64,000 bases of DNA from an uncultured Gemmiger sp. (GTDB lineage: Bacteria; Bacillota; Clostridia; Oscillospirales; Ruminococcaceae). A program made the position numbers and the translations under genes. Under the pieces are notes generated by a model. The model did no database searches. It was not told the DNA's origin and worked only from the letters and a program-made list of their open reading frames with translations. The stretch covers positions 62,001 through 126,000 of the forward strand of contig CALXAH010000002.1 in assembly GCA_944386225.1 (NCBI GenBank), written 5' to 3'. Below are positions 1 to 64,000 of the stretch, one piece after another (the stretch's first letter is position 1; every line of letters begins with the position of its first letter).

Positions 1-1181
1 CGCATCACATCGTCGTTTTCATACTGGATGGCGTCGGTCTGGCAGGATACCCGGGCGCAGAACCGCTTGAAGCCCTCCGGCAGAGCGACGGCCCAGAGCA
101 CCGTCAGGTTGGGTTCCGGCGCGCTGCCCAGGTTGTACAGGGTGTTCAGCACCCGGAAGGAGTTGCGGGTGACCAGGGTACGGCCATCCTCCCCCATGCC
201 GCCCACCGCCTCGGTGATCCACATGGGATCGCCGCCGAACAGCTCGTTGTATTCGGGGGTGCGCAGGTGGCGGGCCATCCGCAGCTTGAGCACGAACTGA
301 TCCATCAGCTCCTGGGCGCCGGTCTCGTCCAGGATACCGGCCGCCATGTCCCGCTGGAAGTAGATGTCCAGGAAGGTGCTGACCCGGCCCAGGCTCATGG
401 CCGCGCCGTTCTGCTCCTTGATGGCGCCCAGATAGCCGAAGTAGGTCCACTGCACCGCCTGCCGGGCATTTCCGGCGGGGGCGGAGATGTCAAAGCCGTA
501 CAGCCCGGCCATCTTTTTCAGCTTGTCCAGAAAGTCGATGTGACGCCAGACCTCCTCCCGCAGGCGGATGGTGTCCTCGTCCATGTCCCGGTGGCCCAGG
601 GCGGCGTAGTCGGCCTTTTTGGCCTCGATCAGCTTATCCACCCCGTACAGGGCTACCCGGCGGTAGTCGCCGATAATGCGGCCCCGGCCGTAGGCGTCGG
701 GCAGGCCGGTGATCAGGCCGCAGTGCCGGGCGGCACGGGCCTCCTCGTTATAGACCCGGAACACCCCGTCGTTGTGGGTGGTACGGTAGCGGAACTCGGT
801 TTCGATCTTGTCGGACAGCTTGTAGCCGTAGGCTTCGCAGGCCTGCCGGGCCATCCGGATACCGCCGAAGGGATTCACGCCCCGGCACAGCGGCGCGCCG
901 GTCTGCAGGCCCACGATCAGTTCATTCTCCTTGTCCAGGTAGCCGGGGCCGTAACTGAGCAGGCTGGACACGTTCTCGGTGTCCACGTCCAGCACGCCGC
1001 CCTTGGCCCGCTCCTCCCTGAGCAGAGCGTTGAATTTTTCCATCAGCCCTTTGGTGCGGGCGGTGGGCCCGGCCAGAAAGCTGTCGTCCCCCTCGTAGGG
1101 GGTATAGTTGCGCTGGATAAAGTCCCGCACGTTGATCTCGTTCTGCCAGACGCCGGGCACAAAGCCATTCCACTGCTGCAT
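1..1181 (-). CDS. pflB: Pyruvate formate-lyase, N-terminal part (gene runs off the left edge)
   Basis: Cytoplasmic glycyl-radical enzyme converting pyruvate and CoA to acetyl-CoA and formate. The 393 visible residues align from memory with the first half of E. coli PflB: the [16 protein letters not shown] start, the [17 protein letters not shown] stretch, [28 protein letters not shown], and the [13 protein letters not shown]...YENDDVM segment just before the catalytic Cys-Cys pair. That pair and the C-terminal radical glycine lie left of the window, so catalytic competence cannot be checked. The ATG at 1181 has GGGAG eight bases upstream. Expression should be set by the ZTP riboswitch and terminator in its leader. 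The activating enzyme gene is probably downstream, outside the window. Confidence 0.96.
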
Positions 1182-1250
1182 AGTTGCATTCTCCCTTCCC
1201 CTGCCTGCGGCAGGCCCTCCCGCACCGCCGTGCCGCCCTGTTTTCCAAAC

Positions 1251-1282
1251 AAAAGGGCAGCACCGCAAACGCGATGCTGCCC
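1251..1282 (-). terminator. Riboswitch-coupled intrinsic terminator in the pflB leader
   Basis: GGGCAGCA (1282-1275 on the minus strand) pairs with TGCTGCCC (1262-1255), extended by three further pairs after one mismatch, and is followed by TTTTGTTT. The 5' arm includes the final GGGC of the ZTP aptamer, so ligand-stabilised aptamer and terminator should be mutually exclusive. This makes it an ON switch by transcription antitermination (inference). Confidence 0.88.
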
Positions 1283-1360
1283 AGACGGTCGGCAAACTAT
1301 GGGACGGCCTGTTCCCCTGTGGTAGTTCCACTGATCCGTCAGTCACAGGCGTCTGCCCCT
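1279..1360 (-). promoter_or_regulatory. ZTP riboswitch (pfl RNA motif)
   Basis: On the minus strand the pflB leader carries both conserved halves of the pfl motif. The first is a CUGUGACUG-ACGG block (about 1348-1336), then a small hairpin ending in CCAC-AGGGGAAC. The second is ACCGUCUGGGC (1289-1279). CCUGU near 1349 can pair with ACAGG on the far side of the first domain. GACGG pairs with the downstream CCGUC, where the usual GGCGG/CCGCC is expected, a compensatory pair. The family binds ZTP/ZMP, which accumulates when 10-formyl-tetrahydrofolate is short. That fits control of a formate-producing enzyme. The assignment is from motif recognition, not a covariance search. Confidence 0.92.
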
Positions 1361-1405
1361 ATATATGGTGGCGGGCGGAACGCCGCGCCGGTGGGGGCAC
1401 TTCAT

Positions 1406-1435
1406 ATAGTACGCCATAGCAGGGGTGCTTGTCAA
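1406..1435 (-). promoter_or_regulatory. pflB promoter
   Basis: TTGACA at 1435-1430, an 18-bp spacer and TACTAT at 1411-1406 on the minus strand. The start of transcription would fall near 1399, just before the ZTP aptamer, giving a leader of about 220 nt. Confidence 0.8.
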
Positions 1436-1512
1436 GCGTCAGACTGCACGAACCGGCCTGCCCACAGCCGGGGAACGACCGGCGGGGTACACAAAAATGA
1501 AGTTGCCGCCGA

Positions 1513-1552
1513 AAACCCGAACGCCCCTGCCGGAGCAGGGGCGTTCGGGTTT
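1513..1552 (-). terminator. Terminator after the DUF5107 gene
   Basis: A perfect 18-bp inverted repeat with a CGGA loop (arms 1513-1530 and 1535-1552) lies about 40 bp past the stop codon at 1594. The following T tract is short (TTTTC on the minus strand). The stem is strong enough that I call it the end of that transcript; it may also insulate the divergently placed pflB promoter. Confidence 0.8.
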
Positions 1553-1593
1553 CAGATAAGAGAAAAATTGAGAGATAAAGAGGATAACAGAAA

Positions 1594-4500
1594 TCAGCGG
1601 CACAGGCTGCTGTGCAGGATGGCCCCCTGATGGGCGCAGTCGATGCGCAGGGTCTCGGCAAAGCTGGCGGCGGCGCGGGCGGTATCGCCCAGGCCGTAGC
1701 TGCCCAGACCAATCAGGTAGTGGCAATGGCCCTGGTTGCGGCGGGTCAGATCCTCCTCAAACAGCTGCAGTTCCGGCAGGGACACGGCAAAGTAGTCGAT
1801 CTTGACGGTATCGAACAGGTGCTTCTCGCCGTAGTCCACCAGCTTGTGGAACCGGGCCAGGGCGGCATCCTCCCGGCCCAGGGCGCGGTGTGCCAGGCCC
1901 TGGTACAGGATCATGTCGGCGGGCTGGTCGTTGTAGTACATCATGCCCGCGGGCTCCTCGGTGCCCACGCCGGCGCGCTCGAAGTAGGCCACGGCCTGCT
2001 CCTCGTTGCCCAGCATACGCTCGGCACAGCCCAGCGCGTAGTAGATGTCGTTGTCCTTGGCGCCTTCCAGCTTGCCTTCGCCCAGGTTCTCGGGGAATAC
2101 CAGCGCCTTGAGCAGCAGCTCCCGGGCGCCGGCGGCGTCGCCGGCGTTCAGCTTGGCCAGGCCCATCTGGGTCAGGGCGGTGGCGTACTGCTTGGTCACC
2201 TTGCCTTCGCCGCCCTCCCAGGGATGGAAATGACGGTCCATGATGATGGCGTAGGCTTCTTCATAGCGGCCCAGCAGGTTGAGCAGGGTCACATACTCCA
2301 CGCACAGGTCATCCCGCTTGACCCAGGTATCCGGGTACTTGTCCAGGTTGGCCAGACGCTCGGCGGGGGTCACGCCGGTCTTTTTGTACAGCTGATCCAG
2401 CTCCAGCAGGATGCGGGCATCGGTGGTATCCAGGGCAAAGGCCTTTTCCATGCCTTCGCGGGCGCGGGCGGGATCCTTGGAGTTGTTGAACCAGGTCAGG
2501 GACAGGTTGCGCCACACGGTGGGGAATTCCGGATCCAGTTCGGCGGATTTCTCCCACAGCTGACGGGAAGCCTCGTACTGCTTCTTGTCGTAGTACAGGC
2601 AGCCCAGGTAGTAGGGGGCGCGGGGATCGGCGGGATCGGCCTCGATGGCCTGCTGCAGCACGCACAGATCCTCCAGCTTGTTGGGGAAGCAGTACAGCGG
2701 GCTGCGTCCCTTGGCCTCGGCAAAGGCCTTGCGGCTGGCCTCCTCGTCGCCCAGGCGGGCCAGGTAGGCGCCCTCATAATACTTGAGCATGGGGCTGCCG
2801 GCGGTGCACAGGCGCAGCATGGCCACCGCGGTATCCCACTGACCGGCCTCGGCCAGGTCGATGGCACACTCGATAAAGCTGCTGGCGCGGTTGCCCATCA
2901 GGCGCAGCAGTTCCTCGTGGCCGGCGCCCTCCCACTGGCCCTGCAGATAGCGGGACACATAGCAGAAGGGATCCAGTTCCAGATCGCTGCGCAGCTGATC
3001 CAGAGCCTCCACGCGGCGGCCCAGCTTGTCCAGCAGGATGGCGCGCAGGCTGCGGGCTTTCAGGTTGTGGGCGTTGCGCACCAGGCTGCGCTCCACATGG
3101 GCCAGGGCCTCCCGCCACTCGCCGCGGCGGGCGCTGATGGCGGCCAGGTAGTAGAAGCTCATCTCCTGCTGGGCGGCGGTCCAGGTAGCCTTGTAGAAGG
3201 CGTCGAAGGCCTCGTCGTCACGGCCCTGGTAGAACAGCGCCAGGCCCAGATCGTAGTAGGCTTCGCTGTCGTAGGGGTTGGGGTTCTTCCAGGTCAGGCG
3301 GGCGATGGCGGCGCGGAAGTGCTTCTCCGCCTGGGCAAACAGGCCCCGGCGCAGCAGCAGCAGGCCGTAGCCGGTGTTCAGGCGGATGTCGCCCGGATCA
3401 CGCTTCAGGCCTTCCAGGTAGTAGGGATCGGGATCGTAGGTGGCATGGCGGTACTGTTCCAGATGCTGGGCAGTCAGGTACAGTTCCTCGCAGGTGGCGA
3501 TCTCCTCCGGCTCCTTGGCGGGCTGGGCGGGATCGGGCACCTTGTCCACATGGGGCGCGGCGGCGGTGTAGTCCAGCAGCAGGCGGCCGTCGGCATCGTA
3601 GACCGACAGGGTCAGCTCATGGGCGGCCAGGTCGCCGGTCTCGGCGGTGGTGCAGAGCACCTGGGTGGGCGACAGGTCGTCGGTGCGGTCCAGCCAGGTC
3701 TTGCCGCCGCCGGTCAGGACGGTGCGCACCCCGGCGCGGGGGCCGGTGGCGTAGACCACCACATGGGACACCCCGTCCGCAACTTCCAGGTTCAGCACGA
3801 TCTCGGTGCTGGCGTTCTTGACGCTGCCCGCCTTTTTGTAGGGCATGAAATACTGGGTGAAGGTCTTTTCCTCAAAGGGCTTGAGCCAGGTGAAGTCGGG
3901 CTGGTTGTCGGTGAACATACCGGTCATCAGCTCGATGTAGGGGCCGTTTTCGTCGGTCAGGTTGCGGTCCCAGGCCTTGCCGAAGTCGCCGCAGCCCCAG
4001 GTCCACTGCTTTTTGCCGGGGGACACATGGTGGTCAGCGATGTGCAGGATACCGGCCTCCACCTGGTAGTCATAGCCGCCCACAAAGTTGTAGTCGGAGT
4101 GGTAGGCCATGTAGGAGGTGGGAACCGGAATATTCTTATAACGGCTGATGTCCACGCCTGCGCCGTAGTCGTGCTTGTAGTACACGCCGGTGGCGATGGG
4201 GAAACGGGACACGTCCCGCTTGCCGTGGTCCATAACGGCGGTCACGTCGGGCGGGAAGATGGACTGTGTGTAGTCGTTGACCGGCACCGCGGGGTTGGCC
4301 CACCACAGGAAGGTCTGGGGGGTGTTGGTGCGGTTGTACAGCTGACCCTTGATCTCGATGTAGGCCTTGTCCGGGTAGAGGGTGAAGCTGGCCATGCCCT
4401 TGGTGCCGTACATCTGGTCCACCTCGCTCACCTGCACGGTGGCGCTGCCATCCGGATTGTTCTTCAGCACAAAATCGGTGGGGGCATAGGTGGTGGGCCG

Positions 4501-4878
4501 GTGATGCTGGGGCCAGTTGAACTCGATGCCGCCGCTGATCCAGGGTCCGGTCAGGCCCACCAGCGCGGGTTTGATGACCTCGTTGTAGTACACAAAGTCG
4601 TAGCCGTTGGTCTTGTCATAGGCGCGCTGGATACGGCCGCCCAGCTCCGGCAGGATCATGACCTTCAGATAGTCATTTTCCAGCCAGACCGCCTGATAGG
4701 TCTGATCCTGTTTTTCGTCCAGAATCTTATCAATCACAGGATAGGGATATACACGGCCGGAGCTTCCCTGGTAGACCCGCTTTTCCAAAAACATGGGGTT
4801 GCGGTCCGGTTTGCCCACGCCATAGGTGGGGATGACCAGAGCTTCCTGCCATACACGAACTTTACCCGTTTGCTGCAT
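1594..4878 (-). CDS. DUF5107 domain protein with C-terminal TPR array
   Basis: A 1094-residue protein without a signal peptide or membrane segment, so predicted cytoplasmic. Residues about 30-340 match my recollection of the DUF5107 family (galactose-mutarotase-like beta sandwich): a conserved YLKVMILPELGGRI start and GPWISGGIEFNWPQHHRPT. From about residue 470 onward there are many tetratricopeptide-like helical pairs (AYYDLGLALFYQGRDDEAF, APYYLGCLYYDKKQYEA). No catalytic role is established for the family that I can name. The gene is divergent from an AraC regulator. Its upstream region shares a 27-bp motif with the araG promoter, which ties it to sugar uptake. Function: probably carbohydrate binding or conversion, unproven. 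Confidence 0.85.
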   Translation of the reverse strand: MQQTGKVRVWQEALVIPTYGVGKPDRNPMFLEKRVYQGSSGRVYPYPVIDKILDEKQDQTYQAVWLENDYLKVMILPELGGRIQRAYDKTNGYDFVYYNEVIKPALVGLTGPWISGGIEFNWPQHHRPTTYAPTDFVLKNNPDGSATVQVSEVDQMYGTKGMASFTLYPDKAYIEIKGQLYNRTNTPQTFLWWANPAVPVNDYTQSIFPPDVTAVMDHGKRDVSRFPIATGVYYKHDYGAGVDISRYKNIPVPTSYMAYHSDYNFVGGYDYQVEAGILHIADHHVSPGKKQWTWGCGDFGKAWDRNLTDENGPYIELMTGMFTDNQPDFTWLKPFEEKTFTQYFMPYKKAGSVKNASTEIVLNLEVADGVSHVVVYATGPRAGVRTVLTGGGKTWLDRTDDLSPTQVLCTTAETGDLAAHELTLSVYDADGRLLLDYTAAAPHVDKVPDPAQPAKEPEEIATCEELYLTAQHLEQYRHATYDPDPYYLEGLKRDPGDIRLNTGYGLLLLRRGLFAQAEKHFRAAIARLTWKNPNPYDSEAYYDLGLALFYQGRDDEAFDAFYKATWTAAQQEMSFYYLAAISARRGEWREALAHVERSLVRNAHNLKARSLRAILLDKLGRRVEALDQLRSDLELDPFCYVSRYLQGQWEGAGHEELLRLMGNRASSFIECAIDLAEAGQWDTAVAMLRLCTAGSPMLKYYEGAYLARLGDEEASRKAFAEAKGRSPLYCFPNKLEDLCVLQQAIEADPADPRAPYYLGCLYYDKKQYEASRQLWEKSAELDPEFPTVWRNLSLTWFNNSKDPARAREGMEKAFALDTTDARILLELDQLYKKTGVTPAERLANLDKYPDTWVKRDDLCVEYVTLLNLLGRYEEAYAIIMDRHFHPWEGGEGKVTKQYATALTQMGLAKLNAGDAAGARELLLKALVFPENLGEGKLEGAKDNDIYYALGCAERMLGNEEQAVAYFERAGVGTEEPAGMMYYNDQPADMILYQGLAHRALGREDAALARFHKLVDYGEKHLFDTVKIDYFAVSLPELQLFEEDLTRRNQGHCHYLIGLGSYGLGDTARAAASFAETLRIDCAHQGAILHSSLCR

Positions 4879-4915
4879 AGCGCGCTTCCTCCTTTGGGCG
4901 TTTTTCTTTGCCTTT

Positions 4916-4978
4916 ATCCTACCACAAACAAGAGGGTTTGTGGTTCTCGTTACTTGCTTACTTATTTCAAAAAATTGC
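4916..4978 (-). promoter_or_regulatory. DUF5107 promoter region with shared AraC-type operator and a dyad
   Basis: On the plus strand 4952-4978 reads ACTTGC, four bases, TTATTTCAA, AAAATTGC. The same arrangement occurs at 9812-9838 upstream of araG. A candidate minus-strand -10 box (TAGGAT, 4921-4916) begins 31 bp from the motif, against 30 bp in the araG promoter. No good -35 is visible, as expected for an activated promoter. An 8-bp inverted repeat (CCACAAAC / GTTTGTGG, 4922-4929 and 4936-4943) lies between them. Regulator assignment to the adjacent AraC protein is inference. Confidence 0.6.
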
Positions 4979-5008
4979 GGTGTTGCTTGGGGAAAATTTC
5001 ATCCCGAA

Positions 5009-5037
5009 TTGACAGGGTTTGCCCGGTAAAATATAAT
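5009..5037 (+). promoter_or_regulatory. Promoter of the AraC regulator gene
   Basis: Perfect TTGACA (5009-5014), 17-bp spacer and perfect TATAAT (5032-5037). Transcription should start near 5044, leaving a very short leader with AAAGGGAGGG as ribosome-binding site. This suggests strong basal expression of the regulator. Confidence 0.88.
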
Positions 5038-5061
5038 GGCAGTAAAGGGAGGGCGATTTCC

Positions 5062-5904
5062 ATGAAGGTATACAGCAAAGGCGTACTGCCCAGCTCGGAT
5101 ATCTACTTCCACACACCCAGCGAAACAGCGCGTAATCTCTTCTTTTATCCGCTCTGTGTGGGGCATTACTGGTGCAGCGGCGAGTACCGGGTGGACCGCA
5201 GCAGCTACAACAGTTATCTGGCCGTTTTCGTGGAGAAGGGAACCGGGTATGTGCAGGTGGACGGCAAGCGCCGGCCCCTTGGTGAAAATTCCGTTTTCTT
5301 GCTGGACTGCTACCAGCCTCACGTATACGGTTCCGAGGAGGGCTGGGAGATCTACTGGCTGCATTTTGACGGCGTTCAGGCACAGGCCTATTTCCGGGCG
5401 CTGTGCCCTTCCGCCAACTGCCTGGTGATGACGCCGCAGGATCCCCGCAGCGTGCGCCGCAGCCTGGTGCGGATCTACAACCTGTTCCATGACCGGGGCA
5501 AGGTGAGCGAGGCTTCGGTGAACAAATACACCGTAAGTTTGCTGACCGATTTCTTTACCGGAAGCCCGGCGGCGGCCGAACGGGGCGAATCCATCTCGGA
5601 AGAGCTGCTCAGCTACATTGCGGAAAACCTGGAACAGCCGCTGACCCTGGCCGATCTGGCGCGGCGCGCTTCCCTGAGCCCCTATCATTTCACCCGGCAG
5701 TTCAAAAAGGAAACCGGCTACACGCCCCACGAGTACATAATTTTTGCCCGGGTCAACGCCGCCAAGTTTTATCTGAAAACCACCACGCTGCCCTCCAAGG
5801 TAATCACCCACAAATGCGGTTTTTCCAGCGAGGCAGCCTTCTGCACCACCTTCAAGCGGATCGTGGGGGTCACGCCGCTGGAATACCGGCGGTCTTCCCT
5901 GTAA
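5062..5904 (+). CDS. AraC-family transcriptional regulator (sugar regulon)
   Basis: A 280-residue cytoplasmic regulator. Residues about 1-150 form an AraC-type cupin sensor (YVQVDGKRRPLGENSVFLLDCYQPHVY, GWEIYWLHFDG). Residues about 180-280 hold the double helix-turn-helix (SLSPYHFTRQFKKETGYTP and CGFSSEAAFCTTFKRIVG). The ATG at 5062 is chosen because AGGGAGGG precedes it; the reading frame is open far upstream, but that stretch only mirrors the opposite-strand gene. It is divergent from the DUF5107 gene and close to the araGHF importer. The repeated motif at 4952-4978 and 9812-9849 is the obvious candidate binding site. The effector is unknown, probably the imported sugar. Confidence 0.93.
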   Translation: MKVYSKGVLPSSDIYFHTPSETARNLFFYPLCVGHYWCSGEYRVDRSSYNSYLAVFVEKGTGYVQVDGKRRPLGENSVFLLDCYQPHVYGSEEGWEIYWLHFDGVQAQAYFRALCPSANCLVMTPQDPRSVRRSLVRIYNLFHDRGKVSEASVNKYTVSLLTDFFTGSPAAAERGESISEELLSYIAENLEQPLTLADLARRASLSPYHFTRQFKKETGYTPHEYIIFARVNAAKFYLKTTTLPSKVITHKCGFSSEAAFCTTFKRIVGVTPLEYRRSSL

Positions 5905-5941
5905 TCCATATATCCCCGGCGGCGGGCAGCCGCCTAAAGCG

Positions 5942-5973
5942 GGAGCGGACCCGGACAGGTCCGCTCCTTTTTT
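5942..5973 (+). terminator. Terminator of the AraC gene
   Basis: A 10-bp stem (5942-5951 with 5958-5967) and six T residues, 37 bp after the stop codon. Confidence 0.9.
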
Positions 5974-5985
5974 GATACCGGTAAG

Positions 5986-6021
5986 GCAGAACGGGCCCGG
6001 CTTCCGCCGGGCCCGTTCTGC
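5986..6021 (-). terminator. Terminator after the sugar-binding protein gene
   Basis: A perfect 16-bp inverted repeat with a TTCC loop, 37 bp past the stop codon at 6059. It is convergent with the preceding terminator, so each gene has its own. The T tract on the minus strand is poor. Confidence 0.75.
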
Positions 6022-6058
6022 GCAAGAGATGTGGTTTTATGGGATTGAATGAAAACGA

Positions 6059-7111
6059 TTACTCAGCGTACTCGCCCATTACTTCCACGTAGTTCTCCGG
6101 GGTCACAACCACGGCGTCCACAGCGGTCTCCATGGGAGGCTCCTCGCCGTTGATCAGCTGCAGCAGAACTTCGATGGAGCCAGCGCCCACGTCCAGAGAG
6201 GAGAAGTAAGCGGAAGCCTTTACGCAGGAGAAGTCCTTCTTGAACTCATCCTTGGCCATGTAGCCGCCCAGGCCTACAACGCAGGCGTTGGCGTCCAGGC
6301 CGGCGCTCTCCAGAGCACGGGCCGCGCCGATGCAGCCTTCCTCGTTGGCGCCGGTGACCAGCCAGGTCTTGATTTCGGGATGAGCGGTGATCACGGCAGC
6401 AGCCTGGGTATTGCCCTTGTCGGTGGTGCCGTCGTAGTCAGCCTTGAAGATGCGGGCGGTGTCGAAATCGGGGCACAGCTCGGTGAACTTGTCGTACTCG
6501 CCCTCAGCACGCGGCACGCAGCTGGACACGGTGTCCATGGTCATGATCAGCAGGCCAACGTCTTCCTTGGTGGCCAGGTCGTTCTCGTTCACGTAGTTGG
6601 CCAGCCACTCGCCGTTGGCTTCGCCGATCTTGTAAGCGTTGATGCCAACCCAGGGAACCAGCTTCTCGCCGTCAACTTCCAGGGCGTCATCGGCGGCAAC
6701 CACGGGGATGCCGGCCTCGTTCATCTTGTCCACAACAGCCTGGGACATGGTCTGGTCAGGTACGCAGGTCACAACGCCGGCAGCCTTGTTGGCGATGGCG
6801 TTGTCCAGAGCCTTCAGGTACTCTTCGGGGCTCATCTTGGCATCCACGTAGGTGAACTCGTAGCCAGCGGCCTCGGCAGCAGCCTTGGCAGCCTCGCCCT
6901 CATCGATGAACCAGGTCTGGTCGCCGGCCTTGTAGATGCCGTAGATCATACCCTTGCTGCCGCCCTCCGTGGCGGGCTCGCTGGTGCTGTTGCCCGCAGC
7001 GGCGCTGCTGCCGCCGGCAGCGGGAGTGCTGCTGGATTCACCAGTGCTGCAGCCGGCCATCAGGCCCAGGCACAGCGTAAGAGCCGTTACCAGTGCAAGT
7101 GCTTTTTTCAT
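6059..7111 (-). CDS. araF: Arabinose-type ABC transporter substrate-binding lipoprotein
   Basis: A 350-residue periplasmic-binding-type lipoprotein anchored outside the membrane: signal MKKALALVTALTLCLGLMAGC with Cys21 as the lipidated residue, then a low-complexity Ser/Gly/Ala linker. The mature part follows E. coli AraF in order: WFIDEGEAAKAAAEAAGYE, the ITCxPD-like VVTCVPDQ, HPEIKTWLVTGANEE, and a C-terminal DAVVVTPENY. The ATG at 7111 is preferred over upstream starts because GGAGG sits nine bases before it and it begins the signal peptide. It is the last gene of the araG-araH-araF operon, 66 bp after araH. L-arabinose is the best guess; another pentose or galactose is possible. Confidence 0.85.
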   Translation of the reverse strand: MKKALALVTALTLCLGLMAGCSTGESSSTPAAGGSSAAAGNSTSEPATEGGSKGMIYGIYKAGDQTWFIDEGEAAKAAAEAAGYEFTYVDAKMSPEEYLKALDNAIANKAAGVVTCVPDQTMSQAVVDKMNEAGIPVVAADDALEVDGEKLVPWVGINAYKIGEANGEWLANYVNENDLATKEDVGLLIMTMDTVSSCVPRAEGEYDKFTELCPDFDTARIFKADYDGTTDKGNTQAAAVITAHPEIKTWLVTGANEEGCIGAARALESAGLDANACVVGLGGYMAKDEFKKDFSCVKASAYFSSLDVGAGSIEVLLQLINGEEPPMETAVDAVVVTPENYVEVMGEYAE

Positions 7112-7177
7112 GTTTGTTTCCTCCAATATGTATTTTTCGCCGGCAAATACCGGCACTCGAACCAGAATAAAGGAAGA

Positions 7178-8164
7178 TCAGGCGTTCTTCTTGCTGGCCT
7201 CCAGCAGGCTGCGCTCACGGTTGCGGCGACGGATGAAGTCAGAGGTCAGAGCGAACAGCAGCAGGCCGCCGCGGGCCACGTACTGCCAGAAGGTGGGGAT
7301 GTTGACCATGGTCAGGCCGGAGTTGAAAGCCTGGATCAGGAACACGCCCAGAACGGTGCCGGTCATGCCGCCCACGCCGCCGCTGAAGGACACGCCGCCC
7401 AGGATAACGGCGGTGATGGCGTCAAACTCCAGGTTGACGTTGGCAGCGGGCTGGCCGGAGTTCATACGGGCTGCGAACAGGGTGCCGCCCAGGGCGCAGA
7501 AGATGCCCATCACGATGTAGCAGATCAGAACAATGCGCTTGGGGTTCAGACCGGCCAGACGGGCCGCGTCCTTGTTGCCGCCGATGGCGTAGACACCGCG
7601 GCCGAACTTGGTCTTGGCCAGGACAAAGCCGAAGGCCACGTAGCACAGGATGGTGATCCAGACGAACAGCGGGATGTCCAGGAAACGGATCTTGCCGATC
7701 CACAGGAAGGTGCTGTCGCTGATGGCGATGGGCTTACCGTCGCAGATGATGTAGGCAAAACCGCGGATCACAGACTGGGTAACCAGGGTGGCGATGAAGG
7801 CCTCCAGCTTGATGCTGTTGACCATCCAGGAGTTGAACAGGCCCACCACAACACCGGCCAGGATGGTAACGATCAGGGCCAGCCAGAAGTTCAGGCCCCA
7901 GCTGACCAGCAGAGCCGCCAGCACGCCGGAGAAGGCCGCCACAGAGCCGGGAGACAGATCGTTCTGGCCGGCGATGATCAGGTATGTATGGCCGATGGCC
8001 ACCAGGCCCACCAGATGGGAGGCCACCAGGACGTTCACAAAGTTTGTCCAGCTGAAGAAGTTGCGGTTCAGCAGGGTGAATACGATATAAACCACGACGA
8101 TCGCACCGATCAGGATCAGCTTGTCGCCGCTGATGATGCCGCTCAGCTTTTTCTTTTCGCTCAT
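7178..8164 (-). CDS. araH: Arabinose-type ABC transporter permease
   Basis: A 328-residue permease of the ribose/arabinose/galactose class, with eight or more hydrophobic segments. It carries the family hallmarks AGQNDLSPGSVAAFSGV near residue 65 and the EAA-like AIGGNKDAARLAGLN loop near residue 195, followed by ITAVILGGVSFSGGVGG. It overlaps the end of araG by four bases, implying translational coupling. It forms the membrane channel with AraG as ATPase and AraF as receptor. Substrate range follows AraF and is not fixed by this sequence. Confidence 0.9.
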   Translation of the reverse strand: MSEKKKLSGIISGDKLILIGAIVVVYIVFTLLNRNFFSWTNFVNVLVASHLVGLVAIGHTYLIIAGQNDLSPGSVAAFSGVLAALLVSWGLNFWLALIVTILAGVVVGLFNSWMVNSIKLEAFIATLVTQSVIRGFAYIICDGKPIAISDSTFLWIGKIRFLDIPLFVWITILCYVAFGFVLAKTKFGRGVYAIGGNKDAARLAGLNPKRIVLICYIVMGIFCALGGTLFAARMNSGQPAANVNLEFDAITAVILGGVSFSGGVGGMTGTVLGVFLIQAFNSGLTMVNIPTFWQYVARGGLLLFALTSDFIRRRNRERSLLEASKKNA

Positions 8165-9678
8165 GCCTTATTCTCCTTTTTCGTTTTTTCCATCATGCCC
8201 AGGCTCAGCAGCCGGTCCTCGGTGGCGTCCTCGCGCATCACTTCACCGGTGATCTCGCGCCCGCGCATCACGATGATGCGGTCGCTCAGGCCGATGACCT
8301 CCGGCAGTTCGGAGGAGATCAGGATCACGCCCAGGCCCTGCTTGGCAAAGTCGCAGATCATCTGGTAGAACTCCGCCTTGGCACCCACGTCGATGCCCTT
8401 GGTGGGCTCGTCCAGGATCAGCACCTTCGGCTCGGTGGCCATCCAGCGGGCCACGATGCATTTCTGCTGGTTGCCGCCGGAGAGCTCCACGATCTTCTTG
8501 TCGGCCGAAGGGGTCTTGATGCGGAAATCCCGGATGCCCTTTGCGGCGGTCTCCTGCTCAGCTTTCCGGTTCAGGATGCCCAGCGCGTTGGAGTGTTTGT
8601 CCAGCAGGGAGATGTTGATGTTATCGGTGATGTCAAGGTTCGCCAGGATGCCCTGCATCTTACGGTCCTCCGGCACCAGAACGATGCCGTTCTTCATGGC
8701 ATGATAGGGCGAACGGTTGTGGATGGGCTTGCCCTCCAGCAGCACCTCGCCGCCGGTCATCTTGTCGGCGCCGATGATGGCGCGCATGGTCTCGGTGCGG
8801 CCCGCGCCGACCAGACCGGAGAAGCCCAGAACCTCGCCCTTATGTAAGGTAAAGGAGACGTCGTCCACATAATCCGAGGAGATGTGCCGCGCTTCCAGCA
8901 GCACCTCGGTTTTGGGGTCAGTATTGCGGTCCAGCTTTTCGTAGATATCGCCCAGGTCGCGGCCCACCATCATGCGGATCATATCCGCTTCGGGGGTGGT
9001 GCGGGCGTCTACGGTGTCCACATACCGGCCGTCCTTGAAGATGGCCACCTTATCGGCGATGGTCTTGATCTCGCTCATACGGTGGGACACGTAGATGATG
9101 ATCTTGCCCTCGCTCTTGAGCTTGGTGATGATCCGGAACAGGCTGTCGATCTCAGCGTCCGACAGGCTGGCCGTGGGCTCGTCAAAGCAGATGACCTTCA
9201 GGTTATCGCGGCTGTAGGCCTTCATGATCTCCACCATCTGCTGGTAGGCGATGCTCAGATCCTTGACCTTGTCGGTCGCCCGGATGGGAAGCCCGAAGTC
9301 CTCAATAATCCGCTGGGCGCTCTCGTTGGCTTTGTGGGTATCGATCATGATCCCCTTGGTCGGCATCCGGCCCAGGTAGATGTTCTCGGCCACGCTGAGT
9401 TCCATCAGGATCTGACGCTCCTGGTAGATTACGCTGATACCGGCTTCGATGGCTTCATGCGGATTGCGAAAATGCGCCGGCTTTCCGTCCACCAGATACT
9501 CGCCCTCGTCCGGCTGATAGTCGCCGTTGAGGGTCTTGAGCAGGGTGGACTTGCCCGCCCCGTTCTCGCCCAGGAACGCCAGCACCTCACCGCTGTGCGC
9601 CTGGAAGCTGACCCCGTCCAACGCCTTTACGCCGGGAAAGTACTTGGTGATCTTCTTGAATTCAAGCGTATGCTGCAC
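8161..9678 (-). CDS. araG: Arabinose-type ABC transporter ATPase (two-domain)
   Basis: A 505-residue tandem ATPase. The N-terminal half has Walker A GENGAGKST near residue 37, a signature-like region around DLSIAYQQMVEI, and Walker B VICFDEPTASLS. The C-terminal half has a degenerate Walker A (GLVGAGRTE), signature LSGGNQQK and Walker B VLILDEPTKGIDVG. MVGRDLGDIY between the halves is close to the AraG equivalent. It is the first gene of the operon. A TATAAT box lies at 9782-9777 and AraC-type direct repeats at 9812-9849, with a weak -35, so it is likely activator-dependent. Confidence 0.9.
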   Translation of the reverse strand: MQHTLEFKKITKYFPGVKALDGVSFQAHSGEVLAFLGENGAGKSTLLKTLNGDYQPDEGEYLVDGKPAHFRNPHEAIEAGISVIYQERQILMELSVAENIYLGRMPTKGIMIDTHKANESAQRIIEDFGLPIRATDKVKDLSIAYQQMVEIMKAYSRDNLKVICFDEPTASLSDAEIDSLFRIITKLKSEGKIIIYVSHRMSEIKTIADKVAIFKDGRYVDTVDARTTPEADMIRMMVGRDLGDIYEKLDRNTDPKTEVLLEARHISSDYVDDVSFTLHKGEVLGFSGLVGAGRTETMRAIIGADKMTGGEVLLEGKPIHNRSPYHAMKNGIVLVPEDRKMQGILANLDITDNINISLLDKHSNALGILNRKAEQETAAKGIRDFRIKTPSADKKIVELSGGNQQKCIVARWMATEPKVLILDEPTKGIDVGAKAEFYQMICDFAKQGLGVILISSELPEVIGLSDRIIVMRGREITGEVMREDATEDRLLSLGMMEKTKKENKA

Positions 9679-9776
9679 TTTCCAGACCCCTTTCTTTTTG
9701 TATCACCGCCGCGCACGGATCTTTTTGCATTTTGCTACAGATTCCCGTCACGGCGTTGACTGTTTTTGTCTCTTTT

Positions 9777-9849
9777 ATTATACCGCTGATTCCCGTCTTG
9801 TCTTTCCAAAAACTTGCGCAGTTATTTCAAAAATTTGCTCTTTATTTCA
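9777..9849 (-). promoter_or_regulatory. araG promoter with tandem AraC-type operator
   Basis: Minus-strand -10 TATAAT at 9782-9777 without a good -35. Upstream, two TTGC...TTATTTCA units (plus strand, TTATTTCA at 9822-9829 and 9842-9849) are repeated directly 20 bp apart. The first unit, 9812-9838, is the copy shared with the DUF5107 promoter. Direct repeats two helical turns apart next to the -35 region are the normal arrangement for AraC-family activators. Confidence 0.65.
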
Positions 9850-9855
9850 GCGCGC

Positions 9856-9884
9856 TTGTGAAATACTCTTTTGCGACGTACAAT
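9856..9884 (+). promoter_or_regulatory. Promoter of the aldose 1-epimerase gene
   Basis: TTGTGA (9856-9861), 17-bp spacer, TACAAT (9879-9884). It is divergent from the araG promoter and abuts the operator repeats, so one regulator bound there could act on both. Confidence 0.65.
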
Positions 9885-9948
9885 AAAGCCAAAGCTTTTC
9901 CCCCTTGGCAAAGGGCGAAAATATTGCACAAAGAAAGCAGGCTTAGCC

Positions 9949-10947
9949 ATGAATTTTTTCACAAACATGCAAGGCTTTTTAGAGGAACTGCCCAACGAAA
10001 GCGGCTTTTTTCTGTTGGAAACGGACAAGATTCGTATCAAAACGGTTCCAAATGGGGCTTCTTTGTTTCGTGTTGAAGTGCCCGATAAAAACGGTCTATT
10101 TTCAAATATTGCGCTGCCTTTACCCTCTCCGGAGGCCTGTGTGCACAGCGGTACCCACGCAGGGGCCACATTGGGGCCGATTGCGGGCCGTGTGGAGGGC
10201 GGCCAGCTGCAGATTCCCGGCAAATCGCTCCAACTTGCCCAAAATGAGGGGCGCAACCACCTGCACGGCGGGCCCGGCGGACTGTCCCGCCAGGTCTGGC
10301 AGACGGTATGCGCACAGCCGTATCGGGTAATCTACCGGCTGGATCTGCCGGACGGGCTGGACGGCTACCCGGGCAGCCGCACCTTCCGGGTAGGCTATGC
10401 CCTGACCGGGCCCGCCCAGCTGACCATTCACTACCGGGTGGAAACGGATGCGCCGACCCCGGTGAGCCTGTCCAACCATACCTATTGGAATCTGAGCGGG
10501 GATTTTGCCCACCCCTGCACCGGCCATCGGCTGCAGATTGCCGCCCGGCAGGCCTGCTGGAACGACCGGGAGCACCTGCCCCGGGGTGTGCTGGACGTTG
10601 CCGGCACGCCGCTGGATTTCACCCGTCCGCAGGAGCCTGCGCCCCACGCGGAGCATCCGCAGCTGCGCAACGCGCTGGGCTACAACAACGCCTATCTGCT
10701 GGAGGGCTCCCCTGCCGTCCGACTGGAGCACCCTGCCAGCGGCCGGGTACTGACCATGGAAACCGATCTGCCGGCGCTGGTGTTTTACTCCGGCGGGTAC
10801 CTGGAGGGCGAACCGCTGGAGGGCAGCTGTGCCGCCGAGAGCGCCGCTTTCGCCCTGGAACCCCAGGAACGGCCGGGCCTGCCCGCGCTGGTGCTGCCCG
10901 GCCAGCCCTGGGAACGCTGGATCCGCCTGACCTTCTCGGTGGAGTAA
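9949..10947 (+). CDS. Aldose 1-epimerase (galactose mutarotase family)
   Basis: A 332-residue cytoplasmic enzyme interconverting alpha and beta anomers of aldoses. Family marks in order are NEGRNHLHGGPGG (catalytic His region, about residue 100), LSNHTYWNLSG (about 180) and the C-terminal ALEPQERPGLPA holding the catalytic Glu. The N-terminal 40 residues are less typical. I chose the ATG at 9949 because the frame upstream shows no ribosome-binding site; an ATG at 9967 is also possible. It is divergent from araGHF, with which it probably shares control, and converges on the UroD-like gene with only 7 bp between stops. Confidence 0.88.
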   Translation: MNFFTNMQGFLEELPNESGFFLLETDKIRIKTVPNGASLFRVEVPDKNGLFSNIALPLPSPEACVHSGTHAGATLGPIAGRVEGGQLQIPGKSLQLAQNEGRNHLHGGPGGLSRQVWQTVCAQPYRVIYRLDLPDGLDGYPGSRTFRVGYALTGPAQLTIHYRVETDAPTPVSLSNHTYWNLSGDFAHPCTGHRLQIAARQACWNDREHLPRGVLDVAGTPLDFTRPQEPAPHAEHPQLRNALGYNNAYLLEGSPAVRLEHPASGRVLTMETDLPALVFYSGGYLEGEPLEGSCAAESAAFALEPQERPGLPALVLPGQPWERWIRLTFSVE

Positions 10948-10954
10948 GCGCCCG

Positions 10955-12028
10955 TCAGCGGTTTTTCACCGGGTAGTCCCGGCAGGCCTGCACATAGGCC
11001 AGCACGTTCTCCCAGGGTACCTCCGGCTCCAGCATATGGGTGGGGGTGACAAAGAGGCCGCCGTTTTTGGCCACCTCCAGGTTGTGCCAGACTGCCTGGC
11101 GCACCTCTTCCGGCGTACCGAAGGGCATGACCGTCTGGGTGCCGATGGTGCCGTGGAAAGACAGCCGGTCGTGGTACTTTTCGTAGATCGCGGCGAAGTC
11201 CATGCACTCGCTCTGGATGGGGTTCAGTACATCTACACCCGCGTCGATCAGATCGTCGATAAAGGGTTCGATAAAGCCGCAGGAATGGTAGAACACCAGG
11301 ATGTCCGGCCGCTCCGCCTTGACGGTCTGAATCAGGCGGGTCAGGCGGGGCTTGATCCAGGTGCGGTACAGTTCCGTGCTCATCATGATGGTATGCTGCA
11401 TACCGATGTCGTCGCCCAGATACAGGATGTCTACCCCGGCGCGGGCATACAGCAGCGCCCGGGACAGGCTCATTTCGGTGATGCGGTCCAGCAGAACGGT
11501 GGCCATGGGATCGTCGCTCATCATGTCCATCATCAGGTTTTCCATGCCCCGGATGTACCAGGACTGCTCCCAGATGGTCATCTGCATATTGCCCACAGCG
11601 GCCAGGCCCCGGGCCTGCACCGCCCTGACCTTCTCCGCCAGATCCGGGTTGCCCTTTTCGGTATACACCGGCAGCGGGTAGTTTTCAATTTCCTCCACGT
11701 CCTCCGCGCTGTCCAGCGGGTAGAGCATTTTGGTCATGTGCATGGAGCTGGGGGTGGATTCGTGCCCCACACCCCACTCGTCGATGGTTACCCGGTCGTT
11801 CATCCGATGGGCGTGATAGGGCAGGAACCGGTCGATGGTGGGATCGTCCGGAACCAGCGGAATATCCCGCCAGGGGAACCCGAAGTATTCCCGGTAGTCG
11901 GCATTGGGATCACCGGTTTTCTCCCGCAGAACATCCTGCAGGTGGGGGCAGAATACAAATTCCACCGGCTGGAACTCGTAGGGCTGGCGGCGCAGCAGTG
12001 CCAGCAGGTTTTCGCGCTGAGTCATCAT
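10955..12028 (-). CDS. Uroporphyrinogen decarboxylase-family protein (not HemE-like)
   Basis: A 357-residue TIM-barrel protein of the UroD superfamily. A zinc-site-like HSCG motif (VFYHSCGFIEPFIDDLIDAG) near residue 245, LGDDIG near 205 and GTIGTQTVMPFGTPEEV near 290 place it with the methyltransferase-like MtaA/CmuA and uncharacterised branches rather than haem-pathway HemE. Corrinoid- or thiol-methyl transfer is a possibility; the substrate is unknown. It is divergent from a second AraC regulator, which suggests catabolic rather than tetrapyrrole duty. Either ATG of the initial pair (12028 or 12025) could be used. Confidence 0.82.
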   Translation of the reverse strand: MMTQRENLLALLRRQPYEFQPVEFVFCPHLQDVLREKTGDPNADYREYFGFPWRDIPLVPDDPTIDRFLPYHAHRMNDRVTIDEWGVGHESTPSSMHMTKMLYPLDSAEDVEEIENYPLPVYTEKGNPDLAEKVRAVQARGLAAVGNMQMTIWEQSWYIRGMENLMMDMMSDDPMATVLLDRITEMSLSRALLYARAGVDILYLGDDIGMQHTIMMSTELYRTWIKPRLTRLIQTVKAERPDILVFYHSCGFIEPFIDDLIDAGVDVLNPIQSECMDFAAIYEKYHDRLSFHGTIGTQTVMPFGTPEEVRQAVWHNLEVAKNGGLFVTPTHMLEPEVPWENVLAYVQACRDYPVKNR

Positions 12029-12193
12029 AGTCGGTTCATCCTTTCGCTCGGGCAGCGCCCTTTATTGACTTCATTGTAACATCCACCGCCGTTGCTGGCT
12101 TGCCGAAAACGGAAAACTCTTATACTTTTTTGCTATTTTAGGAACACAGACGCCTCATATTATGGTATACTATATATAAAAAAGGAGACGAAT

Positions 12194-13087
12194 GTGTTGA
12201 AAGATGACGCCACAACGCTGCTGTTTCACAGTTCCGGTCTGGGGCAGGCGGGCAGCGCTTCGGTGAAGGCGCTGCCCGCGGACTACACCTTTGCCCCCCA
12301 TCTGCACGCCGAGGCGGAGATCAACTGCTGCCTGTCCGGGCAGGCGGTGATCACGCCGGACGGCACACCGATAACGCTGGAGCCCGGGCAGTTTCTGCTG
12401 CTGTATCCGGAAGTGCCTCACGGGGCTGCCAGCCAGGAGGGCTGTGTACTGCTGCAGATGCATTTTCAGCCCGGGCGGTTTCAGCTGCCGCTGAGCGACC
12501 GGCTGCGGGAACAGCAGCTGTATTTTCCGCTGGACCTGGTGCTGGGACGGCGGCGGTATTTTGTGGGCGAAACCACCCCGCAGCTGCGGGATACGGTGGA
12601 TTATCTGCAGCAGGAGCTGCACAGCCGGCAGCCCAACTACCAGCAGATGTGCGAGCTGTACCTGCTGCAGCTGGTCATGCTGCTGAGCCGCCAGATCGGC
12701 CGGGAGGACGGGCCGGGCGGCACCCTGCGCAACCGGCATCTGGTGGTGGCGGCGGAATACATTGCCGCCCACTATCCGGAAAAGCTCTCGGTGGAGCGGG
12801 TGGCCCAGGAATGCGGCATCTCGGCCCGGCAGCTGAGCGGGCTGTTCCGCCGGGAGCTGGGGGTCAGCCCGGGGGCCTACATCACCGGCATCCGAATCAG
12901 CCGGGCCATCCAGCGCGGCGGCGCTGAGGGCGGACGGCTGCCCCTGGACCGGCTGGCACTGGAATGCGGTTTCAGCAGCCAGCAGCAGTTCTGCCGGGTT
13001 TTCAAGGCCTATGTGGGCATAAGCCCGGGCCGCTATTTCTCCCACCGTCAGGGCAGCGGCGCCCGCTACGATGCCGCGCCTTTTTGA
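12194..13087 (+). CDS. AraC-family transcriptional regulator
   Basis: A 297-residue regulator starting at GTG 12194, selected because AAAGGAG lies seven bases upstream. An out-of-frame ATG at 12192 would stop after two codons. The N-terminal cupin (FAPHLHAEAEINCCLSGQAVITPDGTPITLEPGQFLLLYPEVPH, shown in part by APHLHAEAEINC) is typical of sugar-sensing AraC proteins. The C-terminal 100 residues hold two helix-turn-helix units (CGISARQLSGLFRRELG and CGFSSQQQFCRVFKAYVG). A -10 box TATACT is at 12166-12171. It is divergent from the UroD-like gene, its most likely target. Confidence 0.9.
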   Translation: MLKDDATTLLFHSSGLGQAGSASVKALPADYTFAPHLHAEAEINCCLSGQAVITPDGTPITLEPGQFLLLYPEVPHGAASQEGCVLLQMHFQPGRFQLPLSDRLREQQLYFPLDLVLGRRRYFVGETTPQLRDTVDYLQQELHSRQPNYQQMCELYLLQLVMLLSRQIGREDGPGGTLRNRHLVVAAEYIAAHYPEKLSVERVAQECGISARQLSGLFRRELGVSPGAYITGIRISRAIQRGGAEGGRLPLDRLALECGFSSQQQFCRVFKAYVGISPGRYFSHRQGSGARYDAAPF

Positions 13088-13098
13088 TCTGCATACAG

Positions 13099-13133
13099 AA
13101 AAGCCCGCGGGCCGGATGGCCCGCGGACTTTTT
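13099..13133. terminator. Bidirectional terminator between converging genes
   Basis: A 14-bp stem with one mismatch and a GGAT loop, A-rich before and T-rich after. It lies between the second AraC gene (+) and the GGGtGRT gene (-) and can serve both. Confidence 0.85.
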
Positions 13134-13147
13134 ATGCTGTGAAAAGA

Positions 13148-14146
13148 TTACTGATTGACCTGAGAAGCGGCCACGGCGCAAGCCACGGTCATGCCGACCA
13201 TGGGGTTGTTGCCGGCGCCGATCAGACCCATCATCTCCACGTGCGCGGGCACGCTGGAGGAGCCGGCGAACTGGGCGTCGCCGTGCATACGGCCCATGCT
13301 GTCGGTCAGGCCGTAGCTGGCAGGGCCGGCGGCCACGTTGTCCGGATGCAGGGTACGGCCGGTACCGCCGCCGGAAGCCACGGAGAAGTACTTCTTGCCG
13401 TTCTCGATGGCCCACTTCTTGTAGGTGCCGGCAACCAGATGCTGGAACCGGGTGGGGTTGGTGGAGTTACCGGTGATGGAAACCTCCACGGCCTCCTTCT
13501 TCATGATGGCCACGCCTTCCAGCACGTCGTTGGCGCCGTAGCACTTCACGGCGGCGCGCTCGCCGTCGGAGAAGGCCTTCTCACGGACAACCTTCAGCTC
13601 GCCGGTCTTGAAGTCGTAGTCGGTCTCCACGTAGGTGAAGCCGTTGATACGGCTGATGATGTAGGCAGCGTCCTTGCCCAGGCCGTTCAGGATGACGCGC
13701 AGCGGGGTCTTGCGGGCCTTGTTGGCGGTGCGGGCGATACCAATGGCGCCCTCGGCGGCGGCGAAGGACTCGTGGCCGGCCAGGAAGGCGAAGCACTTGG
13801 TGTCGTCGCTCAGCAGCATGGCGCCCAGGTTACCGTGGCCAAGGCCCACCTTGCGCTGCTCGGCCACAGAGCCGGGGATGGTGAAGGCCTCCAGGCCCTC
13901 GCCGATGGCAGCGGCGCAGTCGGCGGCGCTGGTCAGGCCGCGCTTCACGGCGATGGCGGTGCCCAGGGTGTAGGCCCACACGGCGTTCTCAAAGCAGATG
14001 GGCTGTACGCCCTTGACAATAGCCTCGCAGTCGATGCCCTTCTCGAGGAGCATATCGCGGCAGGCGTCCAGGGATTCCAGGCCGTTGGCCTTCAGGCATG
14101 CCTCGATTTTGGGCATGCGGCGATCCATAGATTCAAAAGTAGCCAT
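13148..14146 (-). CDS. GGGtGRT protein
   Basis: A 332-residue cytoplasmic protein carrying the motif that names this clostridial family: SVASGGGTGRTLHPDNVA near residue 250, followed by YGLTDSMGRMHGDAQFAGSSSVPAHVEMMGLIGAGNNPMVGM. The family has no experimentally assigned function that I know of. It starts at 14146 behind GAGAGGAGGAG and lies only 18 bp after the NifU-like scaffold gene, so they form a two-gene operon. Constant pairing with an Fe-S scaffold suggests a role in Fe-S cluster assembly or delivery (inference). Confidence 0.9.
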   Translation of the reverse strand: MATFESMDRRMPKIEACLKANGLESLDACRDMLLEKGIDCEAIVKGVQPICFENAVWAYTLGTAIAVKRGLTSAADCAAAIGEGLEAFTIPGSVAEQRKVGLGHGNLGAMLLSDDTKCFAFLAGHESFAAAEGAIGIARTANKARKTPLRVILNGLGKDAAYIISRINGFTYVETDYDFKTGELKVVREKAFSDGERAAVKCYGANDVLEGVAIMKKEAVEVSITGNSTNPTRFQHLVAGTYKKWAIENGKKYFSVASGGGTGRTLHPDNVAAGPASYGLTDSMGRMHGDAQFAGSSSVPAHVEMMGLIGAGNNPMVGMTVACAVAASQVNQ

Positions 14147-14164
14147 TGTTGTACTCCTCCTCTC

Positions 14165-14857
14165 TTATTCTTCGCGCGGGTCGATGTACTTGGCAGCGCC
14201 ATCGAACCGGCCGTAGGTGCCGATGTTCTTCTCGAACGCGGTCTTGGGATCCTCGCCGTGGCGGATCGCCTCCAGCATCTTGCCCAGACGCACGAACTGA
14301 TAGCCGATGACCTCGTTGTTCTCGTCCAGAGCGGTCTTGAGGATGTAGCCCTCGGTCAGCTCCAGGTAACGAACGCCCTTGGCCTTGGTGGAGAAGATGG
14401 TACCGGTCATGCTGCGCAGACCCTTGCCCAGGTCTTCCAGGCCGGCGCCGATGGGCAGGCCGTCCTCGCTGAAAGCGGTCTGGCTGCGGCCGTAGACGAT
14501 CTGCAGGAACAGCTCACGCATAGCCACGTTGATGGCGTCGCAGACCAGGTCGGTGTTCAGGGCTTCCAGAATGGTCTTGCCGGGCAGGATCTCGCCGGCC
14601 ATGGCGGCAGAATGGGTCATGCCGGAGCAGCCGATGGTCTCCACCAGGGCTTCTTCGATAACGCCGTTCTTCACGTTCAGGGTCAGCTTGCAGGTACCCT
14701 GCTGGGGGGCGCACCAGCCCACACCGTGGGTCAGACCGGAAATGTCCTTGATCTCATAGGCTTTTACCCAGTTGCCCTCCTCCGGAATGGGGGCGGGACC
14801 GTGGTGCGGGCCTTTGGTCAGAGGACACATACGCTCTACTTCATGAGAATAGGTCAT
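14165..14857 (-). CDS. NifU/IscU-like iron-sulfur cluster scaffold
   Basis: A 230-residue protein related to the N-terminal NifU/IscU scaffold. Cys residues sit in HGVGWCAPQQGTC and in VETIGCSGMTHSAA, the latter resembling the GCxA/S cluster-binding loop. The C-terminal half (after about residue 130) is specific to the form partnered with GGGtGRT proteins. Start at ATG 14857 is supported by GGAGAG seven bases upstream; 15 extra in-frame codons upstream lack a ribosome site. It is the first gene of the pair and is driven by the promoter at 14906-14934. Confidence 0.85.
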   Translation of the reverse strand: MTYSHEVERMCPLTKGPHHGPAPIPEEGNWVKAYEIKDISGLTHGVGWCAPQQGTCKLTLNVKNGVIEEALVETIGCSGMTHSAAMAGEILPGKTILEALNTDLVCDAINVAMRELFLQIVYGRSQTAFSEDGLPIGAGLEDLGKGLRSMTGTIFSTKAKGVRYLELTEGYILKTALDENNEVIGYQFVRLGKMLEAIRHGEDPKTAFEKNIGTYGRFDGAAKYIDPREE

Positions 14858-14905
14858 AATAGTACTCTCCTTTTCTGCTGAAAAATGATTGGCACTGCTC
14901 ATATT

Positions 14906-14934
14906 ATTATACGGTGGACAAGCAGTTTTTTCAA
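14906..14934 (-). promoter_or_regulatory. Promoter of the NifU-like/GGGtGRT operon
   Basis: TTGAAA at 14934-14929, a 17-bp spacer, TATAAT at 14911-14906 on the minus strand. The leader is about 40 nt. Confidence 0.85.
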
Positions 14935-14966
14935 GCGTTTGCGCAGACAGGACTGCGGAAATTCTG

Positions 14967-16172
14967 TCAATTTTTTCTCAAAGATTTGTCACAACCGCCC
15001 TTGCCGCCGGTGGGACGCAGCGCCAGCAGGCAGACAAAACCCGCCGCGGCCGCCGCCACCGCCACCCAGTGCCGGGCCAGCTGCCAGCCCAGCGCCCGGG
15101 CCGCCAGCGGAAAGGCCAGCCCGCCCGCGCTCATACCCAGGGCCAGAAAGCCGTAGTTGACCCCGGCGTGGGGCATGCCGAACAGGTCGGTGCCCAGCGC
15201 GGGCAGCAGCGCCGCCTGGCCGGAGTAACAGAAGGTCAGCGCCGTGTACCCGGCCACAAACCAGCCGCACCGGGCAAAAGCAAAGGCTGCCGACAATCCC
15301 GCCAGGGCGGCGAACAGTACCAGATAGGTGCGGCGGCGGCCCAGCCGGTCGCTGAGAAGGGGCATAAGCAGACGGCCGGCGGCGCTGCCCACGCTGCCCA
15401 CCGCCACCGGCAGCGCCGCCCAGGCATCGGGCAGGCCCCGCTGACGGCCCATTTCCAGCAGGATGGGGCTGAACAGCAGCACGGTGGGCGAAGCCATGGC
15501 CACCACCGTGACACAGAGCCAGTACTGCCGGGTGCGCAGCATCCGGGCGGGGGTGTAGTCCGGCCCGTCGGCAGGTGCTGCCGCGGGCTGTTTTTTGGTT
15601 TGCGGCGGGTTTTTGAGCAGCGCCGCCCCGCCGCCGCAGACCACCGCCAGCAACCCGGCCAGCACCCACAGGCAGGCCCGGATGCCCCACCGCTCATTCA
15701 CCAGATTGACCAGCAGGGAGAGCACCGCGCCGCTGGCCCCGGCCGCGCCGCCGATCACGCCGGTGGCCAGGCCCTTTTTATCCGCGTACCATTTCTGGGC
15801 ACAGCTCATGACCGCCGGGTACAGGAAGGCGCAGCCCAGCCCCACCGGCAGGCTGAACGCCAGCGCGAACACCGCCGCGCTGCCCGCCGGAACCGCCGCC
15901 CCGGCGGCAAACCCGCCCGCCAGCAGCGCCGCCCCCGCCAGCCCGGCGGAGCGGGGGCCGAACCGGTCCTGCAGAAAGCCGCCCAGCACACAGCCTACCC
16001 CGAACGCCCCCACGATCAGGCTGAACACCCACTCGGCCCCGGCTTCGTTCAGCCGGTATTCGGCGGCCACCGGTTCATGGAACACGCCCCAGGCCGCCGG
16101 AATGCCGGTAAGGGCCTGGATCGCCGCCCCGGCCCCCAGAATCAAAACGCCCCGCTTGGATTTTTTTGCCAA
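14967..16172 (-). CDS. MFS transporter, oxalate/formate antiporter (OFA)-like
   Basis: A 401-residue permease with 12 predicted hydrophobic segments. The start LGAGAAIQALTGIPAAWGVFHEPVA and the loops GGFLQDRFGPR (motif A-like, after TM2) and LLMPLLSDRLGRRRTYL (after TM8) are typical of the OFA subfamily. The start codon is TTG at 16172, preceded by GGGGGAG; no ATG is placed better. Members exchange small carboxylates, but the substrate here cannot be read from sequence. It stands alone between aspS and the NifU-like gene, with no obvious terminator before the latter. Confidence 0.82.
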   Translation of the reverse strand: MAKKSKRGVLILGAGAAIQALTGIPAAWGVFHEPVAAEYRLNEAGAEWVFSLIVGAFGVGCVLGGFLQDRFGPRSAGLAGAALLAGGFAAGAAVPAGSAAVFALAFSLPVGLGCAFLYPAVMSCAQKWYADKKGLATGVIGGAAGASGAVLSLLVNLVNERWGIRACLWVLAGLLAVVCGGGAALLKNPPQTKKQPAAAPADGPDYTPARMLRTRQYWLCVTVVAMASPTVLLFSPILLEMGRQRGLPDAWAALPVAVGSVGSAAGRLLMPLLSDRLGRRRTYLVLFAALAGLSAAFAFARCGWFVAGYTALTFCYSGQAALLPALGTDLFGMPHAGVNYGFLALGMSAGGLAFPLAARALGWQLARHWVAVAAAAAGFVCLLALRPTGGKGGCDKSLRKN

Positions 16173-16226
16173 TGTACTCCCCCGCTTTCTCCCGGAGAGT
16201 ATACCCCGGCGGGGAAAGTTCCATAC

Positions 16227-16257
16227 AAAAAGCGGGCCGGGACAGCTCCCGGCCCGC
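16227..16257 (-). terminator. Terminator after aspS
   Basis: An 11-bp GC-rich stem (16232-16242 with 16247-16257) followed on the minus strand by TTTTT. A second inverted repeat (about 16269-16291, arms TCTGGGGGCC / GGCCCCCAGA) lies nearer the stop codon. Confidence 0.9.
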
Positions 16258-16307
16258 CGTAATGGGGTCTGGGGGCCATTGGCCCCCAGATCGGCCTTTT
16301 TCTATTA

Positions 16308-18095
16308 TCAGGCCTGGGGCTCTTCCAGGCAGGCGATGCGCAGATCGGTCAGCTGCTTGGCATCCACCACATCGGGGGCGCCGCTCATCAGCTCGCTGGC
16401 GTTCTGCACCTTGGGGAAGGCGATCACGTCCCGGATGGAATCCCGGCCCAGCATCAGCATGACCAGACGGTCCAGGCCGTAGGCCATGCCGCCGTGCGGG
16501 GGCGCGCCGTAACGGTAGGCGTCCATCAGGAAGCCGAAGCTCTCCCGGGCTTTCTCCTCGGTGAAGCCCAGCGCCTTGAACATGCGGCCCTGCAGCTCCG
16601 GATCGTTGATACGGATGGAGCCGCCGCCCAGCTCCACACCGTTCAGCACGATGTCGTAGGCGTTGGCATAGCAGGCCGCCTGGTCGGTTTCCACCTTGTC
16701 CAGGCTGTCCTCGGTGGGCATGGTGAAGGGATGGTGCATGGCCATGAAGCGGCCCTCCTCCTCGCTGTACTCGAACAGCGGGAACCGCACCACCCACAGG
16801 AACTCGAACTTGCCGGGATCGATCAGGTCGCAGCGGCGGCCCACTTCCAGACGCACCTGGCCCAGAGCGGTGCAGGCGCGGGTGTTGTTGGCATCGCTGA
16901 CCAGCAGCAGCACGTCGCCGGTTTCGGCGCCGGCAGCGGCGCGCAGGGCGGTTTTCTCCTCCTCGGTGAGGAACTTCTCAAAGCTGGAGGTCTCGCCCTC
17001 CTCGGTCAGACGGGTGTAGGCCAGGCCCTTGGCGCCGTAGGTCTTGGCCACCTCGCCCAGCTTGTCGATGGTCTTGCGGGTAAGCTGGCCGGCCAGACCC
17101 TTGCAGTTGATCAGCCGCACACTGCCGCCCGCGTCGATGGCGCTGCGGAAGGGCGCAAAGCTGCTGGAGCGCACCGCGTCGGTCACATCCATGAGCTCCA
17201 GGCCGAACCGCATATCCGGCTTGTCGGAGCCGAAGCGGGCCATGGCCTCGTCCCAGGGGATGCGGCGGAACGGGGTGGTCAGGTCGATGTTCAGGATCTC
17301 TTTCCAGAGCAGCTTGATCAGACCCTCGTTCAGGGTCATCACATCGTCCTCGGTGACAAAGCTCATCTCCAGGTCGATCTGGGTGAATTCCGGCTGGCGG
17401 TCGGCGCGCAGATCCTCGTCCCGGAAGCAGCGGGCGATCTGGAAGTAGCGGTCAAAACCGGACAGCATCAGGATCTGCTTGTACAGCTGGGGGGACTGGG
17501 GCAGGGCGTAGAAATGGCCCGGCTGCACCCGGCTGGGCACCAGGTAGTCCCGCGCGCCTTCCGGCGTGCTCTTCATCAGCATGGGGGTCTCGATCTCGCA
17601 GAAGTGATGGTCGCAGAAATAGTTGCGCACAATCTGGCAGATGCGGCTGCGCAGCACCAGCGGCTCGTGCATGCTGGGACGGCGCAGATCCAGATAGCGA
17701 TATTTCAGACGCAGTTCGTCCTTGACCTTGATCTCGTCCCGGATCTCAAACGGGGTGGTCTCCGCGGCGCTGAGCACCCGCAGTTCGCTCACATACAGCT
17801 CCACTTCGCCGGTGGGAATCTTGTCGGTCTTGGCGTCCCGCTCCCGCAGGGTGCCGCGGGCGATCACCACATACTCGCTTTTGAGGCTCTGGGCCTTGGC
17901 AAAGACCTCCCGGTCGGTGCCGTCGTCAAACACCATCTGCAGCACGCCGGTGGTGTCCCGCAGGTCGGAAAAGATGATGCCGCCCTTGTCGCGGCATTTG
18001 GCGATGGAGCCGGCCACCGTCATCTCGGTGCCCGCGTCCGCCAGGCGCAGCCCGCCCACATAGTGGGTACGGCGCAGGTTACCCATGGTTTCCAT
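16308..18095 (-). CDS. aspS: Aspartyl-tRNA synthetase
   Basis: A 595-residue class II aminoacyl-tRNA synthetase charging tRNA-Asp, of the long bacterial type. The order is: OB-fold anticodon domain (about 1-110, VAGSIAKCRDKGGIIFSDLRD); motif 2 region FYALPQSPQLYKQILMLSGFDRYFQIARCFRDEDLRADRQPEF (part: CFRDEDLRADRQPEF); the bacterial GAD insertion (about 290-420); and motif 3 GGMAYGLDRLVMLMLG. FMAMHHPFTMP is typical for bacterial AspRS. No T-box is seen in the short leader. Confidence 0.97.
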   Translation of the reverse strand: METMGNLRRTHYVGGLRLADAGTEMTVAGSIAKCRDKGGIIFSDLRDTTGVLQMVFDDGTDREVFAKAQSLKSEYVVIARGTLRERDAKTDKIPTGEVELYVSELRVLSAAETTPFEIRDEIKVKDELRLKYRYLDLRRPSMHEPLVLRSRICQIVRNYFCDHHFCEIETPMLMKSTPEGARDYLVPSRVQPGHFYALPQSPQLYKQILMLSGFDRYFQIARCFRDEDLRADRQPEFTQIDLEMSFVTEDDVMTLNEGLIKLLWKEILNIDLTTPFRRIPWDEAMARFGSDKPDMRFGLELMDVTDAVRSSSFAPFRSAIDAGGSVRLINCKGLAGQLTRKTIDKLGEVAKTYGAKGLAYTRLTEEGETSSFEKFLTEEEKTALRAAAGAETGDVLLLVSDANNTRACTALGQVRLEVGRRCDLIDPGKFEFLWVVRFPLFEYSEEEGRFMAMHHPFTMPTEDSLDKVETDQAACYANAYDIVLNGVELGGGSIRINDPELQGRMFKALGFTEEKARESFGFLMDAYRYGAPPHGGMAYGLDRLVMLMLGRDSIRDVIAFPKVQNASELMSGAPDVVDAKQLTDLRIACLEEPQA

Positions 18096-18161
18096 AGTTC
18101 GTAAAACCCCTTTATCTCATTGTTCGGGGGCACAGAAGGCCCCGTGTTTCCATACCGCCCC

Positions 18162-18190
18162 ATTATAGCGCGTTTGGGCGGATATTACAA
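18162..18190 (-). promoter_or_regulatory. aspS promoter
   Basis: TTGTAA at 18190-18185, a 17-bp spacer and TATAAT at 18167-18162 (minus strand). Box sequences and spacing are identical to the hisS promoter. Confidence 0.85.
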
Positions 18191-18200
18191 GGTGCGTGCA

Positions 18201-18236
18201 AAAGGAAAGCCGCCCGGCGTCTGGGGACCGGGCGGC
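18201..18236 (-). terminator. Terminator after the DUF4234 gene
   Basis: A 9-bp stem (18209-18217 with 18228-18236) followed by TTTCCTTTT on the minus strand. It ends the hisS-DUF2752-DUF4234 unit just before the aspS promoter. Confidence 0.8.
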
Positions 18237-18248
18237 CATAAAGCAATA

Positions 18249-18575
18249 TCAGACCGGGTAGGCGCGGTTCACATCGCTCTGCATGATGCACATGTTCACG
18301 ATGCCCAGGCCGAAAAAGTGCAGGATGATGTACAGCAGGCTGTTGTCCGAAGAACCGGGGATCACGGCAAAAGCCTTGCCCATCTTGTAGTACCAGTAGT
18401 ACCAGTAGATGCCGCAGGTGATGATGCCCAGCAGGATGACCATACCGCCGGAGGTATTCCACTCGGCGGGATTGACCAGGCAGGCGGCCTCGTTCAGGGT
18501 GTACAGCCAGTAGATGCCGTAGATGCCGCAGGTAATGATGGTCAGAATAACGCAAACCGCAATATTCTTGTTCAT
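18249..18575 (-). CDS. DUF4234 small membrane protein
   Basis: A 108-residue integral membrane protein with three hydrophobic segments. The repeated ITCGIYGIYWLYTLNE and ITCGIYWYYWYYKMGKA motifs are characteristic of DUF4234. AAGGAG precedes the ATG by seven bases. It probably shares the hisS transcript with the DUF2752 gene 58 bp upstream. The function of the family is unknown. Confidence 0.85.
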   Translation of the reverse strand: MNKNIAVCVILTIITCGIYGIYWLYTLNEAACLVNPAEWNTSGGMVILLGIITCGIYWYYWYYKMGKAFAVIPGSSDNSLLYIILHFFGLGIVNMCIMQSDVNRAYPV

Positions 18576-18633
18576 GGGTTTCTCCTTATATCTTCTTTTC
18601 GTGTGTGGATGGCGCCGCCGCAGGCGGCTCGAT

Positions 18634-19002
18634 CTACAGAGGCAGGTTGCGAACGATGCCCCAGACTACAAGAAAGATGACCAGCCCCGCGCCCGCAATG
18701 CGCAAAACCGGTGTATCGGCCCTTCGGCCGGTGAGCCAGAGCCACAAAGCCCGGCCCAGAAACAGCGCCAGAAACGGCGACAGGTAAAACAATCCCGCAT
18801 TGGCGGCGCGGGCGGCAGCCCAGTCGCCCCGGGAAAGGGCGGTGAGCATACGGGTAATGCCGCAGCCCGGGCACTCCAGCCCGGTGACGGTGTGGATCGG
18901 GCAGGGAATGCCCCAGCCGGTGGCCCGTACCCAGATCAGGTAGGCCAGACCCACCGCCAGCCAGATGCCCAGCACCCGCAGACGGTCCCGGCGCAGGTTC
19001 AC
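18634..19002 (-). CDS. DUF2752 small membrane protein
   Basis: A 122-residue membrane protein with three hydrophobic stretches. It carries the family signature PCPIHTVTGLECPGCGITRM (about residues 33-52), with a conserved CPGCG cysteine pair. It overlaps the hisS stop codon by four bases, so translation is likely coupled. DUF2752 has no firmly assigned biochemical role that I can cite. A cysteine-based function at the membrane is plausible. Confidence 0.88.
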   Translation of the reverse strand: MNLRRDRLRVLGIWLAVGLAYLIWVRATGWGIPCPIHTVTGLECPGCGITRMLTALSRGDWAAARAANAGLFYLSPFLALFLGRALWLWLTGRRADTPVLRIAGAGLVIFLVVWGIVRNLPL

Positions 19003-20267
19003 AGGTTCTGGCAGAGGAATTCGCCCAGATCGTCCAGGCTCAGCTCGGTCTCGGCGCCGTCCTCCATCCGCTTGACGCGGGCGCGGCGGGCATTGACCTC
19101 GTCATCGCCCAGCACCATGCTGTATACGGCGCCCAGCTTGTTGGCGTACTTCATCTGGGCTTTCAGGCCGCGGCCCACGATGTCGGTTTCCACATACAGG
19201 CCCCGACCCCGCAGTTCCGCCGCCAGCCGGATGGCCTCGGTCTTGCCCGCTTCGCCCAGAGGAGCCAGATAGAGCGCGGGCACCGGGTCGCCGCCCAGCT
19301 CCACGCCCTCGGCCTCCAGGGCCATGAGCAGCCGCTCGATGCCCATGCCAAAGCCCACCGCGGGGGTAGCGGGGCCGCCGAACTGCTCCATCAATCCATT
19401 ATACCGGCCGCCGCCGCAGATGGTGCCCTGGGTGCCCACGGCGGTGTGGATGAACTCGAACACGGTGTTGGTGTAGTAGTCCAGGCCGCGCACGATGGTG
19501 GGGTTCACCACGTACTCGATGCCCTGGGCGTCCAGCAGCGCCTTGACCTGGTCAAAACGGCTCTGGCAATCCTCGCACAGATAATCCAGCACAACCGGCG
19601 CACCGGCAGCCACCTTGCCGCAGCTTTCCACCTTGCAGTCCAGGATACGCATGGGGTTGCGGTCCAGACGCTCCAGGCAGGTTTCGCAGAGTTCGGCCTT
19701 GTGGGCACTGAAATACTCCCGCAGGGCTTCGTGGTATCTGGGACGGCAGTGGGGGCAGCCGATGGAGTTGATCTCCAGCCGCACCTGACGCAGCCCCGCG
19801 GCGGACAGGATCTGCCGGGCCACCGCGATGACCTCCGCGTCGGCGGCGGGATCGTCGGCGCCGTAGCACTCGATGCCCAGCTGGTGGAACTCCCGCAGGC
19901 GGCCTTTCTGAGCCTTTTCGTAGCGGAAGCAGCTTTGCAGGTAATAGGCTTTCAGCGGGGCCGGGCTGGAACCCAGCAGGCCGTTCTCCAGAATGGCGCG
20001 GGCCACACCGGCGGTGCCTTCCGGCCGCAGGGTGATGCTGCGGTTGCCTTTGTCCAGGAAGGTGTACATCTCCTTGGACACAATATCGGTGGTGTCGCCC
20101 ACGCCCCGGGCAAACACCTCGGTGGCCTCAAAGGTGGGCAGACGGATCTCCTTGTAGCCGTACAGGCCCACGGTGCGCCGCATGAGTTTTTCCAGACGCA
20201 GCCAGCGGCCGCTCTGGCCGGGCAGTACATCCTGGGTGCCGCGGGGACGGGTATATTTTACAGCCAT
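18999..20267 (-). CDS. hisS: Histidyl-tRNA synthetase
   Basis: A 422-residue class II synthetase charging tRNA-His. Seen in order: PRGTQDVLPG start, motif 2 LRPEGTAGVARAI and FRYEKAQKGRLREFHQLGIECYG, the HisA motif RGLDYYTNTVFEF, the second histidine motif CGGGRYNGL, motif 3 GFGMGIERLLMAL, and the C-terminal anticodon domain. The ATG at 20267 is chosen over an ATG two codons upstream because AAGGAG is then seven bases away instead of one. It heads a unit with the two small membrane proteins. Confidence 0.97.
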   Translation of the reverse strand: MAVKYTRPRGTQDVLPGQSGRWLRLEKLMRRTVGLYGYKEIRLPTFEATEVFARGVGDTTDIVSKEMYTFLDKGNRSITLRPEGTAGVARAILENGLLGSSPAPLKAYYLQSCFRYEKAQKGRLREFHQLGIECYGADDPAADAEVIAVARQILSAAGLRQVRLEINSIGCPHCRPRYHEALREYFSAHKAELCETCLERLDRNPMRILDCKVESCGKVAAGAPVVLDYLCEDCQSRFDQVKALLDAQGIEYVVNPTIVRGLDYYTNTVFEFIHTAVGTQGTICGGGRYNGLMEQFGGPATPAVGFGMGIERLLMALEAEGVELGGDPVPALYLAPLGEAGKTEAIRLAAELRGRGLYVETDIVGRGLKAQMKYANKLGAVYSMVLGDDEVNARRARVKRMEDGAETELSLDDLGEFLCQNL

Positions 20268-20305
20268 GAACATGCTCCTTACTCGGAATTTATCGAATTG
20301 CTGTC

Positions 20306-20334
20306 ATTATACCGCTTTTTTGTCCGCCTTACAA
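20306..20334 (-). promoter_or_regulatory. hisS promoter
   Basis: TTGTAA at 20334-20329, a 17-bp spacer and TATAAT at 20311-20306 (minus strand). The leader is only about 30 nt. Confidence 0.85.
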
Positions 20335-20410
20335 GGGGGCCGCCGCCGCTTTTCAAAGCGGGGAAAACATGGTAGAATTGTGAAAACTGAACTGTGTGGA
20401 GGGCTTTTCC

Positions 20411-21952
20411 TTGAACAAGATCACCCCCTTTTGCGAGCGGATTTTTTACGCTCTTGCGGCGGTATCCTTTTTCTATCTGACCGCGGTTGCCCTGTACTGG
20501 AACCGCACCGATCCGGTGGCCATCACCCTGGCGGCGGTATGCGGGCTGGCGCTGCTGGCCGGGCTGTGGCGGCTGAGCCGCAGCGAGCGTTTTGCCGCTT
20601 TTGCGGAAAATGACCGGCAGCGGCGGATCGCTTTCCTGGTGATTTCGGGGCTGTTCCTGGCGCTGTGCCTGGCCAGCGCGCTGATCCAGCTGGAGGATTT
20701 TGCCCGCACCGACTGGGATATCTGGGTCATCCACTCGGAGGCGGCCAACATTGCGTCGGCCCCGTTCCCCGAGCGGATGCTGAACGCGGAGTATTTCTAC
20801 CGGTTTCCCCAGAACGGCGCGATCCTGATGCTGTTTACCGGCTGGTACCGGCTTTGGTACCTGATCGGCGGCGAATCGGTGGACTTCAATCTGGCGGCAG
20901 TGGTGCTCTGCGTGTTGTTTTTGTGGGCGGCGCATCTGCTGTTCTATCTGGCGGCCCGGGTGCTGCTGGGCAACCGGCAGGCGCTTCTGTGTGCGGTGGT
21001 CTGGGTGCTGGTACTGCCCTTTTACGGCTATGCCGCCACCCCCTATTCCGACTCCATGTCGCTGCCTTTCTGCACCGGGATGCTGCTGTGCCTGGCCAAG
21101 CTGCGCCAGACAAAACGCCCGCTCTGGGGTATCGGCGCCGGGGTGCTGGCCGGACTGGCGCTGCGGATGAAGGGCACCTACGCGGTGCTGATCGTGGCGG
21201 CACTGATCTGGCTGGCCATGTTGTCTCTGGACGGGATCCGGCGCAAGCTGGCTGCCCTGGCCGCCTTTGTGGTCTGCCTGGGTGCGGTGGCCTGGGCACT
21301 GCCGGTATTCTTTGCCGAATCCGGTATCTGGGGCCGCTTCTCCCGGGAATACATCAAGCAGGAATGGCAGGTGCCGGTGACCCACTATTTCATGATGGCC
21401 CAGAATCCGGACGGCCCCTGGGTGTACGAGGACAACGAATTCACCTTCAATCTGCAGCAGGGAAAATTCACCTTTGAGGCCCGCACCGCCATCTGCCTGC
21501 AGATGTGCTTTGACCGGATCGCCTCCCGCAGCCCGCTGCAAAACCTGCTGTTCACCAACCGCAAGGTGGTGGAAACCTGGAAGGACGGTACCTTCCAGGT
21601 GCGGCAGTACGACCGGGACACCTACTACTGGCCCGACACGCCGGTGCGGGAATTTTTCAAGCCGGGCACGGCCCTTTACCAGATTTTCTACTACGCCTCC
21701 AATGCGCTGCATTTCGCGTTTCTGATCTGCCTGACCGCAGGCGCGGTGCGGCGGCTGCTGCAGAAAGGCGCGCTGCCGGTGGACGGGATCTTCTTTGCCC
21801 ACCTGTGCGTGTTCGGCATGTTCCTGCTGGAGCTGGTATGGGAATGGCGTTCCCGTTATCTGTTCGGCTACCTGCCGTTCCTGATCCTGGCGGCGCCCGC
21901 CGGGCTGGAGGCCCTGCAGGCCGGGATTGCCCGGCTGCGCCACCGCAACTGA
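20411..21952 (+). CDS. Polytopic membrane protein, GT-C glycosyltransferase-like
   Basis: A 513-residue protein with about ten or more hydrophobic segments. An acidic residue pair after TM2-3 (FARTDWDIWVIHSEA) and the long region between the last membrane helices (about 320-430) resemble GT-C enzymes that use lipid-linked sugars. No precise family can be named. The start is TTG at 20411, because GGAGGG lies seven bases before it; an in-frame GTG at 20396 has no ribosome site. A TTTCAA/TAGAAT promoter at 20350-20378 is plausible. The gene stands alone between hisS (divergent) and the ABC permease (convergent). Confidence 0.7.
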   Translation: MNKITPFCERIFYALAAVSFFYLTAVALYWNRTDPVAITLAAVCGLALLAGLWRLSRSERFAAFAENDRQRRIAFLVISGLFLALCLASALIQLEDFARTDWDIWVIHSEAANIASAPFPERMLNAEYFYRFPQNGAILMLFTGWYRLWYLIGGESVDFNLAAVVLCVLFLWAAHLLFYLAARVLLGNRQALLCAVVWVLVLPFYGYAATPYSDSMSLPFCTGMLLCLAKLRQTKRPLWGIGAGVLAGLALRMKGTYAVLIVAALIWLAMLSLDGIRRKLAALAAFVVCLGAVAWALPVFFAESGIWGRFSREYIKQEWQVPVTHYFMMAQNPDGPWVYEDNEFTFNLQQGKFTFEARTAICLQMCFDRIASRSPLQNLLFTNRKVVETWKDGTFQVRQYDRDTYYWPDTPVREFFKPGTALYQIFYYASNALHFAFLICLTAGAVRRLLQKGALPVDGIFFAHLCVFGMFLLELVWEWRSRYLFGYLPFLILAAPAGLEALQAGIARLRHRN

Positions 21953-21960
21953 ATCGCACC

Positions 21961-21998
21961 AAAAACGTGCCCCCGGCGGCTGCCGGGGGCACGTTTTT
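21961..21998. terminator. Bidirectional terminator
   Basis: A perfect 17-bp inverted repeat with a GGCT loop, starting AAAAA and ending TTTTT. It is placed between the converging GT-C-like gene and the ABC permease gene, so it can end both transcripts. Confidence 0.95.
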
Positions 21999-22000
21999 GT

Positions 22001-24670
22001 TTACAGTACGGTGGTGTGTATCGCCTCCACGATAGTCTGGCGGGCCAGACGCCGCCGGGCTGCCCAGCCCGACAGGCCGCAGACCCCAAAGACCACCGCT
22101 GCCGCCAGGGCAAAGCCCCAGACCGGCACGCTGAAAGAGGAATAGAAGTTCAGGTTGATGGCCCGGTGTTCCGCCACCAGCACCGCCAGCCCTACCGGCA
22201 GGCCCCAGCACAGGGCCTTGATTCCGTAGAACAGGCTTTCCAGCCGAAGCATCCGGGCAAAGCCGCCGGGGGTGACCCCCACGCTGCGGAGCATGGCGTA
22301 CTCCCGGGCGCGCAGCTCAAAGCCGGTGGAAACGGTGTTGTGGATGTTGGCGGCGCAGACCAGGCACAGCAGCACCACAAAGCCGCCGCAGAACACCCGA
22401 AGCAGGAAAGCAAAACTCTGCATACTGCTCATGTCGCTGCTGCCGGCGCTGCGGTAGGTGTTTTCCTGGCCGTCGCCCTCGCCGACCCATTCCAGCAGGC
22501 TCTCCTGCAGTTGCACCGGGTCCTTCGCTTCGGTGTAGAGCACCGTCCAGAAATAGCTTCCGGTACGGCCGGCGGCCGCCTGCCGGGCCAGGAACGCCTC
22601 AAACACCGTGCGGCTGGTGACCAGCTGCACCGTGAGCCCGTCCCCGGCCAGGGTTGTATCCCCGCTGTTGGCCGGGGCCTCGGCGGCCAGGGCCGCCACC
22701 CGCCAGGTATCGGCAAACCGGTTCTCTCCCTGGTCAAAGGTCTGGGAGAAGCCCTCCTCGATCCGGAGGGCGTTTTTCAGCCGGGCAAAGCTGCCCAGAT
22801 CGGCCAGGTAGTTGTCGGTGACCAGCACACAGTCCAGCAGATCGGTGCGCAGGGTCACGTCCCGGCCCGCCCAGGCGGCGAAGTCCTCATCCTCCAGCAC
22901 CAGCAGCGCGGGCTGAACGGTATAGACACCCTCCGCCGCCAGAGGCTCAAGGCCCATCTGCACCCGGTATTCGCTGCGCTCGGTCAGCCAGCGGCGGGCC
23001 TCGGCGCTCAGATCCTGCTCGCTTACCTGCCAGGAGCCCATCATGCCCACGTCGATCCCGCCGGTAATCCGGCAGGTTCCGGCGCCGGGCAGCGACTGCA
23101 TCTCCGCCAGCAGCGGCGTCGGGTCGGCGGCCGGGTCGCTCAGGCCCACCGTGGCGTGGGCCGGCGGGATGTCCCGCCCGTAGCGCATGGCCACCGACTG
23201 GTCCACATAGTAGGACAGGCCGCTGGCGGCCAGCAGCATGACCACGCTGAGCGCCAGGGAGAACACGATGGAACGGTACCGGCCCCGGCTGCGCTTGCAG
23301 TTTTTCAGCGCCAGGGCACCGGTAAAGCCAAACAGACGCCGGGTGATCCCGCCGGTGCGCAGGCTGCGGGGACGCAGCCGCACCTCCCCCGCGCCGCGGA
23401 TGGCGTCGATGGGGCTGACCCGGCTGGCCCGGAAGGCCGGCTGCAGGGCGCTGACCAGCAGGGCCAGCGCCGCCAGGGCGGCAGCCCCCAGCAGCGGCAG
23501 CGGCCGCACCGAAAGGTAAAGCGGCACGTGGAACCGGAACAGCTCCTGCACCTGGGCGCTGACCAGCGGCAGGGTGATAGCCATGCCCGCGCAGCCCGCC
23601 GCCAGACCCAGCGGAATGCCCGCCAGACCCAGCAGCAGCGCCTCGAACAGCACGCTCCGGCGCTTCTGGGCGCGGGTGGCGCCCACGCTGGCCAGCATCC
23701 CCAGCATGCGGGTACGCTCGGCCAGGCTGATGGAAAAGGCGTTGCGCGCCAGGGACACCGCCCCGATCAGGATCACCGCCAGCACCACCCCCATCAGGCT
23801 GTAAAAGGCGGTGAGCAGCCAGCTGCCCTCCTCATCCACACCGGCGTAGAGCAGCAGCGACCGGTTGGTGGCGCGGCCATAGTATCCGGGATCGTACGCC
23901 GGGTCCTGGCTTTGTTGCAGGGCGGTGATGTCGTCCATCACATTCCAAATCTCATGGGAAAGGTTGCGCATGGTGAAATAGACGTTCCAGCGGCTGTCTG
24001 CCGGGGCGCTGTCCAGGGTAGTGAAACAGGGCAGCCAGCCGGTGAATCCATTGCTGAAAGCGCCCAGTTCCACCACACCGGTGACGGTAAAGCGGACGCT
24101 GCCCACCTCGTCTGTGTGGTCAAAGCCGGTGGGCGAAGGGCTCCACTGGCCGGTTTCCGCCCGGTAAAACGGGGTACCGTCCGGCTCGACGCCCGACACC
24201 GACCAGGCCCGCACCAGATCCAGGGTGACCTGGCTGCCCACGGTCCAGCCGGTCAGATGGGCCAGTTCCCTGCTGATGGCCAGCTGGTGGGAGTTTTCGG
24301 GCAGAGCGCCCTCCACACACTCCACCCCCAGCAGTTCATACAGCGCCTCGTTGACCCCAAACAGGGACGTCCCGGTGAAGCTGCCGTCCTCCGCCGGGTC
24401 CAGACCCCAGTTGGCGGCCAGGGCCACCTGGTTTAGCCGGTCATCCTCCGCCAGGGCCTGGGCCACCGCTTCGCTGGTGTTGCTCACCTGGCCGTGCCAG
24501 CTGCCCAGCGTGGCCACCGCCTCGCGGCGCATCAGATCCAGAAACGAATCCGCCCCGGCAAACACCGCCGTGAGCATCGCCACCGACAGGGCCACCCCGA
24601 TCAGGGTGGTCAGGGTGCGGCGGGGCTTGGCCCGCATCTGGGCCAGGGTAAGGGAATGGATCACATTCAT
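22001..24670 (-). CDS. FtsX/MacB-type ABC transporter permease
   Basis: An 889-residue permease with an N-terminal membrane helix (LTTLIGVALSVAMLTAVFAGADS), a first extracellular region of about 220 residues, a four-helix FtsX block around 270-420, a second large extracellular domain (about 480-750) and a C-terminal FtsX block. Two FtsX domains with ten predicted helices match the family that exports or removes antimicrobial peptides or lipids. The ATPase gene precedes it with a four-base overlap. A two-component system lies just upstream, the usual arrangement for peptide-antibiotic sensing and detoxification modules (inference). Confidence 0.88.
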   Translation of the reverse strand: MNVIHSLTLAQMRAKPRRTLTTLIGVALSVAMLTAVFAGADSFLDLMRREAVATLGSWHGQVSNTSEAVAQALAEDDRLNQVALAANWGLDPAEDGSFTGTSLFGVNEALYELLGVECVEGALPENSHQLAISRELAHLTGWTVGSQVTLDLVRAWSVSGVEPDGTPFYRAETGQWSPSPTGFDHTDEVGSVRFTVTGVVELGAFSNGFTGWLPCFTTLDSAPADSRWNVYFTMRNLSHEIWNVMDDITALQQSQDPAYDPGYYGRATNRSLLLYAGVDEEGSWLLTAFYSLMGVVLAVILIGAVSLARNAFSISLAERTRMLGMLASVGATRAQKRRSVLFEALLLGLAGIPLGLAAGCAGMAITLPLVSAQVQELFRFHVPLYLSVRPLPLLGAAALAALALLVSALQPAFRASRVSPIDAIRGAGEVRLRPRSLRTGGITRRLFGFTGALALKNCKRSRGRYRSIVFSLALSVVMLLAASGLSYYVDQSVAMRYGRDIPPAHATVGLSDPAADPTPLLAEMQSLPGAGTCRITGGIDVGMMGSWQVSEQDLSAEARRWLTERSEYRVQMGLEPLAAEGVYTVQPALLVLEDEDFAAWAGRDVTLRTDLLDCVLVTDNYLADLGSFARLKNALRIEEGFSQTFDQGENRFADTWRVAALAAEAPANSGDTTLAGDGLTVQLVTSRTVFEAFLARQAAAGRTGSYFWTVLYTEAKDPVQLQESLLEWVGEGDGQENTYRSAGSSDMSSMQSFAFLLRVFCGGFVVLLCLVCAANIHNTVSTGFELRAREYAMLRSVGVTPGGFARMLRLESLFYGIKALCWGLPVGLAVLVAEHRAINLNFYSSFSVPVWGFALAAAVVFGVCGLSGWAARRRLARQTIVEAIHTTVL

Positions 24671-25350
24671 GGCCGCACCGCCTCATCCCGGGTAATGCGC
24701 CCGTCCTCAATGGTGAGCAGCCGGTCAGCCTGGCGGGCGATCCGCTCGTCGTGGGTGATGACCAGCAGGGTCTGGCCCTTTTCCTCATGGAAATGGCGCA
24801 GCAGGGTCATGATCTCGGCGCTGTTGCGGCTGTCCAGGTTGCCGGTGGGCTCGTCCGCCAGCATCAGGGCCGGATTGGCGATCAGCGCCCGGCCGATGCT
24901 CACCCGCTGCTGCTGCCCGCCGGACAGCTGGTCCGGCAGATGGTTCAGCCGGTCGGTCAGGCCCAGCGTTCCGGTCAGCCGTTCCAGATAGTCCTTGTCC
25001 ACCCGCCGCCCGTCCAGCAGCAGGGGCAGGGTCAGGTTTTCCTGCACGTTCAGCACCGGGATCAGGTTGTAGAATTGATACACCAGGCCGATCTGGCGGC
25101 GGCGGAAGATGGCCAGGGCCGTTTCGTCCATGGCGTACAGGTCGGTGCCCTGCACCAGCACCCGGCCCGCGGTGGGCCGGTCCACCCCGCCCAGCAGATG
25201 CAGCAGGGTGCTTTTGCCGCTGCCGGAAGGGCCCATGATGGCCACGAACTCCCCTTTTTGCACCGAAAAGGACACGTCGTCCAGCGCTACCACCCGGGCC
25301 GCGCCCTCACCGTAGTGCCGGGTCAGGTGTTCCACGCGAAGCAGTTCCAT
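24667..25350 (-). CDS. ABC transporter ATPase (MacB/LolD type)
   Basis: A 227-residue ATPase partner of the FtsX-type permease. Walker A is GPSGSGKST (about residue 40), signature [15 protein letters not shown] (about 142), Walker [14 protein letters not shown] (about 160) and the H-loop VITHD. The NLDS ending and the [15 protein letters not shown]-like start are typical of MacB/LolD/FtsE ATPases. It overlaps the permease start by four bases. It has its own probable promoter with GTGAC repeats upstream. Confidence 0.93.
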
Positions 25351-25410
25351 AAAGATGTTTCCTCCTTGTTTTGCGCTGGGGCGGGGCTGTGTTCCCCTGC
25401 CCGCATCCTC

Positions 25411-25454
25411 AGTGTACCGCGCGCGGGTGACCGGGCCGTGACCGGGCGGGTGAC
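25411..25454 (-). promoter_or_regulatory. ABC transporter promoter with three GTGAC direct repeats
   Basis: A -10 box TACACT lies at 25416-25411 (minus strand). Plus-strand GTGAC occurs at 25427, 25438 and 25450, spaced 11 and 12 bp, covering the -35 region. Tandem half-sites at about one helical turn are typical of OmpR-family regulators. GTGACC also occurs once at 27209, in front of the regulator gene, at the same 22-bp distance from its -10 box as the second copy here. Confidence 0.55.
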
Positions 25455-25461
25455 AGTTTAC

Positions 25462-26475
25462 TCACAGAGCGCCGGGGCGCATGGGCAGCCGCAGGGTGAA
25501 GCAGGCGCCGGGGCCGTCGGCACGGTTGGCCGCTGTGACCTCGCCGCCCTGGGCCCGGGCCAGCTCCCGCGCCAGGGCCAGGCCGATGCCCGCGCTGCCG
25601 GGGGCCGCGTTGGAACCCCGGTAGAACCGCTCAAACAGGCGGGGCATATCCGCCGCCGGGATGCCGGGGCCGTTGTCCTCCACCGTGATGCGGGCGGCCA
25701 GCGCATCCTGCCGCAGCCGCACCGTCACCCGGCCACCCTCCGGGGCGTGCTCGGAGGCGTTTTTGATCAGGTTGGTCACCGCCTCGGCGGTCCATTTTTC
25801 ATCCCCCTGCCAGGCCGGGCCCTCGGGGCAGTCCAGTTCCAACGTCTGGCCCCGCAGTTCCAGCGCCACCCGCACCGGGGCGGCGGCCCGGCGCACCAGC
25901 GCGGGCAGGCTGACCGGGGCGGACTCCATCACCAGGCAGCCCGCGTCCAGCCGGGAAAGGGTCAGCAGCCGTTCCAGCAGCCACTGCATCCGTTCCAGCT
26001 GGGCGGTAAGCTGGCCGGTGAACTCCGCCCGCTTTTCGTCCGGCAGGTCGGGCCGGGCCAGCAGGTCGGCCATGACCAGCATCCCGGTGAGCGGGGTGCG
26101 CAGCTGGTGAGAAATGCTGCCCAGAAGCCCCTGCAAAAACTGCTTGTCGTGGGCCAGCTGCTCGCTCTGCTGGCGCAGGGTGACGGTGATCTTGTGCAGG
26201 TCGTTTTTCAGCAGGCTCAATTCGCCCTCCCGGTTGTCCCGGATGTCCAGCAGCTCGCCCCCGGCGTAGACGCTGGCCAGATACTCCCCCAGCTGGCGCA
26301 GCCGGGCATAACGGCGGGCGGTGACCGCCAGCCACACTATTCCCACAAGAAGGGCAAAAGCCGCCCCGGCCAGCCCGGCGGCCATGCCGCCCAGCGCGCC
26401 GCACACAAGGCCCGCGGCAGCGGTGAGGGCCAGGGTTATCACAAAGGGCCCGATCAGTTCTTTATTGCGCAGCAT
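25462..26475 (-). CDS. Two-component sensor histidine kinase
   Basis: A 337-residue kinase with two N-terminal membrane helices (about 8-55) and almost no external loop, so an intramembrane or transporter-coupled sensor. The HisKA box is SISHQLRTPLTGML (His about 121), with N box NLIKNASEHAPEG (about 240), G1 EDNGPGIP (about 268), and G2 AGIGLALARELAR (about 300). Its start overlaps the response regulator gene by 14 bases. A very short sensor loop next to an FtsX-type transporter suggests the transporter itself supplies the signal, as known for BceS-like kinases (inference). Confidence 0.92.
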   Translation of the reverse strand: MLRNKELIGPFVITLALTAAAGLVCGALGGMAAGLAGAAFALLVGIVWLAVTARRYARLRQLGEYLASVYAGGELLDIRDNREGELSLLKNDLHKITVTLRQQSEQLAHDKQFLQGLLGSISHQLRTPLTGMLVMADLLARPDLPDEKRAEFTGQLTAQLERMQWLLERLLTLSRLDAGCLVMESAPVSLPALVRRAAAPVRVALELRGQTLELDCPEGPAWQGDEKWTAEAVTNLIKNASEHAPEGGRVTVRLRQDALAARITVEDNGPGIPAADMPRLFERFYRGSNAAPGSAGIGLALARELARAQGGEVTAANRADGPGACFTLRLPMRPGAL

Positions 26476-27145
26476 GGGTATCCGCCTCCAGCCGGTAGCC
26501 GATGCCCCGCACGGTGACGATCAGCGGCTTGCCCGGGGATTCCAGCTTTTCCCGCAGCCGCTTGATATAAACCGACAGGGTGTTGTCGTTGACAAAGTTG
26601 CCCGCCACGTCCCAGATGCCCTCCAGCAGCTGACCCCGGGTGAGGGTCTGGCCGGGATGGGCCAGAAAGGTGAGCAGCAGCCGGTATTCCAGCGCGGTGA
26701 GAAGCACCGGCTGGCCCCGGCGGCTTACCTGGGCCCGCTGCATGTCGATGGTCACATCCCCCAGGCGGGCGATGTGTTCCCCGTCCCCGGCGGCGCGGCG
26801 CAGCACCGCCCGGATGCGGCTGGCCACCTCCCGCAAGCGGAAGGGCTTGACGATATAGTCATCCGCGCCCATGTCCAGCCCCAGCACCACGCTGCCCTCG
26901 TCTCCCCGGGCGGTGGCAAAGATCACCGGGATGCCCCGGCTTTTGGCGGCGGCGCACAGGTCGTAACCGCTGCCGTCCGGCAGGCCCACATCGGCCAGCA
27001 GCAGTTCAAAGGAGCCGGTTTCCAGTGCGGCCCGGCCCTCGGCCAGGGTGCCGAAGCAGGTGACCGTCCAGCCCTCCTGTTCCAGGGAATAGGCCAGCCC
27101 CCGGGCAATGGTGTCGTCGTCTTCGATCAGCAGGATACGGGTCAT
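26462..27145 (-). CDS. OmpR-family response regulator
   Basis: A 227-residue regulator. The receiver domain has acidic residues EDDD at 8-11, phospho-acceptor Asp in LLLADVGLPDGSG (about 52), Thr in FATARG and Lys in YIVKPFRLRE (about 102). The winged helix C-terminal domain has LTALEYRLLLTFLAHPGQTLTR and DNTLSVYIKRLREKLE, like VanR/BceR types. It heads the regulator-kinase pair. Its promoter has TATAAT at 27187-27182 but no -35, with one GTGACC element in place, compatible with autoregulation. Confidence 0.93.
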   Translation of the reverse strand: MTRILLIEDDDTIARGLAYSLEQEGWTVTCFGTLAEGRAALETGSFELLLADVGLPDGSGYDLCAAAKSRGIPVIFATARGDEGSVVLGLDMGADDYIVKPFRLREVASRIRAVLRRAAGDGEHIARLGDVTIDMQRAQVSRRGQPVLLTALEYRLLLTFLAHPGQTLTRGQLLEGIWDVAGNFVNDNTLSVYIKRLREKLESPGKPLIVTVRGIGYRLEADTHAAQ

Positions 27146-27181
27146 ACCAGCTTCCTCCGTGCAGACAGGTTATACGGTTTT

Positions 27182-27214
27182 ATTATACGCCATCCGGGCC
27201 CGGCGCGCGTGACC
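27182..27214 (-). promoter_or_regulatory. Response regulator promoter
   Basis: TATAAT at 27187-27182 (minus strand), no recognisable -35, and a GTGACC element (plus strand 27209-27214) 22 bp from the -10 box. Candidate autoregulated promoter. Confidence 0.5.
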
Positions 27215-27224
27215 GTTTTGTAAG

Positions 27225-27257
27225 AAAAAGCGCCCCGCCCGGCAGGGGGCGGAGCGT
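27225..27257 (-). terminator. Terminator of the cobalamin operon
   Basis: A GC-rich stem (27230-27240 with about 27247-27257, imperfect) followed by TTTTTC on the minus strand, a few bases after the cobA-hemD stop codon. It closes the 23.6-kb cobalamin transcript. Confidence 0.8.
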
Positions 27258-27262
27258 GTTGG

Positions 27263-28726
27263 TTACAGCGTTTCCAGACAGGCCAGGATGCCGTCGGCCG
27301 AGATGTCCGGCGCGGTGGCAAAGGGCGCGGCGGTGTGGCGGGCCAGCTCGGCGGCGGTGACGGGGCCGATGCAGACGCATTTCACCCCGGCCCCGGGCGC
27401 GCCGAAGGCCTCCGCGTAGGCACGCACCCCGGTGGCGCTGCCGAACACCAGGGCCTCGCCCGCCTGGGCGGGGCGCAGCGGCTGGTAGACGGTACGGTAG
27501 AGGGAGTGCTCCTCCACCGGGTAACCGGCCCCGAGCAGCATTGTATGCAGCAGCGGGGTGCTGTTTTGTGCCCGCAACAGCAGGATGGGCTGCCCGGCGG
27601 GCACCGACGCGATGAGCAGGCGGCCCAGTTCCTCGCCGGTGGCGGTGGCGGGGCACAAATCGGGCTGGATGCCCCGCGCTGCCAGGGCGGCGGCGGTGGC
27701 GGGGCCGATGGCGGCAAACCGGCAGCCGGCCAGTTTGCGCAGATCCACCCGGTTTTCCCGCAGCAGGCGGAACAGCTGCTCCACCCCGTTCACGCTGGTC
27801 AGCACCAGCCAGCGGGGGGTGCCGTCGGCCAGGGATTCCCATTCCAGGGATACCGGCAGCGCCTCGGTGCGGGCGGCCACGCAGAGCCGGGGCTCGGCCC
27901 CGGCGGCGGTGAGTTTTTCACCCAGGCGGTCGACAAAAGTGTCGGTGCCTACCAGCCCCACCCGCTGCCCGGCCAGCGGCCCGGCGGGCGGGTCGGCCAG
28001 TTCCAGCGCGGCGGTCTGCCCCACCAGGACCACCGCCGGGGCCTGCACCCCGGCAGCCCGGGTGCGGGCGGCGATATCGGCCAGGGTGCCCCGCACGGTG
28101 GCGGGATGGGGGGCGTTGCCCCCGCTGACTACTGCCGCCGGGGTATCGGCCGGTTTGCCCGCCGCCATGAGCCGGGCGGCGATGGTTTCCAGCGCGCCCA
28201 GCCCCATCAGGAACACCAGGGTGCCGTTCAGCCGGGCCAGGGTGTCCAGATCCTCGGGCAGGCCGTCGGTACCGTCGGCGGTGTGGCCGGTGATCACGTG
28301 AAAGCTGCGGGCGGCCCGCCGGTGGGTGACCGGAATCCCCGCCGCGCCGGGCACGGCGATGGAGGAGGAGATACCCGGCACCACCTGGCAGCGGATGCCC
28401 GCCTCCCGCAGGGCCAAGAACTCCTCCCCGCCCCGGCCAAAGACAAAGGGGTCACCGCCTTTGAGCCGCACCACCTGTTTGCCGCTGCGGCCCAGACGGA
28501 CCAGCAGCTCGTTGATTTCGGGCTGGGGCATGGAATGGCGGCCCGCCCGCTTGCCCGCGCAGTACCGCTCGGCGCGCAGGGGAACCTGCGCCAGCAGGGC
28601 CGGGTCGATCAGATCGTCGTAGACCACCGCTTCGCAGGTCTGCAAAAGGCGCAGACCCCGCAGGGTGATCAGGTCGGCGGCGCCGCAGCCCGCGCCCACC
28701 AGATAGACACAGCCGGTTTCAGCCAT
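27263..28726 (-). CDS. cobA-hemD: Uroporphyrinogen-III C-methyltransferase / uroporphyrinogen-III synthase fusion
   Basis: A 487-residue fusion. Residues 1 to about 245 are SUMT, which methylates uroporphyrinogen III at C2 and C7 to give precorrin-2: VYLVGAGCGAADLITLRG, VVRLKGGDPFVFGRGGEE, ITGHTADGT. Residues about 250-487 are HemD, which closes hydroxymethylbilane to uroporphyrinogen III (LVLTSVNGVEQLF, IGPATAAALAARGI). So one protein supplies both steps at the entry of the pathway. The ATG at 28726 has GGAGGAAAA upstream and overlaps the end of the sirC-like gene by eight bases. It is the last gene of the operon. HemA, HemL, HemB and HemC are not in this window. Confidence 0.94.
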   Translation of the reverse strand: MAETGCVYLVGAGCGAADLITLRGLRLLQTCEAVVYDDLIDPALLAQVPLRAERYCAGKRAGRHSMPQPEINELLVRLGRSGKQVVRLKGGDPFVFGRGGEEFLALREAGIRCQVVPGISSSIAVPGAAGIPVTHRRAARSFHVITGHTADGTDGLPEDLDTLARLNGTLVFLMGLGALETIAARLMAAGKPADTPAAVVSGGNAPHPATVRGTLADIAARTRAAGVQAPAVVLVGQTAALELADPPAGPLAGQRVGLVGTDTFVDRLGEKLTAAGAEPRLCVAARTEALPVSLEWESLADGTPRWLVLTSVNGVEQLFRLLRENRVDLRKLAGCRFAAIGPATAAALAARGIQPDLCPATATGEELGRLLIASVPAGQPILLLRAQNSTPLLHTMLLGAGYPVEEHSLYRTVYQPLRPAQAGEALVFGSATGVRAYAEAFGAPGAGVKCVCIGPVTAAELARHTAAPFATAPDISADGILACLETL

Positions 28727-29354
28727 GGGTGTTTTCCTCCGTTTTCGCTTGATCCAGCAGGGCGGCGAACTCCTCGTCGGTGAGGGGCCGCCCCTTTTCC
28801 ATACAGGTATCGAACAGCCGGGCAAACAGCGCCGCGCGGGTGGTTTCACTCGCCAGCGCCGCCTTGACCGGCTGGCGGCAGCCGGCCAGCCAGGTAAGGA
28901 TGGGGCCGAAGGTTTCCTGCGGCAGAACGGCCTCGATCTGCCGTTTCACCCAGGCCGCCGCCACCGGGCTGGCGCCGCCGGTGCAGACCCCCACCGTAAG
29001 CGGGCCCCGCCGGGCCAGCGCCGGAAAGATAAAGCTGCCCGCGTCCGGGTCATCCACCACGTTGACCGGGATATGCCGGGCCCGGCAGGCCGCGGCGATG
29101 CGCCGGTTCAGGGCCGCGTCGTCGGTGGCGGCGATGACCAGCGTCTGGCGGCGCAGATCCCCCACGCGCACCCTGCGGCGCACAAACCGCACGCCGGGCA
29201 CCGCCGCCAGCTGCGGGCATACCGACGGGGCCACCACCGTGATGCGGGGGCCGAAGGGCAGCAGTTTCTGCACCTTGCGCAGCGCCACCTTGCCGCCGCC
29301 CGCCACCAGGCAGGGGCGGCCCGCCAGCTCGATAAACAGGGGGAAACATCCCAT
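28719..29354 (-). CDS. sirC: Precorrin-2 dehydrogenase / sirohydrochlorin ferrochelatase-like
   Basis: A 211-residue NAD-dependent enzyme oxidising precorrin-2 to sirohydrochlorin. It starts with the Rossmann loop CLVAGGGKVALRKVQKLL and has the family VNVVDDPDAGSFIFPAL and GGASPVAAAWVKRQIE. In size and domain make-up it matches the Met8p/SirC group rather than full CysG. It feeds CbiK, which inserts cobalt. AAGGAGG is seven bases before the ATG. Confidence 0.9.
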   Translation of the reverse strand: MGCFPLFIELAGRPCLVAGGGKVALRKVQKLLPFGPRITVVAPSVCPQLAAVPGVRFVRRRVRVGDLRRQTLVIAATDDAALNRRIAAACRARHIPVNVVDDPDAGSFIFPALARRGPLTVGVCTGGASPVAAAWVKRQIEAVLPQETFGPILTWLAGCRQPVKAALASETTRAALFARLFDTCMEKGRPLTDEEFAALLDQAKTEENTHG

Positions 29355-29366
29355 GTGTATGCCTCC

Positions 29367-30122
29367 TTACTCGCAGAAATACTGCCAGCTGCCGTCCACT
29401 TCCACCCGGCGCACCCGCACGCCGAACGCGCTATCCAGTGCGCCGCTCTCGTACACCCGGTCGGGGGTATCGGTCATGCGCAGGGCCCCGTCGGCCAGCA
29501 GGGCCACCGTGTCGGCATTGCGCAGCGCCAGGCACAGGTCGTGGCAGACCAGCGCCACCGCCTTGCCGCCCGCGGCCAGCCGCCGGGCGGTGGCCATGAC
29601 CTCCAGCTGATGGCGCACGTCCAGCCAGGTGGTGGGCTCGTCCATGAAGATGGTGCCGGTGCGCTGGGCCAGCGCCATGGCCAGATAGACCTTCTGCCGC
29701 TGGCCGCCGCTGAGCTCCTGCATCAGGCAGCCGGCCAGATCGGCGGCGCCTGCCTCGTCCATGGCCTGGGCCACCGCCTGTTTATCCTCCGGCCGGTAAC
29801 GCCGGGGAAAGGACAGATAGGGAAAGCGCCCGTGCAGCACCATCCGCCTTGCCTCGATGTGGGGCACGCTGCGGCTTTGGGCCATGTAGGCCGCCTGCCG
29901 GGCCACCTGCACCGGGGCCAGGCTGCCCAGCGGCACCCCGTCGTAGAGCACCTGCCCGCCCAGCGCGGGCAGCAATCCCAGGGCGGTTTTGAGCAGGGTG
30001 CTTTTGCCGCAGCCGTTGGGCCCCAGCAGCACCGTTACCTGCCCCGGCCGGAACGCCAGGTTTACCCCCCGCAGCACCGGCTGGCCCCGGTAGCCCACCG
30101 AGAGGTCTTGCAGTTCGATCAT
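29367..30122 (-). CDS. btuD: ABC transporter ATPase, corrinoid/iron-chelate type
   Basis: A 251-residue ATPase of the FecE/BtuD class. Walker A is LLGPNGCGKST (about 36), signature ELSGGQRQKVYLAMAL (about 135), Walker B TIFMDEPTTWLD, then the H-loop VCHDL. It starts at ATG 30122, overlapping the permease stop by four bases; earlier in-frame starts would sit inside the permease. Position inside a cobalamin operon favours corrinoid import. Siderophore import cannot be excluded, because the family uses the same fold. Confidence 0.85.
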   Translation of the reverse strand: MIELQDLSVGYRGQPVLRGVNLAFRPGQVTVLLGPNGCGKSTLLKTALGLLPALGGQVLYDGVPLGSLAPVQVARQAAYMAQSRSVPHIEARRMVLHGRFPYLSFPRRYRPEDKQAVAQAMDEAGAADLAGCLMQELSGGQRQKVYLAMALAQRTGTIFMDEPTTWLDVRHQLEVMATARRLAAGGKAVALVCHDLCLALRNADTVALLADGALRMTDTPDRVYESGALDSAFGVRVRRVEVDGSWQYFCE

Positions 30123-31114
30123 AGATGCGCCCCCTTTTTCTGAAACAACAGCCACAAAAAAAACGGCCCGCCCGCCAGGGACAGCACAATGCCCACCGGC
30201 AGTTCAAAGGGCGCAAAGGCCAGACGGGAAACCAGATCGCAGAAGGTGAGCAGCGCCGCGCCGCACAAGGCGCACCCGGCCACCAGCCGCAGGCTGCCGC
30301 CACCCAGTATCCGGCGCACCATATGGGGCACGATCAGCCCCACAAAGCCCAGAAGCCCCGCAAAGCTGACCGCTGCGCCCGCCAGCGCCGCCGACAATGC
30401 CAGCAGCGCCACCCGCACCGGCCGCACACGCAGCCCCAGGCTCTGGGCGGTATCGGTGCCCAGGGCCAGCAGGTCCATCTCACTGGCCAGGAACAGGGCA
30501 AGCAGGATGCTTACCAGAATCACCGCCCCGGCGGGCAGCAGCTTGCCCATATACAGGTTGGCCATGCCGCCGATACGGAAATCGGAATAGCCGATCAGGG
30601 CGTCCGGATAGAGGGTGACCACCGTGTCCACCCCGGCGCTGAACATGCCGGACAGCGCCACGCCCGCCAGCACCAGGGTGATGCGGGAGGCGCCGGCCTT
30701 TTCGGCCAGCAGCAGGATGAACAGCACCCCCACAAAGGCCCCGAGGAACGCGGCCAGCGGCACCGCCGCCAGCGCGCCGGGTGCCAACGCGCAGCACAGC
30801 GCCACGCCCAGCCCCGCGCCGGAGTTTACGCCGATGGTGCTGGGGGCGGCCAGGGGGTTGGCCAGCACCGTCTGGATAATGCCGCCGCTGACCGCCAGCG
30901 CGGCCCCCGCCAGCAGGCAGCCCACCGTGCGGGGCAGCCGCACATAGGCCAGGATGGACGCGCCGTCCCCCTGCCCCCACAGGCCCTGCCACAGCTGCGC
31001 CGGGGTCAGGGACACCGGGCCCAGGCACAGGCTCAATACCGCGGCCAGCAGCACGGCCAGCGCCATCAGGCACAGCCGCGCCGCCACCCGGCCGTTTTTC
31101 GCGTTATTCGCCAT
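30119..31114 (-). CDS. btuC: ABC transporter permease, BtuC/FecCD family
   Basis: A 331-residue permease with about ten hydrophobic segments. The family marks are RLPRTVGCLLAGAALAVSGGIIQTVLANPLAAPSTIGVNSGAGLG (part: LLAGAALAVSGGIIQ) and the cytoplasmic loop FVGLIVPHMVRRILGG near residue 270, which contacts the ATPase. It overlaps the binding-protein gene by 11 bases and the ATPase gene by four. It forms the membrane part of the predicted corrinoid importer. Confidence 0.88.
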   Translation of the reverse strand: MANNAKNGRVAARLCLMALAVLLAAVLSLCLGPVSLTPAQLWQGLWGQGDGASILAYVRLPRTVGCLLAGAALAVSGGIIQTVLANPLAAPSTIGVNSGAGLGVALCCALAPGALAAVPLAAFLGAFVGVLFILLLAEKAGASRITLVLAGVALSGMFSAGVDTVVTLYPDALIGYSDFRIGGMANLYMGKLLPAGAVILVSILLALFLASEMDLLALGTDTAQSLGLRVRPVRVALLALSAALAGAAVSFAGLLGFVGLIVPHMVRRILGGGSLRLVAGCALCGAALLTFCDLVSRLAFAPFELPVGIVLSLAGGPFFLWLLFQKKGAHL

Positions 31115-32087
31115 ACAGAATCTCCGCCAGCTGCTGGTACGCCTGGCCCCACAGGGCGTTGGGCTTTACGTTATAGAGCCGCTGATCCATGTAGTAAACC
31201 CGGCCCTCCTTCACGGCGGTAAGCTGCTGCCAGGCAGGGTTGGACAGCACCGCTTCCTCCAGGCTTTTCTGGGGCTTGGCGGGGTCGGAGCCCTGCAGCA
31301 CGATGAAGATGCTGTCCGGGTCGGCCTGCAGGATCACCTCCATGGACAGGTTCTCCAGCAGGCTGGTCTCGCTGTCGGCGATGTTGGTGCAGCCCAGGTC
31401 GGCCAGCATCTCGCCCAGCACGGTGTTCTCGCTGTTCTTGACCTTGCAGCTGCTGCCGGAGGCCCGCAGATACAGCACCGAGGGGCCTTGCTTGCCCTCG
31501 GCCAGGGCGCAGGCATCGGTGATCTGCTGCCCGATCGCGGTGCCGTTTTCCTCGTACAGATCGGCCCGGCCGGTCAGCCGGGTGCAGATCTCCAGCATGG
31601 CCAGATAGTCCTCAAAGGTGCTGATATTGAAGTAGGCCACCGGGATGCCCGCCGCTTCAAAGGTGGGCAGCAGATCCACGTCGGCAGCGGTCTTGGTGCT
31701 GCCCAGCACCAGATCCGGCTCGGCGGCCAGGATGGTTTCCAGGTTCGGTTCGGTGGTGGAGCCCAGGTTGGCCACGGTATCCGGCAGCCCCAGGTCAAAC
31801 TGGGTCCAGGTATCGTCCGCGGCCGCCACCAGGGTATCCTTGCCGCCCGCCAGGCACCACACATCGGCAAAGCTGCCGATCAGGGCCACCACCCGCCGGG
31901 GCGTACCCTCGATGGTCACGGTGCGGTCCAGCGCGTCGGTAAAGGTGACGGCATCAGAAGCGCCGGTATCGGAGGAGGCGGGCTGCGCCTGGGAAGAAGC
32001 CCCCGCGGGCGCGGCGGCGGTGCAGCCGGTAAATGCCAGAGCGGCGCAGGCCAGCGCCAGGATCAGGGCCGGAATACGTGTTTTCAT
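31104..32087 (-). CDS. btuF: ABC transporter substrate-binding lipoprotein, BtuF/FepB family
   Basis: A 327-residue lipoprotein: signal MKTRIPALILALACAALAFTGC with Cys22 as anchor, then a Ser/Ala-rich linker. The mature domain has the class III binding-protein pattern DRTVTIEGTPRRVVALIGSFAD, EPDLVLGS, and a C-terminal SNPAWQQLTAVKEGRVYYMD. The start at 32087 is supported by AGGGA upstream and the signal peptide. It lies between cbiC and the permease, so probably captures cobinamide or B12 for salvage. Ligand specificity is inferred from context only. Confidence 0.83.
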   Translation of the reverse strand: MKTRIPALILALACAALAFTGCTAAAPAGASSQAQPASSDTGASDAVTFTDALDRTVTIEGTPRRVVALIGSFADVWCLAGGKDTLVAAADDTWTQFDLGLPDTVANLGSTTEPNLETILAAEPDLVLGSTKTAADVDLLPTFEAAGIPVAYFNISTFEDYLAMLEICTRLTGRADLYEENGTAIGQQITDACALAEGKQGPSVLYLRASGSSCKVKNSENTVLGEMLADLGCTNIADSETSLLENLSMEVILQADPDSIFIVLQGSDPAKPQKSLEEAVLSNPAWQQLTAVKEGRVYYMDQRLYNVKPNALWGQAYQQLAEILYGE

Positions 32088-32112
32088 TGGTACGTCCCTC
32101 ACTTGTTCGGTA

Positions 32113-32784
32113 TCATCCCTGCCAGCCCCGGGCAGCCGGGTCCAGCGCGTTTACGGCGGAATAGAGCAGCGCGTTGCAGATGGCGGCCGCCACCCCGCTG
32201 CCTCCTTTGCGGCCCATCGCCACAATGGCGGGCACCCCGGCGGCCCGGCAGGCAGCCAGGATACGCTCCTTGCTTTCCACCACGTTTACAAAGCCCACCG
32301 GCACCCCGATCACCAGCGCCGGGCGGGCACCGGCACGGATGTGCTCTTCCAGCTGCAGCAGGGCGGTGGGGGCGTTGCCCACCGCCAGCACCGCGCCGGG
32401 GTATCCGGCCACGGCCTTGTCCATGGCGGCGGCGGCCCGGGTGGTTTGATTTTTGGCGGCCGCGGCGGCCACCTCCTCGTCCCCCATGAAGCAGAGCGCC
32501 TGCCCGCCCAGTTTTGCCAGGCTGGGCTTGCTTACCCCGGCCTGGGCCATGCGGGTATCGGTAATGATGGAGGCCCCGTTCTGCAGGGCCTCGATGCCCC
32601 GGGCAACCGCCCCGGGGGTGAAACGCAGGTTTTCCGCGTAGTCAAAATCCGCGGTGGTATGGATCACCCGCCAGACCACCGGGGCCACATCCTCCGGCAC
32701 CGGGATGCCCCGCTGGGCCAGTTCGGCCCGGATGATGGACATACTGGTACGCTCGATATCGGCGGGCAGGGTATGCTGCTGCAT
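32113..32784 (-). CDS. cbiC: Precorrin-8X / cobalt-precorrin-8 methylmutase
   Basis: A 223-residue enzyme moving the methyl group from C11 to C12 to give cobyrinate. The active-site His is in VVWRVIHTTADFDYAENL (about 42). Further on are DTRMAQAGV and IGVPVGFVNVVESKE, then GRKGGSGVAAAICNALLY at the end. AAGGAG lies seven bases before the ATG. It is the last ring-modifying gene by position in this operon, between cbiP and the importer. Confidence 0.95.
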   Translation of the reverse strand: MQQHTLPADIERTSMSIIRAELAQRGIPVPEDVAPVVWRVIHTTADFDYAENLRFTPGAVARGIEALQNGASIITDTRMAQAGVSKPSLAKLGGQALCFMGDEEVAAAAAKNQTTRAAAAMDKAVAGYPGAVLAVGNAPTALLQLEEHIRAGARPALVIGVPVGFVNVVESKERILAACRAAGVPAIVAMGRKGGSGVAAAICNALLYSAVNALDPAARGWQG

Positions 32785-32808
32785 GGAAACTCCTTCTTTC
32801 CTGTGGAT

Positions 32809-34278
32809 TCAGTGTTTGTCCAGAATGCGGTAGACCGCCTCCATGTCCAGCGCGGCGCGCACCGCGTCGGCCAGCAGGTCGTACTGCCGCTGTTTATAGG
32901 CGGCGTGGCTTTCGGCCCGGGCGGCCGCGGGCGGCAGACCCCGGCGCTCCAGCAGCCAGGCGGCCAGCTTGTCGGTCAGCTCGCCGGTGTCAAACAGGCC
33001 GTGCAGGTAGGTGCCGAACACGCAGCCTGCCGCCGCCCCCTCCGGCGTGCCGTCCGACAGCCGGGCAAAGGGTTCGGCATCGCCGGTATCGGTGCGGCCC
33101 ATGTGGATCTCGTAGGCGTCCAGACCGGCCCCTTCCAGCGGCCCGGCCAGGGCGCGGCCCTGCACACGGGTACGGGTCTTTTGGCCTGTAAACCGGGTGA
33201 CGCAGGGCAGCAGGCCCAGGCCCGGCTGGCTGCCCTGCTGCTCCACCCCGTCCGGGTCGTCCAGGCGGCGGCCCAGCATCTGGTACCCGCCGCAGACCCC
33301 CAGCACCGGGTGCCCGGCGGCGGCCAGTTTCTGCACCGCCGAGGCAAAGCCGCTCTCCCGCAGCCAGACCAGGTCCCCCATGGTGTTTTTGGTGCCGGGC
33401 AGCACGGTCAGATCCGGCTGGCCCAGCTCGCCCGGGCGCTGCACATACCGCACCCCCAGGGCGGGATGGCTTTCCAGCGGGGAAAAATCGGTAAAGTTGG
33501 AGATATGGGGCAGCCGGATCACCGCCACATCCAGCGGCCGGTGGGTGCGGGTTTCCTCCAGGCGGGGGGCCAGGCTGTCCTCGTCGTCGATGTCCGCCCG
33601 GGTGTAGGGCACAACGCCCAGCACCGGCACGCCGGTAAGCTGCCGCAGCTGTTCCAGGCCCGGGGTCAGCAGATTCACATCCCCCCGGAACTTGTTGATG
33701 AGCAGGCCCTTGACCCGGGCCCGGTCCTCCGGCTCCAGCAAAGCCACCGTGCCGTACAGCTGGGCAAATACCCCGCCCCGGTCGATGTCCCCGGCCAGCA
33801 GCACCGGCGCGTCCACCAGACGGGCCAGTCCCATGTTCACGATATCCCCTTTCAGGTTGATCTCGGCCGGGCTGCCCGCCCCCTCGATCACCAGGATGTC
33901 GTTTTCGGCGGCCAGGGAGTTGTAGGCGGCCAGGATATCCGGCACCAGGCTTTCCCGCATCCGGAAGTACCGGGCCGCGTCGTACTGGCCCCGCACCTCC
34001 CCGTTCACGATCAGCTGGCTGCCGGTGTCGCTGGAGGGCTTGAGCAGGATGGGGTTCATCCGCACGTCCGGCTCCTTTCCCGCGGCCTCGGCCTGGGCCA
34101 CCTGGGCCCGGCCCATCTCCAGGCCGTCCCGGGTGATGTAGCTGTTCAGCGCCATGTTCTGGCTTTTGAACGGAGCCACCCGCCAGCCGTCCTGGCGGAA
34201 AATGCGGCACAGGGCGGTGACCAGCAGGCTTTTGCCCGCGCCGGACATGGTGCCCTGCACCATGATGCATCGTGCCAT
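32809..34278 (-). CDS. cbiP: Adenosylcobyric acid synthase (glutamine-hydrolysing)
   Basis: A 489-residue amidotransferase that amidates side chains b, d, e and g. The N-terminal synthetase domain begins with the P-loop-like VQGTMSGAGKSLLVTALCR and has INLKGDIVNMGLARL. The C-terminal glutaminase carries LGVCGGYQMLG with the nucleophilic Cys near residue 328 and a His near YLHGLFD. The start follows the cobD stop by two bases. The length is normal for CobQ/CbiP. Confidence 0.96.
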   Translation of the reverse strand: MARCIMVQGTMSGAGKSLLVTALCRIFRQDGWRVAPFKSQNMALNSYITRDGLEMGRAQVAQAEAAGKEPDVRMNPILLKPSSDTGSQLIVNGEVRGQYDAARYFRMRESLVPDILAAYNSLAAENDILVIEGAGSPAEINLKGDIVNMGLARLVDAPVLLAGDIDRGGVFAQLYGTVALLEPEDRARVKGLLINKFRGDVNLLTPGLEQLRQLTGVPVLGVVPYTRADIDDEDSLAPRLEETRTHRPLDVAVIRLPHISNFTDFSPLESHPALGVRYVQRPGELGQPDLTVLPGTKNTMGDLVWLRESGFASAVQKLAAAGHPVLGVCGGYQMLGRRLDDPDGVEQQGSQPGLGLLPCVTRFTGQKTRTRVQGRALAGPLEGAGLDAYEIHMGRTDTGDAEPFARLSDGTPEGAAAGCVFGTYLHGLFDTGELTDKLAAWLLERRGLPPAAARAESHAAYKQRQYDLLADAVRAALDMEAVYRILDKH

Positions 34279-34280
34279 CC

Positions 34281-35333
34281 TTACAGCGCCTCCTTCATTG
34301 CCTGCAAAAAGGCGTTGTTTTCCTGTTCGGTGCGCACCGCCGCCCGGTACCAGCCGGGGCCCAGGCCGGGATAGTTGGCGCAGTCCCGCAGCAGCACCCC
34401 TCTGGCCCGCAGCCGGGCGGTCAGGTCCGGTTCCGGGCGGGCGAACAGGATGTAATTGGCTTCACCGGGTATCACCCGGCAGCCCAGCGCCGCCAGCCCC
34501 GCCGTCAGGCGCGGCCGCTGCCCGGCCACAAGGGCCCGCAGGCGGGCGCTGTATTCGGTTTCCTGCAAGGCGGCCAGGCCCGCCGCCTGCGCCTCCACCG
34601 ACACGGCCCAGGGCTGGCCGCAGGCCCGCATCCGTTCCAGCAGTTCCGCGTCGGAACAGAGGGCGTAGCCCAGCCGCACCCCGGCCATGCCGTACCACTT
34701 GGTAAAGGCGTTCAGGATCACAAGGCCCGGATGGGCGGCCAGTTCCCCCCGCAGGGTATGGGCCGCCGGGTCGGCGAGAAATTCATTGAAACACTCGTCC
34801 ACCACCAGCCTGGCCCCCGCCGCTTCGCAGGCGGCCAGGATACGGCCCAGCAGCGGCCGGGGGGTGGTGCGGCCGGTGGGGTTGTTCGGCTCGCACAGAA
34901 ACACCAGATCCACACCGGGGCGGATGGCGGCGAGGAAATCCTCGGTCAGGAGAAAATCGTTCTCCGGCCGCAGGGTATACCGCTGCACCTGGCAGTCGGT
35001 AAGGGCCAGGGCCTGCTCATACTCGGCAAAGGTGGGGGCGGTGACCAGGGCCGTTTTGGGCCGCACCGCCAGCACCAGCCGGAAGATCAGGTCCGCCGCA
35101 CCGGCCCCGCACAGGATCTGCTCCGCCGGCTGGCCCAGGTGTTCCGCCAGCCCGGCACGCAGCGCCCGGCAGAGCGGGTCCGGGTAGAGATGGGCGTTTT
35201 CCAGCGATTGGGCCATGGCCCGGCGCACCCCGCCGGGCAGGCCCAGCGGGCTTACGTTGGCGGAAAAATCCAGCGGCATCCCGCCGTACTGGGCCTTGTA
35301 CCCGGCCCAGTCGCCCCCATGGATCAGCGGCAT
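34281..35333 (-). CDS. cobD: L-threonine-O-3-phosphate decarboxylase
   Basis: A 350-residue PLP-dependent aminotransferase-fold enzyme making (R)-1-aminopropan-2-ol phosphate for the nucleotide loop. It shows DFSANVSPLGLP at the start, LCEPNNPTGRTTP, VVDECFNEFL and the PLP lysine in LNAFTKWYGMAGVRLGY (about residue 216). In the classic enzyme this reads SLTKFYAIPGLRLGY. ATG 35333 is selected for the GGGGGA site upstream. It is followed closely by cbiP and preceded by cbiB, the enzyme that uses its product. Confidence 0.93.
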   Translation of the reverse strand: MPLIHGGDWAGYKAQYGGMPLDFSANVSPLGLPGGVRRAMAQSLENAHLYPDPLCRALRAGLAEHLGQPAEQILCGAGAADLIFRLVLAVRPKTALVTAPTFAEYEQALALTDCQVQRYTLRPENDFLLTEDFLAAIRPGVDLVFLCEPNNPTGRTTPRPLLGRILAACEAAGARLVVDECFNEFLADPAAHTLRGELAAHPGLVILNAFTKWYGMAGVRLGYALCSDAELLERMRACGQPWAVSVEAQAAGLAALQETEYSARLRALVAGQRPRLTAGLAALGCRVIPGEANYILFARPEPDLTARLRARGVLLRDCANYPGLGPGWYRAAVRTEQENNAFLQAMKEAL

Positions 35334-35346
35334 TGTCCATCCCCCT

Positions 35347-36312
35347 TTACAGAATCCACACAATCACAAACCGCACCGCCGCCCCCAGCGCCACGGCCAG
35401 AAAACCCGCCGCGTACAGCATCCGCCCGGCGCGGGCGATGTCCGCCGGCCCAATGGGGCGGCTGTCATCCCCGATAGTGGGCTTTTCGTACAGCTTTCCG
35501 AAGTAGTAGGCCGGGCCGGCCAGCTGCACCCGCAGCGCCCCGGCCATGGCGGCCTCGGTCTGGGCCGAGTTGGGGCTGGCGTGGCAGCGGCGGTCCCGCC
35601 GCCAGATGCGAAAGGCTCCCGCTGCCGACTGCCCGGTCAGAGCCGCCGCCGCCACCAGCAGCAGCGCCGCGCCCCGGGCGGGCAGGTAGTTGGCCACATC
35701 GTCCAGCCTGGCGGCTGCCCGGCCGAAGTACAGGTACCGGTCGTTCTTATACCCCACCATGCTGTCCATGGTGTTGATGGATTTATAGCACAGCGCCAGC
35801 GGCGCGCCGCCCAGGAACATATACAGCAGCGGGGCGGCCACCCCATCGGCAAAGTTCTCGGCCACCGTTTCCACCGCGGCCTTGGTGACCCCGGCGGCGG
35901 TGAGGGCGCCGGTATCCCGCCCCACGATGCGGCCCACCGCTTTGCGGGCGGCGTCCAGCGTGTCGCCGGTGAGGGCCCGCTGCACGTTGCGGCTTTCGTC
36001 CCGCAGGCCGCGCATGGCCAGCGCCTGCCAGCACCAGAACGCCTGCACCGCAAAGCCCAGCGCCGGATGCACCCGGCCGCAGAGCCAGACCACCAGGCCG
36101 GTAACCGCCAGGGTGCCCAGCGGCAGCACCGCCGCCAGCACACAGCCCGCCGCCAGCTCCCCTTTCGGGGTGGCGGGGAATACCCGGCGCAGAACCTTTT
36201 CCAGCCGGGCGATGCACCGGCCCATGAACACCACCGGATGGGGCATCCAGGCCGGGTCGCCCAGCGCCAGATCCAGCACAAAGCCGCAGACAGCGGCCAG
36301 CAGCACGGTCAT
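35347..36312 (-). CDS. cbiB: Adenosylcobinamide-phosphate synthase
   Basis: A 321-residue membrane enzyme joining aminopropanol phosphate to adenosylcobyric acid. It has about four to five hydrophobic segments with the conserved FVLDLALGDPAWMPHPVVFMG start, KSINTMDSMVGYKNDRYLYFGRAAARLDD (part: INTMDSMVGYKNDRY) and the C-terminal SPNSAQTEAAMAGAL. ATG 36312 has AAGGAGG nine bases upstream and overlaps the cobC stop by four bases. Confidence 0.95.
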   Translation of the reverse strand: MTVLLAAVCGFVLDLALGDPAWMPHPVVFMGRCIARLEKVLRRVFPATPKGELAAGCVLAAVLPLGTLAVTGLVVWLCGRVHPALGFAVQAFWCWQALAMRGLRDESRNVQRALTGDTLDAARKAVGRIVGRDTGALTAAGVTKAAVETVAENFADGVAAPLLYMFLGGAPLALCYKSINTMDSMVGYKNDRYLYFGRAAARLDDVANYLPARGAALLLVAAAALTGQSAAGAFRIWRRDRRCHASPNSAQTEAAMAGALRVQLAGPAYYFGKLYEKPTIGDDSRPIGPADIARAGRMLYAAGFLAVALGAAVRFVIVWIL

Positions 36313-36908
36313 CGGGTTTCCTCCTTTGTGTAGCACACCTCTCCCACAAGGCGCAGGGTGCGGCGGGCGGCCCAGTCGTCCGTATCCAGCACGTACCCTG
36401 CCCCGTTGCCGGAGCACCATTCGTAATAATCCCGCCAGGGCTCGGCGTACCGCTCCATCACCGCCATCTGGGTGCCGCCGTGGGCCATGATGACCAGCTC
36501 ATTTTTCCCGGCAGCCAGGGTCTCTTCCAGCAGCTGCTGGAAGGCGGCGCAGGTGCGGTCGGAGAACTCGTCCCGGCTCTCGCCGCCGGGGCAGCGGCCC
36601 CGGCAGTCCTCCCCCACCCAGGCAAGGTAGTCCGGGTCGCGCTCCATCTCGATGTAGTTGCGGCCCTCAAATATTCCGAAGCACATCTCCCGCAGATCGG
36701 GCACCGGAACCAGCTGAGAATGGGGGAACAGCACGCGGGCGGTGTCCACGGCCCGGCTCAGGGGGGACACATACACCGTTTCCGGGTCCCACCCGGCACA
36801 GCGCAGGGCGGCCCGGCCCTCCGGGCACAGGGGGATGTCCCGGGTGCCCTGGTATTTTTTCACCGCGTTATAGGCGGTAAGCCCGTGGCGAAGCAGATAG
36901 ACCTTCAT
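36309..36908 (-). CDS. cobC: Histidine phosphatase, probable alpha-ribazole phosphatase
   Basis: A 199-residue phosphatase starting with the catalytic LLRHGLTAYN (His8) and holding a second catalytic His in VIMAHGGTQMAVMERY (about residue 142), as in phosphoglycerate-mutase-like enzymes. Context assigns it as CobC, which removes phosphate from alpha-ribazole phosphate or cobalamin phosphate. It overlaps both neighbours by four bases. Confidence 0.88.
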   Translation of the reverse strand: MKVYLLRHGLTAYNAVKKYQGTRDIPLCPEGRAALRCAGWDPETVYVSPLSRAVDTARVLFPHSQLVPVPDLREMCFGIFEGRNYIEMERDPDYLAWVGEDCRGRCPGGESRDEFSDRTCAAFQQLLEETLAAGKNELVIMAHGGTQMAVMERYAEPWRDYYEWCSGNGAGYVLDTDDWAARRTLRLVGEVCYTKEETR

Positions 36909-37243
36909 TCCGGCAGGCCCCCTTTCAGCGGCAGGGGCAGGCCGCAGAACACCCGCACCACCCGCTCGGCCCGTGCCGCCAGCAGACAGGCCAGACGGCC
37001 CGCGGCTTCCCGGGCGGCCCGCTCGGCGGGATCGGCGGGCACCACGCCCGCGCCTACCTCGGTGGCGATGACCACCTCATACCGGGCCAGTTCATCGGCC
37101 AGAGCGGCCAGATCGGGGGCGGCGGCGGCCTGTTCCTGCACGTCCCACACGGCGCGGGCAGGCAGCTGCTGTTCGGTGCAGCCCAGAATTTTTTGGGCAT
37201 AGGCCCGTTTGCCGCTGTACAGCGGCCCTGTAACGAAGATCAT
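36905..37243 (-). CDS. Short CobU-like protein lacking the central region
   Basis: A 112-residue protein that joins the CobU start (MIFVTGPLYSGKRAYAQKIL, P-loop GPLYSGKR) directly to the CobU end (VVIATEVGAGVVPADPAERAAREAAGRL, then VVRVFCGLPLPLKG). About 70 residues present in normal CobU, including the guanylylated His and the ILLECxT segment, are missing. It is not a frameshift remnant: the frame is clean, and both flanks overlap cobC and cobS by four bases, so it is translated as part of the operon. It may assist or complement the larger CobU encoded two genes upstream, which lacks the EVGxGxVP motif. Function otherwise unknown. Confidence 0.8.
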   Translation of the reverse strand: MIFVTGPLYSGKRAYAQKILGCTEQQLPARAVWDVQEQAAAAPDLAALADELARYEVVIATEVGAGVVPADPAERAAREAAGRLACLLAARAERVVRVFCGLPLPLKGGLPE

Positions 37244-38019
37244 ACAAGCCTCCCCGCGATCAGCTGCCCGGCGGCCAGCGCCGCCAGCATCCAGAGTTCC
37301 GCCCGCTGCACGAACCACCCGGCCAGATCGCCGGACAGCCCGCCAAAGCGGCGGCAGATGTCAAACCGGTATTGGGCAAAGGTGGCCAGCACCGCCAGCA
37401 CCATGGCCGCGCCGATGATTCCATAAACCGCCGCCATGCCCAGTGCCGTCGCCACGGCCACCACCGCCAGCACCCGGCGGCAGCGGCGCTTGTCCGCGCC
37501 GGTGGCAAAGGTGTGGGCCAGGCCGGTGTTCTTGGACAGAGGGAACGCAGCGATGGCCCAGCCGGAGAGCGCCCGCTCCAGCACAAACCCCAGACCCATG
37601 GCCAGCACCGCCCGGGGGGTAGGTTCCACCGCGGCGCAGAGGGCCAGATAGGCGGTAAAGTAGACGCACAGCCGGATCACCGCAAAGGCACCGCAGTGGG
37701 GGTCGGCCAGGATTTCCCGCTTGCGCGCCGGTTCGGCGCAGCTGGCCAGGGCGTCGCTGGTATCGGCGTAGCCGTCCAGGTGAATGCCGCCGGTAATGAG
37801 CACCGGGGCCAGACACAAGCCCCCCGCCCGCAGCAGGGGCGGAAAGGCCAGCGCCCCCGCCAGCCAGGCCCACCCGGCCCAGGCCAGCCCGCACACGACC
37901 CCGATCAGCGGGAAGGCGCAGAGGGCGTAGCGCATATTGCGCTCGTTCCAGACCGGCTGCGGCACCGGAATGGCGGAAAACATCGCAAAGGCCACCGCAA
38001 CCGTGGCAAGCGCCGTCAT
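37240..38019 (-). CDS. cobS: Adenosylcobinamide-GDP ribazoletransferase (cobalamin 5'-phosphate synthase)
   Basis: A 259-residue membrane enzyme attaching alpha-ribazole (phosphate) to adenosyl-GDP-cobinamide. The family motif TGGIHLDGYADTSDAL with the metal-binding acidic residues is at about 77, followed by DPHCGAFAVI; about six hydrophobic helices follow. The N-terminal FSAIPVPQPVWNERNMRY is typical. It overlaps the neighbouring genes by four bases on both sides. Confidence 0.95.
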   Translation of the reverse strand: MTALATVAVAFAMFSAIPVPQPVWNERNMRYALCAFPLIGVVCGLAWAGWAWLAGALAFPPLLRAGGLCLAPVLITGGIHLDGYADTSDALASCAEPARKREILADPHCGAFAVIRLCVYFTAYLALCAAVEPTPRAVLAMGLGFVLERALSGWAIAAFPLSKNTGLAHTFATGADKRRCRRVLAVVAVATALGMAAVYGIIGAAMVLAVLATFAQYRFDICRRFGGLSGDLAGWFVQRAELWMLAALAAGQLIAGRLV

Positions 38020-38564
38020 ACAAACACCTCGTTTTCGCTTTTATACCAGACCGGCAGCCCGCAGACCACCTCGCACACCTCGTCCGCCCGGGCGGCCAGC
38101 GCCCGGTTGACCCGGGCCAGCAGCCGCAGATAGGTATCGGTATCCCCGGCGTACTGATTGCCGCCGCTGAACACCTCCCCGGTGACGATCACCAGCCGGG
38201 CGCAGGTGGACAGAATTTTGTCCACCCCGGCCAGGATGGAGGCTTCGGCCGCTTTGGCGCTGCCCGCGCCGTTGGGGCTGAACAGCTCATTGGCGGTCAG
38301 GTTGGTCATGCATTCCAGCAGCACCGCCCCGCCGGGAGGGAGCAGGGCACCGGGCAGGTCAACCGGGCGTTCCACGGTGGAAAAGCCCTTGGTGGCCCGC
38401 ATGGCCCGGTGCCGGGCCACCCGGGCGCGGCACTCCTCGTCAAAAATCTCCATGGTGGCGATGTAGTGGCGGGGCAGCGGGCCGGATTCCAGGATCAGCC
38501 GCTCGGCAAACTCGCTTTTGCCGCTGGCCGCGCCGCCCGCCACCAGGGTGAACCGGCCGCTCAT
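38016..38564 (-). CDS. cobU: Adenosylcobinamide kinase / guanylyltransferase, variant
   Basis: A 182-residue CobU. The P-loop is LVAGGAASGKSEFAERLI, YIATMEIFDEE follows, the guanylylation His is most likely in ARVARHRAMR (about 50), and the LLECMTNLTANELF segment is present. Where classical CobU reads TNEVGxGIVP, this protein has VTGEVFSGGNQYAGDTDTYL, so that motif is altered, while the short paralogue at 36905-37243 retains it. The ATG at 38564 overlaps the cobT stop by four bases. It phosphorylates cobinamide and transfers GMP, if the altered motif is tolerated. Confidence 0.9.
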   Translation of the reverse strand: MSGRFTLVAGGAASGKSEFAERLILESGPLPRHYIATMEIFDEECRARVARHRAMRATKGFSTVERPVDLPGALLPPGGAVLLECMTNLTANELFSPNGAGSAKAAEASILAGVDKILSTCARLVIVTGEVFSGGNQYAGDTDTYLRLLARVNRALAARADEVCEVVCGLPVWYKSENEVFV

Positions 38565-39655
38565 AGGGCTGCATCCTCGCCGCCCAGGGGCAGATAGGTG
38601 GGGATGCCGCTTTCGCTGAAGGTATAGCACCCGGCGTAGACCGCCAGCGCCATATCCAGCAGCGGCATGGCCGCCACCGCGCCGGTGCCCTCCCCCAGCC
38701 GCATTTCCGCGGTGATGAGAGGTTTCTTATCCAGCGCCGCCAGCAGCAGATGCCCGGCGGGCTCGGCGGAAACATGGCTGGCCAGGATGGCCTTGGCGGC
38801 AACCGGGCACAGGCGCACCGCCAGCAGGGCGGCTACCGCGCTGATCACACCGTCCGCCAGCACCGGCACCCCATAGAGCGCCCCGCCCAGGAACGCCCCG
38901 CACATACCGGCAATGTCAAAGCCGCCCACCGCCGCCAGAACCCCCAGCGGGTCGGCGGGGTCGGGGGCATTGACCGCCAGGGCTTTGGCGATGGCGGCCT
39001 TTTTGCGGCGCAGCCCTTCATCCGAAAGGCCCGCGCCCCGGCCGGTCATGGCCTCCACCGGCTGGCCCAGCAGCACGCAGGCCACTGCGCTGGCGGTGGT
39101 GGTGTTGCCGATGCCCATTTCCCCGGTGGCGAACAGCCGCACACCGGCCTCTTTGTGCCGGCGCATCAGCTCGATGCCGGTCAGGATGCCCTGGGCGGCC
39201 TGCTCCCGGCTCATGGCCGGGCCCTGGGTCATGTCGGCGGTGCCGTTGGCGATCCGCCGGTCCAGCACGCCGGGGGTGGCGGGGAAATCCTCCACCCCCA
39301 TGTCCACCGGCACCACGGCGCAGCGGGCCGCGGCGGCCATCTGGCAGACCGACGTGTTATGAACCGCCAGGTTGCGGGTGACGATGCGGGTGACCGAACT
39401 GTCGCTCTGGGCCACGCCCTGGGCCACCACCCCGTTATCGGCGCAAAAGACCAGCACCTCCCGGGGTTCCAATGCGATATCCGCGCTGCCGGTGAGGGCG
39501 GCGATGTCCTCCAGCGCCGTTTCCAGCAATCCCAGGCTGCCCAAGGGCTTGGCACAGGCGGCCCAGCGGCGGGCCGCTTCGGCGCGGGCCGCTTCGTCTG
39601 CGGGGCTGATCCGGGCCAGCAGCGCGGCCAGACGATCCTGTTGTGTTGTTTCCAT
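38561..39655 (-). CDS. cobT: Nicotinate-nucleotide-dimethylbenzimidazole phosphoribosyltransferase
   Basis: A 364-residue enzyme activating the lower-ligand base to its alpha-ribotide. KPLGSLGLLETALEDIAALTG at the start, VFCADNGVVAQGVAQ, GEMGIGNTTTASAV and the catalytic Glu in MRLGEGTGAVAAMPLLD (about 320) are all present. I use ATG 39655; another ATG two codons earlier has a worse ribosome-site distance. No dimethylbenzimidazole synthesis genes are nearby, so the base may be adenine, a scavenged benzimidazole, or made elsewhere. Confidence 0.96.
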   Translation of the reverse strand: METTQQDRLAALLARISPADEAARAEAARRWAACAKPLGSLGLLETALEDIAALTGSADIALEPREVLVFCADNGVVAQGVAQSDSSVTRIVTRNLAVHNTSVCQMAAAARCAVVPVDMGVEDFPATPGVLDRRIANGTADMTQGPAMSREQAAQGILTGIELMRRHKEAGVRLFATGEMGIGNTTTASAVACVLLGQPVEAMTGRGAGLSDEGLRRKKAAIAKALAVNAPDPADPLGVLAAVGGFDIAGMCGAFLGGALYGVPVLADGVISAVAALLAVRLCPVAAKAILASHVSAEPAGHLLLAALDKKPLITAEMRLGEGTGAVAAMPLLDMALAVYAGCYTFSESGIPTYLPLGGEDAAL

Positions 39656-39674
39656 CCTCATTTCCCTTCGATTC

Positions 39675-41027
39675 TCACAATATCCCGGCCCACTGCCGGG
39701 CGGCGTTTACAAAGCGGACGGCCATGCCGGGCGTGCCCGCCATATACAGATGGCCGAATGCCGCGTACAGCCCGGGGCGGGAAAAGCCGCAGCCCCAGCT
39801 TCGGCCACTCACCGGCTTGCGGGCGGTGAAGTCCGCGCCGCAGGCGGTGCTGTCCCAATGATGGAATTCATGGATGGGGGCGGTTTGCCCCGCCTCCAGC
39901 AGCAATCCGGAGGTTTCGGCGGTGATGCGGGCGTAGCCGAACCGCACCAGCCGCCCTTTTTTGTAGCCCGCGCCGGGCAACGCCCCGGCCATGGGCCAGT
40001 GGCGGCCCTCGGTGTCCTCCAGGCTTTTGCCCAGATAGAGAAAGCCGCCGCACTCGGCCACGGTGGGCATCCCCTGCGCCACCGCCCGGGCCACCGCCCG
40101 GCGCATGGCGGTATTCAGGGCCAGCGCCGGCGCGTGGAGTTCCGGATAGCCCCCGGGCAGATAGAGCCCGGCGGCCCCGGCGGGCAGCGCCGTATCCCGC
40201 AGCGGGCTGAAAAAGCTGAGTTCCGCGCCCGCATCCCGCAGCGCGTCCAGCGTTTCTTCGTAGCAGAAGCAGAACGCCTCGTCCCGGGCCACCGCCAGCC
40301 GCACCGGCGTTCCGGGCCCGGGCGGCTGGTTGGCGGGCGGTATATCCGGCTGCTGGCAAGCGGCCAGGAAAGCGGGCCAGTCCAGCGTTTTGCCCAGCTG
40401 GTCGGCCAATGCGTCGATGCGCCCGGTCAGGTCCTGCACCTCGGCGGCGGTGTAAAGGCCCAGATGGCGGCTGGGGAACCGGGCTTCGGGCATGGGCGGC
40501 AGCCATCCCAGCACCGGCAGGCCGGTTTCCCGGCGGATGACCGGCGCCAGCGCCGCTGCCATGGAGGGGCTGCACTCGTTGAGCAGCACCCCGGCGATGT
40601 GGCTGGGGGTGCGGAAGGAGAGCAGCCCCCGGATCAGCGCCGCCAGCGTCAGGCAGGAGCCGCCGGGCCGCAGCACCAGCAGCACCGGCAGGTTCAGCGT
40701 GTTTGCCAAATGCCAGGCCCCGGCCTCGGGGGTGGAGCCGCCCACCCCGTCGTAGAAGCCCATGGCCCCCTCCACCACCGCGGCCCCGTGCCCGGCGGCG
40801 TAGCGGGCGTAGAGGGCACGCACGGTGGATTCATCCGACAAAAACAGATCCAGGTTATGGCTGGGAACCCCCAGCACCGACCGGTGGAACATAGGGTCAA
40901 TGTAATCCGGCCCGCATTTGAAGGCGCAGGGGTCAAGGCCCCGTTTGGCCAGCAGGGCCAGCAGCGCGCAGGTGAGGGTGGTTTTGCCGCTGCCCGAGGC
41001 GGGCGCGGCCAGCAGACAGCCGATCAT
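39675..41027 (-). CDS. cbiA: Cobyrinate a,c-diamide synthase
   Basis: A 450-residue glutamine-dependent amidotransferase for side chains a and c. The P-loop APASGSGKTTLTCALLALL is at the N-terminus, CGPDYIDPMFH near 40, EGAMGFYDGV near 85, and a C-terminal glutaminase with VAECGGFLYLGKSL (Cys about 335). Overlap with cbiET is four bases. The size is normal. Confidence 0.97.
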   Translation of the reverse strand: MIGCLLAAPASGSGKTTLTCALLALLAKRGLDPCAFKCGPDYIDPMFHRSVLGVPSHNLDLFLSDESTVRALYARYAAGHGAAVVEGAMGFYDGVGGSTPEAGAWHLANTLNLPVLLVLRPGGSCLTLAALIRGLLSFRTPSHIAGVLLNECSPSMAAALAPVIRRETGLPVLGWLPPMPEARFPSRHLGLYTAAEVQDLTGRIDALADQLGKTLDWPAFLAACQQPDIPPANQPPGPGTPVRLAVARDEAFCFCYEETLDALRDAGAELSFFSPLRDTALPAGAAGLYLPGGYPELHAPALALNTAMRRAVARAVAQGMPTVAECGGFLYLGKSLEDTEGRHWPMAGALPGAGYKKGRLVRFGYARITAETSGLLLEAGQTAPIHEFHHWDSTACGADFTARKPVSGRSWGCGFSRPGLYAAFGHLYMAGTPGMAVRFVNAARQWAGIL

Positions 41028-42232
41028 GGGCAGTTTGCCGCAACCAGCGTGATCGGGTTCGCGGCCTCCATGAGATGCAGCCCCGCCACGGCGCGGGAAC
41101 GGCTGACGGCGATCTGCACCGCCTGCGCCGACAGGCCCCGGGCCGCGAAGGCCGCCAGCGCAGCGGCCAGCGTTTCCGGCGCGATGGCGGACACGCAGAT
41201 GCGCACGGCGGGGTTCTTTTCCAGCGCGGCGGCCAGGATGGCGTCCATATTGCCTTTGGTGCCGCCCACGAACACCGCGTCCGGGGCGGGCAGGTCGGCC
41301 AGGGCGGCGGGGGCCAGCCCTTCCCGCAGATGCAGGTTCCAGGTACCGAACCGCCGCCGGTTCAAACGGATCAGGTCGCAGGCGGCGGCGTTCTGCTCCA
41401 CCGCCCAGACCGCGCCGCCCTTGGCAGCCAGCGCCAGTTCGATGCTGACACTGCCGGTGCCCGCGCCCACGTCCCAGCAGGTTTCGCCGGGCTGCACGCG
41501 CAGACGGCTCATAGCCGCGGCCCGCACCTCCCGCTTGGTCATGGGCACCCTGCCCCGGCAGAACAGCTCATCCGGCACGCCGGGGCCCATCACGCCCGGG
41601 CGGGGCGCGGCCTCGGCCAGCAGCACGCTCAGGCCGTCAAAGGACATGGCAACACAGTCGGCGGCGGTGGTATGGGTAATGCGCTCGCCGGGCAGGCCCA
41701 GCCGCTCCCCCACCGTGACCGGCAGATCGGGCAGGCCGGCGTCCCGCAGACGGGCCGCCACCCAGGACGGGCCCTGGGTGCCGCCGGTGAGGAAGAACAC
41801 CGGTTTACCTTCGGCCAGTTCCGCCGCCGGGTCGCACAGCACGCCGTGGGCGGACACCAGCCGCCAGTTCTGCCAAGGGCGGCCCAGACGCGCGGCCAGC
41901 AGCTGCACGCTGGACACACCGGGCAGCACCCGGGCAGGGATCTCCGCCGCCTGCAGCAGAGGCAGCAGCCCCGCCGCGCCGGAATAAAACCCGGTGTCCC
42001 CGCTGAGCACCACCCCGGCGCGCACGGCGCCCGCCTGCCGGGCGGCCAGCAGCGCGTCCCGCACGGCGGCGGGGCGGGTGGCGGCGGTGCGCCGGGCGGT
42101 GCAGCCGGCGGGCAGCGCGGCCAGCAGCCGCTCGGCCCCTACCAGCCAGTCCGCCCCGGCCAGGGACGCGGCGGCTTCGGCGGTGAGGGTTTCGGCACCG
42201 CCCGCCCCCATGGCGATCAGATCGACCTGCAT
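41024..42232 (-). CDS. cbiET: Cobalt-precorrin-7 methyltransferase / decarboxylase fusion
   Basis: A 402-residue fusion of CbiE (about 1-195, methylation at C5; VVLSGDTGFYSGAAGLLPLL) and CbiT (about 205-402, methylation at C15 and decarboxylation; DVGAGTGSVSIELALAA, AVFVGGTKGNMDAIL). The single-protein arrangement resembles aerobic CobL. ATG 42232 is preceded by GGGAG and lies inside the end of cbiJ, giving a 16-base overlap. Confidence 0.94.
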   Translation of the reverse strand: MQVDLIAMGAGGAETLTAEAAASLAGADWLVGAERLLAALPAGCTARRTAATRPAAVRDALLAARQAGAVRAGVVLSGDTGFYSGAAGLLPLLQAAEIPARVLPGVSSVQLLAARLGRPWQNWRLVSAHGVLCDPAAELAEGKPVFFLTGGTQGPSWVAARLRDAGLPDLPVTVGERLGLPGERITHTTAADCVAMSFDGLSVLLAEAAPRPGVMGPGVPDELFCRGRVPMTKREVRAAAMSRLRVQPGETCWDVGAGTGSVSIELALAAKGGAVWAVEQNAAACDLIRLNRRRFGTWNLHLREGLAPAALADLPAPDAVFVGGTKGNMDAILAAALEKNPAVRICVSAIAPETLAAALAAFAARGLSAQAVQIAVSRSRAVAGLHLMEAANPITLVAANCP

Positions 42233-42969
42233 TGTATCATCTCCCTGCATTGCTCGCGCACTTCTTCGTAGGTATACTCCGGGCCGTCCTGCGCGGGGCG
42301 GCCCAGCACCACCAGACGGGCGCCGGTGGCCCGGGCGGCTTCGGCCTTGTCGGCAAAACCGCCCGCCGCGCCCCCGTCCTTGGTGACCAGCCAGGCGATG
42401 CGGTACTCCCGCAGCATGGCTTCGTTAAAGGCCCGGGAAAAGGGGCCCTGCAAGGCCAGGATGTGGCTGTGGGCCAGGCCCGCGGCCTCGCAGGCGGCCA
42501 GGCTGGCCGCTATGGGCAGCACCCGGGCCCAGACCCGGCTTGCCAGGTCGCGGTAGCAACCCACCGTGTTGGCCCCGGTGGCCAGCAGGATATTGCCTGC
42601 CTGCCCCGCCAGAAAGCGGGCGGCGGCATCGGCATCCGGCAGCAGCACACTGCCCGGGGGCAGGGTGCTTTCCGGCCGGGCCAGCCGCAGCCGCCGTACC
42701 CCGGCCTGTTCGCAGGCGGCGCGGATGTTGGCGCTGGCCGCGGCGGCGTAGGGGTGGGTGGCATCCACACAGAGATCCTGCCCGGCCAGGGCCGCGGCCA
42801 TGGCCGGGATCTCCATACGGCCGGTGAGGACGGTAAGACCGGGGATAGCCGCCAGCTCCTCCGCGCCCAGGGGGGTGGCCACGCTCACCGTGACCGCCGC
42901 CCCCATGGCCGCCAGATCCGCCGCCAGCAGCCGCCCCTCGGTGGTGCCGCCAAACAGAAAAATTTTCAT
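42217..42969 (-). CDS. cbiJ: Cobalt-precorrin-6A reductase
   Basis: A 250-residue NAD(P)H-dependent reductase of the corrin ring. It begins IFLFGGTTEGRLLAADLA, and has VDATHPYAAAASANIRAAC near 70 and VTKDGGAAGGFADKAEAA near 195, all typical of CbiJ/CobK. It overlaps cbiH by four bases. Confidence 0.94.
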   Translation of the reverse strand: MKIFLFGGTTEGRLLAADLAAMGAAVTVSVATPLGAEELAAIPGLTVLTGRMEIPAMAAALAGQDLCVDATHPYAAAASANIRAACEQAGVRRLRLARPESTLPPGSVLLPDADAAARFLAGQAGNILLATGANTVGCYRDLASRVWARVLPIAASLAACEAAGLAHSHILALQGPFSRAFNEAMLREYRIAWLVTKDGGAAGGFADKAEAARATGARLVVLGRPAQDGPEYTYEEVREQCREMIQCRSI

Positions 42970-43703
42970 TCCTTGGCCTCGTAGCCCCGGGGAGTGACCA
43001 TTTTATCCCCCAGCTGCCGGGTGGCGGCGTTGCCGATGAACACGGTGGTGAACATATCCACCGATTCCTCCCGCAGCCGGGCCAGGGTCATCACCCGGCT
43101 TTCCTGCCCGTCCCGGCCGATGTTGCGCACCCAGCCGCAGACGGTGTCCGGGCTTTTGCCCGCCGCCAGCAGGATGTCGCAGGCGCGGCGCAGATAATCC
43201 GCCCGCTTGCGGGAGGAGGGGTTATACAGGCAGACCGCAAAGTCGCCCTGCCCCGCGCAGCGCAGCCGGGTTTCGATGGTGGGCCAGGGGGTGAGCAGGT
43301 CGGACAGGCTGATCACGCAGAAATCGTGCATGAGCGGCGCGCCCAGCACCGCCGCGCCGGCGGTGGCGGCGGTCACCCCCGGCACCACCTCCAGCTCCAC
43401 GCCGGGGAACTCCCCGGCCAATTGGTAAATCGGGCCGGCCATGCCGTAAACGCCTGCGTCCCCGCTGCACACCATCGCCACGGTGCGCCCGGCGGCGGCA
43501 ATTTCCAGCGCCCGGCGGCACCGCTCGATCTCCCGGGTCATGGGGGTGGTGTACACCTCCTTGTCCGGGTAGAGGGGACGCACCAGATCGATGTACACGG
43601 TATACCCGCAGAGCACGTCCGCCTTTTCCATGGCGGCCCGGGCCGCCGCGGTCATTCCTTCCGGGCCGCCGGGGCCCAGGCCTACAATATACAGTTTATT
43701 CAT
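42966..43703 (-). CDS. cbiH: Cobalt-precorrin-3 C17-methyltransferase
   Basis: A 245-residue SAM-dependent tetrapyrrole methylase making the ring-contracted lactone. LYIVGLGPGGPEGMT is the N-terminal SAM loop, then VCSGDAGVYGMAGPIYQL, VVPGVTAATAGAAVLGAPL, and LYNPSSRKRADYL. It starts at ATG 43703, overlapping cbiG by eight bases. Confidence 0.95.
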   Translation of the reverse strand: MNKLYIVGLGPGGPEGMTAAARAAMEKADVLCGYTVYIDLVRPLYPDKEVYTTPMTREIERCRRALEIAAAGRTVAMVCSGDAGVYGMAGPIYQLAGEFPGVELEVVPGVTAATAGAAVLGAPLMHDFCVISLSDLLTPWPTIETRLRCAGQGDFAVCLYNPSSRKRADYLRRACDILLAAGKSPDTVCGWVRNIGRDGQESRVMTLARLREESVDMFTTVFIGNAATRQLGDKMVTPRGYEAKE

Positions 43704-44694
43704 CCTGCCACCGCCAATCCGGGGCAAAGGGCGCCAGGGCCAGTGCCATGGTCACGCCGTTGCCCGCCTGTTTTTGAAGATAGAGTTTTCCGCCCGCGGC
43801 CAGCACGGCGGCCCGCTCGCAGACGTTGTCCACGCCGGTGACCCGGCGCACAAAATCCGAGGAGGTAAACGCCCCCGGCGCGTTTTGCAGCTGCTGCGCC
43901 GAAAACACGGTCAGCGGCCAGCCGTGGGCCCGGCAGAACGCCGCCAGCCCCGGCTCGTTTTGTTTCAGGTCGATGGTCGCCACTTCCCGGATGGCCGCGG
44001 CGCACACATCCCCCGCCGCCAGCAGGGCGGCCAGGGCCTGTTCCAGCGATTCCCGGGGCGTGCCCCGGCGGCAGCCTACCCCCAGCACCCCGATGGGAGG
44101 AACCAGGCGCAGCGCGCCGGTATCGGCACCGGAAAGGCCCAGCGACACATCCGCGGCGCTTTGCGCACCGGTCAGGGTCACCCCTTCGGGGGGCGTACCG
44201 GCAACCGGCCAGCGGCTGGCCACCGTGACCGTTCCCCCGGCCAGCAGTTTGCCGGAAACGGTGCGGATGCGGCCCACGTCCAGCAGGCGCAGACCCTGCA
44301 CCCGGGCCCACTCGTCCACCGCGAACCGCCCGTTCACATCGGTGGCGGTGGTGATGACCGGGGTGCCGCCGCAGGCGGCGGCGATGCGCCGGGCCAGCCG
44401 GTTGGCGCCCCCCAGGTGGCCGCTGGCCAGCGGGATGGCAAACCGCCCCGCTTCGTCCACCGCCACCACCGCCGGGTCGGTGGCTTTGCTTTGCAGGTGG
44501 GGCGCGATGGCCCGCACCGCGATGCCCGCCGCCCCCACAAACACCAGCGCGTCGGCGCCGGCAAAGGCGTCGGCGGTCCAGCCCGCCAGGGTGACGGCGC
44601 CGCCGCAGCGGGCGGCCTCGCCCCCGAGAAGATCAGCCAATCGCTGTGCCAGCGCCAGCCCCTTATCGGTAAAGGCCAGCAGCCGGACGGTCAT
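43696..44694 (-). CDS. cbiG: Cobalt-precorrin-5A hydrolase
   Basis: A 332-residue protein that opens the ring-A lactone and releases acetaldehyde in the anaerobic route. DALVFVGAAGIAVRAIAPHLQSKATDPAVVAVDE (part: FVGAAGIAVRAIAPHL) is the N-terminal signature. The C-terminal CbiG domain has LGVGCRRGTPRESLEQAL and LSFRxAxG-like ASSDFVRRVTGVDNVCERAA. It overlaps cbiF by four bases. Its presence, with CbiD and CbiK, marks the oxygen-independent pathway. Confidence 0.95.
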   Translation of the reverse strand: MTVRLLAFTDKGLALAQRLADLLGGEAARCGGAVTLAGWTADAFAGADALVFVGAAGIAVRAIAPHLQSKATDPAVVAVDEAGRFAIPLASGHLGGANRLARRIAAACGGTPVITTATDVNGRFAVDEWARVQGLRLLDVGRIRTVSGKLLAGGTVTVASRWPVAGTPPEGVTLTGAQSAADVSLGLSGADTGALRLVPPIGVLGVGCRRGTPRESLEQALAALLAAGDVCAAAIREVATIDLKQNEPGLAAFCRAHGWPLTVFSAQQLQNAPGAFTSSDFVRRVTGVDNVCERAAVLAAGGKLYLQKQAGNGVTMALALAPFAPDWRWQDE

Positions 44695-45446
44695 TTCGAC
44701 GCCTCCCGGAATCCGGTGGCAAAGCCCGGATCGTACAGGCAGCTGCGGTCGTATTCCGTACCCAGGAAATCCCCCACCAGCACCAGGGCGGTGTGGGTGA
44801 TGCCATGGGCTGCGCCGGTTTCGGCCAGGCGGCCCAGCGGACAGCGCAAGACCTTTTCCTCCGGCCAGGTGGCCTTATAGACCAGGGCGGCGGGGGTGGT
44901 TTCGGTGTACGCGCCTTTCAGCAGTTCGGCCTGCAGCGCGGGCAGCATCCCCGCCGAGAGGAACACCACCATGGTGGCCCCATGGGCGGCCAGGGCGGCG
45001 ATGCTTTCCCGCTCGGGCACCGGGGTGCGCCCGGCCATGCGGGTGATGATGACCGACTGGCTGACCCCGGGCAGGGTGTACTCGGCCGAGAGGGCCGCCG
45101 CCGCGCCGCAGAAGCTGGACACGCCGGGGGTGTCGTCGTAGGGGATGTGTTCCGCATCCAGCACGTCCATCTGTTCCCGGATGGCCCCGTACAGGCAGGG
45201 GTCGCCGGTGTGCAGCCGTACCACGTCCTGCCCTTTGCTTTGCGCGGCGCGGATGACCTCCAGCACCTGTTCCAGGGTCATGTGGGCGCTGTTGTAGACG
45301 GCGCACCCCTCCCGGCACAGGCCCAGCAGCGCCGGGTTGACGAGGCTGCCCGCGTAGATGACCACATCGGTTTTGCGCAGCAGTTCCTCACCCCGGCGGG
45401 TGATCAGATCCGGCGCGCCGGGGCCCGCCCCCACAAAATGTACCAT
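44691..45446 (-). CDS. cbiF: Cobalt-precorrin-4 C11-methyltransferase
   Basis: A 251-residue SAM-dependent methylase. HFVGAGPGAPDLITRRGEELL, VIYAGSLVNPALLGLCREG, VRLHTGDPCLYGAIREQM, and DDTPGVSSFCGAAAALSAEY identify CbiF/CobM. It starts three bases after the cbiL stop, using a GAGGAGG within the end of cbiL. Confidence 0.96.
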   Translation of the reverse strand: MVHFVGAGPGAPDLITRRGEELLRKTDVVIYAGSLVNPALLGLCREGCAVYNSAHMTLEQVLEVIRAAQSKGQDVVRLHTGDPCLYGAIREQMDVLDAEHIPYDDTPGVSSFCGAAAALSAEYTLPGVSQSVIITRMAGRTPVPERESIAALAAHGATMVVFLSAGMLPALQAELLKGAYTETTPAALVYKATWPEEKVLRCPLGRLAETGAAHGITHTALVLVGDFLGTEYDRSCLYDPGFATGFREASK

Positions 45447-45449
45447 GGG

Positions 45450-46178
45450 TCATTCCTCCTCTTTCACAATGATGGTGGCAAAATAGCCCGCGTCCACCGG
45501 CGCGGCGTCTTTGGACAGGTCGGGCCGGACCATCTCGTCCGGCAAGCCGCAGTTGCAGACCATGCCGCTGTGCTCCAGCAGGCCGTGGGCGGCCAGGCGC
45601 TCCAGCGCGGCGGGCATCTGACGGCCGCTCTTCATCAGCACCTTGGTGCCGGGCAGCGCCAGCGCCTCGTCCAGCGCGTCCAGGTCGCCGCCGGGCAGGA
45701 TGTGCAGCGGGGTGCGGATGCCGGTCAGGCTGGTGTTCAGCCGGGCGGCCACCGCGCAGAAGCTGGTAACGCCGGGGATCATCCGGGTCTCATAGCCCTG
45801 TTCCTGCAAAATCTCGGCCAGATAGAGGGCGGTGGCATAAACCGACACATCCCCCAGGTTCAGCATGGCCACGTCCTGCCCGGCGTCCAGGTACTGGCGC
45901 ACCTGCGCCGCCGCGGTCTCGTGGGCGGCGTGCTGGGTGGCCTTGTCCCGGGCCATGGTGAAGTGCAGCGGCAGTATGGTCTTGCCGGTCAGGTCCGCCG
46001 CCTGTCTGGCGATGGAGAGGGCCAGCATCTCCCCGCTGGAGGTCTGGGGCGCGGCCACCACCGGGCACCGCTCCAGGGTGCGGATGGCTTTCAGGGTGAT
46101 GAGTTCCGGGTCGCCGGGGCCCACGCCCACGCTGTAGTAGACGCCCTTTGCCGGTTTCATTGCAGTTTCATGTTCCAT
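45450..46178 (-). CDS. cbiL: Cobalt-precorrin-2 C20-methyltransferase
   Basis: A 242-residue SAM-dependent methylase, the first methylation after cobalt insertion. YYSVGVGPGDPELITLKAIRTLE, VAMLNLGDVSVYATALYLAEIL, MIPGVTSFCAVAARLN and VLMKSGRQMPAALE fit CbiL/CobI. ATG 46178 (AAGGAG 11 bases upstream) overlaps cbiD by 22 bases; ATG 46160 is an alternative. Confidence 0.94.
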   Translation of the reverse strand: MEHETAMKPAKGVYYSVGVGPGDPELITLKAIRTLERCPVVAAPQTSSGEMLALSIARQAADLTGKTILPLHFTMARDKATQHAAHETAAAQVRQYLDAGQDVAMLNLGDVSVYATALYLAEILQEQGYETRMIPGVTSFCAVAARLNTSLTGIRTPLHILPGGDLDALDEALALPGTKVLMKSGRQMPAALERLAAHGLLEHSGMVCNCGLPDEMVRPDLSKDAAPVDAGYFATIIVKEEE

Positions 46179-47296
46179 GCCTGTACGATCTCCTTTGCGC
46201 CCGCGGTCATGCCCAGCAGGCCGTATTGATTGGTAAAAAGCGCCGCCCCGATCCGATAGGCGCCACCGGCGCGGCGGGCAAGCCGCTGCTGGATGGCTTC
46301 CAGCAGGCTGGCCAGCACCGGGCCGCGCAGACCCGCTTTGTCCAGCACGTCCAGCGCCGCGTCCACGGTGGGGGTTGTCATCAGCGCCCGGCAGGTTTTG
46401 GTATCCGCGCCGCAGACGGCGGCGTGGGCGCAGAGCAGTTCGGCCCGGCAGTCGGCGGTGCGGCTGTGGGTGTTCATCACGCTGCCCGCCAGCTTGACCA
46501 GCTTGCCCGCATGGCCCACCAGCAGCACCTGGGTAAAGCCCTGCACCGCCGCTTCGTCCAGCGCGTCCCCGATAAAGTTGGAGCAGCAGACCACCGGCAC
46601 CGGGGCCGGACCCAGAGCCTGCAGAAAGGCTTTCCCGTAATGGCCGGGGGTCAGGATCACCCGGTTTTCTCCCCGGACGGCCGCCTGCCGCAGATCCAGG
46701 GCAATGGTATCCAGCAATGCCCGTTCGCTCATGGGTTCCACGATCCCGGTGGTGCCCAGGATCGAGATGCCGCCCACAATGCCCATATGGGGGTTGAAGG
46801 TCTTTTGGGCCAGCTGCTCCCCGCCGGGCACGCAGATGGTCACTGCCAGGCCGCCGGTTTCGCCGCAGGCGGCGCGCACCGCCTCCACCTCGGCGGCGAT
46901 CATCGCCCGGGGCACCCGGTTGATGGCCGCCGCGCCGGGGGGCTGATCCAGCCCGGGCAGGGTCACACGGCCCACGCCGGGGCCGCCGTCAATGGTGATG
47001 TCCGCCCCCGCCGCCCGGGATACCCGGGCTTCGATCACCGCGCCATGGGTGGCGTCCGGGTCGTCCCCGCCGTCCTTGATGACGGCGCAGACCGCTTCTT
47101 CCCCTTCCATTTCGCACCGGGCGGGGGTCACGGTGACCGGCAAACCCGCGGGGGTGGTCAGGGTCAGGCTGTCCGGCGCGGTGCCGGTCAGCAGCAGCCG
47201 GGCCGCCCCCGCCGCCGCCAGCGCCGCGCAGCTGCCGGTGGTATAGCCGCAGCGCAGCAGCTTGTCCCCGCTGCGCACGTAGTGTTCAAAGGCCAT
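46157..47296 (-). CDS. cbiD: Cobalt-precorrin-5B C1-methyltransferase
   Basis: A 379-residue methyltransferase with the diagnostic LRCGYTTGSCAALAA near residue 15, VIKDGGDDPDATHG near 70, INRVPRAMI, and GGISILGTTGIVEPMS near 190. It overlaps cbiK by 11 bases. CbiD has no relative in the aerobic route, so it is a reliable marker of the anaerobic pathway. Confidence 0.96.
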   Translation of the reverse strand: MAFEHYVRSGDKLLRCGYTTGSCAALAAAGAARLLLTGTAPDSLTLTTPAGLPVTVTPARCEMEGEEAVCAVIKDGGDDPDATHGAVIEARVSRAAGADITIDGGPGVGRVTLPGLDQPPGAAAINRVPRAMIAAEVEAVRAACGETGGLAVTICVPGGEQLAQKTFNPHMGIVGGISILGTTGIVEPMSERALLDTIALDLRQAAVRGENRVILTPGHYGKAFLQALGPAPVPVVCCSNFIGDALDEAAVQGFTQVLLVGHAGKLVKLAGSVMNTHSRTADCRAELLCAHAAVCGADTKTCRALMTTPTVDAALDVLDKAGLRGPVLASLLEAIQQRLARRAGGAYRIGAALFTNQYGLLGMTAGAKEIVQAWNMKLQ

Positions 47297-48062
47297 CGCG
47301 CATCAGCTCCTCCAGCCGGGCGGCGTACAGCGCCCGCACCGCCGCCAGCCGGGCCAGGCCCTGCATATGGCAGTGGGCTTCGATGCCCGCCGCGGCAAGG
47401 CGGCTTTTCCAGCTGTCCGGCTCCTCGCCGGCCATATCGTTGAGGGCGTGATCTCCGGCCACCAGCATAAAGGGGGCCAGCTGCACCCGGGTGATTCCGT
47501 CGGCCTGCAGCTGGGCCAGCACCTCGTCAAAGCCAGGCCAGCCCTCCACCGTGCCCACATAGACCCGCCCCGCCCCCTGCAGGCGGAACGCCGTCTGCAG
47601 CGCCGGGTAGGCCATGTTGGCAAAATGGGCGGTGCCGTGCCCCATGAGCACCAGCGCCCGGCCCTCTTCTATGGGATAGCTTTCGGTCACGCAGGCGGCC
47701 AGCGCCCGCAGCGCCGCGTCGTCCGCCATGAGGGGGCGGCCCAGTTTCAGGGTTTCAAACCGGCCGGATACCGCCTGCACCTGTTCCCGGATGGCCTCGT
47801 ATTCGTAGCCGTACAGCAGGTGGGTGGGCTGCACCAGTACCCGTTCAAAGCCCTCCTCCGCCAGCCGCTCCAGCGCCTCGGGCAGGCTGTCCACCGGCTC
47901 GCCCCGGGCGGCCAGGATCCGCCGGATGGTAGGGCTGGTATAGGCCCGGCGGAAGGTATACCCCGGGGCGGCGGCGGCCAGTGCCGCCTCCGCGGCCCCG
48001 ATCTCCTCCCGGGCGCGGGCCACGCTGCTGCCGAAACTCACGGCGATCAGTGCTTGTTTCAT
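47286..48062 (-). CDS. cbiK: Sirohydrochlorin cobaltochelatase
   Basis: A 258-residue chelatase inserting Co2+ into sirohydrochlorin. The three metal-site residues are recognisable: LVLMGHGTAHFANMAY (His about 139), VGTVEGWPGF (Glu about 170), and LVAGDHALNDMAGEE (His about 200). There is no signal peptide, unlike some exported CbiK homologues. It sits between the cobalt transporter and the first ring methylases, and overlaps cbiO by four bases. Confidence 0.95.
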   Translation of the reverse strand: MKQALIAVSFGSSVARAREEIGAAEAALAAAAPGYTFRRAYTSPTIRRILAARGEPVDSLPEALERLAEEGFERVLVQPTHLLYGYEYEAIREQVQAVSGRFETLKLGRPLMADDAALRALAACVTESYPIEEGRALVLMGHGTAHFANMAYPALQTAFRLQGAGRVYVGTVEGWPGFDEVLAQLQADGITRVQLAPFMLVAGDHALNDMAGEEPDSWKSRLAAAGIEAHCHMQGLARLAAVRALYAARLEELMRDGL

Positions 48063-48880
48063 TCTCTGTCTCCTTTTGGCCTTACGGCCTGTTCCAGCTG
48101 CTCCACCGTGCGGGGCAGAGGGTTCAGCCCCAGCGCCCGCCCCGCCCGGAACAGCACCGGCTGTTCCAGGCCGCAGGCGGCCAGCAATGCGCGGTCGGCA
48201 AATATGGTTTCCGGCGCGCCGTCGGCGGCCAGCTGCCCGCCCCGGAACAGCAGCACACGCCGGGCCCAGCGCCAGGCAAAGTCTACATCGTGGGTGGCCA
48301 CCACCAGCGCCAGGCCCTGCTCGTGCAGGCGGGCCAGATGCCCCTCCAGCTGCCGGGCGTGGGCCGGGTCCAGGCTGGCGGCGGGCTCGTCCAGCAGCAG
48401 AAGCCGGGGTTTCATAGCCAGCACGTCGGCCAGGGTGACCCGCTTCTTCTCCCCGCCGGACAGGTACTGGGGCGCCCGATGCCGGTATTCGGTCAGCTCA
48501 AAGGCGGCCAGCGCCTCGTCCACCCGGCGGGCCACCTCATTTTCAGGCAGGCGCAGGTTCATGGGGCCAAAGCTGACCTCCTGTTCCACGGTGCCCGCCA
48601 GCAGCTGTACGTCCGGGTCCTGGAACACCAGGCCCACACCCCGGCGCAGGCGGTTCAGATCGGCCGCCCGGCGCACCGGCACACCCTCGAACACCACCTG
48701 CCCGGCCCGGGGGCTCAGCACCCCGCCCGCCAGCAGAAAAAAGGTAGATTTGCCCGCGCCGTTCGAGCCCAGCACCGCCACCCGCTCCCCGGCGGCCACC
48801 GAAACGGTCAGCCCCCGCAGCGCGTCCCGGCCGAGTTCGTAGGCGTAGGACACATCCTCAAATCGCAACAGTTCCTGCAA
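48059..48880 (-). CDS. cbiO: Cobalt ECF/CbiO transporter ATPase
   Basis: A 273-residue ATPase energising cobalt uptake. Walker A is VLGSNGAGKSTFF (about 40), Q-loop VFQDPDVQLLAGTVEQEV, signature YLSGGEKKRVTLADVLAMKP, and Walker B LLLLDEPAASLDPA. The VFQDPDxQL motif is typical of ECF-type ATPases. The start codon is TTG at 48880, behind GAGGAG with eight bases between. It works with CbiM, CbiN and CbiQ. Confidence 0.93.
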   Translation of the reverse strand: MQELLRFEDVSYAYELGRDALRGLTVSVAAGERVAVLGSNGAGKSTFFLLAGGVLSPRAGQVVFEGVPVRRAADLNRLRRGVGLVFQDPDVQLLAGTVEQEVSFGPMNLRLPENEVARRVDEALAAFELTEYRHRAPQYLSGGEKKRVTLADVLAMKPRLLLLDEPAASLDPAHARQLEGHLARLHEQGLALVVATHDVDFAWRWARRVLLFRGGQLAADGAPETIFADRALLAACGLEQPVLFRAGRALGLNPLPRTVEQLEQAVRPKGDRE

Positions 48881-48896
48881 AAATGGTTCTCCTCTC

Positions 48897-49799
48897 TCAG
48901 CCGCCCAGGCAAAGTGCCAGCAGCATCACCGCCGCCGGGGCGGCAAACGGGATCAGATGGGCCGCCCGCACCGGCTTTTTGCGGACAAGGAAGCGGATAT
49001 CCCCTTCCCAGCCGCGGCTTTCCATAGCCTGCTGGCAGACCCGCGCCCGGCCGAAGCTGCGCCCCAGCAGATTGGCATACACAAGGCCGGTGGTGCGCAG
49101 GCCGCAGCCCGCGCCCTCATAGCCCAGCCGGCTGGCGGCGGAGACCCGCATCCGGGCGGCGGTGTCCAGCATGACGAAGATATACCGGTAGATCAGCACC
49201 GCCAGATCCAGCACCGGCCCGGGTACATGTACCCGGCGCAGCACCTCCAGCACCTCCGGCAGCGGGGTGGACAGGCTCAGCCAGTACAAACAGCCCAGTG
49301 CACCCAGCGCCCGGGCCACCACCAGGCGGGCCGTGGCCTGCCCTGCCGCGTCCAGCACCAGCCAGCCGCCCAAAAAAGGCACGCTGGCCAGCCCGCCGGG
49401 GGCCGGGGCCCAGTGCCAGAGCAGCGCCGCGGCGCTGAGCAGCAGAAAGGCTGCCGGCAATGCCAGCAGCCCCAGATACCGGCGTACCCCCACGCCCCCG
49501 GCCATGCACAGCAGGGCGGTATACACAAACAGCCCCAGCGGCGGCCAGGGGGTGCGGCAACACAGGGTCAGCATCAGCAGCACACAGCAGCCCGTAGTTT
49601 TGAGGCCCGCATTCAGCCCTGCCCAGCGGGAGGTGTGGGCCAGCCGGTCGATACAGGCGGCGGCGCCGTGGCTGTGGCCGCCCAGCGCCAGGGCCAGCCC
49701 CAGCGCCAGCGACAGGCCCGCCGTCCAGGGCCGGGGCAGGCTGCCCGCCAGCAGGCTGGCGCCCACCAGCGCCGCCAGCGCCCCGGCCAGCAGGCTCAT
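48897..49799 (-). CDS. cbiQ: Cobalt transporter transmembrane protein
   Basis: A 300-residue T component of the cobalt ECF transporter with about six hydrophobic segments. It contains the CbiQ coupling-motif region YRYIFVMLDTAARMRVSAASRLGY and a later QAMESRGWEGDIRFL, corresponding to the conserved A-R-G motifs that touch CbiO. It begins at ATG 49799, five bases after the cbiN stop. An upstream in-frame ATG (49826) inside cbiN is possible. Confidence 0.88.
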   Translation of the reverse strand: MSLLAGALAALVGASLLAGSLPRPWTAGLSLALGLALALGGHSHGAAACIDRLAHTSRWAGLNAGLKTTGCCVLLMLTLCCRTPWPPLGLFVYTALLCMAGGVGVRRYLGLLALPAAFLLLSAAALLWHWAPAPGGLASVPFLGGWLVLDAAGQATARLVVARALGALGCLYWLSLSTPLPEVLEVLRRVHVPGPVLDLAVLIYRYIFVMLDTAARMRVSAASRLGYEGAGCGLRTTGLVYANLLGRSFGRARVCQQAMESRGWEGDIRFLVRKKPVRAAHLIPFAAPAAVMLLALCLGG

Positions 49800-49803
49800 C
49801 GGC

Positions 49804-50121
49804 TCAGGCTTCGGAATCCGGCGCATACTTCTTGCGGGCGGTGTAGTAGCCAAAGCCAAAGGCCAGGATACCTACGCCGATACCGGTCTGCAGACAGAAC
49901 AGCAGGCTCTCAATTTCACCGGGCAGTTCGCCCCCCAGGGCGGTTTCCAGCGGCGGGGTGAACCAGGGCTCGTATTCCTCGCCCCGGATCTGGTTCACCA
50001 TCTGGCTGCCCGCGTCGTCGGTGCCGCCAAACTCCGCGCCCCGGGCCACCACAAATGGCAGCACGGTCATGACCACCACGATCGCAAGCAGGATCAGGGC
50101 GGTTTTGATGTTCTTAGTCAT
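49804..50121 (-). CDS. cbiN: Cobalt transporter accessory protein
   Basis: A 105-residue protein with two membrane helices (about 8-27 and 74-94) and an external loop containing [27 protein letters not shown] (part: [12 protein letters not shown]), the CbiN hallmark. CbiN helps load cobalt into CbiM. It overlaps cbiM by eight bases. Confidence 0.93.
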
Positions 50122-50860
50122 GGCGCACCTCCTCCAAAAAACCGATCCGGCGCAGCTCCGGGGCCGCGCAGCTTTCCAGGCCCATGATGACCAGCACGGT
50201 CAGGATGCCCTCGATGATGGCCAGGGGCAGCTGGGTGGGGGCAAACACACCCAAAAACTGCACTGCGCTGCCCAGCACGCCGCCCTCGGCCGCGGGATAG
50301 GCCAGCGCCAGCTGCAGACTGGTGACACAATAGGTAAGCAGGTCGCCCAGCGCGGCGGCCAGGAAGATGGACACTTTACGCCCGGCGCGCAGCCGACGGC
50401 AGAGTTTATAGATACCCCAGGCGGCCAGAGGCCCGGCCACCGCCATGCTGAAGGTGTTCGCGCCCAGGGTGGTAAGCCCGCCGTGGGCCAGCAGCAGCGC
50501 CTGGAACACCAGCACCACCAGCCCCAGCACGGTGGCGCTGGCAGGCCCGAACAGAATGGCCGCCAGGCCGGTGCCGGTCATATGGCTGCAGCTGCCGAAC
50601 ACCGACGGGATTTTCAGCGACGATACCACAAAGATAAATGCCCCGGCCATGGCCAGCAGCAGCATCTGCTGCTTAGCGGCCTTTTTCAGCCGGATCACGC
50701 CCGCCGCCAGAAACGGCAGGCAGACAGCCCCCCACGCGATGCAGAATACCGGGGGCAGATAGCCTTCCATGATGTGCATGGCGTGGGCATACTGCGGTAC
50801 AATCAGCACACCCGCCGCCGCCAGGGAAAGCGCCATAAATCGTTTTTCCTGTCTTGTCAT
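50114..50860 (-). CDS. cbiM: Cobalt transporter substrate-specific component
   Basis: A 248-residue S component. An N-terminal signal-like segment ends in YAHA and is followed by [10 protein letters not shown]; processing after AHA would expose Met-His, the metal-binding N-terminus typical of CbiM/NikM. Later come [11 protein letters not shown] and a His-rich [18 protein letters not shown] 50860 is supported by AGGAGG eight bases before it; in-frame codons further upstream overlap the leader terminator. It is the first gene of the cobalamin operon, directly controlled by the riboswitch. Confidence 0.95.
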
Positions 50861-50900
50861 ACTGGTCCTCCTATGGATCCGTTCCGTGTGTTTTGCGCCA

Positions 50901-50937
50901 AAAAGGAAAGGCCCTTTCCATACAAATGGAAAAGGCC
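50901..50937 (-). terminator. Terminator of the cobalamin riboswitch
   Basis: A 12-bp stem (50926-50937 with 50910-50921, one G-T pair) and ACAA loop, followed on the minus strand by TTTCCTTTT. It lies between the aptamer and cbiM, so B12 binding should lead to premature termination. Confidence 0.85.
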
Positions 50938-51029
50938 CGGCAAACAAAGCGTCCTTGAAACGGCGCACCCTGGTTTTTGCGCGGCATACGTTTTGTCCGT
51001 CCGCCCCGCGCCCCCTGCCCTTCCGGCAG

Positions 51030-51236
51030 TATACGTTGCAGGGCAGGTCTTCCGGCTGCGGCCTGTCAGCCCCGGCTTCGCCTTCCCGTGTGTACCCACA
51101 GTGACGGCCGCCTTACCTCTATTAAGATAAGGCGGCACAAGCCGGAACCAGGCCGTTACGGCGGCGGTCCCGCACAGGTTTTGCACCTGTTTCCCTATTC
51201 TCCCGGCCGCCTTACGGCGGCAGGCACCCTGCAATC
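51030..51236 (-). promoter_or_regulatory. Cobalamin riboswitch
   Basis: The minus strand shows the full set of conserved blocks in order: GCAGGGTGCC at the 5' end, GGGAAACAGGTGCAA followed by ACCTGTGCGGGACCGCC, the CACTGT element, and the B12 box GCTGACAGGCCG...GGAAGACCTGCCCTGC at the 3' end. Its position, with a terminator before cbiM, predicts feedback repression of the whole cobalamin operon by adenosylcobalamin. Two GCC-rich stems lie between the blocks. Confidence 0.96.
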
Positions 51237-51248
51237 TTTGTTTCCTAC

Positions 51249-51278
51249 ACAGTAGCACGATGCGGGGCGTTCCGTCAA
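51249..51278 (-). promoter_or_regulatory. Promoter of the cobalamin operon
   Basis: TTGACG at 51278-51273, an 18-bp spacer and TACTGT at 51254-51249 (minus strand). Transcription would begin a few bases before the aptamer, giving a leader of about 380 nt to cbiM. Confidence 0.75.
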
Positions 51279-51382
51279 GGGCCTGTGCCTATCCGGACAA
51301 AAAACCACCGGAATGTTCCGATTTCCACAAAAATGTTCCCCGGCGCCGCCCCGGCTCCGGTACAAACGCCGCACAAAAGGGG

Positions 51383-51411
51383 TTGACAAGCGCCGCTTTA
51401 TCGGGTAAAAT
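51383..51411 (+). promoter_or_regulatory. Promoter of the leu operon
   Basis: TTGACA (51383-51388), 17-bp spacer, TAAAAT (51406-51411). It is divergent from the cobalamin promoter about 105 bp away; nothing else is recognisable in between. Transcription would begin near 51418, just before the T-box stem I. Confidence 0.85.
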
Positions 51412-51432
51412 CAGTGCATTGAACAATTATCC

Positions 51433-51739
51433 TTTCAAATGCGTGGACGGAGATAAAGCAGGATCGGCCCGATCTGCAGAGAGCTGCCGGCAGGTGCAAG
51501 GCAGCGGCGGGTTTTCTGTGTACTGGCTCCCGAGCAGCATGGCTGAACCCCTGTTACGGGCAGTAGGCTGTGCCGGAACCCCACCGTTACAGGGGGAGTG
51601 GTTCGCCGTTTGTGGCCGACCATGCCGAGCGGCCCCTTTGCAGGGGCAATGAGAGTGGTACCGCGGGCGCCTTTGTAGAATTTACAGGCTCTCGTCTCTC
51701 GAAGAACCGGGCGTTCTTCGGGAGACGGGGGCTTTTTTC
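51433..51739 (+). promoter_or_regulatory. Leucine T-box leader with terminator
   Basis: The T-box sequence TGGTACCGCGG is at 51656-51666. Stem I has the distal pattern GAGCTGCCGGCAGGTGCAAG around 51481, and a stem III CGTTACAGG block precedes the T-box. A 15-bp terminator stem (51693-51707 with 51713-51727) is followed by CTTTTTT. The likely specifier is CTG (51523-51525) in the context GTA-CTG-GCT-CCC-GAGC, which would read tRNA-Leu and fits the downstream leu genes. Uncharged tRNA-Leu should favour readthrough. Confidence 0.93.
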
Positions 51740-51792
51740 GTACCCGGCTTCCGGCACGCCGCACACCGCACAGAAAAAGGAGAGAATGCACC

Positions 51793-53445
51793 ATGATGGA
51801 CGTAACGAAGTATCACATTGGCTACTACAACCCGCCCAAGACCGAGTACCGCTGGGTACACAAGGATCACATTGAACAGGCCCCGGCCTGGTGCAGCGTG
51901 GATCTGCGGGACGGTAACCAGAGCCTGATCGTGCCCATGAGCCTGGAAGAAAAGCTGGAGTTCTTCAACCTGCTGGTGAAGATCGGGTTCAAGGAGATCG
52001 AGGTGGGCTTCCCCGCCGCCAGCGAAACCGAGTTTGAGTTTCTGCGTGCGCTGATCGAGCGGGACATGATCCCGGAGGATGTGACCGTTCAGGTGCTGAC
52101 CCAGTGCCGTGACCACATCATCCGCAAGACCTTTGAGGCGGTGAAGGGCGCGCCCAGCGCGGTGATTCATTTCTACAACTCCACCAGCGTGGCCCAGCGG
52201 GAACAGGTATTCAAAAAGAGCAAGGAAGAGGTCAAGAAGATCGCCACCGACGGCGCAAAGCTGGTCAAGCAGCTGGCCGGGGAGTACGAGGGCAACTTCC
52301 GCTTTGAATACAGCCCCGAAAGCTTTACCGGCACCGAGCCGGAGTACGCGCTGGAAGTGTGCAACGCGGTGCTGGACATCATGCAGCCCACCCCCGACAA
52401 GCCCATGATCATCAATCTGCCGGTTACCGTGGCCATGAGCATGAGCCACATCTACGCCAACCAGATCGAGTACATGCGCGACAACCTGAAATACCGGGAC
52501 AGCGTAGTGCTGAGCCTGCACCCCCACAACGACCGGGGCTGCGCGGTGGCCGACACCGAGCTGGCGCTGCTGGCCGGGGCCGACCGGGTGGAGGGCACCC
52601 TGTTCGGCAACGGGGAACGCACCGGCAACGTGGACATCATCACCCTGGCCATGAACCTGTACAGCCACGGCGTTGACCCGAAGCTGGACTTCTCCGACAT
52701 GCCCGCCATCGTGGAACTGTACGAGCGGGTGACCCGGATGCACGTCTACGAGCGCACCCCCTACGCCGGCGCGCTGGTGTTCGCGGCCTTCAGCGGCAGC
52801 CATCAGGACGCCATCGCCAAGGGCATGGCCTGGCGGGCGGAGCACAACCTGCACGAGTGGACGGTGCCCTACATCCCGGTGGATCCCACCGACATCGGCC
52901 GCACCTACGACGCGGACGTTATCCGGATCAACAGCCAGAGCGGCAAGGGCGGCATCGGCTATCTGCTGGAGCATCGCTACGGCTACAATCTGCCCCCGAA
53001 GATGCGGGAGCATTTCGGCTACACCGTCAAGAGCATCTCGGATCACGCCCACAAGGAGCTTACCGCCCCGGAGGTGTTCCAGGTATTCCAGAACAGCTAC
53101 CTGAACAAGACCAGCCCGCTGAATGTGGCCGAGGCCCACTACATCCAGAAAAACGGCATCTACGCGGTGGTCACCCTGGAGATCGGCGGCGAGCACCGGG
53201 AGTACAGCGCCAGCGGCAACGGCCGTCTGGACGCGGTGAGCAACGCCATCAAGGCGGGCACCGGGATGAACTTCTCCATTGAGGCCTACACCGAGCACAG
53301 CCTGACCACCGGTTCCACCAGCCAGGCGGCCACCTACGTGGGGCTGAAATGGGACGACGGCACCGTGACCTGGGGCGCGGGCACCGACAACGACATCATC
53401 GTGGCCAGCGTGAAGGCCCTGGTAAGCGCCATCAACAACAAGTAA
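51793..53445 (+). CDS. leuA: 2-isopropylmalate synthase (long form)
   Basis: A 550-residue enzyme condensing acetyl-CoA with 2-ketoisovalerate, the first step of leucine synthesis. It is of the longer actinobacterial/fungal-like type: CSVDLRDGNQSLIVPMS near 33, metal-site SLHPHNDRGCAVADTELALLAGADRVEGTLFGNGERTGN (part: LHPHNDRGCAVADTEL) near 240, and a C-terminal leucine-binding regulatory domain from about 430. The first ATG pair (51793/51796) follows AAAGGAGAG. It is the first gene of leuACDB. Confidence 0.96.
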   Translation: MMDVTKYHIGYYNPPKTEYRWVHKDHIEQAPAWCSVDLRDGNQSLIVPMSLEEKLEFFNLLVKIGFKEIEVGFPAASETEFEFLRALIERDMIPEDVTVQVLTQCRDHIIRKTFEAVKGAPSAVIHFYNSTSVAQREQVFKKSKEEVKKIATDGAKLVKQLAGEYEGNFRFEYSPESFTGTEPEYALEVCNAVLDIMQPTPDKPMIINLPVTVAMSMSHIYANQIEYMRDNLKYRDSVVLSLHPHNDRGCAVADTELALLAGADRVEGTLFGNGERTGNVDIITLAMNLYSHGVDPKLDFSDMPAIVELYERVTRMHVYERTPYAGALVFAAFSGSHQDAIAKGMAWRAEHNLHEWTVPYIPVDPTDIGRTYDADVIRINSQSGKGGIGYLLEHRYGYNLPPKMREHFGYTVKSISDHAHKELTAPEVFQVFQNSYLNKTSPLNVAEAHYIQKNGIYAVVTLEIGGEHREYSASGNGRLDAVSNAIKAGTGMNFSIEAYTEHSLTTGSTSQAATYVGLKWDDGTVTWGAGTDNDIIVASVKALVSAINNK

Positions 53446-53490
53446 ACACGCAGCGGCCGCGGGCCGTTTTGCGGAGAGGAGAGTATACAA

Positions 53491-54753
53491 ATGGGCATGA
53501 CCATGACGCAGAAGATCCTTGCCGCCCACGCGGGGCTGGACGAGGTCAAAGCCGGCCAGCTGATCAACGCCCGGCTGGATCAGGTTCTGGGCAACGACAT
53601 CACCACCCCGGTGGCCATCAACGAGTTTGAAAAGGCGGGGTTCACCGGCGTGTTTGACCGCAGCCGCATCAACATCGTGCTGGATCACTTTGTCCCCAAC
53701 AAGGATATCAAGAGCGCCCAGCAGTCCAAGCAGTGCCGGGAGTTTGCCTCGAAGTACGACATCATCAACTTCTTTGACGTGGGCAAGATGGGCATTGAGC
53801 ACGCGCTGCTGCCGGAACAGGGTATCGTGACCGCCGGCGACTGCATCATCGGCGCGGACAGCCACACCTGCACCTACGGGGCGGTGGGCGCATTTTCCAC
53901 CGGCGTGGGCAGCACCGACATGGCCGCGGGCATGGCTACCGGCATGGCCTGGTTCAAGGTGCCCGCCGCCATCCGGTTCAACCTGACCGGCAAGCTGGGC
54001 CCCCGGGTCAGCGGCAAGGACGTGATCCTGCACATCATCGGCATGATCGGGGTGGACGGCGCGCTGTACAAGAGCATGGAGTTCACCGGCCCCGGCGTGG
54101 CCACCCTGTCCATGGACGACCGGCTGTGCATCTGCAACATGGCCATCGAGGCGGGCGCCAAGAACGGCATCTTCCCGGTGGACGAGGTGACCCTACGCTA
54201 CCTGACCGGCCGCAGCCGCCGGGAGTGGACGGTCTACGAGGCCGACCCGGACGCGGAGTACGAGCAGACCTTTGAGATCGACCTGGCCGCCATCGAGCCC
54301 ACCGTGTCCTGGCCGCACCTGCCGGAGAACACCCACACCGCCAAGGAGAGCGAGGCCATCGCCATCGACCAGGTGGTGATCGGCAGCTGCACCAACGGCC
54401 GACTGGAGGACATGCAGGCCGCCTACGAGATCCTGAAGGGCAAGACCATTGCCCCGGGCGTGCGGGGCATCATCATCCCCGGCACTATGCAGGTGTACAA
54501 GACCTGCCTTCAGAACGGCTGGCTGGAAGCCTTTATCGACGCGGGCTGCATCGTGTCCACCCCCACCTGCGGGCCCTGCCTGGGCGGGTACATGGGTATC
54601 CTGGCGGAGGGCGAGCGCTGCATCTCCACCACCAACCGGAACTTTGTGGGCCGCATGGGCCACGTAAAGAGCGAGGTCTATCTGGCCAGCCCGGCCACCG
54701 CCGCCGCCAGCGCGCTGACCGGCCACATCACCGATCCCAGGGAGGTAGAGTAA
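53491..54753 (+). CDS. leuC: 3-isopropylmalate dehydratase large subunit
   Basis: A 420-residue aconitase-family subunit holding a [4Fe-4S] cluster. Cysteines are in [10 protein letters not shown] (about 300) and [10 protein letters not shown] (about 360). [20 protein letters not shown] near 125 is the family signature. With LeuD it isomerises 2- to 3-isopropylmalate. The start at 53491 is supported by GGAGAGGAGAG upstream. Confidence 0.97.
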
Positions 54754-55254
54754 ATGAACGCACAGGGCACCGTTTTCAAATATCCCGATAACGTGGATAC
54801 CGACGTAATTATCCCCGCCCGGTATCTGAACAGCCAGGACGCGGCCGAACTGGCCCGCCACTGCATGGAGGACATTGACCCGGATTTCGTGAACAAGGTC
54901 AAGCCCGGGGACATCATGGTGGGCGGCTGGAACTTCGGCTGCGGCTCCAGCCGGGAGCACGCGCCCCTGGTAATCAAGACCAGCGGCACCGCCTGCGTGA
55001 TTGCCAAGAGCTTTGCCCGCATCTTCTACCGCAACGCCATCAACATCGGCCTGCCCATTCTGGAATGCGAGGCCGCGGCCGACGGCATTGAGGCGGGCGA
55101 CGAGGTGGCGGTGGATTTTGACACCGGCGTGATCACCAACCTGAGTAAGGGCGAGACCTACCAGGCCCAGCCCTTCCCCCCGTTTATCCAGGATATCATC
55201 CGGGCGGGCGGACTGATGAACAGCATCCGGCAGAAAGGCGGTAACAAAGCATGA
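54754..55254 (+). CDS. leuD: 3-isopropylmalate dehydratase small subunit
   Basis: A 166-residue swivel-domain subunit. [15 protein letters not shown] at the start, [16 protein letters not shown] near 55 and [19 protein letters not shown] near 80 are diagnostic of the archaeal/clostridial short LeuD. Its ATG directly follows the leuC stop codon, with GGAGG inside the end of leuC, so the two subunits should be made in balance. Confidence 0.97.
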
Positions 55255-56321
55255 ACAAGACCATTGCGGTGATCCGGGGCGACGGCATCGGCCCCGAGAT
55301 CGTGAACGAAGCCATCAAGGTACTGGACGCGGTGGCCGCCAAGCACGGCCATACCTTCACCTACGACGATGTGGATATGGGCGGCGTGGCCATCGACAAG
55401 TGGGGCGATCCCCTGCCCCAGGCCATGCTGGACAAGTGCCTGGCCGCCGACAGCGTGCTGCTGGGCGCGGTGGGCGGCCCCAAGTGGGAAGGCCTGCCCG
55501 GACCCCAGCGGCCGGAAAAAGGCCTGCTGCGCCTGCGGGCGGGCATGGGGCTGTACTCCAACCTGCGCCCGGCCAAACTCTGGCCCCAGCTGGCCGACGC
55601 CAGCCCGCTGAAGCCCTCCATCGTGGAAAAGGGCATTGATTTCATGGTAGTGCGGGAACTGATCAGCGGCATCTATTTTGGCGAGCACAAAACGGTGGAG
55701 CAGAACGGCGAACAGGTGGCCACCGACGTGATGCTCTACGCGGAGCATGAGATCGAGCGGATCGGGCGCATCGCCTTTGAGACCGCCCGCAAGCGCCGCC
55801 ATAAGGTGACCTGCGTGGACAAGGCCAACGTGCTGGATACCAGCCGCCTGTGGCGGGCGGTGATGCACCGGCTGCAGCCGGAGTATCCGGATGTGGAATA
55901 CACCGAGATGTTCGTGGACAACGCCGCCATGCAGGTGGTGAAGGATCCCAGCCAGTTCGACGTGATCGTGACCGGCAACATGTTCGGCGATATCCTGTCC
56001 GACGAGGCCAGCATGATCACCGGCAGCATCGGCATGATCCCCTCCTCCAGCCTGGGGGACGGCACCCGGGGCATGTACGAGCCGATCCACGGTTCCGCCC
56101 CCGATATTGCCGGCCAGGACAAGGCCAACCCCATCGGCACCATCCTGTCCGCCGCCATGATGCTGCGGTACAGCTTTGACATGGCCGCCGAGGCGGACGA
56201 GATCGAGGCGGCGGTGAACAAGGCCCTGGACGACGGGCTGCTCACCGCCGACATGATGGCGGAAGGCTGCACCCTGGTGGGCTGTGCCGCCATGGGCGAC
56301 GCGGTCACCGCCCGGCTGTAA
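55251..56321 (+). CDS. leuB: 3-isopropylmalate dehydrogenase
   Basis: A 356-residue NAD-dependent enzyme oxidising and decarboxylating 3-isopropylmalate. [66 protein letters not shown] and [29 protein letters not shown] (part: [20 protein letters not shown]) are all intact. It overlaps leuD by four bases and ends the operon. Confidence 0.97.
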
Positions 56322-56343
56322 TCTGTTTGTTTTCTGTTTTCTG

Positions 56344-56385
56344 CGCGGCAGACCCTTGCGGTCTGCCGCGTCTTTGTTATTTTAT
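56344..56385 (+). terminator. Terminator of the leu operon
   Basis: An 11-bp stem (56344-56354 with 56360-56370), five-base loop, then TCTTTGTTATTTTA. Confidence 0.9.
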
Positions 56386-56576
56386 CTACAAAGCGCACAA
56401 AAACGCTTGTGCAAAAGCACGTTTTTGCGTACATCTTTGTAATTTGTGGGAAAGCTCTTTCCGGACAGGGACAATTCCGGTATAACAGGAATGTATCCGT
56501 TTATTATTTCGCTGTGCAGCAGGCTTGGGTCGGGCCCCGGCGTTTTTTCTTGTTCAGATGATGAGGTTCCCGCTTT

Positions 56577-57686
56577 ATGAACAAATCTTCCTACCCGCTG
56601 GAGATGCAGGCGGAGATCAACGGGATCGTAACCCGCTGGCAGGTACTGCATCAACGGCTGATCTGGACCCTGGTGGGCATTGCGTCGGTCGTAGAGCTTC
56701 TCTATCTGGTGGCGCTCAACCACATCGACGGTTTTCTTAAAATCGGGCTGGGGCTGTATATTCTCAAATATGTCGCGGCCCCCATCCTGATGAACCTGGC
56801 GCTGGCCCTGGCCAGCAGCTGGGTGAGCCGGTGCGGCCGTTTTTCGGTCAAGGTGCGCTGCTACGCCACCACCCTGGCCATGACGGCGGTGTGCCTGGTG
56901 CTGTACACCATTCACAGCCTGTTCCCTGTGCTGCGGATCCTGTTTGTTCTGTCGATCCTGCTCACCGCCACCTACGGGGATATGACCCTGACCACCGTGG
57001 CCGCCCTGTCCAACGCCGCAGCGCTCCTGCTGGGGGATCTGGTGTTTTACTGGGATGCCGGCCGCCAGCCTATTGCCAGCGATCCGGTGGCCCTGCTGGA
57101 GTTCTTCCTGGCGCTGGTACTGCTGGCGGGCACCTATCTGAGCTGCCGGGCCATCATCTATTATGAGCGCGAAAAAAGCCAGGCCGCCGCCCGCCAGCAG
57201 ATGGAGCAGCGCCGTCTGCGCCAGGAGCTGAGCCGGGATTCTCTCACCGGGCTGGGCAACCGCAAGGCTCTGCGGGAGGCGCTGGATCAAATGGTGGAGG
57301 ATGCCCGTCCGCGGGTGTTTGCCATGATCGACCTGGATCACTTCAAGCAACTCAACGATACCTACGGCCACCTGGAAGGCGACCGGTGCCTGCACGTATT
57401 TTCCCAGCTTGTGGAGGAGGTATGCGCCGGTTCTCAGGCGTTCCGGTACGGCGGTGACGAGTTCTGCATCCTCTTTGATCTGGACGACCCGCAGCAGGCC
57501 GCCGTGCTCTGCCGGGAGCTGGACAAGCAGCTGGAACTGCGTCAGGATCTGGCCACCCGGGTGCGGTGCAGCTTCGGGCTGGCCCGGTACGAACCGGGCA
57601 TGACCGCCCACGAACTGCTGCAGCGGGCAGACGAGGCCCTCTACCGATGCAAGAACCTGCCGGAACCCCTGTGCATCTATTCCTGA
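56577..57686 (+). CDS. Membrane-bound GGDEF protein (diguanylate cyclase)
   Basis: A 369-residue protein with five or six membrane helices (about 25-200), a short coiled-coil-like linker (REKSQAAARQQMEQRRLRQEL) and a C-terminal GGDEF domain (about 215-369). The active motif is intact (FRYGGDEFCILF), with DSLTGLGNRK and FAMIDLDHFKQLNDTYGH upstream, so cyclic-di-GMP synthesis is expected. The residues before GGDEF (CAGSQAF) do not form the RxxD inhibitory site. The N-terminal sensor is not a family I recognise. The gene is alone between two terminators. Confidence 0.92.
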   Translation: MNKSSYPLEMQAEINGIVTRWQVLHQRLIWTLVGIASVVELLYLVALNHIDGFLKIGLGLYILKYVAAPILMNLALALASSWVSRCGRFSVKVRCYATTLAMTAVCLVLYTIHSLFPVLRILFVLSILLTATYGDMTLTTVAALSNAAALLLGDLVFYWDAGRQPIASDPVALLEFFLALVLLAGTYLSCRAIIYYEREKSQAAARQQMEQRRLRQELSRDSLTGLGNRKALREALDQMVEDARPRVFAMIDLDHFKQLNDTYGHLEGDRCLHVFSQLVEEVCAGSQAFRYGGDEFCILFDLDDPQQAAVLCRELDKQLELRQDLATRVRCSFGLARYEPGMTAHELLQRADEALYRCKNLPEPLCIYS

Positions 57687-57693
57687 TCCGACA

Positions 57694-57735
57694 ACAATCC
57701 CCCGCGGGAAACACCTGTTTCCCGCGGGGGATTGT
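57694..57735. terminator. Bidirectional terminator
   Basis: A perfect 19-bp inverted repeat with an ACCT loop (57694-57712 with 57717-57735), placed between the converging GGDEF and SIR2 genes. Confidence 0.88.
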
Positions 57736-57739
57736 TCCG

Positions 57740-58465
57740 TTATACCGGCACCGCCGCCAGCACCTGGCCGATGGGGGCCGCTATCACCAGATCGGCCCGG
57801 GTGTCCTGGGGGGTGGGGGTCTTGTTGATCACCACCATCCGGCCCCGGTACCGTTCTACCAGCCCCGCCGCCGGATACACCGCCAGCGAGGTGCCGCCCA
57901 CGATCAGCAGATCGGCCCCGGCGATATCCGCCATCGCCCCGGCCAGCACCCGCTGATCCAGCGCCTCTTCATACAGCACCACATCCGGCCGGATCATGCC
58001 GCCGCAGCCGCACCGGGGCACCCCTTCGCTTTCCAGAATCGCCTGCAGCGGATACGCCTTGCCGCAGCGCACACAATGGTTGCGGTGCACGCTGCCGTGC
58101 AGTTCCCACACCCGGCGGCTGCCCGCCGCCTGGTGCAGCCCGTCAATGTTCTGGGTAACCACGCTGGTGAGTTTTCCCTCCGCTTCCCACCGGGCCAGCG
58201 CCAGATGGGCCGGGTTGGGCTTTGCGTCCGGGGCCAGCATCCGCTGCCGGTAAAACCGGTAAAATTCTTCCGGCATCCGGGTCAGAAAGGTATGGCTCAC
58301 GATCTGTTCCGGCGGCCAGGGCCACTCCTGCGCGTACAGCCCGTCCTGGCTGCGGAAGTCCGGGATGCCGCTCTCGGTGGAAACCCCCGCTCCGCCGAAA
58401 AACACCGCCGACCGGCTGGCTTTAAGCCACTCGCCCAGCTGCTGTACCGCCTGCATATCCATCAT
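57740..58465 (-). CDS. NAD-dependent protein deacylase, SIR2 family
   Basis: A 241-residue sirtuin removing acyl groups from lysines with NAD+. FFGGAGVSTESGIPDFRSQDGLY near 22, TQNIDGLHQAAGS near 105, catalytic His in VWELHGSVHRNHC (about 120), then zinc cysteines in CVRC and CGCGG (about 132-155), and IVGGTSLAVYPAAGL. A TATACT box is at 58495-58490. Bacterial class U/III-like by length. Target proteins cannot be inferred. Confidence 0.95.
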   Translation of the reverse strand: MMDMQAVQQLGEWLKASRSAVFFGGAGVSTESGIPDFRSQDGLYAQEWPWPPEQIVSHTFLTRMPEEFYRFYRQRMLAPDAKPNPAHLALARWEAEGKLTSVVTQNIDGLHQAAGSRRVWELHGSVHRNHCVRCGKAYPLQAILESEGVPRCGCGGMIRPDVVLYEEALDQRVLAGAMADIAGADLLIVGGTSLAVYPAAGLVERYRGRMVVINKTPTPQDTRADLVIAAPIGQVLAAVPV

Positions 58466-58526
58466 GGATGCACCGCCTCCTTTTTCTCCAGTATACCACG
58501 CTGCCCGCAGCGGGGAAAGAGCCGTC

Positions 58527-58555
58527 TTGCGCCGGGATACGCGGAATGCTACAAT
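58527..58555 (+). promoter_or_regulatory. Promoter of the O-acetyltransferase gene
   Basis: TTGCGC (58527-58532), 17-bp spacer, TACAAT (58550-58555); leader about 20 nt. Confidence 0.7.
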
Positions 58556-58581
58556 GAGAAAAACGCACGGAGGAATCCCCT

Positions 58582-59214
58582 ATGATGGATACCAAGGAAG
58601 CCCTGCAGCGGATGGCCGAGGGGCGGCTGTACCTGTCGATGGACGAGGGCATTCTGGCGGTGCAGCTGGACTGCCTGGAAAAGCTCTACGACTTCAACGC
58701 CACCCGCCCCCATGATCTGGAAAAACGGCGGCGGATGCTGGCCGGGATGCTGGCCGAGATTGGCGAGAACTGCTACGTGGAACCCCCGCTGCACGCCAAC
58801 TGGGGCGGGGCGCACGTGCATTTCGGCAGCAACGTATACGCCAACTTCGGCCTGACCCTGGTGGACGACGGCCACATTTACGTGGGCGACAACGTAAAAT
58901 TCGGCCCCCATGTGACCATCGCCACGGCGGGCCATCCCATTGACCCGGAACTGCGCCCCACCGGTCTGCAGTACAACGCGGATGTGCACATCGGTTCCGG
59001 CGTATGGATCGGGGCCGGGGCGGTGATCCTGCCCGGGGTGACCATCGGCGACAACACGGTGGTGGGCGCGGGCAGCGTGGTCACCAAGGATCTGCCCGCC
59101 AATGTGGTGGCGGTGGGTAACCCTTGCCGGGTGATGCGGCCCATCGGCCCTAAGGACAAGGAAACCTATTTTCGCGGCCGTCCCATCGACGTAACGCTGG
59201 AGGATCTGAAATAA
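58582..59214 (+). CDS. Sugar O-acetyltransferase (maltose/galactoside acetyltransferase family)
   Basis: A 210-residue hexapeptide-repeat enzyme using acetyl-CoA. The N-terminal mac domain is about 8-60 (LEKLYDFNATRPHDLEKR); left-handed beta-helix repeats follow (IYVGDNVKFGPHVTI, VHIGSGVWIGAGAVILPGVTIGDNTVVGAGSVVTKDLP; part shown), with catalytic His in ATAGHPIDPELR near 115 and CRVMRPI at the end. A trimer is expected. Its natural acceptor sugar is unknown; no sugar genes are adjacent. Confidence 0.93.
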   Translation: MMDTKEALQRMAEGRLYLSMDEGILAVQLDCLEKLYDFNATRPHDLEKRRRMLAGMLAEIGENCYVEPPLHANWGGAHVHFGSNVYANFGLTLVDDGHIYVGDNVKFGPHVTIATAGHPIDPELRPTGLQYNADVHIGSGVWIGAGAVILPGVTIGDNTVVGAGSVVTKDLPANVVAVGNPCRVMRPIGPKDKETYFRGRPIDVTLEDLK

Positions 59215-59216
59215 AA

Positions 59217-59266
59217 ACGCGCGCTTTGGGGAGCCGGAACTCCCCCGCAAAGCGCGCGTATTTTTT
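59217..59266. terminator. Terminator after the acetyltransferase gene
   Basis: An 11-bp outer stem (59217-59227 with 59249-59259) plus an inner GGGGAG/CTCCCC stem, followed by ATTTTTT. AT-rich flanks on both sides let it also serve the converging DHHW gene. Confidence 0.85.
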
Positions 59267-59276
59267 CAGGGCCCGG

Positions 59277-60215
59277 TCACCGCAGCATGGCGCTGCGGTT
59301 CACCACACCGGCGCTGTACAGAAACAGCACGTCCTGATCGGTAAAGGTCACGTATTGGGGCAGCAGGCTGCTGGCCAGGTACCGGATATCCACCAGGGTA
59401 ATGGTGCGGTACTGCTCCAGCAGCAGCGGCGCCAGCGCGCTGGCAAAGCTGTCCCGGAAGATAACCAACTCCCGGTCGGTTGCAGCCTCCGGGCTGGTAA
59501 TCGTGATCAGCGGGCTGGCCCCATGCAGGAACAGGTCATAGGGAACCTCGGTTTCCAGCGCGCTCTCGGTATACACGGCGGTATCGTCCGGATTCTGGAT
59601 ATCTTCCGCCCGGGCCGCGTCGGTGGCGGCACTGGTAAGCCAGCTCACCGTTTCGGAAGGCGTATCCGCCGGAATGCGGTTTCGATAAGCCCCCACAAAT
59701 CCGGTGGCGGTGTGGATGGCAAAGCTGTCCAGCCGCACCGAAAATCCCATCGCCTGGCCCAGCGCATCCAGCACCCCCTGCAGGGATTCCTGCCGCCAGT
59801 GGCCGTCGGTCTTGTAGTAGTCCTCCCGGGTCAGGGTGCCGGTCAGATCGATCTGCTGCCAGCCTTCCAGCCCCTGTGCCGCCGTTTCAAACAGCAGCGG
59901 ATAGTCGGTGTCGGTCCAGCCTTCATCCCGCAGATAATAGCCCTTGTCCGGCACGATGGCCCAGAACACCCGGTTCTGATCGGTCAGGTACTGCTCCCGC
60001 AGGCTCTGCAGCTTGGCGGCAAAGTTCTCGGCCGAGCGCACATCCGTCTCGCCCAGATCCTCCGCCCACCAGCCGTCCACCTGATACATGCCGTCGGCAT
60101 TGGGGGTACGGGTCAGCTGCTGCCACAGTGCCATGGCCGGACGCCACAGCACCACCCCCGCCACAACAACGCAGGCCGCCGTCAGGGCGGCGGCCCGCAG
60201 AAGTTTCTTGTTCAT
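59277..60215 (-). CDS. DHHW-family protein (AlgJ/AlgX-like SGNH fold)
   Basis: A 312-residue protein with one N-terminal membrane helix (about 5-28), so exposed outside the cell. YYLRDEGWTDTDYP and the key DxHW motif in YYKTDGHWRQESL (about 160) are present, and FRDSFASALAPLL near 260 resembles the catalytic Ser segment. The first His of the name-giving DHHW is Gly here (DGHW). Relatives act with MBOAT O-acyltransferases on cell-surface glycans, but no MBOAT gene is next to it. Its ATG overlaps the stop of the DUF4358 gene by one base (TAATG). Confidence 0.85.
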   Translation of the reverse strand: MNKKLLRAAALTAACVVVAGVVLWRPAMALWQQLTRTPNADGMYQVDGWWAEDLGETDVRSAENFAAKLQSLREQYLTDQNRVFWAIVPDKGYYLRDEGWTDTDYPLLFETAAQGLEGWQQIDLTGTLTREDYYKTDGHWRQESLQGVLDALGQAMGFSVRLDSFAIHTATGFVGAYRNRIPADTPSETVSWLTSAATDAARAEDIQNPDDTAVYTESALETEVPYDLFLHGASPLITITSPEAATDRELVIFRDSFASALAPLLLEQYRTITLVDIRYLASSLLPQYVTFTDQDVLFLYSAGVVNRSAMLR

Positions 60216-60718
60216 TACGCCTGGGCCAGCGCCTCGAAGCTGGCGGTCAGGGCGTCGGCGGTAGCCTGGTCGGCCATCACCATAAAGACCACGTCGCCGA
60301 TCACGGCGGTGTTCACAGCCTCAGCCTGCACGCAGATCCACTTGGCGGGGTTCACGTTCTCCTTCACACTGTCGGCCAGAGCCTGGGCGCCCTCGGCGTC
60401 GTTGGCGCGCAGAACCACCAGGGAGTAGGCAATGCTGCCCACCATGGACTCGGACACAGCGCCCTCTTTATACTCGGTGCGCTCCACGCCGGTCATATAG
60501 ACGGAGTTGTCCTCGGTCAGCTCGCTGGTGGTGAGCATCATGGGGTACTGCAGGTCTTCCGGCGCGCCGGCGTAGACCTTGTCCACGATCTCGCTGGGGG
60601 TACCCTCCAGGGTCACGGCGGGGGCGGCGCTGCTGCTGCCGCCGTTGTTGGAAGCGCCGCAGCCCACCAGGGCCAGCAGCACCAGAATCAGAGCCATCAG
60701 AACCGAAATCTTTTTCAT
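60215..60718 (-). CDS. DUF4358 lipoprotein
   Basis: A 167-residue lipoprotein: MKKISVLMALILVLLALVGC with Cys20 as the anchor, a Gly/Ser linker, then a single small domain starting TPSEIVDKVYAG and typical of DUF4358. The start at 60718 has AAAGGAG nine bases upstream. It is co-transcribed and translationally coupled with the DHHW gene. The family is common in clostridia beside surface-polysaccharide acetylation genes. Role unknown. Confidence 0.85.
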   Translation of the reverse strand: MKKISVLMALILVLLALVGCGASNNGGSSSAAPAVTLEGTPSEIVDKVYAGAPEDLQYPMMLTTSELTEDNSVYMTGVERTEYKEGAVSESMVGSIAYSLVVLRANDAEGAQALADSVKENVNPAKWICVQAEAVNTAVIGDVVFMVMADQATADALTASFEALAQA

Positions 60719-60884
60719 TGTGTTTTCTCCTTTAATGTTTCTTTCCAAAGCCGCGCGGCAAGCCGCCTTACCGGTAGGGTTCCCGGTCAGGGCGCGGTCC
60801 ATACGCCGCGCTTTGCGGTTTCACGGTCTATACGCGCAGCCGGGACGGATTATTGCGCCTTTTGAAAAAATTTTCCCCGCGGGC

Positions 60885-60919
60885 AAAAAAACATCCCGGA
60901 AACCAGGTTTCCGGGATGT
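60885..60919 (-). terminator. Terminator following the tRNA 3' fragment
   Basis: A 14-bp inverted repeat (60891-60904 with 60906-60919) followed on the minus strand by seven T residues, just downstream of the tRNA CCA end. It is most likely the terminator of the original tRNA gene. Confidence 0.9.
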
Positions 60920-60922
60920 TTT

Positions 60923-60950
60923 TGGTGGGCGGTAAGGAACTCGAATCCCT
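60923..60950 (-). other. tRNA 3' fragment: probable attachment site
   Basis: On the minus strand the last 28 bases of a tRNA are visible: T-arm AGGGA-TTCGAGT-TCCTT, acceptor strand ACCGCCC, discriminator A and CCA. No anticodon arm or 5' half precedes it; the sequence upstream leads straight to the integrase stop. This is what is left of a target tRNA after integration at its 3' end, so the intact tRNA (acceptor 5' strand GGGCGGT) should be at the distal end of the element. Confidence 0.85.
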
Positions 60951-61011
60951 ACAAAATCGCTATATATAGCCATTTCCCGACAATACTGTGCTTTTACTGT
61001 GCCTTTTGCTG

Positions 61012-62031
61012 TCAAAAATCGGTATCATTCAGGGCTTGCGCCGCCTCCGCCAGCTTCTTCTCCCGGAGCTCTGCATACACGTCCATGGTGGTGCTTATCT
61101 GGGCGTGGCCCAGCAGGCCCTGGGCGGTCTTTTCCGGTATGCCCGCCTCAAACAGCAGGGTGGCGTATGCGTGGCGGAGCTGGTGGGGTGTCACATCCAG
61201 CCCCGCGCGCCGGCATCGCTCCAGCAGACAGTAATACGCTTTCTTGCTCATAGGCTGCTCACCGCCAAATACAAAGGCGCTGGCGGGCCCTCTGTGGGGC
61301 TCCAGAATCGTTTGCAGCCGCTTCAGATATATCACGCTGCGCTGCCCCGCCTCGCTCTTTGGCTCCTTCAATTCGCCCTGGTTACGGCCTGCAAAATAGA
61401 GAGAGCGGCGCACCCGGATGGTCTCCCCCACCGGGTCCACATCCTCCCAGCGCAGCGCCAGAGCTTCCCCCAGCCGCAGGCCGGAGTACATGAGGAAATT
61501 GAGGAACAGCCCATCCGGGGTGCCCGCCATCGCCTTGATCTGCTCGATCTGGGCCGTGGCGGGCATTTTGCGTTTAGCCTGTGGCAGCTTGTCTGGCAGC
61601 TTCACCAGGGCGGCGGCATTCTGCATCACGTTGTACTGCTCACAGGCAAAAGCGCAGATTTCCCGCAGCACAACAAAGTGCTGGTTGACAGTTCGCCGGG
61701 CATAGCCCCGGTGTGCCAGGTATTCCAGATATGCCTTGACCGCCACCGGTGTGATCTCCTTCACCGGCTCCGGTCCGAAGCGATCCACGGCCCGCCGCAT
61801 GGCCAGCTTGTAGTTCGGGGCGGTGTTTGGTGAGAGGCGCGGCTCCTTGTCCTCCCACCATGCAGCGGCCACCGCCTCGAAGGTGGGACCGGTTTCCTCC
61901 TTCTCCTGGTATGCGGCGATCTTCCGTAGCACTTCCCGGGTACTCCTTGCCCGAAACGCTACCCGTTTGCCGTTGATGGTAATTTTCTTTTCATAGAGGC
62001 CATCAGGCCGCCGGTACATCTTTTCAGCCAT
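61012..62031 (-). CDS. int: Tyrosine recombinase / integrase
   Basis: A 339-residue integrase. The N-terminal SAM-like arm-binding part is about 50-140 (VAAAWWEDKEPRLSPNTAPNYK). The catalytic set is Arg in YSGLRLGEALALRWEDVD, His-x-x-Arg in TPHQLRHAYATLL, His in QGLLGHAQISTT and Tyr in MDVYAELREKK near 325. It lies 60 bp from the tRNA fragment, reading towards it, which is the normal position for the integrase of an integrative element or prophage. GGAAAGGATGG precedes the ATG. Confidence 0.95.
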   Translation of the reverse strand: MAEKMYRRPDGLYEKKITINGKRVAFRARSTREVLRKIAAYQEKEETGPTFEAVAAAWWEDKEPRLSPNTAPNYKLAMRRAVDRFGPEPVKEITPVAVKAYLEYLAHRGYARRTVNQHFVVLREICAFACEQYNVMQNAAALVKLPDKLPQAKRKMPATAQIEQIKAMAGTPDGLFLNFLMYSGLRLGEALALRWEDVDPVGETIRVRRSLYFAGRNQGELKEPKSEAGQRSVIYLKRLQTILEPHRGPASAFVFGGEQPMSKKAYYCLLERCRRAGLDVTPHQLRHAYATLLFEAGIPEKTAQGLLGHAQISTTMDVYAELREKKLAEAAQALNDTDF

Positions 62032-62091
62032 GCTGACCCATCCTTTCCTGTCTGCGTATCCCTATGGCGTTCCTTAATCCTCCTGCATAAA

Positions 62092-62144
62092 TACGTAAAA
62101 TACGTAATTTGCAGGTTGACAAATACGTATAATACGTATATAAT
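62092..62144 (+). promoter_or_regulatory. hicAB promoter with four TACGTA operator sites
   Basis: Perfect TTGACA (62116-62121), 17-bp spacer and TATAAT (62139-62144). TACGTA palindromes start at 62092, 62101, 62124 and 62133: two pairs, each 9 bp apart. One pair fills the spacer, the other lies upstream towards int. This fits autorepression by the DNA-binding HicB antitoxin. The upstream pair could also affect int expression. Confidence 0.8.
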
Positions 62145-62169
62145 ATAAAAGAAGGGAGGGACCGGGAGG

Positions 62170-62361
62170 ATGCCAATGACACCCAAAGATATGGTACGGC
62201 TACTGGAGCAAAACGGATTTGCATACATCAGCTCCAACGGTTCACACCGAAAGTACAGAAACCCGGCCACAGGGAAAACGGTGATTGTTCCGTTCCACGC
62301 CAAAGACTTGAAACCGGGCACCGAAAAGAACATTCTGAAACAGGCGGGGCTGAAAGAGTAG
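62170..62361 (+). CDS. hicA: HicA toxin (mRNA interferase)
   Basis: A 63-residue double-stranded-RNA-binding-fold protein. DMVRLLEQNGFAYISSNGSHRKYRNP with the catalytic His in SNGSHRKY (about 27), then VIVPFHAKDLKPGTEKNILKQAGL, match HicA closely. It cleaves mRNA unless bound by HicB. ATG 62170 or 62176 may be used; GGGAGG sites precede both. It is first in the hicA-hicB operon. Confidence 0.95.
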   Translation: MPMTPKDMVRLLEQNGFAYISSNGSHRKYRNPATGKTVIVPFHAKDLKPGTEKNILKQAGLKE

Positions 62362-62387
62362 GCCCCGCCCTGAAAGGGGGAAATCCA

Positions 62388-62768
62388 ATGCGTAAAATTT
62401 TCTATCCCGTCGTATTCCATCCGGAGGAAGTCGGCTATACGGTTTCTGTTCCTGATCTGGACGGGTGCTTCACCCAGGGCGACACCATGAACGAGGCCGT
62501 AGCCATGGCCCAAGACGCTATCGGCTTGATGCTGGAGGATTGCGCCGACTATCCCCAGCCGAGCAACCCGGCGAACATCGAAACTGCACCCGGCGACTTC
62601 GTGGTAATGGTTCAATTTGACGAGGAATCTTACAAGAAGCAGTTCAAGCCGGTAAAAAAGACCCTGTCAATTCCCAGCTGGTTGAACGAGGCAGCCGAAG
62701 CGGCACACATCAACTTTTCCAGCGTGCTGCAAGAGGCTCTTAAACAACGACTGTATAACGCCGACTAA
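62388..62768 (+). CDS. hicB: HicB antitoxin
   Basis: A 126-residue antitoxin. The N-terminal RNase H-like domain begins FYPVVFHPEEVGYTVSVPDLDGCFTQGDTMNEA (part: GYTVSVPDLDGCFTQGDT). The C-terminal 40 residues (TLSIPSWLNEAAEAAHINFS) look like a ribbon-helix-helix DNA-binding domain. It neutralises HicA and probably represses the promoter at 62092-62144. It starts 26 bp after hicA with AAAGGGGG upstream. Confidence 0.95.
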   Translation: MRKIFYPVVFHPEEVGYTVSVPDLDGCFTQGDTMNEAVAMAQDAIGLMLEDCADYPQPSNPANIETAPGDFVVMVQFDEESYKKQFKPVKKTLSIPSWLNEAAEAAHINFSSVLQEALKQRLYNAD

Positions 62769-62777
62769 CCATTCACA

Positions 62778-62812
62778 AGGCGCTCTCCGCGAGGAGGGCG
62801 CTTTTCTTTTTT
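62778..62812 (+). terminator. Terminator of hicAB
   Basis: A 9-bp stem (62780-62788 with 62793-62801, one T-G pair) followed by TTTTCTTTTTT. Confidence 0.9.
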
Positions 62813-62895
62813 ATCGCGCACGAACACCCCCTCTGGCCGTGACAGGGTCTTTCCGTGTTTCTCGTGCACGCTCCAAAGCTGGCGACATCTCAAAC

Positions 62896-63450
62896 TTACA
62901 GCGCGTCCATCAGCTCCGTGAGCCACCGGGGGCGGCGGCTGCCGATGGGCAGGATCTCCCCGTTGCGGTACTCCGCCACCAGCTCGAAGCCGTTGTCGTT
63001 GTCAAAGAAGCGGGCTTCATCACAGTAAGGCAGCACCTTTGCAACGTCTGCAAAACGGTGGGCAAAACGGCTTTCCACGTCCCGCCGGGGAATATCATGG
63101 CCGCCTTTGCGAACGCGGTTTTGGATGCGCTGCAGGCTCTCCTGTACGGTGTCCAGGCCGATGTAGTACAAGCGGATGTAATACCCCTGTTCTCGCGCCC
63201 GGCGGGCCAGCTTGCGGGTGTAGCCGCCGGAGAGGGTCGTTTCCTGGGTGAAGCTGACCCCATCGGCCAGGGCGTGTTCCAGGCGCTCTACCGCCAGCTT
63301 GCCGCCCTCGTATTCATCCCCGCCCAGTTCAGCGGTGATCTTGTCCGGGTCCACAATAATGCCCAGGTCAGTGCGTTCGGCCTTGAGGGAGCCGGTGAGA
63401 CTGGACTTCCCGCAGCCGTTCACGCCGCCGATTATGGTGAAGATTTTCAT
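62896..63450 (-). CDS. Zeta-toxin-family P-loop kinase
   Basis: A 184-residue protein with Walker A IIGGVNGCGKSSLTG at the start, an acidic residue in IIVDPDKI (about 34), TQETTLSG (about 70), which in zeta toxins shapes the substrate pocket, and an Arg-rich lid-like RKGGHDIPRRDVESRF. Zeta toxins phosphorylate UDP-N-acetylglucosamine, blocking wall synthesis; short stand-alone homologues like this may differ. AAAGGA is eight bases before the ATG. No epsilon antitoxin is recognisable; the uncertain open frame upstream on the same strand (from 63505) is the only candidate. Confidence 0.85.
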   Translation of the reverse strand: MKIFTIIGGVNGCGKSSLTGSLKAERTDLGIIVDPDKITAELGGDEYEGGKLAVERLEHALADGVSFTQETTLSGGYTRKLARRAREQGYYIRLYYIGLDTVQESLQRIQNRVRKGGHDIPRRDVESRFAHRFADVAKVLPYCDEARFFDNDNGFELVAEYRNGEILPIGSRRPRWLTELMDAL

Positions 63451-63504
63451 AGCGTTTTCCTTTCCTGCCTCCGGCAGCCGCCGGGGGCTTTTCTTTGTGC
63501 CTAT

Positions 63505-63948
63505 TTAGTTCGATGCTGCGGCGGGTTGCTTTCCCTGGTTTCGCACCTGCTGTCTGCTCTCGGCTGGCGGTGGCTCGATTTGCAAGCATAGCGCGTGGAT
63601 ATCTGCGCAGGAAAAGACGTGCCGCCGGTTACAATACGTTTCGTATACTTGCGTTATACAATTCGTTATTTCATATATACGGAACTTATCCAACGGTTTG
63701 ACAGGCTCCAGACAGTTGCCGAACAGTTCGGCAACTACCTCGCCGGAGATCCAGCCGCGCGAAAGGGTGTGAGCCCGGCTCACTAACTCCGCAACCGTTG
63801 CGGAGTTAAAACTATTGCCGTTCCCCTGCCGTGAGCTGAACTCATACCAGGACAGGCAGGGGTCCAAGAGCTGGACATCCTCCCCAATCGGACGCCGGCA
63901 GCTAATCGCACCGTGCGACAAGCTGCACAGGATCCAACGGGTCGGCAA
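63505..63948 (-). CDS. Hypothetical protein, possibly partial at the right edge
   Basis: An unrecognised frame of up to 147 residues ending ESRQQVRNQGKQPAAASN. The indicated start is a TTG without a clear ribosome site. The frame stays open to the window edge, so a true start beyond 64000 is possible. The middle part (TVAELVSRAHTLSRGWISGEVVAELFG) is helix-like and could be an HTH. Codon use is less GC3-biased than in the neighbouring chromosome, as for the rest of the element. Several dyads (63715-63986) lie inside it, which argues for caution. It precedes the zeta-like gene by 54 bp on the same strand and could be its partner. Confidence 0.3.
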   Translation of the reverse strand: MPTRWILCSLSHGAISCRRPIGEDVQLLDPCLSWYEFSSRQGNGNSFNSATVAELVSRAHTLSRGWISGEVVAELFGNCLEPVKPLDKFRIYEITNCITQVYETYCNRRHVFSCADIHALCLQIEPPPAESRQQVRNQGKQPAAASN

Positions 63949-63986
63949 ATTATCGACCCCTTTTCTGCCCGTCGCAATTTGCGACG
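63715..63986. repeat. Cluster of short inverted repeats, several with a CCG spacer
   Basis: Dyads found by eye: 63715-63735 (9-bp arms, CAG spacer), 63769-63783 (6-bp arms, CCG), 63784-63808 (11-bp arms, CCG, directly abutting the previous), 63824-63862 region (CCCCTGCC with GGCAGGGG), 63906-63918 (5-bp arms, CCG), 63939-63959 (GGGTCG with CGACCC) and 63970-63986 (8-bp arms). The purpose is unknown. They could be protein-binding sites, folded RNA, or an origin or recombination region of the element. Confidence 0.55.
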
Positions 63987-64000
63987 TCCTAAAGGGGGTT

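Follow-up and report, generated by a model that had tools for sequence, protein, structure and literature searches.

A conserved tandem AraC-type site links a DUF5107-TPR gene and an AraFGH-like transporter in a predicted sugar regulon of a Gemmiger sp.

Genes and promoters of the locus

The window analysed here is a 64,000-nucleotide stretch from an uncultured Gemmiger sp., in which an AraC-family regulator gene lies between two sets of minus-strand genes and is divergent from the first of these, a gene for a DUF5107-TPR protein (Table 1). The regulator belongs to the AraC/XylS family, with HTH_18, HTH_AraC (two stretches) and AraC_binding all above their cut-offs; against the model for the arabinose operon regulator AraC (NF007860) it scored 58.2 bits, far short of the equivalog cut-off of 208. 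An order-level search for this AraC matched only its own and the sister genome among 394 at E 1e-75. The DUF5107-TPR protein scored 197.9 bits against PF17128, for which the Pfam gathering cut-off is 24.4, and is thus a member of DUF5107, by its Pfam name a family of unknown function, which is also present in the E. coli control genome. The structure PDB 5cd6, a TPR-domain containing protein, resembles it in aligning with profile positions 46-350, the DUF5107 region (E 9.9e-21), but is 580 aa long rather than 1,094 and carries no functional name in its listing. In the open-access literature searched, DUF5107 was matched only in work on MAST genomes.

The second set of genes encodes a sugar ABC transporter, named araGHF in the preliminary description. 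The best-scoring NCBIfam models for the ATPase and permease are those of the E. coli L-arabinose transporter AraFGH, and the closest PDB relative of the substrate-binding protein (SBP) is the L-arabinose-binding protein. Both equivalog scores nevertheless fall under the curated cut-offs (AraG, 624.2 bits against 689; AraH, 266.4 against 378), and of K10, E14, D90, R151, N205 and N232, the ligand contacts of the L-arabinose-binding protein, two (E14 and N232) are lost in the SBP alignment. We therefore call the transporter AraFGH-like; a name implying proven arabinose uptake was considered and not adopted.

Table 1. Features of the locus, with positions in the window
Feature	Position	Strand	Basis or remark
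DUF5107-TPR protein, 1094 aa, predicted target 1	1594..4878	-	PF17128, E 2.6e-58
DUF5107 promoter, -10 TAGGAT, TG-N extended	4916..4921	-	57 bases from first GCAA
DUF5107 promoter, half-site 2 GCAAGTAACGAGAACCACAAA, over the -35 position	4937..4957	-	matrix analysis
DUF5107 promoter, candidate AraC half-site 1 GCAATTTTTTGAAATAAGTAA (minus-strand reading)	4958..4978	-	held-out score 37.4, best in the window
araC consensus sigma-70 promoter, TTGACA-17-TATAAT	5009..5037	+	promoter search
AraC-family regulator, predicted activator	5062..5904	+	AraC_binding domain and two HTH
AraF-like substrate-binding protein	6059..7111	-	PDB and domain searches
AraH-like permease	7178..8164	-	domain search
AraG-like sugar ABC ATPase, first gene of predicted target operon 2	8161..9678	-	domain search
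araG promoter, -10 TATAAT	9777..9782	-	56 bases from first GCAA
araG promoter, half-site 2 GCAAGTTTTTGGAAAGACAAG	9797..9817	-	matrix and pattern scan
araG promoter, half-site 1 GCAAATTTTTGAAATAACTGC	9818..9838	-	motif and matrix
araG imperfect third tandem unit ACAAGCGCGCTGAAATAAAGA, overlapping a galM -35-like hexamer (9856-9861)	9839..9859	-	read from sequence
Aldose 1-epimerase, GalM-like	9949..10947	+	divergent from araG promoter; own promoter abuts the site

The preliminary description had reported a 27-bp motif shared by the two promoters, and exact matches were indeed found at 4952-4978 and 9812-9838, in one orientation relative to the target genes; the mean in 100 shuffles was 0.00. 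With up to three mismatches allowed, the motif occurs at only these two places in the 3.38-Mb genome (reversed-pattern control, 0), so that it is not frequent at random. It lies 30 and 29 bases from the respective -10 boxes, within one base of the 31 and 30 bp first given, and the half-motif repeat described at araG is present as a second TTATTTCA 20 bp away. The statement that both promoters lack a -35 is only partly right and suits the DUF5107 promoter better, since araG has AAGACA, a -35-like hexamer matching at four of six positions with 16-bp spacing. The motif on the DUF5107 side also ends 30 bp before the perfect promoter of araC, a feature absent from the preliminary description.

Architecture and conservation of the site

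The 27-mer comprises the first full 21-bp half-site and the beginning of the next. On the target strand the pattern reads GCAA-N2-TTT-N2-AAA-N7 followed by GCAA-N8-AA, and the complete site, rather than being 27 bp long, measures about 42 bp and consists of two tandem direct half-sites that abut the -10 box. At araG, an imperfect outer unit, which is the half-motif repeat of the preliminary description, may be counted as a third 21-bp tandem unit, and a similar one is also found in the sister genome, Gemmiger sp. An120 (locus L025). The arrangement resembles araI1-araI2 of the E. coli araBAD promoter, where two adjacent AraC sites likewise lie next to the promoter in a tandem 21-bp layout that overlaps the -35. 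Unlike at araI, the half-site sequence here is GCAA...AAA, and araC is divergent from DUF5107 rather than from araBAD; araA lies on contig 4, where our pattern scans gave no site. A likeness to the MarA/SoxS marbox is also apparent, in that GCAC is followed there by AAA within the half-site at a similar spacing, although the marbox is a single site and the present one has two tandem half-sites.

To follow the site in relatives, we took 23 AraC loci returned by searches and analysed the 13 that were near-full-length (38-92% identity), leaving out L038-L047 (partial or 23-39%). The 13 span Gemmiger, Marasmitruncus, Anaerofilum, Fournierella, Anaerocolumna and MAGs of other groups, including Treponema and Synergistaceae. 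A site lies near the AraC gene in 12 of them; in the remaining one, L029, no site was seen on a contig that ends about 0.9 kb after araC. All seven loci with divergent AraC and DUF5107 genes (L025, L026, L027, L030, L034, L035 and L037) carry the site at the DUF5107 promoter, weakly in L030. It is likewise found at the araG promoter in L025 and L026, the L027 sequence being cut off before that promoter. L036 also has araGHF, with no convincing site at the araG promoter, where only a six-mismatch likeness to the 27-bp motif was seen; its AraC-linked site lies at a gene of the URO-D family. Elsewhere the site accompanies AraC to other genes: a 413-aa URO-D-like gene in L032 (Fournierella) and L033, and in L031 a GH2 gene whose nearest model is exo-beta-1,4-galactosidase, with a score below the model cut-off. 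In L034 and L035 a second site precedes a sugar transporter operon whose last gene is a GH36 gene, and in L028 the site is found immediately past araC, points at it and has no -10. Conservation upstream of orthologous pairs, on which the preliminary description had staked its proposal, is found across species whose AraC is 36-57% identical to this one.

A 42-bp matrix was built from the sites of other species, the tested group being left out each time. With it, each of 18 sites in the window and 12 loci took the top place, or one of the top two, within its own sequence, a test that is only partly independent because the sites had first been chosen with a by-eye pattern from several loci. Among the 18 there are near relatives (the window and L025, L032 and L033, L034 and L035). 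In a stricter test, the 27-bp motif, taken from the window only, was applied to the 12 non-sister loci. The AraC-linked site came out on top in nine, L028 included; in L036 it tied with the six-mismatch araG match, in L030 it came second, and in L029 there was none. Only four of the 12 beat all 100 shuffles.

The distance to the -10 box is nearly constant. Counted in bases from the first GCAA, the box starts at offset 56 or 57 in 15 of the 18 sites and at 59 in two, with none convincing in L028; the -10 was not part of the matrix, and ties in the -10 search were broken towards offset 58. The box is a perfect TATAAT at 12 sites. GCAA recurs at 21 bp in 16 of the 18, the second unit being ACAA in L030 and GTAA in L033, and most sites have a poor hexamer 17 bp ahead of the -10. 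These are the features of a class-II site: two direct half-sites separated by about two helical turns, the downstream one at the -35 position and at a fixed distance from the -10. The DNA sequence itself shows the sites and how they are laid out, that they are conserved, and that they occur together with AraC and sugar genes.

Sites elsewhere in the genome and the family

We searched the genome itself by patterns (the 27-bp motif, a refined core, and the core plus TATAAT at two spacings). The refined core gave nine matches, two exact and seven with two mismatches, against one control match; with TATAAT added there were two matches at one spacing and one at the other, and no control match at either. 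Among the seven two-mismatch matches, six score at most 11.0 on the matrix, and the seventh, with a score of 21.3, is a third site on contig 1 (247772-247834; G000:C1:247772), with TATAAT at offset 57 and outside the matrix. The preliminary description had two regulon members, and this candidate supplies at least one further member outside the window. The third site precedes a 413-aa URO-D-like gene whose Fournierella orthologue (L032), at 92% identity, is divergent from AraC and itself carries the site, and the sister genome has an equivalent site before a 98% identical 413-aa gene. In Gemmiger the gene is adjoined by a LacI-type gene and not by AraC. As its product scored 13.8 bits against URO-D (PF01208), for which the gathering cut-off is 23.9, we call it URO-D-like only; it was under the cut-off of every model tried.

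Across 297 genomes of the family, the 27-bp motif with up to three mismatches gave 18 matches in 15 genomes, against six control matches. Five lie in the own and sister genomes and one at an AraC relative (G258); the other 12 score at most 15.1 on the matrix, except for one of 23.8 in L013 at which no -10 was seen. A gene-blind pattern with longer spacing gave 67 matches in the same genomes, against 23 in the control. All eight with up to two mismatches outside the genus were viewed, as was part of the 55 with three. One-mismatch matches were found in G153, which is the Fournierella gene of L032 and so not an independent match, and in G177, at the promoter of a DUF5107 gene that is followed by a GH2 gene and runs divergently from an AraC gene, whose product shares 36% identity with the 5062-5904 protein. 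A two-mismatch match in G044 again falls at an AraC/DUF5107 promoter, and the regulators of both G177 and G044 carry AraC domains. Two further two-mismatch matches precede sugar genes divergent from different AraC-type genes, namely an FGGY sugar kinase in G049 and a GH4 gene in G214; the remaining three (G159, G024 and G157) lie in unrelated contexts, with neither AraC/DUF5107 nor another AraC and sugar gene. By eye, the FGGY kinase of G049 is a rhamnulokinase. In G015, a three-mismatch match stands in front of a sugar ABC operon that has an AraC-type gene as its divergent neighbour.

Judged from these contexts, sites of this shape are shared by a broader set of AraC-type regulators and are not unique to the 5062-5904 protein. 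Since similar sites stand beside other such regulators, adjacency and co-occurrence carry part of the assignment of the sites to this AraC.

Predicted regulation, the sugar and the two protein families

We think it probable, from the position and form of the sites, that the AraC protein at 5062-5904 is a ligand-dependent class-II activator of the DUF5107-TPR, AraFGH-like and URO-D-like targets, acting through the tandem sites. Its dimer would bind the two direct half-sites 21 bp apart, with the downstream half-site covering the -35 position, and together with its sugar ligand would recruit RNA polymerase to promoters that have a -10 and mostly no good -35. In its own genome the regulon would comprise the DUF5107-TPR gene, the AraFGH-like operon and, on another contig, the URO-D-like gene, and galM, which runs divergently from the transporter genes, may also be served by the araG site. 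Binding, activation, the ligand and the function of DUF5107 are inferred. The proposal of the preliminary description, that the DUF5107-TPR and transporter genes form an AraC regulon, gains support from the candidate sites following the AraC gene even where the target differs; the finding was right and understated.

The sites may be genuine AraC-type sites and yet be read by one or more other AraC-family proteins, such as the one encoded at 12197-13087 or a paralogue on contig 5, and the same-shape sites beside other AraC-type regulators in the family speak for this. The paralogue is 38% identical to the 5062-5904 protein, and its module also contains genes for an AraF-like SBP and for a URO-D-like protein that reached 17.2 bits against a cut-off of 23.9. 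Both of these genes are preceded by GCAG-type variants of the site, scoring 12.2 (SBP) and 3.9 (URO-D-like) on the matrix in this genome and 11.8 and 14.4 in the sister; a plausible -10 was seen by eye only at the SBP variant. We nevertheless consider such a reader unlikely: the co-occurrence in 12 of 13 loci is with the 5062-5904 clade, the 12197-13087 protein has a best-match counterpart only in the sister among the 13 loci (flanks up to 8 kb), and the paralogue's own sites are mostly GCAG rather than GCAA.

An equally small chance is given to repression or looping, instead of class-II activation, being the main action of the 5062-5904 protein at these sites. In E. coli, according to PMC4760080 and PMC7499043, araI1-araI2 are two adjacent operators by the promoter at which AraC with sugar recruits RNA polymerase, and AraC without sugar represses by looping. 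The weak -35-like AAGACA kept at araG and the third half-site-like unit there would also suit repression. Against it, half-site 2 keeps a nearly fixed distance to the -10 and most of the 18 sites have only a poor hexamer 17 bp ahead of the -10, and activation therefore fits better. That the two-promoter match arose by chance or recent local duplication and has no regulatory meaning is highly improbable: the two sequences are near each other and very alike, but their flanks differ, and we reject chance because the site is kept, with its -10 spacing, across species with such divergent AraC proteins.

As to the sugar that would induce activation by the 5062-5904 protein, galactose or a galactose-containing sugar is most likely, rather than arabinose. 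We infer this from the GalM-like neighbour, from the targets of types GH36 and GH2 that relatives have, and from the SBP, which resembles the arabinose-binding protein, a type that also binds galactose. AraA was above the cut-off in all 11 genomes searched, the one in G664 in a 62-aa open frame, and galactokinase was matched in nine of the 11 and above the cut-off in three, the match in the own genome being below it.

We would like to raise, as a speculative and rather doubtful extension, that the DUF5107-TPR and 413-aa URO-D-like proteins might be enzymes of a single unrecognised pathway for a modified galactose-type sugar, such as an O-methylated or otherwise substituted galactoside, imported by the AraFGH-like transporter and with the AraC clade as its dedicated regulator across lineages; the module on contig 5 might then handle a second such sugar. 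No report of such a regulon in Ruminococcaceae, nor of a URO-D-family protein with galactose and AraC, was found in the open-access literature searched, and an earlier report elsewhere is possible.

The regulation proposed is of an ordinary type, and what is new is that two protein families to which no function is assigned are placed in a sugar-use regulon. A conserved, predicted activator site joins DUF5107 and the URO-D-like protein to genes for sugar transport, for an epimerase and for hydrolases of galactosidase type, and the shared site offers a direct, testable handle on both DUF5107 and the 413-aa URO-D-like protein.

Inverted repeat at the DUF5107 promoter

Between the -10 box and half-site 2 of the DUF5107 promoter lies a perfect inverted repeat of 8 bp, CCACAAAC-N6-GTTTGTGG (window 4922-4943, +). 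Matches to this repeat were found in 10 of the 110 loci, each spanning that promoter and each from the same genome or its sister, Gemmiger sp. An120. The repeat is possibly an operator for a second regulator.

Related genes in the same genome

Adjoining galM, a URO-D family gene is divergent from a second AraC-family gene (window 10955-13087), another instance of the URO-D/AraC pairing; the tandem site is absent at this pair. The paralogous module on contig 5 encodes a 38% identical AraC protein, and its site variants are GCAG-type. The genome also encodes a second DUF5107 protein beyond the window (G000:C2:154667-155143, locus L097).

Sites beside other AraC genes

At L028, the locus of a full-length AraC relative, no convincing -10 was found for the strong site, and a sugar ABC transporter operon begins about 230 bp from it on the opposite strand. 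Because similar tandem GCAA sites are present beside other AraC-type genes in three genomes, this site shape seems to be common to a wider group of AraC regulators.

Paralogous module and sites at further loci (G, genome; L, locus)
Feature	Location	Strand	Context
Paralogous module	L060 6411-9813 (G000:C5, about 42.4-45.8 kb)		AraC, URO-D-like gene, AraF-like SBP
Strong site	L028 8869-8893	-	directly downstream of araC, oriented back toward it
Similar tandem GCAA site	L108 1733-1774 (G049)	+	between AraC-type gene and FGGY sugar kinase
Similar tandem GCAA site	L088 942-983 (G214)	-	between AraC-type gene and GH4 gene
Similar tandem GCAA site	L110 2503-2544 (G015)	-	between AraC-type gene and sugar ABC operon
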